Assembly: GCA_026929865.2 (NCBI GenBank)
Contig: CM049408.1
Location: 1,426,001-1,490,000 of the forward strand
DNA length: 64,000 nucleotides
Direction of reading: 5' to 3'
From: Hyperoplus lanceolatus
Taxonomy: Eukaryota; Chordata; Actinopteri; Uranoscopiformes; Ammodytidae
A program made the position numbers and the translations under genes. The notes under the pieces were generated by a model. That model was not told the DNA's origin and searched no databases. It saw only the letters and a program-made list of their open reading frames with translations. Each line of letters begins with the position of its first letter. Position 1 is the stretch's first letter. Shown in pieces: positions 1 to 64,000 of this stretch.

Positions 1-61
1 GAGTTAGGGTTGGGGGGGCCTTGCTTGTCTTGGACCCTGGCACGGGGGTCCTCAGGGAAAA

Positions 62-80
62 AAGGTTGGGAACCACTGGT
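62..80. mobile_element. right terminus of a hAT-type element
   Basis: The sequence around 62-80 reads AAGGTTGGGAACCACTG, a common 3' terminal inverted repeat of fish hAT elements. The body lies left of the window or is deleted. The 180 bases that follow, up to the LINE fragment, are T/G-rich and show no gene. Confidence 0.4.
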
Positions 81-261
81 TTAGAGCAATATATGGGGTG
101 GGTTCTGGGTGGGATGGGGTGGTGTTAACTGGGGGTTTAGCTGATGGGTGTTTTCAGTTATCTGTGTTTTCCTTTTTTTTGTGTGTTTGTTTTTCCTCTG
201 TATTTTGCTACTCTTTTTGTTATCGGAGCAACTCTTTTTACTCTCACTATAACTGAGCTAG

Positions 262-893
262 ATGAAGGGCAATCTTAATTTAATCAGTTGGAATGTCAAG
301 GGGCTAAATCACCAAGTGAAAAGGGGTAAGGTCTTAACCCACCTAAAACGGCTCAGGGCTGGAATAGTTTTCCTTCAAGAAACCCACTTACATGACCCTG
401 ACCATGGGCGACTAAGTAAATGCTGGCGTGGACAATTTTTTCATTCTAATTTCAGGGCTAAGGCCAGGGGCACAGCTATCCTTATTGATAGTAATATTCC
501 TTTTGAGTCCTCAAACATTATATCAGATAAAAATGGATGTTTTATTATTGTTTCAGGCAAACTTTACAATAAGTCAGTCATCTTGGCCAACGTCTACGCG
601 CCTAACGTCGATGATTTAGAATTCTTTAAGAGATTTTTTTCTCAACTCCCCGATCTCAATTCCCATTCTCTTATTCTTGGTGGGGATTTTAATTGTTATC
701 TAGATACAGTCTTAGATCGCTCTTCCCCCAAACTTGCCACTCTTAGCAGATCTGCAGGTTATATCAAATCATTCCTTGCTGATTATAGCCTCTCTGATCC
801 ATACAGGTTTTTATACCCCACAGGAAGAGAATAGTCATTCTTTTCACATGTCCACCACACTTACACCCGAATTGATTATTTTTTAGTTATTCT
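262..893 (+). pseudogene. L1/Tx1-like LINE endonuclease fragment
   Basis: A 190-residue frame from 262 to 834 encodes the N-terminal part of a LINE ORF2 apurinic-type (APE) endonuclease, which nicks target DNA for target-primed reverse transcription. Visible motifs in order are LISWNVKGLN (residue 7 on), FLQETHL with the catalytic Glu (about 37-43), the VYAPN block (about 110), and ILGGDFN (about 138-144). The frame stops after LYPTGRE. In a shifted frame the next bases still encode HTYTRIDYF, so the first lesion is a frameshift and the rest of ORF2 (reverse transcriptase) is gone. The matching 3' end of this kind of LINE is present, unlinked and on the other strand, near 33.2-33.8 kb. The start at 262 is the first Met and fits the usual beginning of ORF2. 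The family assignment to L1/Tx1 is from residue pattern, not a search. Confidence 0.75.
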
Positions 894-905
894 GTTTCTA
901 AAGCT

Positions 906-939
906 GTCCGATGCATGGACATATAAAGAGGTCCGATGC
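906..939 (+). mobile_element. micro-insertion with 9-bp target duplication (copy 1)
   Basis: The 9-mer GTCCGATGC occurs at 906-914 and again at 931-939. Between them is ATGGACATATAAAGAG (915-930). The same core string is found between unrelated direct duplications at 13167-13199, 36313-36345 and (as CATGGACCTATAAG) 47299-47328. The exact insert/TSD boundary can slide by one base. No ORF or hairpin is present. Confidence 0.7.
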
Positions 940-950
940 CAAACTTCGCC

Positions 951-1070
951 TTAAAGAGCTATTTCACCGGTGGAAATATGAAGGTACCTATGTAGATAAA
1001 TATCTGTGTTATAAATGTGCAAACATTTTAAAAATTGGTTCACCCTAGCCTGAGAAACGGCAAAAAGAGT
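951..1070 (+). mobile_element. TTAA-flanked MITE, left-end fragment
   Basis: TTAA at 951 is followed by AGAGCTATTTCACCGG and then by sequence that matches the full element at 9213-9564, including GTTCACCCTAGCCTGAGAAA at 1039-1058. The right terminal repeat is missing, so this is a truncated copy. The TTAA flank recurs at all three copies in the window (951, 9213/9561, 60774), which suggests piggyBac-type integration. Confidence 0.65.
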
Positions 1071-1976
1071 GTTTTTATGGTCTCCCTGACTGTCTCTAGC
1101 TCAAAAGTCAGAAATCCTCCGGCTACCACAATGCACTGCGCTAGCAGCACTCCAAGGCCCCGCCCACATTTTCATAGTCTCGTCTCGTCTGACCACGGAC
1201 TCCGATGAGTTTATAAACACACTACTTCCCATTACAGTTCTTGGCCTCGACCAATACAGACACTACGTAGATTCCACAATGAATAATTTTTTTCAAAATA
1301 TGAATGTATAGTTTCCGGTTTCACTGTAAAACGGAGGGAAGGAAACGCGCACGAGTCTAACTTTTCTTCAGTTTACAAGATAATGAACTGTTTTCAACAA
1401 TGCCTGCGGCTAAAAAAAAACTAGCCTAGCCTTCAAACCAAACCGTAGGACTGAATCTAAATATTCTGGCCTATCTGGACGGGAGTAACGTATCTTCGCT
1501 GTGGACAGGTTGTGTGGACCGGGCCTGCAAAACGCACTCGCGTACAGGTAAGACTTTCAACGTATTTGACTATATTTCTGTTCACACAGTATGCAAGTAT
1601 AGCTGCTGTCATGGGGCGCCTTGCTAAGCTGTTTCAGAAACAAACTAATGCAGCAGCATTGTGTCAATTGTGTCGCTCTGACAGAAGAAAGAGTGTCACT
1701 GTCACAACACGTCCCTGTACAGTTTAAAATCACTCCATAGAAATCTCCATCGGGATGTTTTTATCATTTCCTGATGATTTTACGTTTGATCGATCTGATC
1801 AGTATTCTCAGCCCTTGTGCCGTTCATAGGCGGCCACCTTACACACTGTGGACATGCTCTACATTCATATTAATAAACCCATTTGTATTTTATCATAATT
1901 TTTTTAATAAGGGGGTTTTTCTAACATCTGTGCCACTGAACAGATTTCTGTCAGGTTGAAATGTAAAGGCCGTTTC
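1071..1976. other. unassigned intergenic stretch
   Basis: No gene, known repeat terminus or convincing structure was seen here apart from short ORFs that look random. The last 8 bases (1969-1976) are the left copy of the target duplication of the hAT element that follows. Confidence 0.5.
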
Positions 1977-2925
1977 CAGTGTTGTGCCTGAACGCGTTCA
2001 ATGAACGATCGTTCATGAACTCGTTCATATTGGGGGCGAACGTGAACTGAACGTATGTATTTCTGCCTCATGAACGTTTTTGCGAACGCGCTCATTCTGG
2101 CATTTGTGAACGGTGCTCTTACAGTCGTTCAATCGTTCATCGAGTGCCAGATTTCCATAGAAACAACCCGCTAAAAGACAGCGTAAACAGCCCTTAATAT
2201 GTAGCTGAAAAACACCCAATCTGGCAACACATGCCACCACAGCGTCGCACCGCCGCTGCATCATCAAAATGTGAAACACCGCAGAAAAAAACAAAAACAA
2301 ATGAATGCAGCAGCACTTACTCAGACCATGGACCTAGCCTCAGGCTCTACCTCTCCTTCGTATGATTGTTACCTACCTCAGATTGTGTTTGTGGCCCTAC
2401 ACTGCAGTTTAGAATGGTCTCCTTGGGGGTTTTACTAGTTTAAGTTGTCGGCTAATTTGTTTGTAGAACCTGCCTGGTATATTTTTCAGTATTGCTTTAT
2501 TTGAATGAAATTTCATGTGAATTGTTTCCAGGTTTGGAAAATTATAAAAATGGAAAAACATTTGCACCTTAACCGTTTTTGTTTGAATAATTCTTAATTA
2601 AAAACACCATTCAAACAGCAACTTTTTCCTCATGTTTTTGAGAATATACTGTAAGGGTAAACGTTGCAGCTGGCTTCTAGTGTGGACTGAATATTATTGA
2701 AATAATTTCTGTCTGTGGTTCTATATGGTATGTGGCAATTATTTAGAAAAATAATAGCCTGCAGCAACATATTAAAAAAAAAAGAACTATGAACTAGTTC
2801 ATTTTTGAACTGTGAACTTAGTTCATAATTTTGAATTATGAACTATGAACTGAACTAGTTCATTTTAAAGGGTGTGAACTGAACTTTGAACTAGTTCACG
2901 TAGAAAAAGAACTTTCCCAACACTG
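1977..2925. mobile_element. non-autonomous hAT element, perfect 8-bp TSD
   Basis: The element begins CAGTGTTG (1977-1984) and ends CAACACTG (2918-2925), an exact 8-bp terminal inverted repeat. It is bounded by GCCGTTTC at 1969-1976 and 2926-2933, a perfect 8-bp target duplication as made by hAT transposases. Both subterminal regions are crowded with GAAC/GTTC motifs (for example GAACTAGTTC palindromes near 2797-2900 and GTTCATGAAC near 2010), the usual arrangement for transposase binding. It is 949 bp long and has no transposase ORF, so it would depend on an enzyme supplied from elsewhere. Confidence 0.9.
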
Positions 2926-2933
2926 GCCGTTTC

Positions 2934-3390
2934 ACACGGTAGGCGACATTCCGCTCTCGTTGTCGCCTAGCCCCGCGGCTTCACTTTGCGCTCCCCGTGT
3001 GAAGTGACGGGCGGAGGAGCGCGATTGTGATTTTTCAACCGCCACGACAAAAAGATAAACAGTTCTCAACTATTCCAACGGCCCCTACGAGCGCGTGCAT
3101 GCGTTCAACGAGCATGGAAGATACAGTTCCACGGGAGTGCGCCCGCTTGTTGTGCAGCCACAAATGTGCTTTTGCGCATCACATGACTTTTACTACACTT
3201 TTGCGATAAGTCTGTTGCAAAACTAAATTTGCACACATCAGAAGTCGAAGTGCACTCGTCTGCAAGATGTCCGGCAACATGAATCACACAGCAAAGGTAA
3301 GGTAATGTTTAAACATTGTTAAAGGATTAAATGCAGGCAACACATCGCACTACTCAACCTCCCTGGTAAAGTCTAATAGGTGATGAAAAG
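2934..3390. other. target of the hAT element; unassigned
   Basis: This is the continuation of the sequence into which the 1977-2925 element jumped. A 9-bp inverted pair, TTCACACGG at 2931 and CCGTGTGAA at 2995-3003, brackets a GC-rich segment with GGCGACA/TGTCGCC copies, probably a further MITE end. No gene is visible. Confidence 0.35.
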
Positions 3391-3395
3391 GAAGG

Positions 3396-3690
3396 TTGTT
3401 GGAAAGGAAGCCAATAGTCGAACCTCAGATTGAAGAGGAACCATGTGGATTCCGTCCTGGCCGTGGAACAAAGGACCAGCTCTTTACTCTCGCAAGGATC
3501 CTGGAAGGAGCCTGGGAGGATCTGGCGTACATGTGTTTTGTGGATCTGGAGAAGGCGTATGGCCTGGTTCCCCAGGAGATACTGTGGGAGGTGCGGTGGA
3601 TGTATGGCAGGGGTCTGCGACTAAGTTTAGCCACGGACTGAATTCTTTCCTAGCCAGCGGGTGGAGGGCCGGAACATTACCAACGGTTAA
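3396..3690 (+). pseudogene. LINE reverse-transcriptase fragment
   Basis: The frame from 3396 encodes CGFRPGRGTKDQLFTLARIL and then MCFVDLEKAYGLVPQEILW, the early palm/finger motifs of non-LTR reverse transcriptase. CFVDLEKA holds the first catalytic Asp. The frame is lost at about 3641, and the YADD block is absent. It is a small 5'- and 3'-truncated copy with no neighbouring LINE sequence. Clade cannot be assigned safely from so short a piece. Confidence 0.7.
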
Positions 3691-3699
3691 TTCTAGGAA

Positions 3700-4615
3700 T
3701 TAATTAATGAAAAATGCATCTGATATCCGTGACGGACCACTTCTCACACACACAAATGATAAATGCAGGAAATTAATTACATACAAAAAACACTAAATGT
3801 GTATAATTTTAATTTTGTTCACGATATGTAATTATGCTAAGTAATGCATCCTTTACCCATTAAACCTGGGGTATGTGATTTCTGATTGGTCAAAATTAAC
3901 ATGAGCTGTACACTTTGACCAATCAGAGCGAGACTCCGATTCTCTGTTCTTATTGGCTGTTGGGACTGTCCATTCACTTTGGCACGACTTTGTTGGTGTA
4001 GAGTGTGTCAGGGAGGGACCATAGGGGATGGACCAAAGAGAACAAGTGGGGCGGTTGAGGTATTTGGATTCGGATTTCTATCCCAACTGCCATTTTCTCC
4101 CCAAATCCTCCACACCAGCTTTAATGCAAGTAAATATTTGGTAGAATATGGGTATTACATGGGTCACGTTTTGATAGATTGGCCGACTACACACACACAC
4201 CGGCTATTCCAGCACCAAGCGCTGTCTACAAGCAGATTTATTCATTCAAATACATTCTATAAAGTAGTTTTTATTTTTATTTCATTTTTACAGGGACAGC
4301 GTACAATTGCACAACAGTTGCACCAGAGTTAGCTAGTGGGCCTAGCTAATTTGCATATGTAGTCCCTGGGATGAAATATGTCTTTAATTCACTCAAAACA
4401 TGAATAAAAGTAGCTTATGCTATATCATCAGGGGGTCAATCATTTATATTTGGGACTGTCACTTATATAAATGATATTGGTAAATAAATAAATTGAATCG
4501 ATTATTATTATTTATTTATCAGAATAAGCTGGAGGGCCAGATATTACTTCTGACCGCTGGTGTATGGCATGAGGGGGTCCCTTCTCAGTGCCATCCAATC
4601 TCTGTACGCTCAAAG
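3700..4615. other. unassigned AT-rich stretch
   Basis: No supported gene. A short (AC)n run lies near 4190. The rest shows neither terminal repeats nor coding bias that I can recognise. Confidence 0.4.
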
Positions 4616-4617
4616 CA

Positions 4618-5575
4618 AGATCTAATAATACATTTTATTCTCTCACTCAGAGTGCTTTACAAAACAACAATAAAGAAACAAAAAGAACATGTAGAGTTGA
4701 TGGGCTTGGGTGGTTGGGTGATCTAGGGGTAGGCGGAGGAGAAGAGATGGGTCTTGAGGTGGGACTGGAAGATGGTGAGAGATTCAGAGTCACGGATATG
4801 TTGGGGCAGGCTGTTCCAGAGCCTGGGAGCTGCCCTGGGGAAAGCTCTGTCGCCAAGGCTGCGGAGGTTTGATGTGTGGGTGGAGAGGAGACCGGCTGAG
4901 GAGGATCTGAGGGCCCGGGGGGGGGGAGGTCAGTGAGATATGGGGGGCCAGATGGTGGAGGGCTTTGTAGGTGAGGACCAGGAGTTTGTAATCGATCTGG
5001 TATGAAATGGGGAGCCAGTGGAGCTTTTTGAGGACTGGGGTGATGTGGTTCCACGAGTTGGTGTGAGTGAGGAGACGGGCAGCTGCATTCTGGACATGTT
5101 GGAGTCTGTTGATGGAGGTGGTGCTGATGCCGGCGAGGAGTGAATTACAATAGTCGAGGCGGGAGGAGATGAAGGCATGGATGAGTCTTTCAGCAGCGTG
5201 GGCTGTGAGGGAGGATCTGATCTTTGCAATGTTACGGAGGTGATAGAAGGAGGTTTTGACGGTGTGGCGGATGTGGGGTTCAAGGGAGAGGGTGGGATCA
5301 AAAATTATGTCAAGATGGGGCGCCCTTAGCTCAGTTGGGCCGGGCCCAGCAGCAGACCCGGGTTCGATTCCCGCCCGCGGTCGTTCTCTGCATGTCACTC
5401 CCCTCTCTGCCCCATTTCACCTCTGTCTCTTCATACTATCAATAAAGCATAAAAATGCCCCCAAAAATATCTTAAAAAAAAAAAAAATTACGCCAAGATT
5501 GCGGCCCTGGAGGGAGGGGGAGATCTGTGTCCGGGTTCTCGACAACTGCCGCGTACCTTTCTTCCCACTTAGATA
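4618..5575 (-). mobile_element. L2-like LINE, ORF2 C-terminal part and 3' end
   Basis: Read on the minus strand, this is the C-terminal third of an L2/Maui-type ORF2 and its 3' UTR. Residues typical of the family are visible: FDPTLSLEPHI, then SFYHLRNIAKIR, LIHAFISSRLDYCNSLLAG, LQHVQNAAARLLT, ITPVLKKLHWLPI and YKLLVLTYKALH. After that the open frame drifts into a proline-rich shifted frame. The minus-strand 3' end contains GTAAAGCACTCTGAG and ends in an ATTATT-rich tail near 4618, the standard L2 terminus. The copy is 5'-truncated. It is interrupted by a SINE at 5317-5485, after which the coding sequence resumes (NLGVI reading into FDPTLS). No intact reverse-transcriptase core remains. Confidence 0.85.
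5317..5485 (+). mobile_element. tRNA-derived SINE inserted in the L2 LINE
   Basis: A 5' tRNA-like head has an A box TTAGCTCAGTTGG (5326-5338) and a B box GGGTTCGATTCCC (5360-5372), the internal RNA polymerase III promoter. A pyrimidine-rich body follows, then AATAAAGCATAAAAATGCCC and an A-run ending at about 5485. The flanks AATTATGTCAAGAT (5303-5316) and AATTACGCCAAGAT (5486-5499) match at 12 of 14 positions and are the target duplication. A tail of the same family appears at about 32140-32200. Confidence 0.85.
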
Positions 5576-5905
5576 TTAAAAAGAAAATGTGTGGCCACAA
5601 CATAATTATCTTGTTCCCACACAATATTAATGTTGACCAAGAATATCACTGATCAACTGTACCAATTTCTAGTTATCATCATTGGATTCCCTACCCCCCG
5701 AAAAATGTATGTTTAGCCACTGGAATCATGATTCCAGGTAATCTAGGAGGCAAGATATTAAGGGATGAGAGCTTGAAGGTCGCCATAATGGAGTCCTTGC
5801 AAATTGAATCATGCATTTTCTGATTTGTTTCTATATGAAGTTTTCCAAATCCCACAAAAATTCCCACAAAGCCCATGTTTGGACGTAGTGGACTGGACTA
5901 ACTTC
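5576..5905. other. unassigned stretch left of a hAT element
   Basis: No gene is visible. The last 8 bases, CTAACTTC (5898-5905), are the left target duplication of the next element. The sequence resumes unbroken at 7138. Confidence 0.5.
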
Positions 5906-7129
5906 TAGGGCTGGCCCAAATTATTCGAATATCCGAGTATTCGTTTGTTAAATTAGTATTCGGAGCTTAATTCAGTATTCCGTTTTTTTTTTTTTTTTTT
6001 TTCAAAAAACTTTTTTTTTTGCAAAGGTAGCTCAAACCTACGGAGCCCCTAAAGGGACATGAAGGAAAAAAAATTTTGGTTGAGAAAAAAAAAAAAAAAA
6101 AATGGAGGAAAAAAAATTTGGTTGGAAAAAAAAAAAATCAAACTCGAGAATCTCGAGTTTAAAGTCGAGATTCTCGAGTTTAAAGTCGAGATTCTCGATT
6201 ATTGAAAATTACAGACTAATAACCTGAGCACAATGTCAATGTCACTTACATATCAATATTGTAAAGAATAATACAGGCCAGCTGTCAGACTTGTTTTTGA
6301 ATACTTTTGCAGAAGTGTTTTGACTACCAGTTAAGAATTGGAACAGGCCAAATACAAGGCCACTTCACACTTTATACACTTGGCATTGTCACAGAGAAAC
6401 TGAACTGTGCTGAACTGATCTTAAAAGCTGAAGCAATTACATTAAAATTGATTGTGTATTGGGACTGCAGATTCAATTAGAAAAAAAAATTAAAAAAAAT
6501 GAAAATACAAATGTATGTGTAAAATATATTATAAGTATATATGTGTACTATATATATATGTGTATATATGTATGTATGTATATATATATATATGAGCTAT
6601 ATAAGGCAAAGGGGGGGGGGAGAGAGAGGGGGAAAAATAGATTTTTTTGTTTTATTTTTATTTTCTGTAACAGTAACTGTGTATCTGGAAATTGAATTTG
6701 ATGAAAATGGGGGCGGTACCTGATAAGCCTTTGTTAGCATTCTTCCGTCTCCCTTCGGACAACACAAAGTATGATGTATGAATATTTTCAAGAGAAAATT
6801 GTGTATTGTGTGGAATTGTCCGAAAGAATAATAAATAAATAAATTGATAAGCTCCTGTATGGGTTACGATGGCGCAGAGGACAGCTGATTTGGAACGAAA
6901 AACAGCTGTTGCCTCCATGCGGTAAGGAACTCCAACTTTACTACCGTTCGAAAGTTATTAAAGCATCAACAAACTACGCAGCTTGCTGTCTCGGCTCACA
7001 CACTCGGTTTCAGTGAGTACATTGGCATTATTAACGTTGGTTTGATGGTGTGTTTTTCTGGAACGAATATTCGCTCGGAAAAACCAACAAATACTCGAAG
7101 CCTGAAAAATGGCATTCGGGCCAGCCCTA
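5906..7129. mobile_element. non-autonomous hAT element, perfect 8-bp TSD
   Basis: The termini are TAGGGCTGGCCCAAAT (5906) and ATTCGGGCCAGCCCTA (ending 7129). The flanks are CTAACTTC at 5898-5905 and 7130-7137, an exact 8-bp duplication. Subterminal TATTCG/CGAATA motifs repeat at both ends (5930-5985 and 7065-7100). The interior is simple sequence: poly-T at 5981-6021, poly-A runs, (TA)n near 6545-6595 and a G-run at 6610. No transposase ORF is present. Confidence 0.9.
6132..6198. repeat. tandem array of palindromic CTCGAGATTCTCGAG-like units
   Basis: Within the hAT element, CTCGAGAATCTCGAG and then TTTAAAGTCGAGATTCTCGA, repeated about twice, form a short tandem array. The unit is about 20 bp and nearly self-complementary. 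It could fold into several alternative hairpins. Confidence 0.7.
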
Positions 7130-7137
7130 CTAACTTC

Positions 7138-7539
7138 ATGATCGACACTTGGGGCCCTTCCACTATATCTCCATGAATTGCGGCATAATAGCGCCCGCAA
7201 TATGCCCCGTTTTAGAACCGTATCCACAAAGGACTTTCCCTTAAGCATATACCGGGGCAAACACACTCTCAAATTTTGGCAGCTGGGCGCAGGTTGCCCT
7301 CAATTAGGCAGGGGGGAAACACCTGTACAGTTCTCCCAGGAATGGTGGGTGGCACTTACTGGGTGCTTACTATTACAAAAAAAAACCTCAATGTTCTCAT
7401 CCCACTCCTGTGCATGTGATGCAACAGTTTGAGTATTTCATCCACGCGTTGCTGCACGAGAAGGTGTCGTGGATCCATGTCACAAACTTGATGCACTGTG
7501 GTATTAATTGCACTATGAGACACGCAGCAGACAGTAACG
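7138..7539. other. unassigned stretch
   Basis: This continues the sequence split by the hAT element. The minus strand of 7356-7598 stays open for 80 residues, but I see no recognisable domain and do not call it. Confidence 0.35.
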
Positions 7540-7854
7540 GGTCTCTTCCCGGGTGGGACTGTTTCAGGCAGCACCGTGCACCTTTTCACCTTACACACAG
7601 GACCAAGACAATCAGTCAGTATTACCAGACATGGAAAGTCCGGATTGATCTACATAGACAAATCCCGGAAAGTGAATCGCGACCGGCGTTCCAAGTGTTT
7701 AGCGCTCTGCACAGCCACCCCAGACGGTCAGCAGGGAATACTTCTACATGTATGTAAGTCATCATCTGACACTTTAGTATGGTAAAACATGACTATAAAT
7801 CATTATAACAACCTTTATAGGTCATAAAAGTAGGAAAAGCATAATAGGTGCTCT
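7540..7854 (+). mobile_element. TTAA-flanked MITE family 2, right-end copy
   Basis: From about 7690 to 7854 the sequence matches 14150-14311 closely, sharing the string CAGACGGTCAGCAGGG and a TATAATAGG..CTCTTTAA right end. TTAA lies at 7855-7858. The left end of this copy is not recognisable. Confidence 0.65.
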
Positions 7855-7858
7855 TTAA

Positions 7859-8671
7859 TTATTAAATAAACCTGAGCTCTATCATAACTGTTTTTTCCTA
7901 CATAAATACACAACCCCCTTCCTGTAGATTTACCTCATGAAACGACTCAATATCAATTCAATATCATTTAAAGCTCACAAGTGTTGAAGAGAGATAGAGG
8001 GAGACAGAGAGAAGGGGAGTGTAGAAAGATTGCGCAACTTTGTACACACTTTTCATATGCGGTAATTGCTCCACTGAAACGGCCTGTTGCAATTAGCGCT
8101 GTCCTTTGAGGGTAAGGTGCTATTAGCAACATGGCTTATTTTCATAGGTGCTGCACTGGATTTTGAATATTCCCTCAGTTCAATACATTCAAATTTGACA
8201 GGCGCACGCGGGAAACCCTGTGTTTGAGATTTTAAGAGCAACATTTCAGTTCCGTGACCTAGTATTTGGAACTTTTTTCTCGGCTTGTGGTCCTGCTGCT
8301 GTTTTTCTCCAAAAGGAGATTTTATAGCATAGCACCTGTTTGTTTGCTTTATCTGTGACTCGTGTGTGTTGTTTTGTTAGGGATTGTTGTTAGCCATCTT
8401 GTTCCCATTTAATCCTAGTTTCTAATGATACACTATCAAGTAACAATGAAGTCATGTCTTACCTTCTCAGCTCATGAGCTTGAGGTTTTTTATTGCCTTA
8501 TTCTATTAAATTTAAGGGGACACTTTGAAGAGGGCCAGGGGGGGCATTGGCACAGAGCTAAACTTCTTGCACTGCACCACACAGTGAGGTAACGTTGTTT
8601 GTGAAAATCCTAAGCCTTTTCAGCTCACTGCTATCGTTTATGTTGGTGCAATTCATCCCTAAAAAAATGTA
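7859..8671. other. unassigned stretch
   Basis: No supported gene or terminal repeats. A GA-rich patch lies at about 7985-8025. Confidence 0.35.
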
Positions 8672-8740
8672 GGGATGCTCCAATCTCGATTTTTAGGGGC
8701 TGATACCGATCACAGATTATTTACTCTTTGCTACATGTTA
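8672..8740 (+). mobile_element. hAT left-end fragment
   Basis: TAGGGATGCTCCAATCTCGAT followed by GGGGCTGATACCGAT resembles the left end of a widespread fish hAT family. Nothing that could be its right end lies nearby. Confidence 0.4.
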
Positions 8741-9135
8741 ATGACTAAATGTATTGGCTGTCTTTTCATCGAATGGCCTTAGCAATGGAGCGTATCAATG
8801 TTCCCAGGGCTCAATAGTACCAGGGGCCTCTACGAATAGTCAACTCTCCTATCCTTTAAGCCTCCTTTCCAATGCCTTAACCCTAAACGTCATCAGGGTT
8901 AAGGAGAGAAGAAAGGTGCTTCCTATCGAACATAGGAAAAGACAGCACTGTTTCAAATGAATTCGACTCCACTTTTCCTAACCGACGTCATTGCGCGACG
9001 GCGAGTATTGCTGACGTGAGTCACCAGCATGAAACTACACTATTTTCCGAAACTGGACTACACCAAGCGCTCGTTTGATCCATTCATTCTTTTCATATTG
9101 ATTTTAATGAAGTTGTCGCCAACAGAGTGAGAATC

Positions 9136-9159
9136 CTCTCTTCTCTTCTCTTCTCTTCT
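9136..9159. repeat. (TCTTC)n microsatellite
   Basis: About five TCTTC units lie inside the MITE at 8825-9779. Confidence 0.85.
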
Positions 9160-9216
9160 GTTTTACCTCGTATTTGTGTAGAGTCGGTAAACTGTGTCGG
9201 TGGCTTGTTGCTTTAA

Positions 9217-9560
9217 AGGCCTACTTCACCGGTTTGAATATGAAGGTGTATTGAATTCTGAGATCCTAAGTAGTATACATGTGCAAAAAAAATTAAAATC
9301 AGTTCATCCTAGCCTGAGAAAAGGCAGAAAGAGTGTTTTTTTTAACCCTATATTTCTCTTTCTCGTGACATCACAGAAAGAGAAATATAGGGTTAAAAAA
9401 AACGTACTTTGTAAATATTACTGTGATGTCACAGTAATATTTACAAAGTAAGTTTTTTTTTTAACCCTATATTTCTAAAAAATATAAAATTCGCACATTT
9501 ATACTACATAGGATCTCAGAATTCAATACACCTTCATATTCAAACCGGTGAAGTAGGCCT
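9217..9560. mobile_element. hairpin MITE with TTAA target (family 1, full copy)
   Basis: The termini AGGCCTACTTCACCGG (9217) and CCGGTGAAGTAGGCCT (to 9560) are exact inverted repeats, flanked by TTAA at 9213-9216 and 9561-9564. The complementarity continues inward for tens of bases. The centre holds two further palindromes: an arm beginning AACCCTATATTTCTCTTTCT paired with its complement about 30 bases on, and TAAATATTACTGTGA paired with TCACAGTAATATTTA. The whole single strand could fold into a long, branched hairpin. TTAA duplication is a piggyBac hallmark. There is no transposase. Confidence 0.85.
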
Positions 9561-9784
9561 TTAAATATTGCCGCCGTAGAGGATTATGGGATACCACTAT
9601 CTCCTTTTCTTTCGCATAGGTTGGTCCGGAGTAACCTATGCTAAAGGAGGGTTAAAGGATGAATCGAGACTCCTTTCCTAGGCATTTTGAGAATTTGAAT
9701 CACCTATCCGCTGAGTACTTACGGGTCATCTCGATAGGAAAGGAAATTTCCTATGCAAAAAAGAGAATCCGTAGAGGCCCCAGG

Positions 9785-9975
9785 CCTCAATGTTCCCAGA
9801 CTGAACAGGGTTATATGTCAGGGTAGTTTATGTGTGTGTGTTGGTCTCACTCCTTATCTAACCTCTCCCTGTCCCCTAACCCTAAACACCCAGCTGGGAT
9901 GCTTGAACCTAATTGCTTATTTCAGTAACATCCTATTTGGTGCATTATAAACCTGGGAACATTGGGATGAGCCCC
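9785..9975. repeat. remnant of an older element with CAATGTTCCCAG ends
   Basis: CAATGTTCCCAG occurs at about 8797 and 9788, and its complement CTGGGAACATTG at about 9953-9964. The GGCCTCTACG MITE therefore probably landed at the edge of an older inverted-repeat element. No coding content is seen. Confidence 0.4.
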
Positions 9976-10099
9976 TTACCAATATTATTGTACTCACATG
10001 ATGACTGTCTTTGCATAGATAGACGTTTCACTTAGACTAAGGTTGCCCATTATTAAAGGCACACAATTGAAGATCTGCACAAAGACAGGTCAACCACTT

Positions 10100-10290
10100 T
10101 GATTGATTGATTGATTGATTGAAATTTTTATTTCGCAACATGTTAAAGAAAAACAGAAATTGTTGTACAGAAAACAATGACGTCGCACAGAATAGAAAGC
10201 ATTTAGATACAAGAATGACAAACAGTTGCTGATTGGAATAACATGTTGGAAAAGGACTGGGAAGAAGTTCACACTTATTTAGTCACACCC
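10100..10290 (-). mobile_element. LINE 3' end with (TCAA)n tail
   Basis: On the minus strand the sequence runs through a 3' UTR-like stretch to CGAAATAAAAATTTCAATC and a short (TCAA)n tail at 10100-10122. A polyadenylation-like AATAAA followed by a simple tandem tail is the usual 3' end of several fish LINE clades. No ORF2 sequence is retained. Confidence 0.6.
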
Positions 10291-10889
10291 CTTCCTAGTA
10301 ATTTATTGTAATTAAGCTTCCTTAGTCATAATTGTCATTTTCATTTTTTATTATTATATTTTATTATATATTTTTTAACGCATCCAAATAGATCATTTTC
10401 TGCAAATAAAACGTATTATTTAAATGTTCATATCAAATATATACTATAATTTCTTACACATTTCTCAAAAAATTTAAACATTCATGAATATATATCTTAT
10501 CTCACTATTGATAAATTGTTGCCATGATGGCTAAAATTACCCATTCAATGGGTAAATTAACCTAAATCAGATAGCTAATATGACAATGTCATATTGCATT
10601 TAACAGTTTGTTTTTCCTGTTTATCTGGCATTAAACAGGCTTTAAACAAATCAGAGAGTGCTAAAATAAAATGAAATAAAAAGCAGACTCAAAGTCTTAG
10701 TTTAAAAGCATTACAGCCATGTAGAGATAAAGAGAAAGTGAGACAAGTGAGCAGTAGCTGTCTGGTATGTGCCACTAGCTTTAGCGCCCCTAGTGGTAAT
10801 GACAAGTGGTCACGAGTGGTATGACCAGTGGTATGTGGTCTCTGACTGGTTTGTGCCTTTTATATCCTATCTATCTTTTATATACTATC
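10291..10889. other. AT-rich unassigned stretch
   Basis: Strongly AT-rich DNA without open frames or terminal repeats. Confidence 0.4.
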
Positions 10890-12477
10890 CAGTGTTTCCC
10901 GCAGGATTTTTTTCAGCAGCGGTGGCGTGGTCCCCGAACCTCCTAGGGGGTCCGGGGGCATGCCCCCCCGGTCAATTTTTTTTTTGTACCCTTTACATTT
11001 GAATGCATTGATCTAGTGCACTTTGAGAGGAGAATATGCACTAATTACTATTCAGATAGATGGGATTGTTGGTGTTGCAACTTTGCCTTTTGTGTCTTTA
11101 TTTACAAATTTTGACATTTTTGTATAGAAATGAATATTTAAACACAAAATGCCACAACGCAGAAAATTATTGGGGCGGGGGGGATTCCTTTATTTGATTT
11201 TTTGGGGACATGGAACTAGACAGGGACATTGGGTGCTATACATGGGAAGAGGTTCAGTAATGTCCAACACAGAAGTAGGCCTACTGGTTATTATGAGCAA
11301 TTGATAAGCAGGACCTAAGACTTTAATTTAAAATAATGTGATAAAAATTACAAAGTATCCTTATACAAAGGCCTATAGATACAAATAAAACAAAACAATT
11401 CATGAATTTCAAGGGTGTAGGTTGTGATTAAACCTTGGTTTGGGACACATTTTAATGTGGGGGTCACTTCATTTCCTGCATTCTGGTGAATTTCTATGCA
11501 CCAACTGTATGTAAAGTAGGCTAATTGACAACATTTAGGTTCCTGGTGACAAAAATAGAATACAATACAATGCAGTAATATCATGCATTCTGTATTGCTT
11601 TCAAATATTTATTCTCCTGTATTGTTCAAATATTTGATTTAAACCGTAAAAAAAAAGGTAATTATTCGTCTCTATCATTGAGAATGTAGTGGCTGGTGGT
11701 ATTTTACTTGCCTGCAATCTTCTAATATTTAAAAATAATAAAGTGCAAAATGAGGGTATAATCCTCCTTCTGCTTCCTTAAAACTAGTGGTAGTGACTAA
11801 GTGTGCAGTGGAGAGAGAAATATAGGCCCTATACAGACAGATAGAGGGAGGAAGAGATAGCTTTATTTTATAATTTAGCTTTTTGATTTGTGAGAGTGAT
11901 CATCGCTGACTTTAGACTGACTCCCGCTGTCTGCTCCGTGAGGCTCGAGCCCATCAGCTGAGCGAACAGCTGTCCGACACGAAGAAGAAAAATGAAACTG
12001 AAACTTAACTATGCTGTCCTGCCTGGACTGGTGGAGCAGCCAAATATAAATTAATACATATTGTACTAAACTGTAACACAAGTAATGAGTTGTGGAATTT
12101 GCACCAGTAGCCTACAGTAGTCCACATTCTTCGCTCAGCCGCTAACTGTTTAGTTAGTGAATGTTCCGCTATCTGTTTGTATGTCTCGAGCCCGGATACA
12201 CAGAGCCCTGACGGAAAACTGACAGCGCGACTAAAGGGACTCTACAGTGAGCCGCTCCCCTCCGTTAGTTTCTGTTTTCCGCCAAGTAAGTTACATTCAC
12301 CTCCGACGCATGGTCAGCGTTTATGTTAGGCATTGCCCCGTTTCTAAAATGAGCTACGTACCAAAAAAAAAGAAAGAAGAAAAGTAGAATAATGAGGAGG
12401 AAGAGGATTTTAATAGCAGCGGCGGAGAAAATATAGCAGCGGTGGCGCGCTGCTGTGTGAACGTGGGGGAAACACTG
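10890..12477. mobile_element. hAT-like element with CAGTGTTTCCC ends
   Basis: The left end is CAGTGTTTCCCGCAGG and the right end is GTGGGGGAAACACTG, the terminal signature of a very common fish hAT family. Just inside the left end is GGGGTCCGGGGGCATGCCCC, which recurs in diverged form at 17610-17640 and 23860-23940. The 8 bases on the two sides (ATACTATC and CTATCTAT) do not match, so the target duplication is not clean. No transposase frame survives in 1.6 kb. Confidence 0.7.
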
Positions 12478-13713
12478 CTATCTATGGTCTGTGCCTGTGG
12501 CTCCATCGCCCCCTGGTGGCAATGCAGACCTGCAAACTCATAGGAGGTGAAAAAGGTGACAAACACCCGACCCTTCTAAAGGTACGAACACACTGCACTC
12601 CACGGCGGTTGGCCGCGCGAATCGCAGGTTCCGCGCCGCGTGATCATATTGGGTCATATTGTGTCCGCCGCCCGACCAGAGTAGCATTCTCCTACTCTGG
12701 GGATATGCTGGTGCTAACCGGTGCTGAGAACACCAGTCTGCTGTGCTGATGGTGCTTTACCCAAGCTAACTGGTGCTAACTCGGTTCATAAAGCAAAACT
12801 GATAGCTGTACACAGCAGGCAACAGACACAGAGGCTATTCACAGAAGTTATGGGAGCAAACTGTGACTATTATGTTTTCATCCATCTTAATTTCCTCTGT
12901 CAGTCGTCCCGAAGCGAGTGACGTCGGGAGGAGCTCAACCAGAGCTGCCAAGTCTCACTCTTTGGCCGTGAGACACACGCAAATCAACCAGTTCACACTC
13001 TCACACGCCACACCTCAACGTTCTCACGCGGAGAAATTAATCCCCAAAATAACATTTGTTTAGCGGGACTTTTATTTAAAATGTCTTATTTTGAAAAGCT
13101 AACTGACTTCCTCTTTCTGAACGCGCTTTAACGTTATGCTTTGATGTGCACTGTGCATTCATAGTGGGAGGCGAGCATGGACATATAAAGGAGGCGAGCC
13201 CCCTACCTACACCTTCTCTTCCAAGGTGTGTGTTGATAGCATAGATAGTATAAGGTTGATAGCGTGCCAAGTTACCGCTGATAAGAATTGTGTCCCCGCC
13301 GGCCGGTGAGCGCGCATGCATCAAACATATTAACCCTTCAATCTCACTCAAGTAAATTCAGAAGATCTTTGGATCGTTTTGTATATTGTTTTTGGTAATT
13401 TAGTTTGAAAATTAGGTTTGCAAAGTAACAAATGGCTCATCCGCCAATAAAAATGCTTTTATTCTTCTGTGTAATGAACTGTAGCCTGTGTATTGCACAT
13501 TTATAGCACTTTTCACAACACAAATCAAGGTAGCCTAAGAGGAGGGACCAAGTAACCCAGATGTTTTATTTTATCCTAGTAGTTTGCATTGGTGTTGAAC
13601 TGTTCCCTAATTTTTTTCTTCTTTGAATAAAGCCTAATGCTGCTAGTAAAATACCACCAGCCACTCAACCCTCAATAGTAGACATGATATAGAATAATTA
13701 CCTTTATTACAGT
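12478..13713. other. unassigned stretch with one micro-insertion
   Basis: No recognisable gene. At about 12580 a GC-rich segment (CCGCGCGAATCGCAGG) suggests a DNA-transposon end, but no partner was found. The micro-insertion at 13167-13199 lies in it. Confidence 0.35.
13167..13199 (+). mobile_element. micro-insertion with 10-bp target duplication (copy 2)
   Basis: GGAGGCGAGC at 13167-13176 is repeated exactly at 13190-13199. Between them lies ATGGACATATAAA (13177-13189). If the insert is taken as the common 15-mer CATGGACATATAAAG, the duplication is the 8-mer GAGGCGAG. Confidence 0.75.
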
Positions 13714-13717
13714 TTAA

Positions 13718-14311
13718 AGAGATCCTATTATACTACTTTTTTGGTCTTAATTTCTTGTTAAAAACTGCTATAGAGCAACCTGACACGAATCACTACACAG
13801 AAAACTATGTAGATTTTCGGGAAGCTCTTTCTCTTATTTTGGCGATCCAGCAGGCCCTGTAAACGCTTTGCTTCTGCCATCTCCGCCCCCTCCCTGCAAA
13901 CCCAACTCTGTTGTGATTGGTTACCTTGCGAAGGGGAGTCGTGATTCTAAATGTCTGCAAAGAATCAGCCCGGGCGGGACGCGAACGCGGGTCTACTGCT
14001 TCGTAAATGATCTCTCTAATGGCTGAGCTAAGCGAGCACTGGTCTAGTGTTGTCACCCCCTGTTATATATAGCAACCTGGGAGCTTGCCTGACCATATAT
14101 GGCAAAAAGTTTGGGTGACACACACATAGTTCGGCTCGACTGGCTGCCATAGTTTTTAGTGCTCTGCACAGCCACCCCAGACGGTCAGCAGGGTATACGT
14201 CGAAATGCATGTACGTAATTATTTGATATGCTAGTATGGTTAAACATGACTATAAATCATTATAACAACGTTTATAGGTCATAAAGGTTGAAAAAGTATA
14301 ATAGGTCCTCT
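13718..14311. mobile_element. TTAA-flanked MITE family 2, full copy
   Basis: The left end AGAGATCCTATTATACTA (from 13718) and right end TATAATAGGTCCTCT (to about 14311) are imperfect inverted repeats, and both are flanked by TTAA (13714-13717 and 14312-14315). The right third matches 7690-7854, and a left-end fragment lies at 15948-15962. The interior carries a tRNA-like segment (13966-14037). Confidence 0.75.
13966..14037 (-). other. tRNA-like (decayed SINE head or tRNA pseudogene)
   Basis: On the minus strand an A-box-like TAGCTCAGCCATTAG (about 14030-14016) is followed some 50 bases later by a B-box-like GCGTTCGCGTCCC (13988-13976), the right order and spacing for an RNA polymerase III tRNA-type promoter. 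The acceptor stem pairs only partly, and the anticodon and T stems do not fold well, so I do not call a functional tRNA. It may be the head of a SINE inserted in the MITE, since the other MITE copy lacks it. Confidence 0.5.
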
Positions 14312-14315
14312 TTAA

Positions 14316-14885
14316 CAAAGGTTACTGTATATTTATTAATTGAAGACCATCATTTGGGATTTTAAAAGTTTTATTGTATTAAAACATTTAAATTTTCTGT
14401 TAAAAGAACATTCACTAAAAAAGATCAAATAAAACCAAGCAATCTTTATTAACTAGCTTGCTGTGGCAAAATACCAGCATTGCCCATCTTCTACCTTATC
14501 TCGAAAGCCCTTATTTGGCTGTTTTACTATAACATTACAAGCTCTAAGCTGTACATTGTAGACAATTTTCATGTTCTTTCATATAACCACGGCATCATAA
14601 CAGCCATAACTACAGTATTTTGCTATGCATTTCTACAAAGGAAACGTATGTCCAATGTCCTTAAACTGGCTTCCAAGGTGACTTTTTAATCTTAGAACCA
14701 TTCCCTAAGTGATTAACAAATGTTCACAAATTTCCCTTGGTAGCCATGTCTTATTTTCACGAATGCATCTAAGACTTTTAATTGATGTCTAGAAGGTCAT
14801 TGGTTTGTTTCAACGCGACAATGACTCCAGCATTTGGCTCCAAAATACACTGAGGCTTGCATTTTTCTAGAAACCTTTGGAAGCT
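14316..14885. other. unassigned stretch
   Basis: No supported gene. A 69-residue frame at 14480-14689 has no recognisable features. Confidence 0.35.
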
Positions 14886-14889
14886 ATCC

Positions 14890-15080
14890 CCCTTTTTGAA
14901 TCTAGCTCAGAATCTTGAACATGTCAAGATTGGCTGCTGCTAACTCTGCAATAGCTGCTTGGTAGACAATTGTGTTCCTGTCCACTCAAATCTTGTTGTA
15001 GGCATCAGATTTTGTAGCACCACCCTTCACAAGCCCAAGGACCCTGTAATAGCGCTCAATGGATTCTTCAGGATGTTTTA
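14890..15080 (-). pseudogene. decayed exon of a CCDC106-like protein
   Basis: Downstream of a good minus-strand acceptor (TTTTCTTTCAG, ending at 15081), the frame encodes KHPEESIERYYRVLGLVK, a short linker, an in-frame TGA, VDRNTIVYQAAIAELAAAN, LDMFKIL and then a TAG. The order of a basic IERY..VL helix followed by VDRNTI...PIAELA is the core of the CCDC106-like domain, which is widespread in fish in transposon-linked copies. It has two stop codons in under 65 residues, so it is dead. The neighbouring exons were not found. Function of the family is not well defined. The identification rests on remembered family pattern and would need a profile search. Confidence 0.5.
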
Positions 15081-15943
15081 CTGAAAGAAAAGCACAACAA
15101 GTGTGTTAAAACATCAGGATGAAAGGAATGTATGAGTAGACAACAAAGATAAAAAATATCACTTTAATAAGGTTGTGCACATCCCCAACAATATATAGCG
15201 CAAAGTTACTTATAAAGCTATTGCGCTGTATTCCATTCTATCGTTCTACCATTCTATCGTAACTAAATTTATTATTTCACAACGTCACAAAGAGGGATGT
15301 CCATGGTTAACCATTAAACCGTAAAGAATAATTATAACCGATTAAGACTAAAGGTTAAACAGTAAAAAAATTAAGATTTCAACCCAACATTTGTAACTTC
15401 ACGACTGTCCGTATGGAAAGCGCACCGACTGCATGCTCAAGTAAAGCCTTTCTAAACCGTGATGCCGCTTGTCAGGGGTGCCCTAAGTAAAATAGTATTG
15501 CAATGATGAAACTGAAAAAAAGAAAGATGGGAACATGAAAATGCAACATCATCTGCCCAATACATCATCTTAATTGTCTCTTTCCCGATGACACAACGTC
15601 AATATCTGGGAAGCCTGCCACCAAGTCCAAGGCCTTTTCTCTCTCGGAATGTGAATCTAAAAAAAATTAAATACAGTCCCGCGGGGGCAGCGGAGCCCCG
15701 TCCCTCACCACAGGAGAGAGGGCACAGGGCTCCACTGCTCCCTGTGGAACCAGGGTCACCGCTCCCTATACGCAGAGCGCCCCTGTACCTGGGGGTATAA
15801 TTTTATTTTTTATTTATTTTTATATTACAAAGGAAAAAGAGATGATCCGGGGGCCCCTCAAAATTGAGGTTTCTTGTCATGATAATCATTACATTACAAA
15901 AAATATATAAATGAGTTATGAACAGGCCCATCGTTGTTTTTTC
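15081..15943. other. unassigned stretch with MITE scraps
   Basis: At about 15290 GGGATGTCCATGGTTAACC resembles the inverse of a string at 43763-43783 (GTTAACAATGGACATCCC), so both may be ends of one MITE family. GC-rich DNA at 15670-15790 shows no recognisable domain. No gene is supported. Confidence 0.35.
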
Positions 15944-15947
15944 TTAA

Positions 15948-15962
15948 AGATCTCCTATTATA
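15948..15962 (+). mobile_element. left-end scrap of TTAA MITE family 2
   Basis: AGATCTCCTATTATA after TTAA (15944-15947) matches the left end at 13718. It is cut at 15962 by the pogo-like element, which inserted at the TA. Confidence 0.5.
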
Positions 15963-16800
15963 GGGGAGAGTGGCCTAAGTTGTGCGGTTGGGGAAGTGTG
16001 CCATCCCTTGTTTCTAGAAAACCATAGAAGAAATTGGAAATGTGACCACATATTTAAGAAGAGCCATCCATTTCACTCATTCTGTAAAGAAGGGAGAAAC
16101 ATGGAATAAGATATAAGCACATTTAAGCTCAAAAAAACATTTTTTTGCCTTTCAAAGTAAAATTTCCATGATCATGGTTTTTTGATTATTGTGTCTGAAC
16201 AATTATAGACACGTTTGAAAACATTTGACAAATGTTTTAGTGCTTTAGTATGCTACACTTTGTGTCTATATTAGTTAGCACGATGTCAACCCTAAACTGC
16301 TGCATCCTGCCTATTATCGAAAATTCTGGGGTTGGGGTAGATAAACAATGAAGGTAAAATAACAATAACCAAAATAAAAGACATAAAGCCCATACATCCA
16401 CAAATATAAACAAAGATAGTAGTGCAGAGGTAAGATAGTTAATGGGGAGGAAAAACCAAGGTGTAAAGATGGGTTTTGAGCCTTGATTTAAAGGCAGAAA
16501 TGGAGGGGGAATCACATTTGTCAGGTGGCAGTCACAAGCACGGAGCAACTAGTGCGAAGTACATTTCTGAGAGTTTTGCCAGTGGCATGGCTGTATACGC
16601 TGGTCACCAAAAAGAAAGTGATTGTCTACAGTAGCTCAGAAGAGACTGACATCTCCATTCCACTTAACGACACCACTGATGAGATTTCAGATGGCCAGAA
16701 AGATGATAATGGTGACTTTGTCATTGTGAGCTTTGCAGGCAAAACCCCCTAGATCTGCTAGGCCTTGTTTAAGAAAATTGACCTTCAATCTTTGTAAAAT
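15963..16800. mobile_element. pogo-like element, copy 1 (with captured L2 tail)
   Basis: Starting GGGGAGAGTGG after a TA dinucleotide, this stretch is the inverse of the copy at 34340-35442 and collinear with it. The order is a terminal segment (15963-16330), an L2 LINE 3' segment on the minus strand (about 16331-16545), and a piece of transposase reading frame (16546-16752). The TA flank and inverted ends point to the Tc1/mariner/pogo superfamily. Both this copy and copy 2 carry the L2 piece at the same internal junction, so the capture preceded their spread. Confidence 0.65.
16546..16752 (+). pseudogene. transposase C-terminal fragment
   Basis: The frame ends KKVIVYSSSEETDISIPLND, then TTDEISDGQKDDNGDFVIVS and FAGKTP with a stop at 16750. 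The acidic linker followed by GDFVIVSFAGK is the C-terminal pattern of some pogo-like transposases. The catalytic domain is missing. The same segment occurs at 34554-34740 on the other strand and ends earlier there. Confidence 0.5.
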
Positions 16801-16852
16801 ATTTACTTTATTTGCTTTAAATAAACCTTAAATAAGTAATTGTCTAATGCAG

Positions 16853-16990
16853 GGGTTCTCAACCTTCTGCAAGCTGGGCCCCCCCAAAGCTGGGTCATTG
16901 CAGTTGGGCCCCCCCACCGACCCTGACAACCCCCCCCCCCCACACACACACACACCACCCTACACAGATAGATAGATAGATAGATAATCT
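16853..16990 (+). mobile_element. hAT left end with C-run, (AC)n and (GATA)n
   Basis: CAGGGGTTCTCAACCTT is a hAT-Charlie-type left terminus. A C-run, a CA repeat and five GATA units follow. A matching right terminus (GAAGGTTGAGAACCACTG) lies at 21805-21822, but the flanking octamers do not match, so the two ends may come from different insertions. Confidence 0.5.
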
Positions 16991-16999
16991 ATTATTGTT

Positions 17000-18160
17000 A
17001 TTATCACAAGGGCTAGGCCAGTGGCGCACCTTTGAGTTGAACATTGGGTTTAGGGTTGGGGTCCGGAAATGTCTTATATTTTAACGTTAAATTCTGGTGC
17101 ACTTTAAAAGCTAATTATGAGATTGTATCAATGAGACACTGAGGAAATATATATTTTTTTTAAATCTCCTCACAAGAAAAGAAAATAGTAGCCTAAATAG
17201 AACATACACAGAATAAATTCTACAATAGGTATACCTGTTATGAAAAAGCTTCACAAAACAAAGTCTATGATCAATGGGAAACACTGCTGTCTGACAACCC
17301 AGTTCAGAGAATGTTTCAACTATTGAGTCTTGGATTTGGAAAGTGGCCAGATTTAGCTTAAAATGCTACCTGCGATTAATGTGCTGTGCAGCCTGAACGC
17401 GGAGTTGTGTGTGTCTCAGTGGCGATTCCAGGAAATGTTGACTGGGGTGGCCAAGGTGGGCCACAGAGCTAGAGTGGGGTGGCCATTGCACCCCTGAATG
17501 AATAGCATGTGATATGCTGTACAACCAATTCAAAGATGATTTATAATCCCAAATGCCCAAATCATGTTAGTATCAATTGTAATGTTTGTCAGAAAACTAA
17601 ACCCCTGAAGGGGGGTCTGGGGGCATCCCCCCCAGAAGATTTTTTTGTGTTTTTAACATGTAATCTAAGCATTCTGGTGCATTCTGGCGAAGATGATAAA
17701 GGAAAAAGTCAATATTTATTTCAGTTCAGATGAATAGTAAAATTAGCAAGACAACATAACTTGCTAGCAGCCAGATGCCTAACAACTGGACAGAGGGACG
17801 GATGACAACTAGCTTTTGACCAAATATCTTGCTAAAAAAATAAACCTTTATTTATGAAATTCTGCCCTAAGAACATGTTACACTTGCTAACTACAAACTT
17901 AATTTTTTTTATTCAGATTTCAAAAATCTGCTGGGACACGTGCCTATACACATGCATGGGTGGCACGCATGTCACAAGCACACACTGCTGTTTTCAAGAC
18001 CTTTGCTGACCAGAGACCAGTTCTAGTGGCCACAGTCCTACCATTAATTCAGTACTTGAAAATTGCAAAATCTGCTTTCCCCGTGTTGAAATTCCAGGCG
18101 GCAGCCGCCCGGCGGTAGCCAATCAAATGGAAGGGGGCGGGAAAATTAAAAAATTAAATA
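17000..18160. other. unassigned, with a hAT-like fragment
   Basis: At 17440-17660 GGGGTGGCCAAGGTGGGCC and the string GGGGGTCTGGGGGCATCCCC recall the inside of the 10890-12477 hAT family. From 18095 the DNA becomes GC-rich and leads into the MADF gene, so 18095-18160 may hold its promoter. No other gene is seen. Confidence 0.4.
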
Positions 18161-20598
18161 ATGGAGGAGCTAATAATCTTGGTGTCCGAGTATCCTGCCT
18201 TGTACAACGCTACACTACCATCGTACAAGGACAATCAGAAGAAACAGTGGGACAACATTGCTTCTAAACTACGGATTACAGGTACATACAAAATATACAC
18301 ACAAAATATGATGAACTAGTTGGTGTTTTAGCTACACAATGCGGTCAACATTAGCTGAGTGTGCCTTGTGTAGCCTACTACACAACGTCACAGGACTTTC
18401 AAAAATCGTATCTTGTTTAATAACTACATGTATACAGATAATATGAGACTAGCAAGAAGTGTCCTGTTTACAATGTATGAATACACTGATGGAAACAATA
18501 TCAGGTTCTGTTATATGTTTTACCAGCCTACCAAAAGTAAAACATCTGTATTGCATATCAGATGCACATGAGTTTTCTGTGGTGGACATGAACATATTTA
18601 TCTAGGATGCCAGCCTTTGTTTAATCTTGTTTTGTTTTTTTCACAAGTTACCTATTAATAGTAGGCCTACTTATTAAATCATATTACATCATTTAAAAAT
18701 TAACCAGAATGTACACCGTAAAATGACAAATTATTTATTGAATAGTCATTATTTTGAATACAAAAAATCATTGATTACAACAAGAACATATATTTTATGA
18801 TTTAAGTTAACTATATACATTGTGTGTTATTTTACATATTTATACACAGTTTTTTTATTTGATGGCGTTGTATTGCCACTGAAGCTCCCCAGCTGCAGAA
18901 ACAAAATAATCAGCGTAGGTCTCCCTCACTTGCATGGCTGCCCTCGTTGAATTGTGTGCTCCGGTGTTGTTGAGCGACTGGAAAGACCCTCCTGTACATC
19001 TCTGGTCTGGTGCAGGGTTTGCTAAATCTGATTCCCTCAGAATTGACTCCCTGCGGAGCAGATTATGGAGCACCAGTGTAGCTTTTACAATAACCTCTGC
19101 GTGCTCTGGGTTGATTCCGAGCACTCGCCTGTACAGACGCCACTGGGAGGCCATGATGCCAAAAGCATTCTCAACAATGCGCCTTGATCGTGACAGGCGG
19201 TAGTTGAAGACCTGCTGTCTCTCTGTAAGTTTCCGTCCTGGATAGGGCCGCATCAGGTCGGTCCGGAGGGGAAAAGCTGTGTCACCCACAAAGACATGCG
19301 GTACAGGCCCCAGGTGATCCGCTTAAGGGAGAGGGGAGTCCACCGGCAGATCCAGCTTCCCCTCTCTGAGAGCCTTCCCAAACTTAGAGGATTGTAGTGT
19401 GCCCCCATCACTATTCCTCCCGTATCCCCCAACATCTACCACACTGAAGAGGTAATCGGCATCCACTACCGCTAGGAGCACGATGGAGAAACTGTGCTTG
19501 TAATTATAATACAGGGAGCCAGATGATGCAGGAGCCTGTATGACAACATGTTTACCATCAATTGCGCCTAAGCAATTGGGGAAGTCCCACTTGGTTTCGA
19601 AACGCTTTGCCATCTCTCTCGATTCTTCCTGGCTGGGAGGTTTCATCTGCTCCTCCACAAGCTCATCCCAGATAGCCTGAGCTACTTCCACCACGACTTT
19701 GCTCACAGTTGTCACCCCCACTCTGTAGCTGAAGGCAATCGTGGTGTAGACATCTCCTGTTGCTAGAAACCTAGAACAAGAATAGAAAAGTGTAGTAAAA
19801 TTATAGATTTTTATAAATGATTTTTATAAATGAGAAATATAAGTTATGCACTGTGTGGTAAACAAAAAGAGCATCTAAGTTCACTTATTTCAGAAAAAGA
19901 GTTGGGGAAATTAAGGCACTACAGTGGTGCAATTTTCAACTTGGTATTCGAGATGAAAACAAAGCTAAATAAAACGTTTTGTATTATAATTAGTGTCTTC
20001 ATATTTAAAACTTTTTTTGTTTATAGTGTGTTTTTAATCTGAATTTAATGTTATTTCCTTACAGAAGCAGATGTAAAAAAAAAAATGGAAGACTCTACGG
20101 GACAGATTCCGGAAGGAAATGAGGGCCCAAAAGACCCCAAAGAGCGGAGCTGCAGCTACTGAAAACAGCACCAGCCGATGGAGATATTTCCACATTATGT
20201 CTTTCCTGCTGCCGTACATGCAAGACAGGCCAACGTCCTCCAATATGGAGAAGTCAGAGGAAGAGGACACACAGATGGACGACACACAGACGGAGAACAC
20301 ACAGATGGACGACACACAGACGGAGAAAACAGAGCTGGACGACACCGACGTGACTGACCAGACCCCTAGACCTGCTGCCAGAACCCCTGATGTGAGGCCC
20401 AGAAAGAGGAAGAGAGCTGCTGCTGACTCTTCCTTTGAAGAAAAGATCCTGGGGGCAATACAGGCCAAGCCTCATGACGAACACCAGCACTTTCTTTCTA
20501 GCATTCTTCCGGTCCTGAGACGGCTTGATGCCAAAAAATCAGCGGTTGCCAGGATGAAAATCCAAGCTATTTTATTCGGCCTAGAATTTACTGACTAG
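18161..20598 (+). pseudogene. Harbinger MADF/BESS DNA-binding protein gene
   Basis: Two exons, joined here by phase and splice sites. Exon 1 (18161-18281) starts MEELIILVSEYPALYNAT and ends KQWDNIASKLRITG at a GT donor, which is the first half of a MADF (Myb/SANT-like) domain. Exon 2 (20065-20598) follows a TTCCTTACAG acceptor and should encode EADVKKKWKTLRDRFRKEM, the second half. However, its A-run holds 11 A where 10 keep the frame, a one-base frameshift. After it come two DTQ.EN/DDTQTE repeats, a basic RPRKRKRAA patch (possible nuclear signal) and a C-terminal BESS-like motif, FLSSILPVLRRLDAKK. Harbinger elements need such a protein to bring the transposase to its DNA ends and into the nucleus. 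The intron (18282-20064) contains the main exon of the transposase gene on the other strand. Confidence 0.85.
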
Positions 20599-21015
20599 TT
20601 GTTGTGTTTATGTTATTATGTTTTTGCGTGTTCGGGCTGTTTAAAGTGTTACTCTAAGTTGATTAAAAAATAACTGTTAATACTGTTGCCTATGGTCTGC
20701 TGTCCCCTTTATTATTTGTAGAATAAAATGTATGTGCATGCAGGATTTTATCAAACAATTCTCACCTCAAGCAGATGGCAAGGCGCTCCTCGGGTGAAAT
20801 TGCCATGCGGTAGTTTGTGTCCTTCTTTTGGATGACAGGGGTAAGCCGTTGCAGGAGGACATCAAATTGTGATGGAGAGAGCCTGAAATAGGTCTTGAAC
20901 CTGTCTTCATGAGCCTTCAATTGTTGAATTAACAATCTAAACTCTCCTTGTTCCCCCCTCACTTTAAGAAGTGGATGCACCCATACTCGCCTCTTTTCCC
21001 TCTCCTTTTCTTTTT
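18855..21015 (-). pseudogene. PIF/Harbinger transposase (DDE_Tnp_4), two exons
   Basis: The upstream exon (about 21015-20766) encodes RRVWVHPLLKVRG, then FKTYFRLSPSQFDVLLQRL and ISPEERLAICLR, the N-terminal region with its helix-turn-helix. It ends at a GTGAG donor. The downstream exon (19770-18855) starts FLATGDVYTTIAFSYRVGV after a TTCTAG acceptor and matches in phase. Catalytic signatures follow: CLGAIDGKHVVI (first Asp), VVDVGGYGRNSDGGT (second Asp region) and RRIVENAFGIMASQWR (Glu). The only lesion seen in this exon is a TAA at about 19323, after DSPLP. Reading continues in the same frame beyond it to a natural stop at 18855. The true start codon is probably in an exon further right. The intron (20765-19771) contains exon 2 of the MADF gene on the plus strand. 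The family cuts and pastes with a 3-bp target duplication. Confidence 0.9.
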
Positions 21016-21019
21016 TTTT

Positions 21020-21804
21020 CTCCTATTATAGATCAGAGCAACACACAACAATGCTTTCTTATCCTCTTCCATAGCTGATCTGAAAAGAATCTTAATATTT
21101 CCCCCAAAAAAAATTTTTTTTTTCTTTCCCTCCAAAATGTTGCATTTTGCTTAGAACACAATAGTTAACTCTCTCTGACAGAACCATTTATTAATGTATT
21201 GCCTTATTTTAAACATAAATACACATTTAAAAACAACCAATTAAAAGCATTTTGATCTTGATTTTATTTTATTATTTTAATGAAAAGGGTCTTGCATTAT
21301 GTAGGTTATTAAACAAATAGTGTACATGCAAATTACATTGTGGAACCAACCATTGAAGCCTGTTTTCTAGGGGAATTATTTTTCAGACGGGACCATATAT
21401 TTATATCCAATTTTATTCTACATCCACGCTTATATCTAGGGATTACAACTTTTAATAGTTACATGTATTTAAATTAAATGTGTTTACAGAAGATTCTGCG
21501 CACATTTGGGCGGGTTCTGACGTCCATCGAAGCACCACCCCGTCATTGACGCCGCGGTCAGCAGCGGTTGCAGCCGCTTTTAAAAACGCCTGGCCCCTCA
21601 CAAAGCCGCGCGGTAGCGAGGCGGTTATCAGGGCGGTTGCCGCGCGGCTTTGGAAAAGGGCCTTTAGGAGGTGAGCTATTTCATTGCTAGGGCTATGAAG
21701 CTGCATAGTATAGACATTAATATTGCCAGCTGCTATCGAAATGGTAAAAAATTCTCTGGGGTTGCTAGAAATGTTTTATGTCAAAATGGGGTCACAGCCA
21801 AAAG
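21020..21804. other. unassigned; possible right end of the Harbinger element
   Basis: From 21545 to 21660 the DNA is GC-rich with repeated GCCGCG/GCGGTT strings, as expected near a transposon end or CpG-rich promoter, but I found no clear terminal repeat matching the left side near 18.1 kb. Confidence 0.35.
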
Positions 21805-21822
21805 AAGGTTGAGAACCACTGC
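21805..21822. mobile_element. hAT right terminus
   Basis: GAAGGTTGAGAACCACTG, preceded by GGGGTCACAGCC, is a Charlie-type hAT right end. See the possible left end at 16853. Confidence 0.55.
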
Positions 21823-21968
21823 GTTAACTTGTTCTTTCTGTTAGTAAATGCTGTTCGCAAAAACTCATCACTACAGAAAATGTGCCAAAAAGCAGTCGCA
21901 GAGATCTTGCAAAGGCAAACAATTTCCATCTTGGTGCATCTTCGCGTTTTTTTTATATATATATTTGT

Positions 21969-22000
<32 letters not shown>

Positions 22001-22205
22001 CTCACTGACAATTTAAGCTTAGGGCACCCAAAAGCTTAGCAGCGGCCCCGTGTGGGACAGTCAGATTCTTGTTGTGATTTTTTATATCCTGTACATCCCT
22101 AGAAGAGGTATTGATTTGATAGACCTTTTATATTGGTAACTCTTTTAGTGATTATCCCCTCTTAAAGTATAGGATACTGTAATGAAGTTGACACACTGCA
22201 GGTGA
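21823..22205. other. unassigned stretch
   Basis: A G-run lies at about 21986-21999. There is no gene. Confidence 0.35.
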
Positions 22206-22210
22206 ATAGG

Positions 22211-22588
22211 GTAACATTTTTAACGTATGGATATCACCATGACACTTTGCCAGTTGATCAAATACATTAAAACAACTATTTTTTAATTTTTTTCAGAAAT
22301 GTTCGAATAAATATGTAGCCTTAATTTTGCAATATCTAACAATATGTGGAAATTTGCATTTTTTTCCAATTTTCTTTTTCATAGTATTTTTTTGTTTTAT
22401 TAAATGAGAACAAGGCTGTATCCATTTTATGTTTTGTGAAAAATTCCCACATAATTAGTAAGATATTGCCAAATTTGCAGATTTATTCCAACATTTTGAA
22501 AAAATGTGTGATTTGAAAAACAATCGTTTTAATGTATCTAATCAACTGGCAAGGTTTCATGATGATATCTATAAGTTAGAAATGTTAC
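22211..22588. mobile_element. hairpin MITE with about 65-bp inverted arms
   Basis: The left arm (22211-22276), with GTAACATTTTTAACGTATGG, GATATCACCATGACA and GCCAGTTGAT, is complementary to the right arm (22521-22588), with ATCAACTGGC, ATGATGATATC and GAAATGTTAC, apart from scattered mismatches. The spacer is AT-rich. Target duplication is not obvious. Confidence 0.65.
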
Positions 22589-22716
22589 CCACTGATGGGT
22601 AACTGGGTAAGTGATGGGTGTCTATAAACGTTGCTCAATCAGTTTAGTCATTTCAGACAAAAAAGCACTGGAAACACGTATAAATGCACATATATTTCCC
22701 CATAATATGAATAAAT

Positions 22717-23365
22717 TAGGGCTGTCAAGCGATTAAAAAAATTAATCTAATTAATTACAGGCTCTGTGATTAATTCATCTAAATTAATCCCATACTTTTA
22801 TGACACTTTTATACCTGTTTATAAACAGTTGTATAGCCTGCTACAGTTTGTTTCTCTCTCTCGCTCTCCGTCCACAACAGACAGCGCTGCACTTCCACCG
22901 ATGCCTATGCCGATTCATTCACCATTCGTCGTACTCATAGGCAAAAATATTGACACACACACACACACGGGCTGGGTGTCCGTTTACGCGGGAGACGAGA
23001 CAGCTAGCAAACAAAATTGAGAGATACTGTTTTGAACCTATATAGTTGCACCCACTAAATCAATAATGCACAGAATAAAGTAAGATGTCTTCCTACCTTC
23101 ATGCTTATTTGCCCAAAGCATCCCATAAACCGTCCATAGAGCCCTCGGCCCCGCCCTTTCCTCTGCTTCTCTCTTTACTTTTCTCCCTTTCACCTGTGCG
23201 GGCTGTGTATGCAAGCTACAGGTGCAGCTCACCGAGCTGCGCACCACTTTTGCACCAGGTCAAAGGGCAGTATAGAAGTGCGATTAATCTGTGTTAATTT
23301 TTTTAATCGCATTAATTTTTCTGTGATTAATTAATCAAAATTAACACATTCATTTGACAGCCCTA
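22717..23365. mobile_element. hAT-like element, TAGGGCTGTCAA ends
   Basis: The termini are TAGGGCTGTCAA (22717) and TTGACAGCCCTA (to 23365). The subterminal zones are rich in GATTAAT/ATTAATC motifs on both sides. The flanking octamers do not match, so the TSD is lost. It is non-autonomous. A relative with GGGGCAGTCAA...TTTGACAGCCCTA ends lies at 51548-52362. Confidence 0.75.
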
Positions 23366-23782
23366 GAACCCTAATACTAACCTGGAACAATTATTTGTCA
23401 ACGCCTCATTATGCCGACGTCTCAATGTTCCGAAATATTGTGCCATTGTGCAAACGGTTCTACTTTACGAACTGAACGCATTGGTCTGATGTGCGGTTTT
23501 GCAGATTAATCAAAAAGTAGGCACATTAGGCCAACAGTCCTATATTCCGAAAACACACAATCCCTGGAGTTTTCCTACCTCTCTCTCTCTCTCTCTGTCT
23601 CTCTCTCTGCAGAATTGCAGCCTAAAGGTATTTTCCAGTATAGAAAAGAAAAAACTGCTGCATACAACCAAAGTCTCCAATAAATAAAATACTTCTTAAA
23701 TAAAAGTGAAAGTCCTTCTTCACGGCAACACTTTCCTTGCACATAAAACAGATACATTCCCCCTCTTGTTAAATACCATTGA
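23366..23782. other. unassigned; (CT)n microsatellite
   Basis: A CT repeat of about 30 bases lies at 23579-23609. No gene. Confidence 0.4.
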
Positions 23783-24075
23783 TACACCCAGTGTTTTCTG
23801 CTATTGCGTCCAATGTCCAGCTGGGTGAAAATAGTAGCCAGCCGAGATCCCGCCCCTCCAAGGGGGGTCCGGGCATAGACATTATAAAAATTCTATAAAA
23901 ATGTATAATGTCTATGGGTACGGGGGTATGCCCCCCCGGGAGATTTTTTTAAGTTTTTAAAGTGAAATGCATGAATCTGGTGCACTTTGATAGAGAAATT
24001 AAGAATTTTGCATGAAAAAAATGGAGACACTGTGCATGGTATCTGCACATTTTTAAAGTTCAAATTTAAAGACAT
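23783..24075 (+). mobile_element. diverged left part of a CAGTGTTTTC hAT-like element
   Basis: CAGTGTTTTCTGC, then the GGGGTCCGG/ATGCCCCCCCGG hairpin and ATCTGGTGCACTTTGA, match the order seen inside the 10890-12477 element. The hairpin has been split by the 43-bp micro-MITE. A further scrap (GAATCTGGTGCACTTTGAGA) is at 46436-46455. Confidence 0.55.
23866..23924. mobile_element. 43-bp micro-MITE with 13-bp TIRs and 8-bp TSD
   Basis: The insert at 23874-23916 begins CATAGACATTATA and ends TATAATGTCTATG, exact 13-bp inverted repeats around a 17-bp AT-rich core. Its flanks are GGTCCGGG (23866-23873) and GGTACGGG (23917-23924), 7 of 8 identical. Removing the insert and one flank restores the GGGGTCCGGGGG.ATGCCCC order seen uninterrupted at about 10929-10955. 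The terminal CATAGACATTATA resembles the CATGGACATATAAAG of the four smaller insertions. Confidence 0.8.
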
Positions 24076-24242
24076 TTAAGACCTTTTTTTTTGACCTCTA
24101 AAATGAAAAAATAATACCAATACCGTGGTAACAGAAATCGACAAACTACACTATACTCCGTAAAGGGTTGCATTAAATCTGACTACCAAATATTCAATGC
24201 ACTTTAGCTAACAACTGCTGTCTAATTACAGAAAATAAAAAA

Positions 24243-24316
24243 CGAAAAGGTCCAACTAGCTGATCTTTTGAGGGAACTATTAGTATCTTTAAAGATGAGC
24301 TAGTTGGACCTTTTCG
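24243..24316. repeat. 26-bp fold-back at the edge of a Tc1-like fragment
   Basis: Positions 24243-24268 are the reverse complement of 24291-24316 with one mismatch, separated by 22 bases. The right arm is transposase coding sequence, so the left arm is an inverted copy of it, as left by template switching or hairpin repair. Confidence 0.8.
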
Positions 24317-24742
24317 GGTTGAAGATGGCCTCAAAATCAACTCCCAAACCTACTGCCAGTTTCTAGAAGATACTTTCTTCAGTGGTACAGTAAAAGGTCT
24401 GCATCTTTCAAGAAGACCATGATTTGTATGCAGGACAATGCTCCATCACATGCATCGAAGTACTCAATTGCATGGCTAGCCAGTAAAGGCCTTAAGGATG
24501 AAAAAATAATGACATAACCCCCTTCCTCACCTGACCTAAACCCTATAGAGAACCTGTGGGCCCTGCTTAAACGGGATATTTACAGTGAAGGAAATCAGTA
24601 CACCTCTCGGAACAGTGTCTGGGAGGCTGTGGTTGCTGCTGCACAAAAAGTTGATCGTCAACAGATCAAGAAACTGACAGACTCCATGAACGGAAGGCTT
24701 GTGACAGTTATTGAAAAGAAGGGTGGCTATATTGGTCACTGA
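24292..24742 (+). pseudogene. Tc1-like transposase, DD37E type, C-terminal half
   Basis: The frame reads KDELVGPFRVEDGLKINSQT, then a one-base deletion near 24374 shifts it. It resumes with MICMQDNAPSHASKY (second catalytic Asp), an in-frame TAA where Trp is expected, SSPDLNPIENLWALLKR (catalytic Glu) and a C-terminus KKGGYIGH with a natural stop at 24742. I count 37 residues between that Asp and Glu, the DD37E spacing rather than the DD34E of ordinary Tc1 elements. The N-terminal DNA-binding half and the first Asp are missing. The 3' terminal repeat (ending GTTTTGCACACAGTG, about 25094) is still present. Confidence 0.85.
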
Positions 24743-25094
24743 TTTATTGCTATATTGGTCACTGATTTTTTTTTTTTTTATATGTCGGACATTTTTATTT
24801 GTAAATGTTGAGTTGTTTTATTATTCTCACTGTAACAGATGAAAATAAACAAGTGAGATGGGAACATTTTCATTTTTTTTATTTAGTTGCAGAATAATTC
24901 TGCATATTAATAGTTGCCTAATAATAGCAAAACATATATATATTCTTGTAAGAAAGACAAAATCTCACCTTTACTTTCGTAAACATTCAGGTTTAGGTTC
25001 TTTAACATTTTGGATTGACCGAGAGCACTGTAGTTGTTCAATAATACAATTAATCCTCAAAAATACAACTTGCCTAAACGTTTTGCACACAGTG

Positions 25095-26187
25095 TAAGAG
25101 ATCACTGTAAAGGCAACCTGAAAACCAATCATTACCACCTTTTCAACCAATTACAGAACTGTATCAATTGGTTTACATTTAGCCTACTGATTAATCGAGT
25201 AACAAGAACAGTTTAATCAATTTAGAAAATATGTGTTAGGTGCAGCATACAATATTTTAATTAAGCTAAATTAAAAATGGGATATTTTGGGGGAAGAATA
25301 ATCTGAATGTTCTTCATATTTTAATTCCTTATTCAATAAATAACAAACTTAGTCCATTAACTTTATTTTTCATAATTTATGGCAGAAACTATTTAAAAAT
25401 TGGTTCCACACGTCAAGGGAGGTTTTTGCAATTTCAAAATCGTATGTTGGCCAACTGTAGATTTACATCCATGCTCACGAGACCTGCGGTAATTTGCGCA
25501 AAGTAATTTGTTCTTCATACAGTATTGTTGCAGGCGAGTTGTACCGATTGGCAAAGGAAACGTAGGCTACTATCTGCGATTGATGGGAGGATCGGCAATA
25601 GTTTTTATCTAGCTGTCAGAAAGGGAGTGCAGTGTGGAGAGAAAGAAAGTGACAGAAAGAGACCCGCGTCTCACTCCATGAGCTCACGCCAAGTCAACGC
25701 GACCTGAATGAGCTGAATGAACGTCTGATGAGCAGCTATTTATAAATATAGATACATAAACATTGTTTACTAAACACAATCAACGTGTTGTGTGATTTGC
25801 GACAGTAGCCTACCTATATCAGCGGACGGGTGGTTGCGCACTTACAAGCAGCGGCAGTGTGTGGTCGCGGGGTGAAAAAAGCCAGCCAGTCGTCCTCCCT
25901 CCACCTCTCACCGAATTTATAATAGCTTGGCATGCATTTCGCTGGGACGTTCTCTCCTTTTTGGCTCTACCGCGGCCGACTTCAAATTCGAAAGCAGGGA
26001 ACACACATTCTTCTTCTACGTTTTAAATGCGGTACTCAGCCTCACACGGCCGTACTGCCTCTAGCGTATGTGTCGGACTTGCCGGATATCTTTGAAGTAT
26101 AGGCTATAAAACACCGATAAAATAAAAACATAGAAATCTAACAATTAAACTAGAAAACTAGAATGAAACAAATAAGGCGAGCTCATT
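25095..26187. other. unassigned stretch
   Basis: No supported gene. Short open frames at 25525-25707 and on the minus strand at 25819-26004 have no recognisable features. Confidence 0.35.
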
Positions 26188-27556
26188 CCCAGATAGCAGC
26201 TGACTCTGGACCGGATCCGCTTTCGAACCGGCAGATCCGTATAACAGTCGCAGCTGTTTTACAACTCCGTTCCGGATGTGGAACGCATACAGTATTCATG
26301 CTCTCAGCAGTTGGCGTTCCAGGGTCAGTTAGCGGAATTAAACCGACTCTGGACCGGAGCCGCCTTCAAACCGGTAGACAGTTGGCTTTTCACTGTCAGT
26401 TAGCGGAATCAAACCGGCTCCGGGCCGGAACAGCAAATTTGTTCATTATTTTTTCAACCGACCGTTTGGTTTAGTCCGGACCTGAGACGAGGCACAAACG
26501 GCAGCAGACGTCAGCGCACGTTGATCATCTATCGGTAAGTTGTTGTTGTTGTCAAACAGATTGTTGTTTTACTGTTATAGATATTGTACATACTTTCAGA
26601 AACTTTTTCCGTTTTAAATTGATCTTACCAGTTTGTTTGTTTGTTTTCTAGCCGCGCTAGCTAGAAAGCTAAATTAAGCTACTCACAGGTAAATAAGCTA
26701 CCATCAATGCTAACGGTTAACAAGATTGTGAATAGCTTCATTTGACAGCTTAACCTCTCTATTTCAGGTTAGCATATCCCCAGGAAAGTATCATGGATGG
26801 ATAAAAAGGGTAAGTCATTTATTTCTGCTAAGGTCTGCCTTTACGGTACATTTAAAATGGGGTATTTTTAGGTTTTTAGGTCAAACCATAACGTTCATTT
26901 TAGTCAACTGTCATTAACGGTCTGTTCACTGTACAATTTTAAAAATGTGTAATTGAGACTAAAATGTAGTGTCCTGGGTAATGTACTGCAATAATCCTTT
27001 TGCATTTCTCACTTCACAACAATGATAGTAAACCACAATTTATAACATGAGTTTTTCTCCTTTTGTATTGCTACTGTTAAGATGTTGTCACTGATCACAG
27101 TTGCATTAAAATACTTGTTGGCAGGTGTCACTGAGTGTTAGTTACCATAATGTTGCTTTAAGTTTGTTGGGTAGCTATCATTAGGAGCCTTTAACACCAG
27201 GCAGTGAGATGTGGTGATGGACTGCCGATAATCTGCAATGCAGTTGTTTTTTTTCCGCATTTCAACTATTCACACCGGCACATATCACTGCCATTACACC
27301 TTGATACTGCCATTATACGTATATAAGTAGTCTAATAAGTCTAGAGGTCACAATATGGTTAACTTTTACAGCTACATCCACTGCTATACCTGCATCTCAC
27401 TTGAAGGCACTTTTGGGTGTTGTGGTTGATCCCAGTGAAACATTTTTCACATATTTAAATTTAAGTTTCAGGGCTGACATTGTAAGCCAACAAAATAATT
27501 GCACAATTGTATTCAAGTGTTGTCCTTTTATCTGATAAACCTTTCTGTCTTGTCAG

Positions 27557-27896
27557 ATTTCTGCTAATGGTGCTAGGAGGACAGAACACCAAAAGAATCA
27601 CCTGGAATATACTGTCAAGGATTTTGCAGATGCAGTTGCAAGAAGTCTGTTGATCAGTAAGTATTGTAGAACACAATTGGGGCATGGCTAGAAGTAAAGA
27701 ACACAACTGTTTTGTTATTTTAAATTTCATTCTGTAAGTAATTGTAGAAGACAGAGAATTTCTCTTGGTGACATTCTCTCTCTCATTCTCTCAACAAAAG
27801 GAAGAACCGCTGCTAGGAGAGATTCAGCAAGAAATAGAGAGGTTTAACCTGTTTGTGATCGGCGAATAACGTACTGAGCCAAAGAGACATTTAAAG
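27557..27896 (+). pseudogene. two exon-like remnants inside the CCCAGATAGCA element
   Basis: Segment 27557-27656 lies between a TTGTCAG acceptor and a GTAAGT donor and reads openly (ISANGARRTEHQKNHLEYTV, then KDFADAVARSLLI). Segment 27801-27896 lies between CAACAAAAG and GGTAAGT and reads EEPLLGEIQQEIERFNLFVI before a TAA. Splice signals and composition suggest decayed exons of the element's own gene. I do not recognise the protein. One inferred intron (27657-27800) would join them. Confidence 0.35.
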
Positions 27897-29039
27897 GTAA
27901 GTTTCGGTTAAATCAGCGTGCTAGTATTTTGGAGCAACATTTGTTTTGTGTTTTGAACTTTACATTTTGTTTTAGGCATCACAGCATTCCTCTGAACAAT
28001 ATTGGCTACCTCATGAAGACACTGTATATTGAAGTCTAACAATAATTCTTCCAGTTTGCTTTGTTATCAAGGGAAATTTGTATACTTAATTCTACACACA
28101 ACAGTCAATACAAATATCTGCATGACTTTTGGGTCCCAAAGGACTTTGTCTCTTACCCATATGTAATATTCTATTGCAATTTGACATGGTTACAGTATTA
28201 GGTTTCCATTTATTTAAAAATCATATATTTGATCAGTTGTTACTGATTAATGAAAATGATCAACAGTCCCAGTCAAAATAAAAGAAATGTGGATTGTACT
28301 CATGTTTGGCATTTCATTCTGACACAGCAGCTGTCCATTTTATTACGAAGAGACTAAAAACAGCACCTGGCTGTGCTGATAACATATTATTTATTATTAT
28401 ATATTACATATTATTATAGGGGGCGTAGTTTACACTCAACATTGAAAGGTAAATATGATTTGAGGTTAAGTATAAGTATAAGTAGAATAACTTTGACTAC
28501 TTCAATTTTGCAGAAAGTAAATTGCTGGAGGGTAAAGACATGAATTAGAAACTATGGCCCTGGAAAAGCCAGTGCTTAAATTGTGTAACTAGATTTTCCC
28601 ATCCTTTTACAAATTGTTGTTTATTACTGTAAATATCAGTATAATGTTCGAAGTGACCTACCCATTGTGCATTAACCACAAATAAGTGGATGTCAAATAG
28701 CAAGCCCTATTTGCTTTTTTATTGTAAACTACTGATAGACATAAAGTGGGATACCATAACCTCAAAGGTGGGCTGTCTCACATATGGGAGGGACTTCTTT
28801 AGTGCTACTTCAGTCTGTATGGCTTTGACAGATTGTTGAGGATTGTTGTGGCTATAACCCTTGATATTAACGGTTGTAAGGCTTCACTACATACATTGAT
28901 CATTCACAAATCTTTTGTGTACTCTAATCATGGTCACATGCACATACTAGACCCGGAAGCGCTTGAAATGCTCCAAAATCATTTGGTTGTCACTTTGGGA
29001 TATCATTTCTAGCAAGTCAGCTCCCAAATGGTCTTACGT

Positions 29040-29340
29040 GCTTTATTAAGAACCTCAGAATTTAATGTGTGTTTGTATTTGTAACTGCGTGTGTAAATGT
29101 AACACCTGCTCTCCTTGTGTTCCTCCTATACACTTAATTTTATTATTACTATTATTATTATTATCATTATTATTACTATTGTTATTGTTGTTGTTTTTTA
29201 TTTTTGTTATTTAAGTCTTACACTTCTTATTGCACTGTTGGAGGAGCCCAAGACTTAAGAATTCCATTGCAGCGACTACTCTGTAATTGTTGTGCATATG
29301 ACAATAAAAACATCTTGAATCTTGAATCTTGATGCATCAT
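29040..29340 (+). mobile_element. LINE/SINE-like 3' tail with (CTTGAAT)n
   Basis: TTGTGCATATGACAATAAAA followed by about three copies of TTGAATC at 29311-29332 is a typical L2/CR1-type 3' end with AATAAA and a short tandem tail. An ATT-rich low-complexity tract precedes it. It lies within the 26188-30604 element. Confidence 0.5.
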
Positions 29341-30604
29341 TTTGATATGTTTTAATCAGTTATCTTATTCTTAAGTTTTAAGTGTTTGTTGGGAGAGGGA
29401 TACCCCTGCTCTTCCCTGCTTTAATAAACATTATAATCCCAATAACTGTTTGTTTATCAGTTTAATTGGTTTATTCTCCAATTTGCACAAAAAATAGAGC
29501 AGATGCGAAACATAATGTTGTGTAGCAAGGTCAGTGTGCAACCAATGATATTCAGAGCTATTTGCGCTTTGTTGTATGAGGATTCAGTCATGTGTTTCCA
29601 GATAAGAGGTTATTGTGTAATCTGTAGAAATACTTTTGATTAGATTTCAGACTGGATTTGATGCCATTATCAGTTTAGTAATTAATGTTTCTTTATCTTT
29701 GAGGAAGATCAATAGTTCAGAGGACGTCATTAATTGACATTCACTTGACAGTGATTTGTATTGCGGTATTGCCTTTGTCTTAAATATTTGGTTTTGGACT
29801 GTTAATGAATGTTGTATGGATACAATAAAAGCAGTTTGAAGAATGTGTCATGTCACTTTTCACTATATTCTGATCATGTTTAACATTAATGAGAAATAAA
29901 AAATTACCTGGACTAACAGTGAATACAGTTTTTGTTAAAATAAAATGTAATATGAGTTTTAAAATAGTTGTATCTAGAGTTGTATCATTTTGTAAATAAT
30001 GTATGTGTATAAAACAAGAGTCTTTGGAGTAGGTACTATAGTAGGCTACTATAGAGAGATTATAACAGATAAAATAATAAGAACTAGGAAATGTTTATTT
30101 GATTTTTTTAAAGTAATTTCATGTCAGAAAAAGGGCATTAATGTTATCTTTGTAATATAATGAATGTGTGAAGGGTACAAAACATAATTAGAGAAATGTA
30201 TAGCAATGAAGAATTTAATTTTAATGTAACTGTACCTAAATCCTATTTTTGTATACATTTTGGGTATGGATTATGACAATTTGTGGTGTGGATCAAACCG
30301 ATTATTAATTAAAATTTAGCCCAAATAATCTAAAGGCGAGTGCGTTTGGATCCATTTTACAGATCGGTCCAGAGTCAAATAAACTCTGGGCCAGTTCCAT
30401 TAGGAGTGCTCCAGGTCTGGCCCACCTTCGGACTGAATGACTACAAAATCACCACATCCGTTCGGACTGGCCAGTACCGGCCCAGTTGTGGAAAACGGAT
30501 CCGGACGGTATTGGCCCTGGTAAGGACACGGGCGGGTCCTCGGATCTGGCCCAGAACTCTGCTACCTCGGCCGGATGTGGGCCAGATGATTTTTGCTATC
30601 TGGG

Positions 30605-31690
30605 TTAATTCTGCCCCCGATTAAATTTAATGCCGCCCACCCAATAATTCCAGACTTTTTAAGACATTTAAGGCCTTGAATATTGAAACTTAAATTTAAT
30701 GACTTTTAATGCTTTTCAAGATCCGCGGCAACCCTGACTGTGTCAGATGAATTAGAAGCTATTGGAGAAAGACACATGGATTTTCCATAATAATATTAAT
30801 TTAAAATAAAATACTATGCAGGGTCCTCTGGGATGGGCTTGTTGCTCTTTTTCTTTTATGGGACATATTTCTCTGTAATATAATGAGTGCATTTCAATTA
30901 TTTAAAAATTAAAAGGGCCATATTACATTATATTTTTAAAATGTGCCACGGGCCAAGAAAAAGCGGGCCCGTGGGCCGTAGTTTGGACACCCCTGCACTA
31001 GAATATGTGGTGGTCTGTTTGTCTGAACAGTCTTCCTCTCTCTGGCTGTATTTTACATAGTAGAATTTGTCACAGTGCAGAAGCCTCTCCACTTCCTTGA
31101 CTTGGATTAGCTTTGGTTAGCTCACTGGCTAACAAACTGATATGTACTGTATGTCAAATTAGAAAGTGGTGTCCTCTCTCCCTCCACCGAACGTCGGCGC
31201 ATGCTCGCACGGCTCGTTCACTCTTTCATAGTAAAAAAAAATAATAATAATTAATTTTTTTTTTTTTTTTTTTTTTAAGAATGCCACGCGATCGACCCAC
31301 ACTACCCTCGCGATCGACCTAGTGGCCACCCCTGGTATACACAGTGCATGGGCAACTGAGGGCAGCCCCATTTTCAAATATTTTTAAATAAACTCAATAC
31401 ACACTGTGCACGCCATGGACTTGAACGTGACGTGATCAGTTAACCTCGGATTACCTCCTAGATGAACTGATTCAATTATTAAGCTAATAACTATCTACCA
31501 AAACATTGTATTCCTTTTATTGTATGATAATTTACATTTACATAATATGATGTTGATATCAAACACACAAACTAAAAAAAAAACTTGGCAGTTTGGACCC
31601 TAAGCAACCGCTCATTTCGCTTGTGGGCACAGCCCACATTTGGGTGGGCACGGCCCACCCTGGCCCCTGGCTACCGCCGGCCCTGATTTA
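30605..31690. other. unassigned, with several hAT termini
   Basis: GTAGTTTGGACACCCCTG at about 30979-30996 and GTGGCCACCCCTGG at 31321-31334 are right ends of two common fish hAT families, and GGCCCACCCTGGCCCC...GCCGGCCCTG at 31640-31685 is a third. A poly-T lies near 31255-31277. No intact element or gene. Confidence 0.45.
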
Positions 31691-31698
31691 CAGCCACA

Positions 31699-31890
31699 AT
31701 GAAAAGACATATTCAGGCTTTCTTAAACAAAAAAAGAAAAGAGCCCCCACCAGCCACAGCTAATTCCAGCACTGAAAAGCAGCAGCCAGGCCCTAGAAGT
31801 GGTAGGTCAAGTTCTGGCCATTCCATATGTCTCCTTGATCAACATACTTTGGCATGTACCCTCACATTAAATGTTACTAAGCAGAGATAG
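31699..31890 (+). pseudogene. possible N-terminal fragment of a hAT-type transposase
   Basis: A 63-residue frame starts MKRHIQAFLNKKRKEPPPAT. Short basic MKR..I..F..KK starts are common in fish hAT proteins of the TTF/MYM-finger type, and a GCCGGCCCTG hAT end lies 15-25 bases upstream. No zinc finger or catalytic motif is retained, so the call is weak. Confidence 0.3.
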
Positions 31891-32139
31891 AGAAAGAGTC
31901 CTCACACTTTCAACACACGGACATGCACTATATTGCTCCTTTCTCAGTTCACACTCACGCGCCTGGCACGAGCTATAAAACAGCTTTGCGACAGCGGGCG
32001 TCGTACAAATACTACCGCTTTTGTCCAAAGGGGACGCCAACGTGCCATCTTACTCGTAGTGGATTTAAATTTACAAGGAATTTCTGTGTGGAAATTGTTA
32101 TAGCGATTTTTTTAAGTAAATCACACTCCAAATTTTTTT

Positions 32140-32200
32140 CAGTATGCCCCACGTCATCTCTGTCTCTCCAAACTGTCTAATAAAGCATACATTTACTGCA
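32140..32200 (+). mobile_element. SINE 3' tail remnant
   Basis: CTCTGTCTCTCCAAACTGTC and AATAAAGCATACATTTA resemble the tail of the SINE at 5317-5485. The tRNA-like head is missing. Confidence 0.45.
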
Positions 32201-33240
32201 TTTCATTTCATAAGAATGGGAACACTGGTAAATGACGGGCCAGGGGAGGAAGCCAGATCTCCCTTTTACAGTCAGTTGCAAAAACAGCTTTTCTTTCTAA
32301 TATAATACAGTGTTGATCAGAGCCATGCCAAGCCAGCACTCTGCAGAGGCATTGTTTTAATTGTTGCAGGTGGTCTGGCTCATGGAACATAGCTGTGATG
32401 CTCAGGGATCTGCAAATAAAACTCTAAAGCATGCTTGTGCAGACAGCTGTGCCTGGGATCGCTGTGCCAAGGTTCAAGGCCTGAGGTAACAGCATGGAAT
32501 CCTTTCTCCTTATGTCACTGATTCACAGTCTGCAAGTGGGCCACTGTGGATCTAAACTGCATGCATCAGGTCTCCTCATATTTAATTGAAAGGTATTGTA
32601 TTATTATGACAGACAATTCTAGGGGTTTGAAGGAGGTTTAACTCTAAACATGGACACCCTTTATATCCTCTTTGTTCAGGTGGAAATTGCTAGACTTGGT
32701 TGAGAAAATAAGAGCTGAAAAAGTTAACGATCCAACTAACTAGAAAACAAAATCTAATGAATTCGATTCTGGAGAATGCTTGTTGTCAAAATCCGTTTTC
32801 CGTCAAAATCCTTCCGTTACCTGAATGTCTGAGTGCTGAAAAGAAATCTGGTGTTAATACACTACAGCCCCTGTCTCACGGGGCTGTGACAAATTGCGAA
32901 CGGCAAGGGGAAATGAGTGGCTAAGTGGATCCCTAGTGTGAGCCTTGTTGATGTTATCGATTCAGAACATTTTAAACTTGACCTATTTTGTTAGCATTTT
33001 GTTGTGGCAAAGGTGTACAGGTGGGGCTTGAAAACTTCTCCGCCTCCAAAGTGGGGAATGACAGAAAAAGTTTTAGAACCACTGTGCTACAGTGACATCT
33101 CCCAACTGTATGTGATTCATTTCCTAACCTAGTTTCAGTGGAGGGTCACTGAGCCGTGATGTGATGCTATGCTATGTGTGTATGAGCAGTAGGGTTGCAA
33201 AATTGTGGGAATTTTCAAAGTTGGAAACTTTCTTCTTCAA
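32201..33240. other. unassigned stretch
   Basis: No supported gene. A hAT right end (AGTTTTAGAACCACTG) lies at 33069-33084. Confidence 0.4.
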
Positions 33241-33242
33241 AG

Positions 33243-33815
33243 GTTTTTTTATTCATCAAAAGATTTGCAAAGCAAATACAATACAGTGATTTAGTTTTTC
33301 CCCTTTTTTCTTCCCCGAACACACCCCGCCCATATCCCTCCCCCCCCCCGCACCCAACCACAAACAATCCTGCATCACAAAAAAAACAAAAAAACAATAC
33401 ACAATGTTAAAAAATGACATAAACAAAATACACGCTAGAAACAAATAAACAATCGATATGAAAAAAGAAAAAAGCTACTCTTGTATTGTTGTTGTTAGGG
33501 GCGCCAAATTCTGTCAAATTTATTCTCGGATCCCTGGGTAGTGTAACGTATTTTCTCTAAATTCATACATGACATAATGTCTCTAATCCAATGTGAGTGG
33601 GAAGGAGGAGCAGGATCTTTCCACTTGAGTAAGATAGCCCTACGAGCAAGTAATGAGGTGAAGGCCATTTGGAGCAATGCCAAAAATTGCAGTGAAAGGG
33701 TTCGGCTCAATTTGATGCTGAAGTACTTCAGAAATTGTTTGAAAAACTGATGTCCAGAACTCAGTCAAGGTGGGACACAACCAGTACATGTGAAAGAGTG
33801 ATGTGCTCTTACTGC
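33243..33815 (-). pseudogene. L1/Tx1-like LINE ORF2 C-terminus and 3' UTR
   Basis: On the minus strand from about 33815 the sequence reads LFHMYWLCPTLTEFWTSVF, TISEVLQHQIEPNPFTAIFG, then LLARRAILLKWKDPAPPSH, WIRDIMSCMNLEKIRYTTQG and FDRIWRP, the C-terminal zone of fish L1/Tx1-type ORF2 (HxxWxCP followed by the LARRAILLKWK block). A frameshift lies between the two blocks near 33700. The 3' UTR has a C-rich tract (minus strand G-rich) and ends with an AATAAAA-type tail near 33243. It is 5'-truncated, as most LINE copies are. Confidence 0.8.
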
Positions 33816-33830
33816 TATCAGTAGAGCTGG

Positions 33831-34245
33831 GACCGGACTACTTTGCGCGCTTTGATTCCGAACTGCAGTGGTGACAATATTAAACCTGAAACCTGTGAAC
33901 TCCCTTAAAATAATGACTGCAGAGAGAGGGTGTTAATGCACACATATGTATGTTCTATGCAATGCTGTACACTATCGTGGTCTCTTTGATTCACGATATA
34001 AACTACACATTACCAATCCCGCAGTCGGTGACTTGGGCTGACGCCAGATCAGTTTAAGAGTTTACTGCTCACGTACATTCACTGTTCAAGCCGATCTTTG
34101 AGCTGCTAACATATTTGGCGGTGGTTTATTTTAGCCAGACATTACTAGTTGCACGCAGATGCATGATGCACTTACGATCAAGTCTACATACACAGTGAAA
34201 TAAATGTAGTAGGCCTAATTGTATTTAACAAATAATGCTGGAATG
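33831..34245 (-). repeat. solo copy of the repeat upstream of the zinc-ribbon gene
   Basis: This segment is the reverse complement of 46085-46412 and 46935-47340, sharing for example the strings GGTTTCAGGTTTxATATTGT, ACTGATCTGGCGTCAGCC and TGCAACTAGTAATGTCTGGC. It holds the uninterrupted form of the site where the micro-insertion 47299-47328 lies. It is probably a stray terminal piece of the same mobile element family. Confidence 0.75.
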
Positions 34246-34553
34246 CTCCAGCATTCACACTAATTATCAATAATTGAAACAACAACCTACTCATATCTAT
34301 GATGTGGATTATCAGAAAGTATATATATATATATATATAGGGGAAGGTGGGGTGATTTGTGCAACTTTTTACTCAAAGTGATTTTAAAGTCAGGCCTTGA
34401 CAGTTATGTCTCCAACTCAAATATGTACATATATTTCAGGATGTTGTGCATCCCTGGCAATAAAAACTTTGGATCTGGAATAAACTGTTTAAGAAATATA
34501 GCTTTCGGAAAAAAAGTTGTCTTGTCGCACAAATCACCCCACGTAGTGGGGTG

Positions 34554-34740
34554 TCATTGTGTCACAATGACAAAGTCACCATCATCATCTTTCTGGCCAT
34601 CTGAACTCTCATCAGTGGTGTCGTTAAGTGGAATTGAGATGTCACCCTCTTCTGAGCTACTGTAGACAATCACTTTCTTTTGGTGACCAGCGTATACAGC
34701 CATGCCACTGGCACAACTCTCAGAAATGTACTTTGCACTA
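34554..34740 (-). pseudogene. transposase C-terminal fragment (copy 2)
   Basis: The frame contains KYISESCASGMAVYAGHQKK, VIVYSSSEEGDISIPLND and DGQKDDDGDFVIV, the same protein segment as at 16546-16752 but ending sooner because of a deletion. The catalytic part is absent. Confidence 0.5.
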
Positions 34741-34751
34741 GTTGCTCCGTG

Positions 34752-35053
34752 CTTGTGGAACCAACTGCCACCTGACAAATGTGATTCCCCCTACATTTCT
34801 GCCTTTAAATCAAGGCTCAAAACCCATATGTACACCCTGGTGTTTCCTCCCCATTAACCTCTGCACTACTTACTTACCTCTGCACTACTATCTGTGTTTA
34901 TGTGGATGTATGGGCTTTACGTCTTTTTTTTGGTTATTGTTATTTTACCTTCATTGTTTACCTACTGAATGCACTATGTACAGCACTTTGGACAGTGCAA
35001 ACTGTCATAAATGTGCTTTTATAAATACATTTTACTTACTTACTTACTTATAA
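34752..35053 (+). mobile_element. L2-like LINE 3' end captured in the pogo-like element
   Basis: The plus strand encodes LWNQLPPDKCDSPYISAFKS then RLKTHMYTLVFPPH and a TAA, the extreme C-terminus of L2-type ORF2. A 3' UTR follows with GTACAGCACTTTGG and a (TTAC)n tail at about 35030-35050. The same LINE piece occupies the same junction in copy 1. Confidence 0.8.
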
Positions 35054-35441
35054 CTCACCCAGGCCCTTGCGCACAAATCACCCCATCCCCAGAATTTTGG
35101 ATAATAGGCATGATGCAGCAATTTAGGGTTGACATTGTGCTAACTATATAGACTCAAAGTATAGCATACCAAAGCACTAAAACATGTGTCAAATGTTTTC
35201 AAACGTGTCTATAATTGTTCAGACACAATAATCAAAAAACCTTGATCATGGAAATTTTACTTTGAAAGGCAAAACACAGTTTTTTGAGCTTAAATGTGCT
35301 TATATCTTATTCCTTGTGTCTCCCTTCTTTACAGGATGAGTCAAATGGATGGCTCTTCTTAAATATGTGGTCACATTTCCAATTTCTTCCACGGTTTTCT
35401 AGAAACAAGGGTTTTGTTCATCACAAATCACCCCACCTTCC

Positions 35442-35442
<1 letters not shown>

Positions 35443-35505
<63 letters not shown>
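35443..35505. repeat. (TA)n tract
   Basis: About 60 bases of TA repeat lie between the pogo-like copy 2 and the next hAT element. Another short TA run lies at 34319-34339. Confidence 0.95.
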
Positions 35506-35508
<3 letters not shown>

Positions 35509-36261
35509 GGGTGTAACGATACACGTATTTGTACCGTACCGTGACGGTACAGGCACGTATTTGGTGTTACAGAGGTGGACCGCGGTCCGTTTGTGGCGTA
35601 GCCTACATAGCGTTAATATATGGCGAATGTACAGGCTTGTTTTGCGGTGTGGAACTTAAAACTTGTAGTCGGAGTTCCCCCCGGACCATTTAGCCTCCGC
35701 CTCGCTCGCACGTGCGCATTAGCAGCCAGCGAGAGTCTGTTATCTCCATGGTGAGCACAACATGAGGGTGCAGTGTTGCTAACTTAGCAACTTTTCAGAG
35801 CCCTCTGGCGACTTTTTTTTTTTCAAAAAAGCGACTAGCGACAAATCAAGCTACTTTTTCTGGTGTTATTGGTGACTTTTGGAGACTCTGTTGCTAAAGC
35901 ATGTATCGTGCTTTACTTCTAAACAAGCAGCGGCTGGCTCCCGCCTCCTCCCAGAGCACTGACAGGCGGCCGAGTCCTCACGCAGCAGTCCCTCCCAGCT
36001 GCGGTCAGAGCAGGAGATACACACCTCTCCGCTCAAGTGTTCGGTTTGCATCACTATTAGCAGTTATAGCAGCGTTCCCCCCTCTTCTACAGTCTATGAG
36101 TAGTGCAAATAAAGATGTTATACAGTGCTTTCGAACAGAGAGCGAACTGCATGGCGAAAGACAACAGGAAACCGGAGCTTGCAGGCGTACCCCTGTCATT
36201 CAAATCCCGCTTGAGGGATAACTTCGGATTCCAGTAGAATTATGAAAACAGTGATAAACGT

Positions 36262-36459
36262 GTGGAACAATGTCGGCACACAGGTTATTGTTTCACCGCG
36301 ATCGCCTATGTAGGAGCCAACCATGGACATATAAAGGGAGCCAACACGTTGAACATGCATACGCATTTGAAAAGGCACCATCCAGGTCTTACTATCACCG
36401 TTACTGTGAAGAAAAATCGAGCTGTGCAAACACAGACAGTATTTTCTTTTTTATACTGA
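36262..36459 (+). pseudogene. BED zinc-finger remnant of a hAT transposase
   Basis: The frame reads TAIAYVGAN, eight extra residues HGHIKGAN, then TLNMHTHLKRHHPG. The N-x-x-x-H-x-x-x-x-H-H pattern is the second half of a BED finger, used by hAT transposases to bind DNA. The eight residues come from a 24-bp micro-insertion (15 bp plus 9-bp duplication) that keeps the frame. The Cys pair of the finger and the catalytic domain are not recognisable. Confidence 0.6.
36313..36345 (+). mobile_element. micro-insertion with 9-bp target duplication (copy 3)
   Basis: GGAGCCAAC at 36313-36321 is repeated exactly at 36337-36345, with CATGGACATATAAAG (36322-36336) between. It adds 24 bp, in frame, to the BED finger of the surrounding hAT. 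Confidence 0.8.
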
Positions 36460-36892
36460 AAATACATAAGCTGTCATTTAATTAGTTGCACTTTTATTTG
36501 ATAATTGTTATATTTATAAGAGCACTTAGAGCTGCAGTAATATTTTATTTTTTTAAAGTCAAAAATACCTTAAAGAAGACATACCCTTTTTTTACATACC
36601 AGCTTACAGAGCCTGCTGAGCATTAACACTGGCTTTTTTCACTGCAATTTTAGTTTATGCTGCACATTCACTAGTATTTAATAAGTATTTTATTTATTGG
36701 AGAATTGCAGAAGTATTCTTTTTAGATTTGTTAGGCCTATGCATTTTATTTGTATGTTACATACTGTCAGCTAGTTAAAACTGTTCATTCTCCCTTAACT
36801 ATGAACCGTACCGTACTGTACCGTACCGTGACTTCAAAACCGAGGTACGTACCGAACCGTGACTTTAGTGTACCGTTACACCCCTAAAAATA

Positions 36893-36895
<3 letters not shown>

Positions 36896-36964
<69 letters not shown>
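36896..36964. repeat. (TA)n tract
   Basis: Nearly 70 bases of TA repeat lie immediately left of the KDZ gene. Confidence 0.95.
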
Positions 36965-36966
<2 letters not shown>

Positions 36967-37421
36967 CCCCCAGTACAATGTCAAGTGGAAAAAAATTAGA
37001 AGCACTTCTTCTGCTTGGAGATGCTTTTCTTCAAGATGTACAGGCAAGTTACATCCTTGTTTTACAGAAATACATCATATATACTCCAATTTGTTATTAT
37101 TACCGTCTTTTAATGTTGTTGCATGAAATATAGAAATCCAAAACGGAGAATCAGAAGCCTGTCACAGGGAAATCCGATGTGACCTGGTGGAAGAGGGACC
37201 TCGATGGGCAGTGGGTGTACAGCAGCAAACGGAGGAAAAGGGGATCATCTGCTGGTTAGTGTCCATCGTATAAAATTAATTTCAGTGAATATGTGTGAAG
37301 AGTGATGGGATTTTGTAGTAGGTACTGGCTTGATAGCAGTGTATACCACTGACACATGGTTATATATTTGAACATTATCAGGGGACTGAAGGCAAAAACC
37401 ATAAAACTAATGTAGATTTAA

Positions 37422-37560
37422 TTCAGTGTTGGGCTAGTTACTCAAATAAAGTAATACATTACTCACTACTTGTTACCGTTTTAATAAGTAATATTTTAAC
37501 TTTACTTATTACTCCTTGCCAAAAGTAACTTGTTAGTCGTTAGTTGCTGTTACATAACAC
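37422..37560 (+). mobile_element. hAT left-end fragment in a KDZ intron
   Basis: CAGTGTTGGGCTAGTTACTC followed by AAAGTAATACATTACT is the left end of a widespread fish hAT MITE (tandem GTAA/TTAC pattern). Its right end is not present. Confidence 0.55.
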
Positions 37561-38664
37561 TAAATTGGTCCCTAGCCTACTCCTCAAACTATGGACTTAG
37601 CATAGTATGTGATTGGGTTCACTTGGCAGTCAGGTTCACCTATAAATGCGCAATTGAAGCCCAATTTACACACTTATTTTACGCCAGAAAGAGTTTGATT
37701 AAAATGGGTCTAATGTTGTTGATGTGATTCTTACTTCCAAACAGTTGGCACACGTCCAACTTCAGCATGTCCAAGCTCCCGAGATCCGGGTAGGTACAAA
37801 CTCATTTTCAAATTAAGGTTAAAAAGTTAAGTAAAAAGGAAGCCTCAGTACAAATGCATCTTGGTGATGTCATGCGATAATGATTTTCCGCTGTAGCAAA
37901 TAGAGTAACTATCCATGTTTTTAGTATTTATTCCTCTCTTTGAAGATTTTAATATGCAGAGGCTGAAGGACCTTCTTCAGGACTCAGAGCATCGAGGAGG
38001 AAGACGTGGGTCAGCAGCCACCATCCAGTTGGAGCCAGAGACAAAGGGAGGTCCAACAGTGTTGGCAACAGGCGAGGCCACATAACGTTGACAACTTGTT
38101 GTCAGCTCAAACCCTCTACCAGGTGACATATAACCACTGTCAAATGAGGGACGCAGTCATCTGTTGTGTGGGAATGTATGCCCTTAGAGTGGTTTTGTGC
38201 AGAGTGTGATCAATTGGCACATAAACACCACACTCTGCACAGTAGGCAAACCACCATGGCTGGATTTTTACAGTACATTCCTCCAACGGAGTCTGTGAAA
38301 CTTGTTGATGGCAGGTACGTTGTCAGTAAACAAGGTGAGTGTCTCTTTTTTAATCAAATGGCTCTTATTTTTCCTTCCCAGACAATATAATCACCTCTTG
38401 AAATACTTTTTCAAAGTACATGTTGCGACCCAAACATTCCTACATTTCTTCCTGATTGTCCTTCCAGATTGTTTCCTGCCAACTGCCTTTCCCCAGAACA
38501 ACTGTTCTTGTGAAAGGAGTGATGTTGCCATCTCAGCTGGAAGATCTGTGATACTGGTTTGCATAAATGGTAGGATAGCGTGAAATATAAACAATTCTAA
38601 CACATTTTTATAGTTCCCTGTTAATTATTTTTCTTTCACATGCTCTCAGGCCGGTATGATCTAA

Positions 38665-39669
38665 GGGTGTATTCACACATGGAAAGTCCGTTAGTTCACT
38701 TGCTTTGGTCCAGACCAAATAGAATTTGGATTTTTTTTTGTTGGTGTGGTCCACTTTCATATTGCCCCTTTTGCAAGTGAACCAGCAATACGAAGCAAAA
38801 CCACACGTGATCTGAAGTCATTCATTCATTGGACAGACATTCTGGGGTGGAGAGAAGCAGGAAGAACGAAGTAAAAACTGCGAAATATATCATTGATATA
38901 ATTTGGTTAAAAATAATAAAAATGCCTACATCTAGCCCATAAATAAAGAAGAAACACATCAAATTATTATTGTTTCATATGGTTATAATATGTAGCCCCA
39001 TGTCAATGCCACGTTATGTGGCTTCTAGCCTACGATGTGAAACATCATTTTTACTGTATTTTTGCTGCTGGACGCGCGGCTCGCGTGAAGAATAGGCTCA
39101 AACTGAAACACAGCTGATTTAGCTGTGTATCAGCTGGGTGTCAGTTCGGCGCAGTTCAGCACCAAACTGACACGGGGTTAGTACTGACGAAGAACAATAA
39201 AAACACACACTTCATGCAAAGCGCAGCGTGAACCTGTTGGCACTGTAGGCTACGGGAGACGCTCCTCTCCATCTGATCGCTGATCCGCACGCGTCATTAT
39301 CAAATGTAATATTTTCGCTCGGGGCTCCCGGTCAAACCACAACTAATCTTCCTAACAATGGCGACAACAACACTTTCCCATAATGTGAAGCTGATGGCGA
39401 TTTATTAAAAAAAAAAAGAAAGAAAAGGCGCAGTGCTTCCTGCAATTGGGTCGGATCGAGTCCGGCCAAATTCACACCACAAACGAACTGCAGCAGAGTG
39501 CGTTTGAGCGCATCGAGACCACCTCTTCAGCTGGGTCTCGGAGCGTTTGTTTGGTCCGCCCCCGGGTGCGGTTGCTGTATTCACACCTGTCTGAAAGATG
39601 CGCACCGAAGGTGGAAGTGCACCTGAGTTCGTTTCAACCGAACTAAACACAGCATGTGTGAATACACCC
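38665..39669. mobile_element. Harbinger-type MITE inside KDZ exon 6, TAA TSD
   Basis: The termini GGGTGTATTCACACATG and CATGTGTGAATACACCC are exact inverted repeats, and TAA lies on both sides (38662-38664 and 39670-39672), the 3-bp duplication made by PIF/Harbinger elements. It splits the codon run GRYDL / SVPVL of the KDZ transposase. Removal of the 1005 bp and one TAA leaves the exon in frame. No ORF of its own is seen. Confidence 0.9.
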
Positions 39670-40834
39670 TAAGTGTTCCAGTCCTTACATGCCGACATTG
39701 CAGTAAGCAGTGGGGTCCAGAGGTCTCTGACTTTGTCAGGAGTGGGTACTGGCCTGCTACCATGCAAGCACAGACACTTTTCCACCAGGATCTGTTCAGT
39801 TCATTTGAGGCAATGAAGACTGCAGCTCCAGGAATGTCCAGACAGGCCTTCACTGCAATGTTGGACCACAGAACCAAGGAGTTTGGACGAGTGAGTCAAA
39901 ATGTGAAGCAGACACTTTTATAATTGTAATTAGTATCATTAGGGTGGAAAGTATGGCCAAAGGAGGGATTTAGTTGGACATAGATTAGGTTTTTGCAAAT
40001 ATGAAGTCCAGGGTCCACAAATGGCTGTAACTTGATGGTCAATCAGATTATTGTCATAGAAATCTGTACTATGATTTGTTCATTTCAGACCGCAAACGTG
40101 AATGCAGATGCTTTTCAGAGGAGCTTCCTGCAATACGTATACTGCAAGTCTGAAGAACTTCTGGGGAAGGATCCATTCACCTGTCCAGCCTGTAGCCCTG
40201 AAATGGTTGCTGTTTCAGTTGATGGCAACAGGAAACTCTACAGGTTCCAAAAAACAAACCAGTACGTTTTTATGCATGTTAAAAAAACATTTATAATATG
40301 CCCTGGCTATATACCATTATAGTGCAGTTCTTATTTTGTCATTTGAAATTGAACTGTTTAAGATAATATCTGTATGTTTGCAAAAACTTGTTTTACATCA
40401 GTCATTATCCATAATATCTTTTTCTTGTAGGAGGGAAGAACCTGGGTTCTTCGATGGTGTGTTTTTGGCCAATGACTTGGAAGTATCTACTTTTGTTGAG
40501 GAGGTCCGGGGGGCTGTCAAGAGTGTAAGTTGTAAATCAAGCTGAGAAAAATGTATATTTTATTTTATGGCTTAAAGAAATCACATTGTTGTTATCCATC
40601 ATAGAGTTAGATTGGGAAAAATGGGTCATGCAATCCGAGACAAAATCTTGACTGTGATAGTTGGTGTGTTTGACTTTGTAATCCTGCTATATAGTGTCTA
40701 TTACTTAACTACTGATATGTTCAAATTATTTACTTGTGTAGAATTCAGGAAAAGCAATGTGCGGAGAAACTTGAATTGCAAACTGCAAGTGATAAATGTA
40801 TCCAGGAGACAGAAAAGGCTGTCAATATTCCTAT

Positions 40835-41540
40835 TTGAAATGTAAGGGGCAAATCTAAAAGAAGGTTGCTTGGGGGCGGGGTGGGGGAGGCGGTCTAACC
40901 ACTACACCACCAGATTTGTGGTAATATCTTGTCGCAATTTCACACTCACTTTCTCTGTCCTCAAAACAGTGTGCTCTAAATGATATTGAAATTATATCTA
41001 CTTATAATAATACATTCCTTCCTTTGCTAATCTTGCCTTTAGACTTTAAAGTGGCTACGAGGAGCTTTCAGTTGTTGATTTAAGCGACCCTTTGGACCAT
41101 AGCGGTAGTGTTTTACCACACTAGCACCTGCAAAACCTAAAGATCTTTGCTAGGGTGTGGTGGTGTCGGTGGGATTAGTTAAGGATTTGGATTTTTTTTT
41201 ATTCATACCATCTTCCTGGTTTGTAGGTCTTTTCGCCTTGGCCAATATTTTGACTGCTGGCTTCCTGTATAGAGACACAAAGAAGTGTACATTGTAATAG
41301 AGGTGTGTGGTGCTTTCCTTGCAAGCCAGTATAAGGCACTCTGAGTGTCAAACCACTGCCATGCAAATAATTACAAGTTGTAAGAAAAAGTACATAAAGA
41401 GCAACTCAGACAATGTCATCTTGCTTGTCAGGTTAGTTTGGTGTGCTGTTGCTGTACACTGAGACTTTTGTTGCTTTTCTGTATCTCATATTCTAGTAGG
41501 TCAAGATTGCCCTTATTGCCCAGCATCGTCTAATTTGTAT
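40835..41540. other. gap between two converging genes
   Basis: This lies between the last KDZ exon remnant and the end of the zinc-ribbon gene on the other strand. No clear terminal repeats or exons are seen. A GGGCGGGGTGGGGG patch is at 40876-40889. Confidence 0.35.
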
Positions 41541-41546
41541 TGTCAC

Positions 41547-44500
41547 TTACCCATTTGCTGCCCTATTCTTCTTCTTCTTCTGTTTGTCTGCATCCCTTTT
41601 ATTCTCCATTTCTACACCTGTCTTCTCCAACTCTCCTTTATCCGTCACTTCTTCCTCTTCTTGCTCTCCCTCCTTCTCATCTCTCGTCATGGTTTCTATC
41701 TCCCCCTCTTTCTCCACCTCTCCTTTCTCCATCACTTCAGGCTCTTCTCTCTCAACCTCTGTCTCCATCTCTTCCTCATTCCTCCTCTCCTCCGCCTCTA
41801 CAACTTCACCTCCCTCACCCTGTTCTCTTTGGCCATCCTCTGTCCTCTCTTGCTGCCCCATTTGGTCAGGCTGCCATGCTTTGAAAAAACAACAACCAAT
41901 CAAAACATTTGGGATGTAGTACATGGTTTTAAATGTAGGTAAACAAGGGGTCATGGTCTGTACTGAAATGTATTGTATTACAGAGGCATACATGTATTGC
42001 TATTTTGTTGTGTCATACCTTCAAGCATGCCTTCAAAAAGGCACATCATCCTCTCCAGGACTGCATGTGCCATTGGCGGCAGCTCGTATGGGCACTGCAG
42101 CTGAGCTGACCATTTATTGGTCCTTGGTGTGTACTTTCCCCACATAAATAAGGGAAAGTACCCCAGGGCCTTCAGTTTCTCCACCTTAATACAAATATAT
42201 GAATATTAGCTCAGAAAGATTTCCAAGGATCTAGTGTGAAGTTACTGCAGATGCAAACTGAACATTTGCTACAGCTGTAGCATTATATTAAAAGCATTTT
42301 ACTGGTCAAGCGTGAGCTGATGTGTATTTTGAAACACAGACAGGAATGTAGCATAGTGTCAGTCACTATAGCAGCATGCCTTCAGTGTGAAGTTCTATGT
42401 TGTGAAAGAAGACCACAGAAAGCTTGGAACTATAGTTCACACCAAAAGCTTTATGACAGTGGCTGCTGTCAGTCATTCATTTTCTATTGAATGGAGTTGT
42501 ACAGTAGGCAGGATCGAATTCTGTGTAATATTTTACTATTTATACATAAAATAGCTCCTTACGGTCTGAAAAATTGCAAATGCATTTGCAATTGCATGAT
42601 ACTGCCATAGTTAATGCTTCCCTGTACAATGTAAATTACTTTTTTTCAAAAGACAAACAACATTTTTGTTACCATCAGGGCTGTGTTATCAAACACTTTT
42701 GCCTGGTTGCGGGACTTTTTGGTTTTCTCCGCCCATTCCTTGGCCCTGGCTCTGAAGCCTTTCATCCGGGCAGACTGCCTTGACTTCAGTTCCAAAAGCT
42801 TGCCACACTGAATAAGAGAGAGAGACACAAAAAAGCATGGTATGACAAAAATTAGTAACAGGTAGGTTATAAGCTGTATCCCTGAGGAATGATAATAATA
42901 TTATAGGCAGGGTGCTAGACAGCAAGTTAGGACAACCAATAAACAGAACCATAGGACTCACTAAAACTATCCATATCTATAAAAAAATTATGAAATTTAA
43001 GAATGCCCATTACCTGGCTAGATACATAATGCATTATTGCTTGATTTTGAGGAGATGTAAAACTGAATTGAATGTTAATGCAAAACATGGATAATCGAAT
43101 AATTTGCATTCATTATTGCAACAGAACTATTTTCTTTTCTTTAATAGACCTTTGTAATAGGGTGTTATTTAAACAAGCCAAAAGTCAAACATCCAATTGC
43201 AACAGATAGTCTTCCATCATGCGGGAAGTAAAATGTTATGAAATAACATAATAAGAAATAATAAAACATTTTTAAGGTGCAACAAAACCAAGTACCCCTG
43301 ACTGCGGCCCGCAGACGGACGTTGAGGGGGAGGAGACGTTGAGGGGGAGGAGACATTGAGGGGGCCGGCACATTGAGGGGGGGGAGCTTGAGCAGGCGCT
43401 CGCTGTCTGCTTGTCCGTCTCTTTCTCACACATTCACTCGTAGAGGTCCGCTGCAGCCGTTAAGCTAGCGGTAGCCCACGCTCTTTATTAAATGTAACAG
43501 AGAGATGGCACGGGAGTATTATGACTTGCTATCTTTCTTGCTGCGTACCATCGACCTATTATAAAGTTAAGCATAGCCTAAACGACTTTATTTGCATGAA
43601 GAACGCATTCTTACATCCGGTTTAGTGATATCAAAATAAGAGTCCTGCATGCAGCAGTAGCATAGGCCCTACTTGGAATAATAACCGGATATAAGAAACA
43701 TTTAGATAATTTTATGTTTAACCTATAGTATTAACCGGTTAAATATCTTCTTAAAGGTCAACAGGTTAACAATGGACATCCCTTCCTACTATGTTGATTG
43801 CTTTTGCTATCTTGTAACAGTTCACTTATGAGGACATAGATGATCCTGTGAGTGTTAAATTAGTGTTGTGTCTCCCAAGGGTCAGCAATGAGATCTATAC
43901 TTACAAAAGCAAGTATATATGTATGTACAATGATTAAGTGTGCACTGTAAACAATGTGACATGTGCTAAAGAGAACTCCTGTACCTGTCTGTCTGTGACG
44001 GTTGCAGGCCCAGCTGCCTATGAATTAAGTAAGAGTCAAAATAAGATATGGGGAACTATGAAGGGGTCACTGTGACCCCAAGGTATGACCTTAACAGATG
44101 CAATGTGACCACATTCAAGGCTTAAAAATATACCTCAATTAGACATAACTAAATGCTACAGGTGTGACGCACATTAAGTTACACCAATCACAGCAGCCCT
44201 AACAACAGTCTTATTATTCAACAGAACAATGTAAAAATAACAACTACAAAAAATACATAGTAAACTATTAACAGAAAAGATAACTAATCAATAAAGTGTA
44301 GAACAATCAAAGAACACATATTGTCCTTATTTTTACCTTATACTCTCTCTTGCCATAGTCACCATAATTCACTATGGATGAGTCTATTTTAACAGCAACA
44401 AAGGGACAATTGCACAATCTATTAAAACCGTTAATATTGTTTATTTTCACAAGCTGTAGTGTTTCAGGGCTGACCTAAAATGTGACTCAATAACAAAAGT

Positions 44501-46019
44501 ATCTTAAAATAAAGATGTTTGAATTGTTAAATGATTAATTGCATTTTTTACAATATTTCCAGACACACACTGCTGTAAGTAGACTATAGATGACACTTGT
44601 GAACCCTTACTGAAAAGATTTCCTTCCTGAACAAGGACAGGATTTTCCAGGCATATAACACTTTGAGGCTTTAACTGATCATGGATACATGTATGCACAG
44701 CAAGGCGGCGATGCCTCCTGGGCATTAACTGTAGTGTTTAATATACGGTGTTAAGGTGCTGGAAAACAAACATTTAAATTAAAGCGGTCAAACTTATGTT
44801 TCCACAGTGTCTGCACTTGATTGTGACCTTGCCAGACTGACACCGGCTGCCATTCTCAGGCGAATTTGCGGCCCAAAACACGCCCCTTGCCATCGAATAA
44901 TTCAATTAATATTACTAATAATTAATACACACATATTCAAGGAAAAGAACAGGATGGCTGTAACAGCATGTATATTCTGTGGATACAATCCATAATAGCT
45001 ATGGGTCTTCACTCTTCACAAGAAAGGGGTATTTAATATGCCAGGTCAGCTTGATAAAATGTTGTTTCACAAAATTTATTCGAGTCATTCCACCAATCCG
45101 GTACTGTGATCGTGAAGTTATCTATTCATTAAAATTAATTATTAGAATTGTTTTTACCTAATGCATGTTGAAAGCAATTTGAGTCTAAAATAAACTCTAA
45201 TTTGTATATGTCCCCTTCAACCCCGTTACCATTTTCAACCCTGTTACCCTAGTTTCTGTCACACCTTTATGGTATGTATTCCTTTAAGCTTATAAAAAAT
45301 ATATACTGTTTGTTTAACTATGTCTTAAATATTTATGGCAATCATAAGAATATTGATTTTAGTTAAAAATATGAAGTAAAACCACATCTTTGATCAAAAA
45401 TGGTGTGATCGCTGGCACAAAAAGGGCCCATTCCCTGTATGCTACTGCTCCATGCAGGACTCTTATTTTGATATTGCTAAACTGGATGTAACAAGGACTC
45501 TTATTTTGGTATTACTACGGATGTAACAATGCCAACTGCCAAAGTCAGACCAAACTACAGCAAGTAGTATAGGCTACGTTTAACATTATAATAGGTACCC
45601 TGCAAGAAAGATAGCCTGTCACAACACTCCCGTGCCATGTGTTTGTATTTAATTAACAGCGTGGGCTCCCGCTAGCTTAACATAGCGCTAGCATTAGCCT
45701 ACTTGAGGAGTGAATGTGAGAGACTGAGCGCCCCGCCGTCCCCCTCAATGTGGTCTTAGGCTCCCCCCCCTCAATGTGCCGGCCCCCTCAATGTCTCCTC
45801 CCCCTCAACGTTGGCTGCGGGCCGCAGTCAGGGGCTTCTCAACAAAACTGAGTTTTTGGTATATTGAACTTATGTCTACTCTCCAAACTCTACTTTTATT
45901 GTCAGACAAAACAGTATATTAGACTACAGTACATTATGTACCTTGGTGCATCTTTTATTGCCACAGTTGGATTTCTCCTGGCAATGGGGGCACTGTCTAG
46001 TTGTTGACCCGCCTGGCAT
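41547..46019 (-). CDS. four-exon zinc-ribbon/acidic protein, probably transposon-borne
   Basis: On the minus strand four exons join in phase. Exon 1 (46019-45942) is MPGGSTTRQCPHCQEKSNCG then NKRCTK. Exon 2 (42807-42673) is CGKLLELKSRQSARMKGFRA onward, so CxxC...CxxC completes a zinc ribbon across the junction, followed by a basic helix. Exon 3 (42184-42019) contains LKALGYFPLFMWGKYTPRT and ends MMCLFEGMLE. Exon 4 (41878-41547) is a long Glu/Lys-rich stretch (over 40% E and K) ending NRAANG, where GGGTAAGT can be either the stop or another donor. All four exons are open, and the total is about 236 residues. It faces the KDZ gene tail to tail, which suggests a second gene of the same element, possibly a DNA-binding or chromatin partner. 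That is inference, as I do not recognise the protein. Intron 1 contains the fold-back element. Confidence 0.6.
43289..45839. mobile_element. 2.55-kb fold-back transposon with about 390-bp inverted arms
   Basis: The arms 43289-43680 and 45440-45839 are inverted copies. Each starts with CCCCTGACTGCGGCCCGCAG and then a minisatellite of GTTGAGGGGGAGGAGAC-like units, later GCTAGCGG.AGCCCACGCT and AATAAGAGTCCTGCATG. CAACAAAAC lies on both sides (43280-43288, 45840-45848), an 8-9-bp duplication, and the uninterrupted target is at about 46691. The middle is unique and AT-rich with no convincing transposase. The right arm has an internal duplication of about 40 bp around AATAAGAGTCC. Confidence 0.85.
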
Positions 46020-46792
46020 TTTCTGTACTATACAAAGAAAATAACAAAAATCATTAAATTATTGAGACAATGACTGTTAATTATTGCATTATACAAGTAG
46101 GTCTACTGCATTAATTTCACTGTGATCTTAAGTGCATCGTGCATCTGCGTGCAACTAGTAATGTCTGGCTAAAATAAACCACCGCCAAATATGTTAGCAG
46201 CTCTCAGATCGGCTTGAACAGTGAATGTACGTGAGCAGTAAACTCCTAAACTGATCTGGCGTCAGCCAAGTCACCGACTGCGGGATCAGTAATGTGTAGT
46301 TTACAGCGTGACTCAAGGAGACCACGATAGCGTACAGCATTGCATAAAACATATACATATGTGTGCATAACACTCCTCGTTCTGCAGTCATTATTTTAAG
46401 GGAGTTTACAGGTACCTTTTTAAAGTGAAATGCATGAATCTGGTGCACTTTGAGAGGGAAATTAAGAGGCTAAATCTGAGGAATTTTTTGTAAAACATGG
46501 ATAATCGAATAATTTGCATTCATTACTGCAACAGAACAATTTTATTTTCTTTAATAGACCTTTGTAATAGGGTGTTATTTAAACAAGCCAAAAGAAAAAC
46601 ATCCAATTGCAACAGATAGTTTCCCATCATGCGGGAAGTAAAATGTTATGAAATAACATAATAAGAAATAATTAAAAAAAAATTAAGGTGCAACAAAACT
46701 GAGTTTTTGGTATGATGAACTTATGTCTACTCTCCAAACTCTACTTTTATTGTCAGACAAAACAGTATATTAGACTACAGTACATTATGTAC

Positions 46793-46870
46793 CTTGGTGC
46801 ATCTTTTATTGCCACAGTTGGATTTCTCCTGGCAATGGGGGCACTGTCTAGTTGTTGACCCGCCTGGCAT
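46793..46870 (-). CDS. second copy of exon 1 of the zinc-ribbon gene
   Basis: This repeats the 26-codon exon at 45942-46019 at an offset of exactly 851 bp, with start codon and GT donor kept. It belongs to the 5' duplication and could act as an alternative first exon. Confidence 0.6.
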
Positions 46871-47298
46871 TTTCTGTACTATACAAAGAAAATAACAAAA
46901 ATCATTAAATTATTGAGACAATGACTGTTAATTATTGCATTATACAAGTAGGCCTACTACATTCATTTCACTGTGATCTTAAGTGCATCGTGCATCTGCT
47001 TGCAACTAGTAATGTCTGGCTGAAATAAACCACCGCTAAATATGTTAGCAGCTCTCAGATCGGCTTGAACAGTGAACGTACGTGAGCAGTTAACTCCTAA
47101 ATTGATCTGGCGTCAGCCAAGTCACCAACTGCGGGATTGGTAATGTGTATTTTACAACGTGAATCAAGGAGACCACGATAGAGTACAGCATTGCATAAAA
47201 CATATATAGATGTGTGCATAACACTCCTCTTTTTGTTTTCATGATGTTAAGGGAGTTCACAGGTTTCAGGTTTCATATTGTCACCACTCCAATTCGGA

Positions 47299-47328
47299 AT
47301 CAAAGCCATGGACCTATAAGATCAAAGC
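47299..47328 (+). mobile_element. micro-insertion with 8-bp target duplication (copy 4)
   Basis: ATCAAAGC at 47299-47306 is repeated at 47321-47328, with CATGGACCTATAAG between. The related repeat at 33831-34245 (other strand) lacks the 22 bp and reads straight through, GCGCGCTTTGATTCCGAACT, so this is a demonstrable insertion. Confidence 0.85.
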
Positions 47329-47409
47329 GCGGGAAGTAGTCCCAGGTCCCCACCATTTTTTAAATCCCTGGATTGTATAACAAAGAGGATGGGACCCCGA
47401 TCCTATAAT

Positions 47410-47949
47410 GTCTGGCTGCAGCCTGTAGGACATGGACATCCACATCCAACTGCAACTTCACTCTCTTGCCACGCCCTCTTCGCTGTTAGATTCAACGGCG
47501 CGCGCCTCCCAAAACTGTATCATCGATAAGAAATCTACGTGACATCTCCCATATGATCTAATAAAAATTAAATGTGTACCGACGTAGACGGTTATAACGT
47601 TGCAATTGGATACAACATTGAATAATAAGTTAAATAATTAAATAAATATTAATGATTCATGAAAAAATATTCACCATATCGATGTTCAAAAAGGTTTTAA
47701 AAAGTCTGACGTAGCAGTTTATGACAGTTATGTCGTAGCAGTTGGATGTGGATGTCCTTCACGCTGTAATATAATAATATTATTATTATAATTATATTAA
47801 TGAAATAAATATTAATGAATCATGAAAAAAATCCACCTTATCGATGTCTACAAAACGTTAAAAAAAGAAATATCGCAACCAACCGACGTAGACGGTTATG
47901 ACGTAGCAGTTGGATGTGGATGTCCATGTCCTACAGGCTGCAGCCAGAC
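47410..47949. mobile_element. 540-bp element with 44-bp perfect TIRs
   Basis: Positions 47410-47453 and 47906-47949 are exact reverse complements over 44 bp (starting GTCTGGCTGCAGCCTGTAGG). A further copy of GCAGTTGGATGTGGATGTCC lies inside, at about 47738. The interior has two diverged direct repeats of about 60 bp (about 47637 and 47802) containing AATATTAATGA and ATCGATGT. No ORF. Target duplication not resolved. Confidence 0.8.
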
Positions 47950-47959
47950 CCTTCTCCCC

Positions 47960-48465
47960 CGATCGCGCATATTATTATTGTGTAACCATAGTGTGTAACT
48001 AACAACATGAAACAAGGAGACCACGATGGCAAAGAGTTGCATAACACATATATACAGGTGTGCATAGACAGGCCTTTACTGCAGGCACGATGTAAAGGTA
48101 GTAAGCCCCTTCCGGGCCGGCCGGTTGTATGGCGCTGTCACTGACAGCAACAGCCTCATATTGCCAGGCTGAATGACAGCCTGTCAGTCGTGTCAAATCA
48201 AGACAATAAGTATTTATTGACTTTAAACTGTAACAGGACTGGAGACTGTACAAATAAGCGTAGGCTTATGTCAATGGGGAAAAGGCCATAGGTCTACAGG
48301 CTAAGCAAAAAAAGCCGCCCACTGTTACAATATGTAGCCTAACGTAATGCAGACACTTCTGAAATCCATTCAATCACACTTGCTGCAATTAAGACAAGTG
48401 ACCACGTAAGGTAACATCAAAAAAGGTAGCATATGTTACCGGTGATGCTACGGTCGTTTAACCTT
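47960..48465. other. unassigned stretch
   Basis: At 48010-48070 there is a diverged piece related to the repeat at 46300-46380 (ACAAGGAGACCACGATGGC). No gene is seen. Confidence 0.4.
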
Positions 48466-48469
48466 ACCT

Positions 48470-48872
48470 TTTCCTTTCAGATTTCCAGCGTTGAATGGAT
48501 TGATGTTGCATTTCATTGTACTCGGAACTCGGGAATTTCCGACTTGGTAGTTCTGAGATCCGGACATGCCTGTGTTCCAGTGCATCTGATCGGGAAAATA
48601 TATGGACCTACAACAGACGGATGTTTTTATTGCTATTTTCTGAGCCTCAGATTAATTGCCGTAGCGCTGTGAGCAACCAGTGTATGATGTAAATCAATCA
48701 TCATACACCTCCTTTCTCATCCAAATAATGTAAACGTTAGGCTACAGCAGTAGCCGTGACTCAACATTGTGGCTGTGACCTCTGCGTCACCTCAGTGAAA
48801 TCAAGTGTTGCCCGAATTTCCGACTTTAACAACCATTTTATTGCACTTTTCCTTATCGGAAGTCGGAAATCC
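48470..48872. mobile_element. MITE copy with TTCCGACTTGGTAGTT motif
   Basis: It shares TTTCCGACTTGGTAGTTC, CTGTGTTCCAGTGCATCTG and a right-hand AGTCGGAAAT..CCGAG block with 56507-56746. The Tc1 element at 48875 abuts the right block. Confidence 0.55.
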
Positions 48873-49115
48873 CCGAGTGATAGACAGAATATCAAAAAGA
48901 AAATCCAGAAAATCACATTTAAAAAAATATATAAATTATTTTGCATTTCATTGAGTGAAATAAGTATTTGATCCCCTACCAACCATAAAGAATTCTGGCT
49001 CCCACAGATTAGTCCTCGTGCTGTAAAGAAGTATTCCTAATCTAATCTCAACTAGTTTCCTGTATAAAAGACACCTGTCCACAGAGTCAATAAATCAAAC
49101 TCTAAGATCTCCATC

Positions 49116-50846
49116 ATGGGCAAGACCAAAGAGCTGTCTAAGGACATCAGGGACAAGATTGTAGACCTGCACAAGGCCGGAATAGACTACAAGACCATTG
49201 GCGAGAAGCTGGGTGAGAAGGAGACAACTGTTGGTGCGATTATTCAAAAATGAAAGAAACACAAAATGACCATCAATCTCCCTCGGTCTGGGGCTCCATG
49301 CAAGATCTCACCTTGTGGGGTATCAATGATCATGAAAAAGGTGAGGGATCAGCCCAGATCTACACAGGAGGAGCTTGTTTATGATCCCAAGGCAGCTGGG
49401 ACCACAGTCACCAAGAAAACCATTGGTAACACACTATGCCGTAATGGATTGAAATCCTATAGTGCCCGTAAGGTCCCCCTGCTCAAGAAGGGACATGTAC
49501 AGAACCGTCTGAAGTTTGCCAATGAACACCTTAACGACTCAGAGAATGCTTGTGAGAAGGTGATGTGGTCAGAATAGAACAAAATCAAGTTCTTTAGTAT
49601 CATAGTGACTCGCCATGCTTGGAGGAAGAGGAATTCTGACTATGACCCCAAGAACACCATCCCCACAGTCAAGCATGGAGGTTGAAGCATTATGCTTTGG
49701 GGGTGTTTTTCTTCTAAGGGGAAAGGTGGACTTCACTGCATCGAGGGAACTATGGATGGGGCCATGTACCATGAAATACTTGGTGAGAATCTCTTTCTCT
49801 CAGCCAGGTCCGTAAAAATGGGTTGTGGATGGGTCTTCCAGCACGTCAATGACCCTAAAAATTAGGGGTAGGAAAAAAAATCGATTTTCCGATTAATATC
49901 GATTCTCTCTCGAACGATTCTGAATCGATTCAGAAAAGTTAAAAATCGATTTTTTTTTTTTTTTTTTAGAATTTATTTTTTAGTAAATACTAATACTTCC
50001 TGCGCCATTGCGCATGCACACCACATATGTGCGAGTTGTTTCCAAAGTGGCTTCAAAAGGGCTGAGAGCAGCAAACCCATGACCTGCACCGGCTTTATCT
50101 CTGTTTATGTTTTTGTATGAGAGCTGAATTCCAAGCCATACTTTTTGTACAATGTGTTGAAATGACATAGGAAATAATAGATAATAGAATATAAATCCTA
50201 TAGAAACATGATTTACGAGATTAGAAATAAAATAAAACTGAATCGGTTTAGTTTTTACATACTTCCATATTGTGTTGAAATGCAAGCTGCATTGATTATT
50301 GCACTGTTCATAGAAAGTCATTTTTGTGACAAGAAAAGCTTTTCTCTTAATACAATATTAGAGAAGGTAATTCATCTGTTGATTGTCTTTAATGATCATC
50401 ACAGAAGTAGGAAGTGATTAGCAAACTCTGAGTAGCAAACTCAGATGTGCATATAAATATATTTTTGAAATTCACACATGTATGTACATAAAAAATGTTT
50501 TGCATTGAGATGCATTGAAAATCGATTTTGAATCGAATCGTTGACCTCTGAATCGGAATCGAATCGAATCGTGAGGTGCCAAGAGATTCCCACCCCTACT
50601 AAAAATACAGCAAAGGCAACAAAGGAGTGGCTCAAGAAGAAGCACATTAAGGTCATGGTTAATCCAATAGATCTGTGGAGGGAGCTGAAGCTCAAGCGAC
50701 AGCCTCGAAACCTTAAAGATTAGGAGAGGATCTGCAAAGGGGAGTGGTCCAAATATCCTCCTGAGATGTGTGCAAACCTGGTCATCAACTACAAGACACG
50801 TCTGACCTCTGTACTAGCCAACAAGGGTTTCTCCACCAAGTACTAA
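49116..50846 (+). pseudogene. Tc1-like transposase, interrupted
   Basis: The start [20 protein letters not shown] and the next 40 residues are the paired-like DNA-binding domain. A TGA replaces Trp before [15 protein letters not shown] (the GRPR-like hook). A TAG follows WSE. Later [15 protein letters not shown] and [12 protein letters not shown] (second catalytic Asp) are readable. The hAT at 49863-50598 splits the gene here, and the frame resumes [15 protein letters not shown]. About ten residues around the SPDLNP block are deleted, and the catalytic Glu is Asp (NPIDLWREL). The end is [10 protein letters not shown]. It is inactive. Confidence 0.9.
49863..50598. mobile_element. non-autonomous hAT in Tc1 transposase, perfect TSD
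   Basis: The ends are TAGGGGTAGGAA (49863) and TTCCCACCCCTA (to 50598), the flanks CTAAAAAT at 49855-49862 and 50599-50606. ATCGATT/AATCGAT motifs crowd both subterminal zones. It inserted in the Tc1 transposase codons after NDPKN. Confidence 0.9.
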
Positions 50847-50960
50847 GCAATGTTTTGATAGGGGATCAAACACTTATTTCACTCAATGAAGTGCTAAATA
50901 ATTTCTATCTTTTTTTATGTGATTTTCTGGATTTTCTTTTTAATATTCTGTCTATCACTG

Positions 50961-51475
50961 TTGAAATAAACCTAGTATTAAAATGATAGACCGTTCATTT
51001 CATTGTAAGTGGGCAAACTTACCGTCCCTGAAGGATTGCTATGTACTCAGAATCTTTTGAGCAATTCCTGCAAGATTCCTCATGATGTATTAGCAGAGAA
51101 CACTAAGCCAAAATAAACAAATGACATGCCATTTTTTAACTATTTTATGCGGAATTGCTTAGTTTATCACACTTACTGTAGATTCACATTTGTGCTTGGA
51201 CCATTAGAGTAACAGAAAAAAATAAGTTCTCCAGCAGATGGCAGATTTTGTTCACTGTATCATGAGTCTCTTGGGTAGATGCAGCCTGCTGTCAGGGGTG
51301 GATGTTCCTTTGATAGCATGGCTTTGCAAACTACAAATGACTTCACACTGAAGGAATCTTAACTGAAGCAAATATACACTAGGGAGAAATCTAGTTTGGT
51401 TAACTAAAAAAAAAAAAAAAGTGGTTCAAACTACTTTTTACAAAACATATGCTTTTTACAAAGTAGTTTGAACGC

Positions 51476-51478
<3 letters not shown>
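50961..51478. other. unassigned, with a short hairpin
   Basis: GTTCAAACTACTTT (51424) pairs with AAAGTAGTTTGAAC (to 51473) around a 22-base loop, just left of a (TA)n tract. No gene is seen. Confidence 0.5.

Positions 51479-51547
<69 letters not shown>
51479..51547. repeat. (TA)n tract
   Basis: Nearly 70 bases of TA repeat at the left border of a hAT-like element. Confidence 0.95.
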
Positions 51548-51550
<3 letters not shown>

Positions 51551-52359
51551 GGCAGTCAAAATTAACGCGTTAACGCAGGGTGATTAATTTCTGGAATTAA
51601 CGCGTTAATTTTGTTTTAATGCAATTAACGCATGTGCAGAATGATCCGCCCCGTGCATCCCACCCACTCTGTACTACAGTCACTCTAGCGTTGTGGCTGA
51701 CCCAGGATCAGTAGCTGCGCGCGGCCAAACATAGCAGCATGCTAGTCTGTGTTTTAAACTGCTAATCACGGAACTATAACTGCATTGCTAACGGCCATCT
51801 CTGTGTCGCGAGCGGCAGTTGCTCTCGGAAGCAACAGGAGAAACATTCTGCTCCGTTCACGGGAGGAAACAAACGTCTGCAGTTTTCAGAGGTGTGTGTG
51901 ATTAATACGTGACATCAACATAACGCCGGCTTTCTGTTACGAATGAAAAGTCCCATAGAACGTGGTCGCGCGTGCAAACACACGCACACAAACTGCAATC
52001 AGGTTGTATTCAGGGATGCAAAACCCTGGATTCACCAAATTAATGCCATTCTATAGCCTATCATATATTTGCTCAAAGACATAGGAATAGAGACAGCCAA
52101 ATTGAAGTATGGTGTGGTAGCATATGTTTTAGTTGATTATAATTTATTTGCAGTATTTACACCATCATTTGGATCTTCAATTAATAAAAAAAACTACATT
52201 TAAATGTATATATTCACCTTCTGTCCTTTATCTTTCCATTCATACAACAATATACAGAGAAAATGGTAATTTTTTCGGCCTATTTCGAATGGTAAAATCG
52301 CGATTTATCCACAGAATCCTGTGATTAATCTGATTAAAATTTGTAATCGTTTGACAGCC

Positions 52360-52362
<3 letters not shown>
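51548..52362. mobile_element. hAT-like element, GGGGCAGTCAAAATTAACG ends
   Basis: The left end GGGGCAGTCAAAATTAACGC and right end GTTTGACAGCCCTA are inverted, with AACGCGTTAA/GATTAATC subterminal motifs, related to 22717-23365. It is bordered on both sides by (TA)n. No transposase frame. Confidence 0.7.

Positions 52363-52424
<62 letters not shown>
52363..52424. repeat. (TA)n(TG)n tract
   Basis: A compound TA then TG repeat at the right border of the preceding element. Confidence 0.95.
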
Positions 52425-52429
<5 letters not shown>

Positions 52430-52865
52430 CCAATATGCCAATAATTGATTTAGAATAAATATTTAGTTTAAAATGGTTAAAAATTGCTAACAGTAATTTC
52501 ATGTTAATTCATAATATGTTAAAGCTGTTAAAATGCATAATTTATTATGTAATATGTTAAATAAGTTATTTTCTATGTTTTTGGATTTGTACGTGATGAC
52601 ATCACTGTGTAGTTATAACGTTAACTGCTGTAACGTAATTCAGTTTGGAGTTTGACTTTGATGGAAGCTACACAGTTTTTTGACCGTGCGTTAGACCGTG
52701 CATTTTACCATGTGAAGACATGTATTTTATTTTGAAGACTTTCAAGTAAACTTTTTAAAACGAAGGAACATTGTCTCGTCTTTTCGCTCGCGTTGCAAAC
52801 ACTGTGAGTTAACTCCAACAAGTGGTACACAGGAGAAGGAATGAGACGGAGTGCCACTACAATAT
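52425..52865. other. unassigned stretch
   Basis: No gene or repeat terminus was recognised. Confidence 0.35.
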
Positions 52866-53710
52866 ACACTCAACAAAAATATAAACGCAACACTTTTGTT
52901 TTTGCTCCCATTTTTCATTAGATGGACTTAAAGATCTAAAATTCATTCCAGATACACAATTGTACCATTTCTCTCAAACATTGTTCACAAATCTGTCTAA
53001 ATGTGTGATAGTGAGCACTTCTGCTTTGCTGAGATAATCCATCCCACCTCACAGGTGTGCCACATCAAGATGCTGATCTGACATCATGATTAGTGCACAG
53101 GTGTGCCTTAAACTGTCCACAATAAAAGGCCACTCTAAAATGTGCATTTTTTGCTTTATTGGGGGTCTGGGGACTCAGAACCAGTCAGTATCTGGTGTGA
53201 CCACCATTTGCCTCATGCAGTGCAAAACGTAGAGTTTATCAGATTGTCAATTGTGACCTGTGGAATGTTGGTCCACTCCACTTCAATGGCTGTGCGAAGT
53301 TGCTGGAGACGGCTTATGGTGGAGAAATGAACATTCAATGCACGAGCAACAGATCTGGTTGACATTCCTGCTGTCAGCATGCCAATTGCACGCTCCCTCA
53401 ATGCTTGTGGCATTTTGCTTTGAGACAAAACTGCACATTTCAGGGTGGCCTTTTATTGTGGACAGTCTAAGGCACACCTGTGCACTAATCATGATGTCAA
53501 ATCAGCATCTTGATGTGGCACACCTGTGAGGTGGGATGGATTATCTCAGCAAAGCAGAAGTGCTCACTATCACACATTTAGACGGATTTGTGAACAATGT
53601 TTGAGAGAAATGGTACAATTGTGTATCTGGAATGAATTTTAGATCTTTAAGTCCATCTCATGAAAAATGGGAGCAAAAACAAAAGTGTTGCGTTATATTT
53701 TTGTTGAGTG

Positions 53711-53711
<1 letters not shown>
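52866..53711. mobile_element. Tc1-like element with very long (about 275 bp) TIRs
   Basis: ACACTCAACAAAAATATAA at the left and TTATATTTTTGTTGAGTGT at the right are the outer ends. Complementarity, with few mismatches, continues to about 53142 on the left and 53435 on the right. The short unique centre keeps only the start of a transposase on the minus strand. The right end borders (TA)n. Confidence 0.85.
53213..53428 (-). pseudogene. Tc1-like transposase N-terminus
   Basis: MSQSKMPQALRERAIGMLTA, GMSTRSVARALNVHFSTISR and then LQQLR are the first helix-turn-helix of a Tc1/mariner transposase. Everything after the first HTH is deleted (the frame runs into short unique sequence), so it can bind but not cut. 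Confidence 0.8.

Positions 53712-53774
<63 letters not shown>
53712..53774. repeat. (TA)n tract
   Basis: More than 60 bases of TA repeat. Confidence 0.95.
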
Positions 53775-53779
<5 letters not shown>

Positions 53780-53780
<1 letters not shown>

Positions 53781-54635
53781 GAATGCACATATGCACATAT
53801 GATATGCAATTAGCACTACATATAATACAAGAAAGTAAAATCTCAGCATGAAAATGCCAGAGTGTATTGTAGAAACTCAAAAGTGAGGATTTGTTCTTCA
53901 CAGGTCACATATCTCCCCCTGCTTGGTCTGCTGCCCTCTACGACCTGACCCCAGATAAGCGGTTGACAATGAGTGTGGTCATCCCACTGCCATCTACACT
54001 GGGCCAATGTGCAAGAAACTGTGGGATGCTCTGAAGAAAATGTGATGCAGTCGGAGTACTACCAAATGGGCTAGAAATCAGTTTGCCTCAAAGGTTCTCT
54101 AAATGGTGTAATAGTTAATAGTTCCCCGTATGTTTTTTAAACTATGGAGGTTTAGGTGTTCCCCATAAACAGCCCTGCTCCTCAGGTAGTCTGGGTCTGC
54201 CACTGTAGTTTTTCTGACTCATGATTCCCTTCCACAAACAAGTTGGTTGCCATGTAAAATGCTTTTAACACCTTTACATGTGGTTTTTTTGCACCATCAC
54301 TATTTGATTGTTTGACCACTCAAACAGACTTTTTCCATTCATTCAACCTGTTTTGTTAAATGTCTAATACATTTGGCAATATGATTTATATAATTTATAT
54401 TCAAAATCAATCTTTTGCCTATTAGGACAAGTTTAAATACATAATTCTTAATTTCCACCATGGACCTCAATCATTTTTTTTTATAATAAGTAACAAATGC
54501 AGAGTAACTTTAAATCTCCCTGTGTCTTTATGGCACTTCTTCAGTCCGCCCTGCACTGCTTTGTGAAGAGGGTTCATTATTATTACAGTGTTCTCCAATC
54601 GTGCGAACACTAAAATTTAAAGTATTAAAAAATTA
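53780..54635. other. unassigned stretch
   Basis: GATAAGCGGTTGACAATGAGTG at 53956-53977 is a tail motif common in fish SINE/LINE-like repeats. No gene is seen. Confidence 0.4.
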
Positions 54636-54639
54636 TCAA

Positions 54640-55995
54640 AAAAAATGTAAAATAAATCCATCTATAATAAAAGTTTCACAAACACATTTCCGATCCACAC
54701 ACAAATGTGTCTTGTTTTAAACAAATGTTATATAAATCCATAAATATATTAATTTAAAAAGGATTTGCAATTTTCATCAAAAATGTGTTTGGATGGCGTT
54801 ACATTGGGGAAGGGGGGGGGTTGGGTTGGGGGGGGGGGGGGGGGGGGGGGTATATACAAACTGTTACATTTGAATTTACAAAATGCTTTTAATTCGTGAA
54901 CTTCCTTGCATTCATGTGTGAATTGGTCTGTATTTATGTGTGGATTTTTGAGACTCCTCTCACGTCTGCTGGATTCACAAATGTGTTTTTTTCAACCAGG
55001 AACTACCTATAGCCAATCGGATGTCTTCCTTGTTTTCAGCCAATCACATGAGCGCAGTCCCACAAGGGTCCGCTTATGCCCAGAGACACAGGACGGTACG
55101 GCACGACTGAATGAGCTCAACGTCAATGCATTATTTTTAAAACTGCTGTGGAGTTGTTGCCGCAGTGGACCACGTCTTTGGTGAATCATAAACGAGTCAC
55201 CAACAATTCCAGCATTTGCAGCATCCATTTCTCCAAAGAAGAGTTTCGTAACGTTGGCTAGAAGGCTGCTGGCTTTGCAGAGCGGCTATAGCTGATGCCT
55301 GCTGGAGCTGCCTTTCTTTACTTCAGACTTCACCGACCCCGTGCTGATTGCCGATCATGTAAGTCACTTACCAGCTTAACTGTACATTACATTTTACTGT
55401 CTTATTAGCTTTAGTTATGCTACTACAGTGTAGTTCACTTGTGTGTGTTGCTAACATTTAGCCCCAGCCCCGGTGTTTGAAGCTAATGTAGCTAACGTTG
55501 CTATCATAGTAACCTACTACTGAATGTTTATTTTTGGCAGGTCATGCTAGCTACCTTGATGACAATCACACAAAATATGGCCACTGAATTAAGAATTATA
55601 TTATACCCTAACAGAATATCTCTGTATTACAGCATTACAGGGTTGAGGGCTAATGCGACATTGAGCCTGAACCTCTCATCTCTACCCAGGCCGGGACACT
55701 GGAAGACAGATGATGTGACCTACACCTGCAGTAGTTAAAGAACCATGGAGAAGAAAAGGAACAGAGGTATGATGAAGAATCTACTCATGCTAATGTAGTT
55801 AAAGATATCCTAAACTACATAGAACTCTCTGTATATTCTATTTGATTGTTTCACTTAATAAGCTTATTAGGTGAACAATCACACTGCATGTATTCTTCTC
55901 ATAAGGAATGTTTTCTTCAGTGTCATCATTGTAAATATATTCAATTTCGTCTTAAAAGCAGAAACAAGGTTTTACTCAAAGACATCTCGAAGTGC
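54640..55995 (+). repeat. left arm of a large inverted duplication (THAP-like gene piece)
   Basis: This arm matches 57770-60190 in reverse complement. It differs by a G-homopolymer at 54812-54850, a 982-bp insertion in the other arm and a 250-bp tandem duplication there. It carries a frame (54906-55184) with RVRLCPETQDGTARLNELN and an exon start at 55921 (CHHCKYIQFRLKSRNKVLLK) after a TTTTCTTCAG acceptor. Similarity stops at about 55995, inside that exon. Confidence 0.8.
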
Positions 55996-56506
55996 ATCTT
56001 CACAATCTCACAAAAGTATTCATACCCCTTAGACCTTTCCACATAGATAAATCACATGTACATTTATTTATAATTATTATTATAATTATATTATTATTAT
56101 ATTAATTATTATTATAATTGTGATGTGGAATCAAAATGATACATAGTTTTAAAACATTTTTTAATAAAAATTATAAATAAAAAAACTGAAAAGTGTGGCT
56201 TGTAAAATAAGTTCAAGTGGTATGAATACTTTTGCAACCCACTGTAGATCATTTGACAACAGTTATCCAGGTCTGTGTGTGTTAACCATAAGCAAACCTT
56301 TACCTATTTTCTGTCACTGTGCTTTTGTGTTAGCCTGGCTCCGCCCGCCCGCCTACTTCCGGCCAAATTTAATTTTCCCTTCAGTAGTCAGTCTGGGTGT
56401 ACAGTGCATTTCCCAGTTTTACCGGAGAATCTACAATCGTCCAATCAGCGAACAGAGCGAGTGGCTGAGAACGATGACGTCGAAGTCGCGCTCCAGTTTC
56501 AGTTGA
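55996..56506. mobile_element. Tc1-type terminal remnant and unassigned DNA
   Basis: AAGTATTCATACCCCTTAGACC at 56013 and GGTATGAATACTTTTGC with ACCCACTGTAG to about 56247 are inverted ends of a small Tc1/mariner-type remnant. The rest is unassigned. Confidence 0.5.
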
Positions 56507-56746
56507 ATGCTGCGTTCCTTTATACTCGGAAGAAGGAGATTTCGGACTTGGTAGTTCCGAGTTCCGACCTGTCTGTGTTCCAGTGCATCTGCTCGCGAAA
56601 GTATGGACGCCTAAAACCTTTCTCGTCCAAATAACTAAACGTTAGGCTCTAACAAGTTACTGTTGCCAGGTACCGGTAGATTCATAGACTACAATATGTA
56701 GTGAAGTCGGAAATTTCCGAGTTCCCTATCCAACTGGAACGCACCG
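56507..56746. mobile_element. MITE with GCTGCGTTCC / GGAACGCAC ends
   Basis: GCTGCGTTCCTTTATACTCGG at the left and CCGAGTTCCC...CTGGAACGCAC at the right are imperfect inverted ends. The body matches 48470-48872. Confidence 0.6.
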
Positions 56747-57674
56747 TCAAAAGCCGACTCATGACACACATGACAACCAAACGTGATGCGATTGGTCGGC
56801 TAATCCAGAGTGGCACTGGGCAGATCCAATAGTTTAAAACTTCGACAGACACCCGCCTCCAAGTGAGTGAACGTTTGCCAATTACAGCACTTCCAGACCT
56901 TCTGTACAAATGAAATGAAGTACGATGGTCTGGTTGGACCAGGCTACTTTTGTGTTGCAGCTATCAAGAACTGGACGAGAAAGGACAAAGTGTTTTTGTG
57001 GAAGTGTCCTGCTCAAAGACCTACTGACTTCAAACTCTTTAAATAAAGCCTCACATATTTTCATTCAACGCTGTGTGCATGTGTTTTTATGAATTTTAAA
57101 ATAATTATTTTAATTATAATATAATTGAAGTGTAATAAATGATGAAGCATTTTCAAATAGTAGACACAGTATTATTGAAGAATGATGGATATTGAGTTAT
57201 TTAGTAAGCTTCTTTCCCTCTCAAAGGCAGGGTTCCATAATGTGCCCTCTATAAACGTAGAGCAGCTTCTAAGGCATAAGGGTTGAGAAACATTTGGTTC
57301 AAGGCCTTGAAGAAGCGTCCTGCACCTTGGAGGCTCCAGAAGCACCTCGTTCCTGACCTGGAGAAAGTATTATTGTACAGGGACATGCACTGGTACAGCA
57401 AAAATGTTTTTCATAGTAAAAGTAATTTAGTTTATGCTCCTTCAGCCAAGGTAAGCCATCACAGAATATAGATAAAGAGATCTGAGAGGTATAATACATT
57501 TATTATTTACTGCCCACCAATGTTACAAACTGCGACATACCATTTCAAATAGTTACTGTCGTCGTCTGGCACTCTCCACGGGAACACCTGCAAGTACAAT
57601 ATGTTGTTTGTTAATTGTTTATTGGGCATTTATTGTACATACACTATAAGATTAGCATATGTATTCATAAGTAC
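56747..57674. other. spacer of the inverted duplication, unassigned
   Basis: No supported gene. A frame at 57283-57471 ends near a GTAAG donor but has no recognisable domain. Confidence 0.35.
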
Positions 57675-59800
57675 CTGATCTGCATCCAAAGTATGAAAAT
57701 GAGACAACCAGTGGACACTCCTGGACAACACCTTGAAGACTTCCAAGTTGGAGGTCTGGTACAGTGGGCTGAGCTTCAAGATGTCTTTGAGTAAAACCTT
57801 GTTTCTGCTTTTAAGAAGAAATTGAATATATTTACAATGATGACACTGACGAAAACAGTATATTATGAGAAAAATAAATGCAGCGTGCTTGTTCACCTAA
57901 TAAGCTTATTAACTGAAACAATCAAATAGAATATACAGAGAGTTGATTCTTCATCATACCTCTGTTCCTTTTCTTCTCCATGGTTCTTTAACTACTGCAG
58001 GTGTAGGTCACATTTGGCACTTTTCCACCGCATGGTATCAGCTCGACTCGACTCAACTCGACTCGCATTTTTGGCTTTTCCACCGCAATTTCATGGTACC
58101 TGGTACCACGTAGCGGCTGCTTTTTTGGTATCGCCTCGCTCTAGGGTCCAAGCGAGCTGAGCCGATGCTAAAAGGTGAGGTCGGCAGACGGCCTGCCACT
58201 GATTGGCCAGAGACTATTGTCTGGCCAATCAGTGGCCAGAGACTACCGGCTTCATTCTGTTGTTTATTCTCCCCAAGTCTCCGGGACTTTTGAGTGTATT
58301 TACGCCGCGTGCAGCCTTCTCTGGCTCTCTTTCATTTGATTTGCATCACAGATCCGAATTTATTTTCCATATATTCGCTAAGCTCACCCAGTGTTGGTTG
58401 TTGGGGAAGTTACTTACATACGAGAGGAGACATGTAGGGCAGCTAGCAGCTAGGCTAAATAGTAGCCAGCTGGGACAGACATGATAGCGATCGATTACAT
58501 TACAAGCCTCGGACTAAACTGATTACCTCAATAAAATATTCAGGCTGAGACACGGCTTGCATTTGAAAACACGTATCCTGAAACAAGCACTAAACAGTCA
58601 ACTTTATCATGCCCGTGTTTACGTGCATAGGGATGTACGTGACGCATCCCTACAGCTGACTGTGTGGCAGAGTCACACATCGGGACAACAACCATCCCTT
58701 TTAATGACCCGTAGCAATATTCTTCTACTTCTTTTAGCAAACAGATACAAGGGGGGTATTTCTTAAACATTTTTCATCCGTGTTTTTGGCGGTTGGTTCA
58801 GTTAATAGTGCAACAACTGCTCGTAATTTCTGCTTTGCTACTTTGCTCCGGAGTAGACTTTCAGCCCCTTACGACGACCCCGCCCACGTTCAGCAGGTAC
58901 TATTTGCGGTGGAAAACGACCCGTGCTGCTACCAAACCAAGTTGAGTCGAGTCGAGTTGAGTCGAGTCGAGCTACATGTGCGGTGGAAAAGCACCAATTG
59001 TCTGTCCTCCAGGGTCCCGGGTTGAGATGAGAGGTTCAGGCTCAATGTCGCATTAGCCCTCAACACTAGACTTCCCGCTGGCATAGGCTGTCTGTAATGC
59101 TGTAATACAGAGATATTCTGTTAGGGTATAATATAATTCTTAATTCAGTGGCCATATTTTGTGTGATTGTCATCAAGGTAGCTAGCATGACCTGCTAAAA
59201 ATAAACATTCGGTAGTAGGCTACTATGATAACAACGTTAGCTACGTTAGCTTCAAACACTGGGCCTAGGGCTAAATGTTAGCAACACACACAAGTGAAAT
59301 ACACTCTAGTAGCATAACTAAAGCTAATGAGACAGTAAAATGTAATGTACAGCTAAGCTGATAAGTGACTTACATAATCGGCAATCAGCACAGGGTCGGT
59401 GAAGTCTGAAGTAAAGAAAGGCAGCTCCAGCAGGCATCAGCTAGACATAGCCGCTCTGCCAAAAATAAACATTCAGTAGTAGGTTACTATGATAGCAACG
59501 TTAGCTACATTAGCTTCAAACACCGGGGCTGGGGCTAAATGTTAGCAACACACACAAGTGAACTACACTGTAGTAGCATAACTAAAGCTAATAAGACCGC
59601 TCTGCAAAGCCAGCAGCCTTCTAGCCAACGTTACGAAACTCTTCTTTGGAGAAATGGACGCTGCAAATGCTGGAATTGTTGGTGACACGTGGTCCACTGC
59701 GGCAACAACTCCACAGCAGTTTTAAAAATAATGCATTGACGTTGAGCTCATTCAGTCGTGCCGTACCGTCCTGTGTCTCTGGGCATAAGCGGACCCTTGT
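57675..59800 (-). pseudogene. THAP-like gene fragment, right arm
   Basis: On the minus strand the upstream segment reads RVTNNSSICSVHFSKEEFRN (about 59700-59630), the C-terminal half of a THAP-type C2CH finger (C..HF...E.F). It is followed by a stop. A well-bounded exon (57845-57675, 57 codons, CAG acceptor and GT donor) reads CHHCKYIQFLLKSRNKVLLK, DILKLSPLYQTSNLEVFKVL and WLSHFHTLDADQ. The LLKDI.KLSP..QTS.LEVF pattern recurs in fish THAP/transposon-linked proteins of unknown role. Between the two lie a 982-bp element and duplicated intron DNA. The left arm holds the same pieces. Function is unknown. Confidence 0.5.
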
Positions 59801-60190
59801 GGGACTGCGCTCATGTGATTGGCTGAAAACGAGGAAGACATCCGATTGGCTATAGGTAGTTCCTGGTTGAAAGAAACACATTTGTGAATCTAGCAGACGT
59901 GAGTGGATTCTCAAAAATCCACACATAAATACAGACCAATTCACACATGAATGCAAGGAAGTTCACAAATTAAAAGCATTTTGTAAATTCAAATGTAACA
60001 GTTTTGTATATAAATGTAACAACATCCAAACACATTTTTGATTGAAAATTCTAAATCTTTTTTAAATTAATATATTTATGGATTTATATTACATTTATTT
60101 AAAACAAGACACATTTGTGTGTGGATCGGAAATGTGTTTGTGAATTTTTTTTTTATAGATGGATTTATTTTACATTTATATATGACGGTA
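57770..60190 (-). repeat. right arm of the large inverted duplication
   Basis: Reverse complement of 54640-55995 with added material. The segment 59205-59330 is repeated at 59461-59600, so this arm also has a tandem duplication of about 255 bp. The outer edge is marked by shared CACATTTGTGTGTGGATCGG and TAATATATTTATGGATTTAT. Confidence 0.8.
58015..58996. mobile_element. DNA transposon, TGG(C/T)(A/G)CTTTTCCACCGCA ends, ATT TSD
   Basis: Left TGGCACTTTTCCACCGCA and right TGCGGTGGAAAAGCACCA are 18-bp inverted ends, matching apart from one or two positions. ATT is on both sides (58012-58014, 58997-58999), and the left arm of the inverted duplication shows the site without it. CGACTC/GAGTCG tandem motifs lie inside both ends. 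The 3-bp duplication fits Harbinger or a similar superfamily. No ORF is recognised. Confidence 0.75.
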
Positions 60191-60736
60191 TTCATTTGTG
60201 TGTGCATTGAAATGTATTTTTGAGAAGAGAGTCATTTATATATAAATCACAAAATACAAGTGTGAATCCTTCTCTGTGCATTCATTATTATTGATACCGG
60301 TCTGACCCCATACATATGTGCACCACTATAATCACAAAATCAGCCTCACACTTTTGCAAAACAATACACACAGTTTTTTTTTTATTGAAAATGTTTATAT
60401 TTCGAACAAGTAAATACTAAAAAATGCAATAATAAACAATGAAATCAATGAAACAAGTGGACAGTGACAATAAAGTAATATTTACACACAATGAAAACCA
60501 CAAATGAAAATAAACTGTCTTACACTTGCTTTACCTGTTCAAAAAGGGTTAGAAGAAAACTTATTTAATCTCACCCCTTCTCCCTGATATATATATATAT
60601 ATCTATAATGACTATTGGCTTTCTTATTAATGATATAATAATAATCAAAAAATAGTAATATATATTAATATATTAGTTTTCAATATTATACAATTTGTTA
60701 CCAATTGCATATTTATCTAATACTATCGTCGTATTT

Positions 60737-60773
60737 CAATACACATTCATATTCAAACCGGTGAAATAGGCTT
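60737..60773 (-). mobile_element. TTAA MITE family 1, end fragment in the LINE
   Basis: AATACACATTCATATTCAAA and CCGGTGAAATAGGCTT then TTAA (60774-60777) match the right end of 9217-9560. Confidence 0.7.
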
Positions 60774-60789
60774 TTAAGTTCAATGACAC

Positions 60790-61198
60790 ATCCACATATA
60801 TTGCCACCCTTGTTTTTTCTATTATTATACCCGAGTTCATAACCATTTAGTTCGAAATCAATCTCTTTGTCCGTGTTGATCCATGTTTCAGATATGGCAA
60901 TTATGTTGAACGGTTGTGTGAATTTATTTAAATATTCCTTGATGTTATTGAAGCTTGCATACATACTTCTGCTATTGAAGTGTATAATTGATAATTTGCC
61001 TTTTGATGTAATGTTCCGGTTATAGTGATCATCTGTGTAGTAGCAGCATATATTGTTGTCATTGTTAATATTTGAGAATAAATTATTGTCCGGGTCCATG
61101 TCATGTTCCAAATCTTGTTGATTGTGATCAGAGTCCTCACATGTTTTTAACTCCAGTTGTTCTTGCTTGCCTCTGATATATTTGGCTGTTGATTCCAA
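60790..61198 (-). pseudogene. LINE ORF2 endonuclease N-terminus
   Basis: The frame contains GKLSIIHFNSRSMYASFNNI, then FNIIAISETWINTDK and FELNGYELGYNNRKNKGG. SIIHFNSRS and AISETW hold the Asn and catalytic Glu of the APE endonuclease. After KNKGG a one-base deletion shifts the frame, and the copy is then cut by the TTAA MITE scrap. Confidence 0.75.
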
Positions 61199-61235
61199 GT
61201 GTATTTGGCTGCATTCCGCCAGTGTGTGTCATGAT

Positions 61236-61262
61236 TGTGTGTGTGTGTGTGTGTGTGTGTGT
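61236..61262. repeat. (GT)n microsatellite
   Basis: About thirteen GT units between LINE ORF1 and ORF2. Confidence 0.95.
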
Positions 61263-61295
61263 ATGCATGTTACCTCATATTCCAGTAGATGATTA

Positions 61296-61986
61296 TTGGT
61301 ATTTGTCCAGCTCTGCGACATCTCTAATTACCAGCACTTCAGCTTCCTCCGGTGGCCTGTTGAGTTTAGTGAAAACCTTGCAGTTAGTGGTCCAGGTGTT
61401 TTGGATTTTTTTCTGCTTCCTGAGGTAGCTTGCGTGTTTGGCTATTTCGGCGTTGTGTTTGGTGAGATGCTCTTTCAAGTATACATCTGATCCTTTAAGA
61501 CGTCTGCCTTCTCTCAGCAGAGCGATCTTGTTCTTTCTGTTTACGAACCGGATGATTTTGGCCGGTTTTCCGCTGTTATTTTTCCTCTGCAGAGGGTGGC
61601 ATGCCTCAATGTTGTTGCAGTTCAGGTGGATCCCTTTGGATTGCAGGAAGGCAGCCACCTGTTGCTCCGTTGAGCCAGCCTCCAGTTCACCGGGCCCCCC
61701 CTCGCTGTCAGCTGTCACCGCCCGGGCATTTGACCTGGGTTTGATTTTCAGCCTGGTGACAATTACATTATTGATCCTGGTGTACTGCTCTAGCTCAGCA
61801 ACTTTATTCTCCAAGTCGGCAAGTTGTTTATCTTTTTCGGCGCTTTGGATCCGCAGAGTTTTCAGCTCATTTACGAATACTGCTCTGCTGCAGCCTGACA
61901 GCAGCCAGTTCCCCCGTCAGGAAGTTGAGCCACTTCTTTATGTCCTCAACATCCTCCTTCATCTGTAGATTCTTTTTAGGACCCAT
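61296..61986 (-). pseudogene. LINE ORF1 protein
   Basis: It starts MGPKKNLQMKEDVEDIKKWL (61986). A TGA at about 61867 and a frameshift follow. The frame resumes with KVAELEQYTRINNVIVTRLK (end of a coiled coil), AFLQSKGIHLNCNNIEACHP, KPAKIIRFVNRKNKIALLRE and YLRKQKKIQNTWTTNCKVFT before the stop at 61293-61296. A coiled coil followed by an RNA-binding-like FVNRK...LL.GR fold is the layout of LINE ORF1 proteins, which coat the LINE RNA. One break near the N-terminus makes this copy defective. Confidence 0.7.
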
Positions 61987-61989
61987 GGC

Positions 61990-62536
61990 CTGTTGTCCCG
62001 ATTTACTCTGGTTCTCTTTGAGTAGTTTTGAGTAGTTTTGTAGCCTAGATAGCTTAGCGACCGGCCGGTGGCGTCTGCCACTCTGCTCCTAAAACTACAG
62101 TGATTTGCAAAACACTAAACACACTTGTATACATTAGACACAGAAGTATATCATGATGTCACTTTCTTGCAATTCCAAAGCACTGACTGTCAAAACACCA
62201 CACCCATGAGCCAGTCAGTAAACACAGCCATTAGGTGCGCAAACACATGATTGCTTAATTGGAGACACACCAATCAGGTTCAAGCACTAAAAAAATGCAG
62301 CAGGTAAGTTCACCTGCCTTTAACCAAAATGGAAGGAGTCAGAATACAGTTTTTTTCGATTGCTTAAGCACGATTTTGAAAGCAGGGCCCGATTTCACAA
62401 AAAACTACACACAATTAGCACACCAAACACCCAATTACCAAAACACCTCAGACCCTTTGCAAAATGAAACACTCTTTTCAAAACTATACACTATTTTATA
62501 AAAAAAACAGATTTAGTCACCTAACCTTAAGCACTT
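61990..62536. other. LINE 5' region and unassigned DNA
   Basis: 62025-62090 probably belongs to the LINE 5' UTR. From 62096, CAGTGATTTGCAAAACAC and repeated AAACAC strings suggest another transposon end. No gene. Confidence 0.35.
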
Positions 62537-62766
62537 TAAGTAATTCTACTTCTCAGTGATTTGAGTAATGTATATAAAGTACACAGAGAAAGTGCAAATA
62601 TACAATACGTTCACCAAACACTTGACAAGACCAATGCAGCAGACACTTAAATAACATTTACTGTATTTCTCTTCATACACCCAAATCAGTCAACATGAAA
62701 AATCACAACAAAACATGTCTGCAGTAGTCTGCATAACACTGTCATCCCAGCAAACAACAACCCACA

Positions 62767-63340
62767 TACAGTCCCGGAACAAAAGTCTTGTCACTTATAC
62801 ATTTTGTAGAAACAACAGCTTATAACCTGACTTTTAATTAATCCATTTGTTTTAGAAATGGCTCATATGAAAGCTAAAACCCTCCCAAATTATGTTTAAT
62901 AAACTAAAATAAATTTGCTTCACTGAAGAAATATTGATCATTTAATGAACACAGAAAGGTCAGATTTTGGCAGGACAAAAGTGTTGTCGCCTACAGAGAG
63001 TAATGTGAAAATTTAACAAATAATTTACTTACAAAAATATGTTGCATAACATCAGTGAATTAAGTAGTGGTGCTGTGAGATCCATATTTAATATCTTGTA
63101 TGACTTCCATGAGCTTGGACTGCATCCATGCGGTTTGACAATGATTCATACAATTTATTGATGAAGTCATCAGGAATAGCAAAGAAAGCAGTCTTACATG
63201 CCTCCCAGAGTTCATCAAGATTCTTTCATTCTATCCCAGACATGCTCAATGATGTTCATGTCTGGTGACTGGGCTGGCCAGTCCTGGAGCACCTTGATCT
63301 TCTTCGCCTTGAGGAACTTTGATGTAGAGATGGAAGTATG
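62767..63340 (-). pseudogene. Tc1/mariner-like transposase C-terminal fragment
   Basis: On the minus strand 63335-63060 reads SISTSKFLKAKKIKVLQDWP then AQSPDMNIIEHVWDRMKE, the last catalytic block (Glu of IIEHVW). After it stops and shifts appear. The 3' inverted end ACAAGACTTTTGTTCCGGGA...CTGTATG lies at about 62767-62791. The first two catalytic Asp are missing. Confidence 0.75.
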
Positions 63341-63371
63341 AAACTCTTGTATACTGAGTATACAAGAGTTT
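63341..63371. repeat. 31-bp perfect palindrome
   Basis: AAACTCTTGTATACT and AGTATACAAGAGTTT are exact complements around a single G. It lies exactly where the Tc1 remnant meets the right arm of the host element. Confidence 0.9.
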
Positions 63372-63449
63372 GGTGAACATATTGTATATTTGCACTTTCT
63401 CTGTGCACTTTTTATACAGTACTCTAATCACTGAGAAGTAGAATTGCTA

Positions 63450-63860
63450 AACTCTGGTCAACTCTGTTATGAACGTCATCTCTGTTACCATCAATGTCAA
63501 TTCTGTTTGAGTTATGTTTTTATTTAAAATTGATGATTAAATACATTGTATTGTAATCAAATTGATTGGACAGTATGAAATAACTTACATATTTACCACA
63601 ATAAATTACAATTTATTTAATACATTTTTAAAGCTACATTTAATGAAAAAGGACGCGATCTTGACATCATATCAGTTAAATGCATTGGCATAGTTTACTT
63701 TTTTTTAAAAGTCTCTTTCTTATCAGTCTAAAAGTTTAATTTATGGATATAGAGACACAAGTTATCTTAGGGAGGGCAAGGTTTTAAATTATAGATTGTT
63801 ATTTTACTCTATATAATTGACCCAATTTGTCTCTAACAGAGTTGACCGACTTTACTGTTA
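63450..63860. other. AT-rich unassigned stretch
   Basis: No gene or terminal repeat was seen. Confidence 0.4.
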
Positions 63861-63863
63861 GTA

Positions 63864-64000
63864 GGGGAAGGTGGGGTGATTTGTGCAACTTTTTACTCAA
63901 AGTGATTTTAAAGTGAGGCCTTGACAGTTATGTCTCCAACTCAAATATGTACATATATTTCAGGATGTTGTGCATCCCTGGCAATAAAAACTTTGGATCT
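63864..64000 (+). mobile_element. pogo-like element, copy 3 (cut by the window end)
   Basis: After TA, GGGGAAGGTGGGGTGATTTG and the next 117 bases are nearly identical to the left end of copy 2 (34340-34480). Confidence 0.85.

Follow-up and report, generated by a model that had tools for sequence, protein, structure and literature searches.

The window, a stretch of 64,000 nucleotides from Hyperoplus lanceolatus, holds five sites at which a short insert lies between two copies of an 8-bp sequence that differs from site to site, together with a 43-bp palindromic site (Table 1). Four of the five had been reported by a first-pass annotation made from the letters of the window, and all four proved real and correctly placed, their inserts of 14–17 nt each lying between two identical 8-bp copies. 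The repeats of 9–10 bp described there resolve into an 8-bp duplication, which stands, and matching neighbouring bases, which do not belong to it. The fifth site (insert 13240–13254) had been overlooked and begins 50 bp past the end of the 13176–13190 insert. All five lie on the + strand, which is not significant with n = 5.

Table 1. Short inserts and palindromic site in the window, with their 8-bp duplications
Feature	Span	Strand	Left duplication	Insert	Right duplication
Candidate excision scar	906..938	+	GTCCGATG (906-913)	CATGGACATATAAAGAG (914-930)	931-938
Candidate excision scar	13168..13198	+	GAGGCGAG (13168-13175)	CATGGACATATAAAG (13176-13190)	13191-13198
Candidate excision scar	13232..13262	+	GTTGATAG (13232-13239)	CATAGATAGTATAAG (13240-13254)	13255-13262
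Candidate excision scar	36314..36345	+	GAGCCAAC (36314-36321)	CATGGACATATAAAGG (36322-36337)	36338-36345
Candidate excision scar	47299..47328	+	ATCAAAGC (47299-47306)	CATGGACCTATAAG (47307-47320)	47321-47328
43-bp palindromic site	23866..23924	.	GGTCCGGG (one mismatch to right)	palindrome 23874-23916	GGTACGGG

Several other features of the window were recorded. A 190-aa reading frame (262–834), which we take to resemble a LINE endonuclease, lies directly upstream of the 906 site. At 47979–47999 a 5-nt insert, CATAG, is flanked by exact 8-bp repeats (TGTGTAAC on either side); it may represent another scar like the five, though a very short one. Identical pairs of short repeats at 45893–46086 and 46744–46937 are offset by 851 bp, suggesting a local duplication, and G-rich and C-rich tandem arrays at 43318–43381 and 45739–45808 appear to be inverted copies of each other. 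Inverted repeats with CACAGGTGTGCC and GGCACACCTGTG (53050–53107 and 53471–53528) also occur in an element nested in one genomic copy of the repeat around the 13168 site (L228, below). A search of the whole 64-kb window against Rfam gave no match.

Four of the five sites lie within repeats, whose copies, where the flanks match exactly, could be scored as empty or filled. An empty state, with one duplication unit and no insert, was present at four of the five sites. At the 906 site 34 of 36 copies were empty and 2 filled, and at the 13232 site 63 of 65 were empty and 2 filled; at the 13168 site there were 5 empty copies, one like the window and one with a shortened insert (n = 7), and at the 36314 site one empty copy and 39 filled (n = 40). 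For the 47299 site an exact search for a second copy found the window locus alone. The occurrence of the same insert in different targets, together with the existence of empty sites, rules out tandem slippage and bears out the original argument that one conserved insert between differing 8-bp target duplications is not a slippage product. The 36314 insert sits inside a young multicopy repeat (its 221-bp neighbourhood gives 41 matches) and the 13168 insert is common to further copies of its own host repeat; since 39 of 40 copies of the 36314 repeat carry the insert, such inserts evidently travel with their hosts. Such copying raises any tally of short dispersed strings, and 16 of 16 sampled inserts need not represent 16 events; distinct duplications were therefore counted instead.

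Copies of the 13168-site repeat also supplied two candidates that we rejected. The variant CATGGAAG was considered as an alternative scar, but similar small deletions occur in other copies of the host repeat and it was read as decay. Two long occupants of the site (L228 on contig C5 and L227 on contig C1) were considered as unexcised precursors and turned out to be other elements inserted into the short insert itself; the one in L228 splits CATGGACATATAAAG at its TA and appears, by reading, to be Tc1-like. A full P element still residing at a target of one of the inserts was sought at this site and not found.

The association of the insert with duplications exceeds chance. In the window, an exact 8-bp duplication around a 12–22-nt insert was found at 5 of 71 CAT[AG]GA contexts, compared with 292 of 127,922 positions (binomial, 7e-7). 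Allowing up to two mismatches, the 12-mer core showed no excess in the window (14 copies vs 9.6 expected; 11 of 100 shuffles reached 14); three copies are exact, and it is these, rather than the mismatch-tolerant count, that are the meaningful signal for the core. Across the 806.7-Mb genome, CATGGACATATAAAG with at most one mismatch has 5408 copies, against 100 for the reversed control, with balanced strands (2750 forward, 2658 reverse). From the first 100 places listed for CATGGACATATAAAG, 97 were fetched, giving 93 distinct contexts; among these listed matches, 27 are full element ends, 10 have an exact duplication, 20 have one with a single mismatch and 36 have neither. The first-pass annotation had proposed scoring flanking duplications against controls; the 10 exact duplications in 93 listed contexts compare with 68 at 21,265 control positions from the same loci, where a further 316 showed one mismatch. 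In unrelated viral contigs the same 15-mer could be tested in 101 copies, and none had an exact duplication.

The main insert, CATGGACATATAAAG, coincides exactly with the left end of a full-size element, CATGGACATATAAAG...TCCTGGGGGCCTG; the proposal that the inserts form a micro-transposon family was not upheld. The 27 full ends among the contexts listed continue as CATGGACATATAAAGAAATGGACACC..., each with different DNA on its left. Right ends were traced by following the left 8-bp flank downstream to a constant ...TCCTGGGGGCCTG and the same 8 bp, which delimited elements of 536 bp (GTGTATGG), 526 bp (GGCTGTGT) and 440 bp (GTCTAGAG) with exact duplications and a fourth of 466 bp whose duplication has a mismatch (AATGTACC/GATGTACC). 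Genome-wide there are 857 left ends (27-mer, at most two mismatches) and 827 right ends (13-mer, exact; control 5). When 19 left/right pairs were chosen by proximity on contig C1 and both flanks compared, all 19 had an 8-bp duplication, 18 of them exact and one with a single mismatch, whereas wrong pairings of these ends came within one mismatch in 0 of 342 cases. The paired elements measure 323–894 bp, plus one of 3092 bp. The CATGGAC elements thus form a true family of non-autonomous transposons, which make 8-bp duplications and whose two ends differ. The ends are not inverted copies of each other: the right end reads CAGGCCCCCAGGAC inward and the left end is the P-type CATGGACATATAAAGAAATGGACACC. 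Symmetric inverted ends had been considered, but a facing pair on contig C2 (18421152–18424841) had no common duplication, and the true right end was therefore sought from the duplications. For two left ends (L103 and L107) no partner was found within 1.5 kb. A 3.1-kb copy was ruled out as an autonomous parent; it carries a nested reading frame that is, by reading, Tc1-like.

The family also has a member of 10,879 bp (C1:3032383–3043261; 446 bp of it unread), with the CATGGAC left end (L158) and the TCCTGGGGGCCTG right end (L221) both present. The non-autonomous copies are 85–96% identical to it at both termini and beside them. Its open reading pieces (L149) gave Pfam matches over the cut-off to THAP, Tnp_P_element HTH, TNP-like RNaseH_N, GBD, RNaseH_C and THAP9_C, and the predicted transposase gene points towards the CATGGAC end, away from the right end. 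The P-element/THAP9 RNaseH domain PF21787 has 19 matches in the genome, one of them in this element. Another led to a second family, represented by a 6381-bp element (L143) with an exact duplication, GTTGGGGT, and inverted ends, CATAGACATTATAAAGGATAGACGC, perfect over 25 bp; by the same Pfam procedure its open reading pieces contain THAP, RNaseH_N, GBD and RNaseH_C. This type of end has 519 copies (at most two mismatches) and at least 20 facing pairs 118 bp to 11 kb apart, duplications being checked for L143 only, and it aligns with the CATGGAC end in 21 of 27 columns by our own count.

The parent elements can thus be assigned to the P superfamily by transposase and duplication, and in one family also by inverted ends. 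They show the P-type arrangement of THAP, HTH and an RNaseH domain split by a GTP-binding domain, as predicted from open reading pieces, and the 8-bp duplication, which in the 10.9-kb copy has decayed to 6 of 8 positions (CCGCAGAC/CCGCAGCG). The first-pass annotation had favoured an hAT-type enzyme, and on that view the elements would be hAT transposons and the inserts their footprints or deletion products. The 8-bp duplication, the terminal CA...TG and a target motif compatible with hobo GTNCGNAC agree with this, but the elements examined that bear these ends encode a P/THAP9-type transposase within them, not an hAT one. Moreover, hAT excision leaves a few altered bases at the duplications, not the 15–18 nt of one end retained here. 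We regard an hAT origin as very improbable.

Neither the duplication nor the target sequence separates the two superfamilies: an 8-bp duplication is common to hobo and P, and the hobo motif is similar to that of P (PMC3276498). The duplications of 13 inserts and of 21 full CATGGAC elements show a common palindromic tendency, GTCNNGAC, and match the Drosophila P motif GTCCGGAC at 3.46 of 8 and 3.33 of 8 positions, respectively, compared with 1.79 for random sequence (0 of 5000 draws each). Because the hobo motif is so similar, this likeness supports a common origin of inserts and elements rather than P over hAT.

The first-pass annotation had linked the short inserts to the 43-bp palindromic version, and this link is supported; both arms match ends of the second P family. 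The palindrome starts with 15 nt and finishes with 13 nt of the L143-type end, with 15 nt between. It may be read as a two-ended scar or as an extreme deletion derivative of an L143-type element, in which 15 nt of one perfect inverted end and 13 nt of the other would have been kept.

The anatomy of the inserts bears on how they arose. At 13 distinct targets with exact duplications, the insert measures 19 nt at five, 17 nt at one, 16 nt at one, 15 nt at four and 14 nt at two; all 13 start with CAT and finish in G. One side is fixed at the left end of the full element, the other varies, and the element's second end is absent. In 8 of the 13 the terminal G cannot, by our own reading, extend the left end and equals the last base of the element. 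The five 19-nt inserts are exactly 18 nt of the left end plus G, so that the modal tail is 18 nt, not 17. In the one-mismatch contexts (8 distinct targets), the best placement gives a final G in 4 inserts and another base in 4, again by our own reading. Both duplications are kept around terminal sequence of the element, as in an excision scar, and we conclude that the inserts of the window are very probably scars of departed P-superfamily (THAP9-type) DNA transposons.

Further inserts of this kind were seen elsewhere. One copy of the 13168-site repeat (L237) has a second, inverted scar of 18 nt plus G adjoining the first, and a locus with CATAGACAAGAAAG between two copies of GTCAAGCA (L168) resembles such a scar minus five bases. 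Two loci around P transposase matches (L145:8041 and L146:1874) both hold CATAGATAGTATAAG between GTTACATG duplications, so that one P-related sequence bears the scar of another.

Two other origins have to be weighed against excision. In the first, the 14–19-nt unit was itself integrated by a transposase making an 8-bp staggered cut. Insertion with duplication into a formerly empty site is real, and the uniform CAT start and final G give the insert the look of a unit; yet only one side varies in length (14, 15, 16, 17, 19 nt), the opposite side coinciding throughout with the end of a known element, whose second end is missing, so that the two defined ends of a MITE or micro-transposon are lacking. 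There are, besides, many full-size elements that have this left end, this duplication length and this target motif, and we know of no transposase with a 15-nt substrate. Integration of the unit itself is accordingly very unlikely, and of the two earlier suggestions, minimal substrates or end-only remnants, the second is supported and the first is not, given the one-sided length variation, the exact left end and the absent second end. The other origin is internal deletion, in which a resident element was reduced to its left tip and one base by slippage or by gap repair that was broken off. Interrupted gap repair does give rise to internal deletions in P elements, some scars are shortened (L232, L235) and the 43-bp site could be such a product. 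However, the end points of deletions should scatter, yet 5 of 13 exact targets stop at 18 nt plus G, near the known cut, and right-only products are missing among the right ends surveyed on contig C1 (below). We consider this origin very improbable.

An excision origin would run as follows. First, insertion of a P-like element duplicated 8 bp of target, as is shown by the duplications, by the empty sites and by full elements that agree with the scars in duplication length and target motif. Second, the transposase would cut at the border on one strand and about 17–18 nt inward on its partner, leaving a 3' tail on the donor flank; this step is suggested by known P-element biochemistry and by the positions where the inserts end. 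The two cuts of P transposase lie at the border on one strand and 17 bp inside the element on its partner, the target duplication is 8 bp, and in Drosophila the donor gap is mended by homologous repair or end joining (PMC7776569). Given the 17-bp inside cut and end joining, a scar is therefore expected to retain the duplication on either side and about 17 nt of an end at most. Third, end joining would close the gap and keep both duplications together with 13–18 nt from the left end and, in most cases, one terminal G; the resulting sequence is what we observe, and cutting, tail and joining are the processes that would account for it. Lastly, some scars situated within other repeats have been copied along with them, as seen at the 36314 site.

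The largest gap in the excision account is that no target, among the copies searched at the 13168 site, was seen both with the full element and with the scar. Several observations also count against reading the inserts as excision scars. First, Drosophila biochemistry allows either end to be kept, yet none of the 28 right 13-mers on contig C1 up to 19.7 Mb was a scar, in a search that scars with less than 13 nt of the right end escape; 22 of the 28 pair with a left end, five are long right ends with no recognised left end, and one (L225) is part of a related element with a CATGCACATATA start. Second, among the matches listed, the 36 of 93 contexts mentioned above have neither a duplication nor a full end. 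Third, the terminal G is not universal, the modal tail is one base longer than 17, and the target motif also fits hobo GTNCGNAC. Lastly, flanking deletions were larger with zebrafish THAP9 in cell assays than with the Drosophila transposase (PMC10983969), whereas the scars here have both duplications intact.

The CATGGAC family is the one that leaves most scars, and these keep its left end only, which was unexpected. With equal handling of the two ends, right-end scars ought to be equally frequent; the 5408 copies of the left 15-mer stand against 857 full left ends and 827 right 13-mers. The right end either is cut almost flush or loses its tail. One strand cut after base 1 and the other after base 18 would be the Drosophila 17-nt stagger shifted by one. 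We tentatively propose, as a possibility that we would put at somewhat below even, that this is a P family with two non-homologous ends and asymmetric excision, in which a long stagger at the left end yields a tail that is always kept, the right end is either cut nearly flush or trimmed, and 18 nt plus G is the stereotyped scar; such scars, spread inside other repeats, would form a readable fossil record of P excision and repair in a vertebrate-type genome.

Comparison with known systems shows both likeness and difference. End-joined excision scars retaining part of a P end are known from Drosophila. The Drosophila P element shares the 8-bp duplication, the transposase domains and the cut 17 bp inside the end (PMC7776569) and a target motif resembling GTCCGGAC (PMC3276498), but its end sequences differ, the right end of the main family here is not an inverted copy of the left, and the scars here have one end only, a modal tail of 18 nt plus G and copies multiplied inside other repeats. 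Zebrafish Pdre2/THAP9 has 8-bp duplications, CAT-starting ends (CATACCTGTCAAC) and a THAP9-type transposase, and inverted 13-bp ends unlike those of the CATGGAC family (PMC10983969); past CAT there is little similarity between the ends. In Anopheles, autonomous P elements likewise have short non-autonomous relatives (P-MITEs) with perfect 8-bp duplications, but with inverted ends of 27–31 bp on both sides, and the word "footprint" is absent from the searched text of that account (PMC1562414). Hobo shares the 8-bp duplication and a GT...AC target motif (PMC3276498) and differs in having a transposase of another superfamily, from which a long retained end is not expected. No natural P scars were recognised in the open-licence literature searched.

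Read as excision scars, the odd micro-transposon reveals in nature how a transposase cuts and how the break is repaired. Each scar would be the outcome of one excision, with host repeats supplying the empty site alongside, and from scars one can count and date the departures of elements otherwise without trace. The asymmetric ends pose a testable question, namely how two unlike ends are brought together and cut by a P-type transposase.
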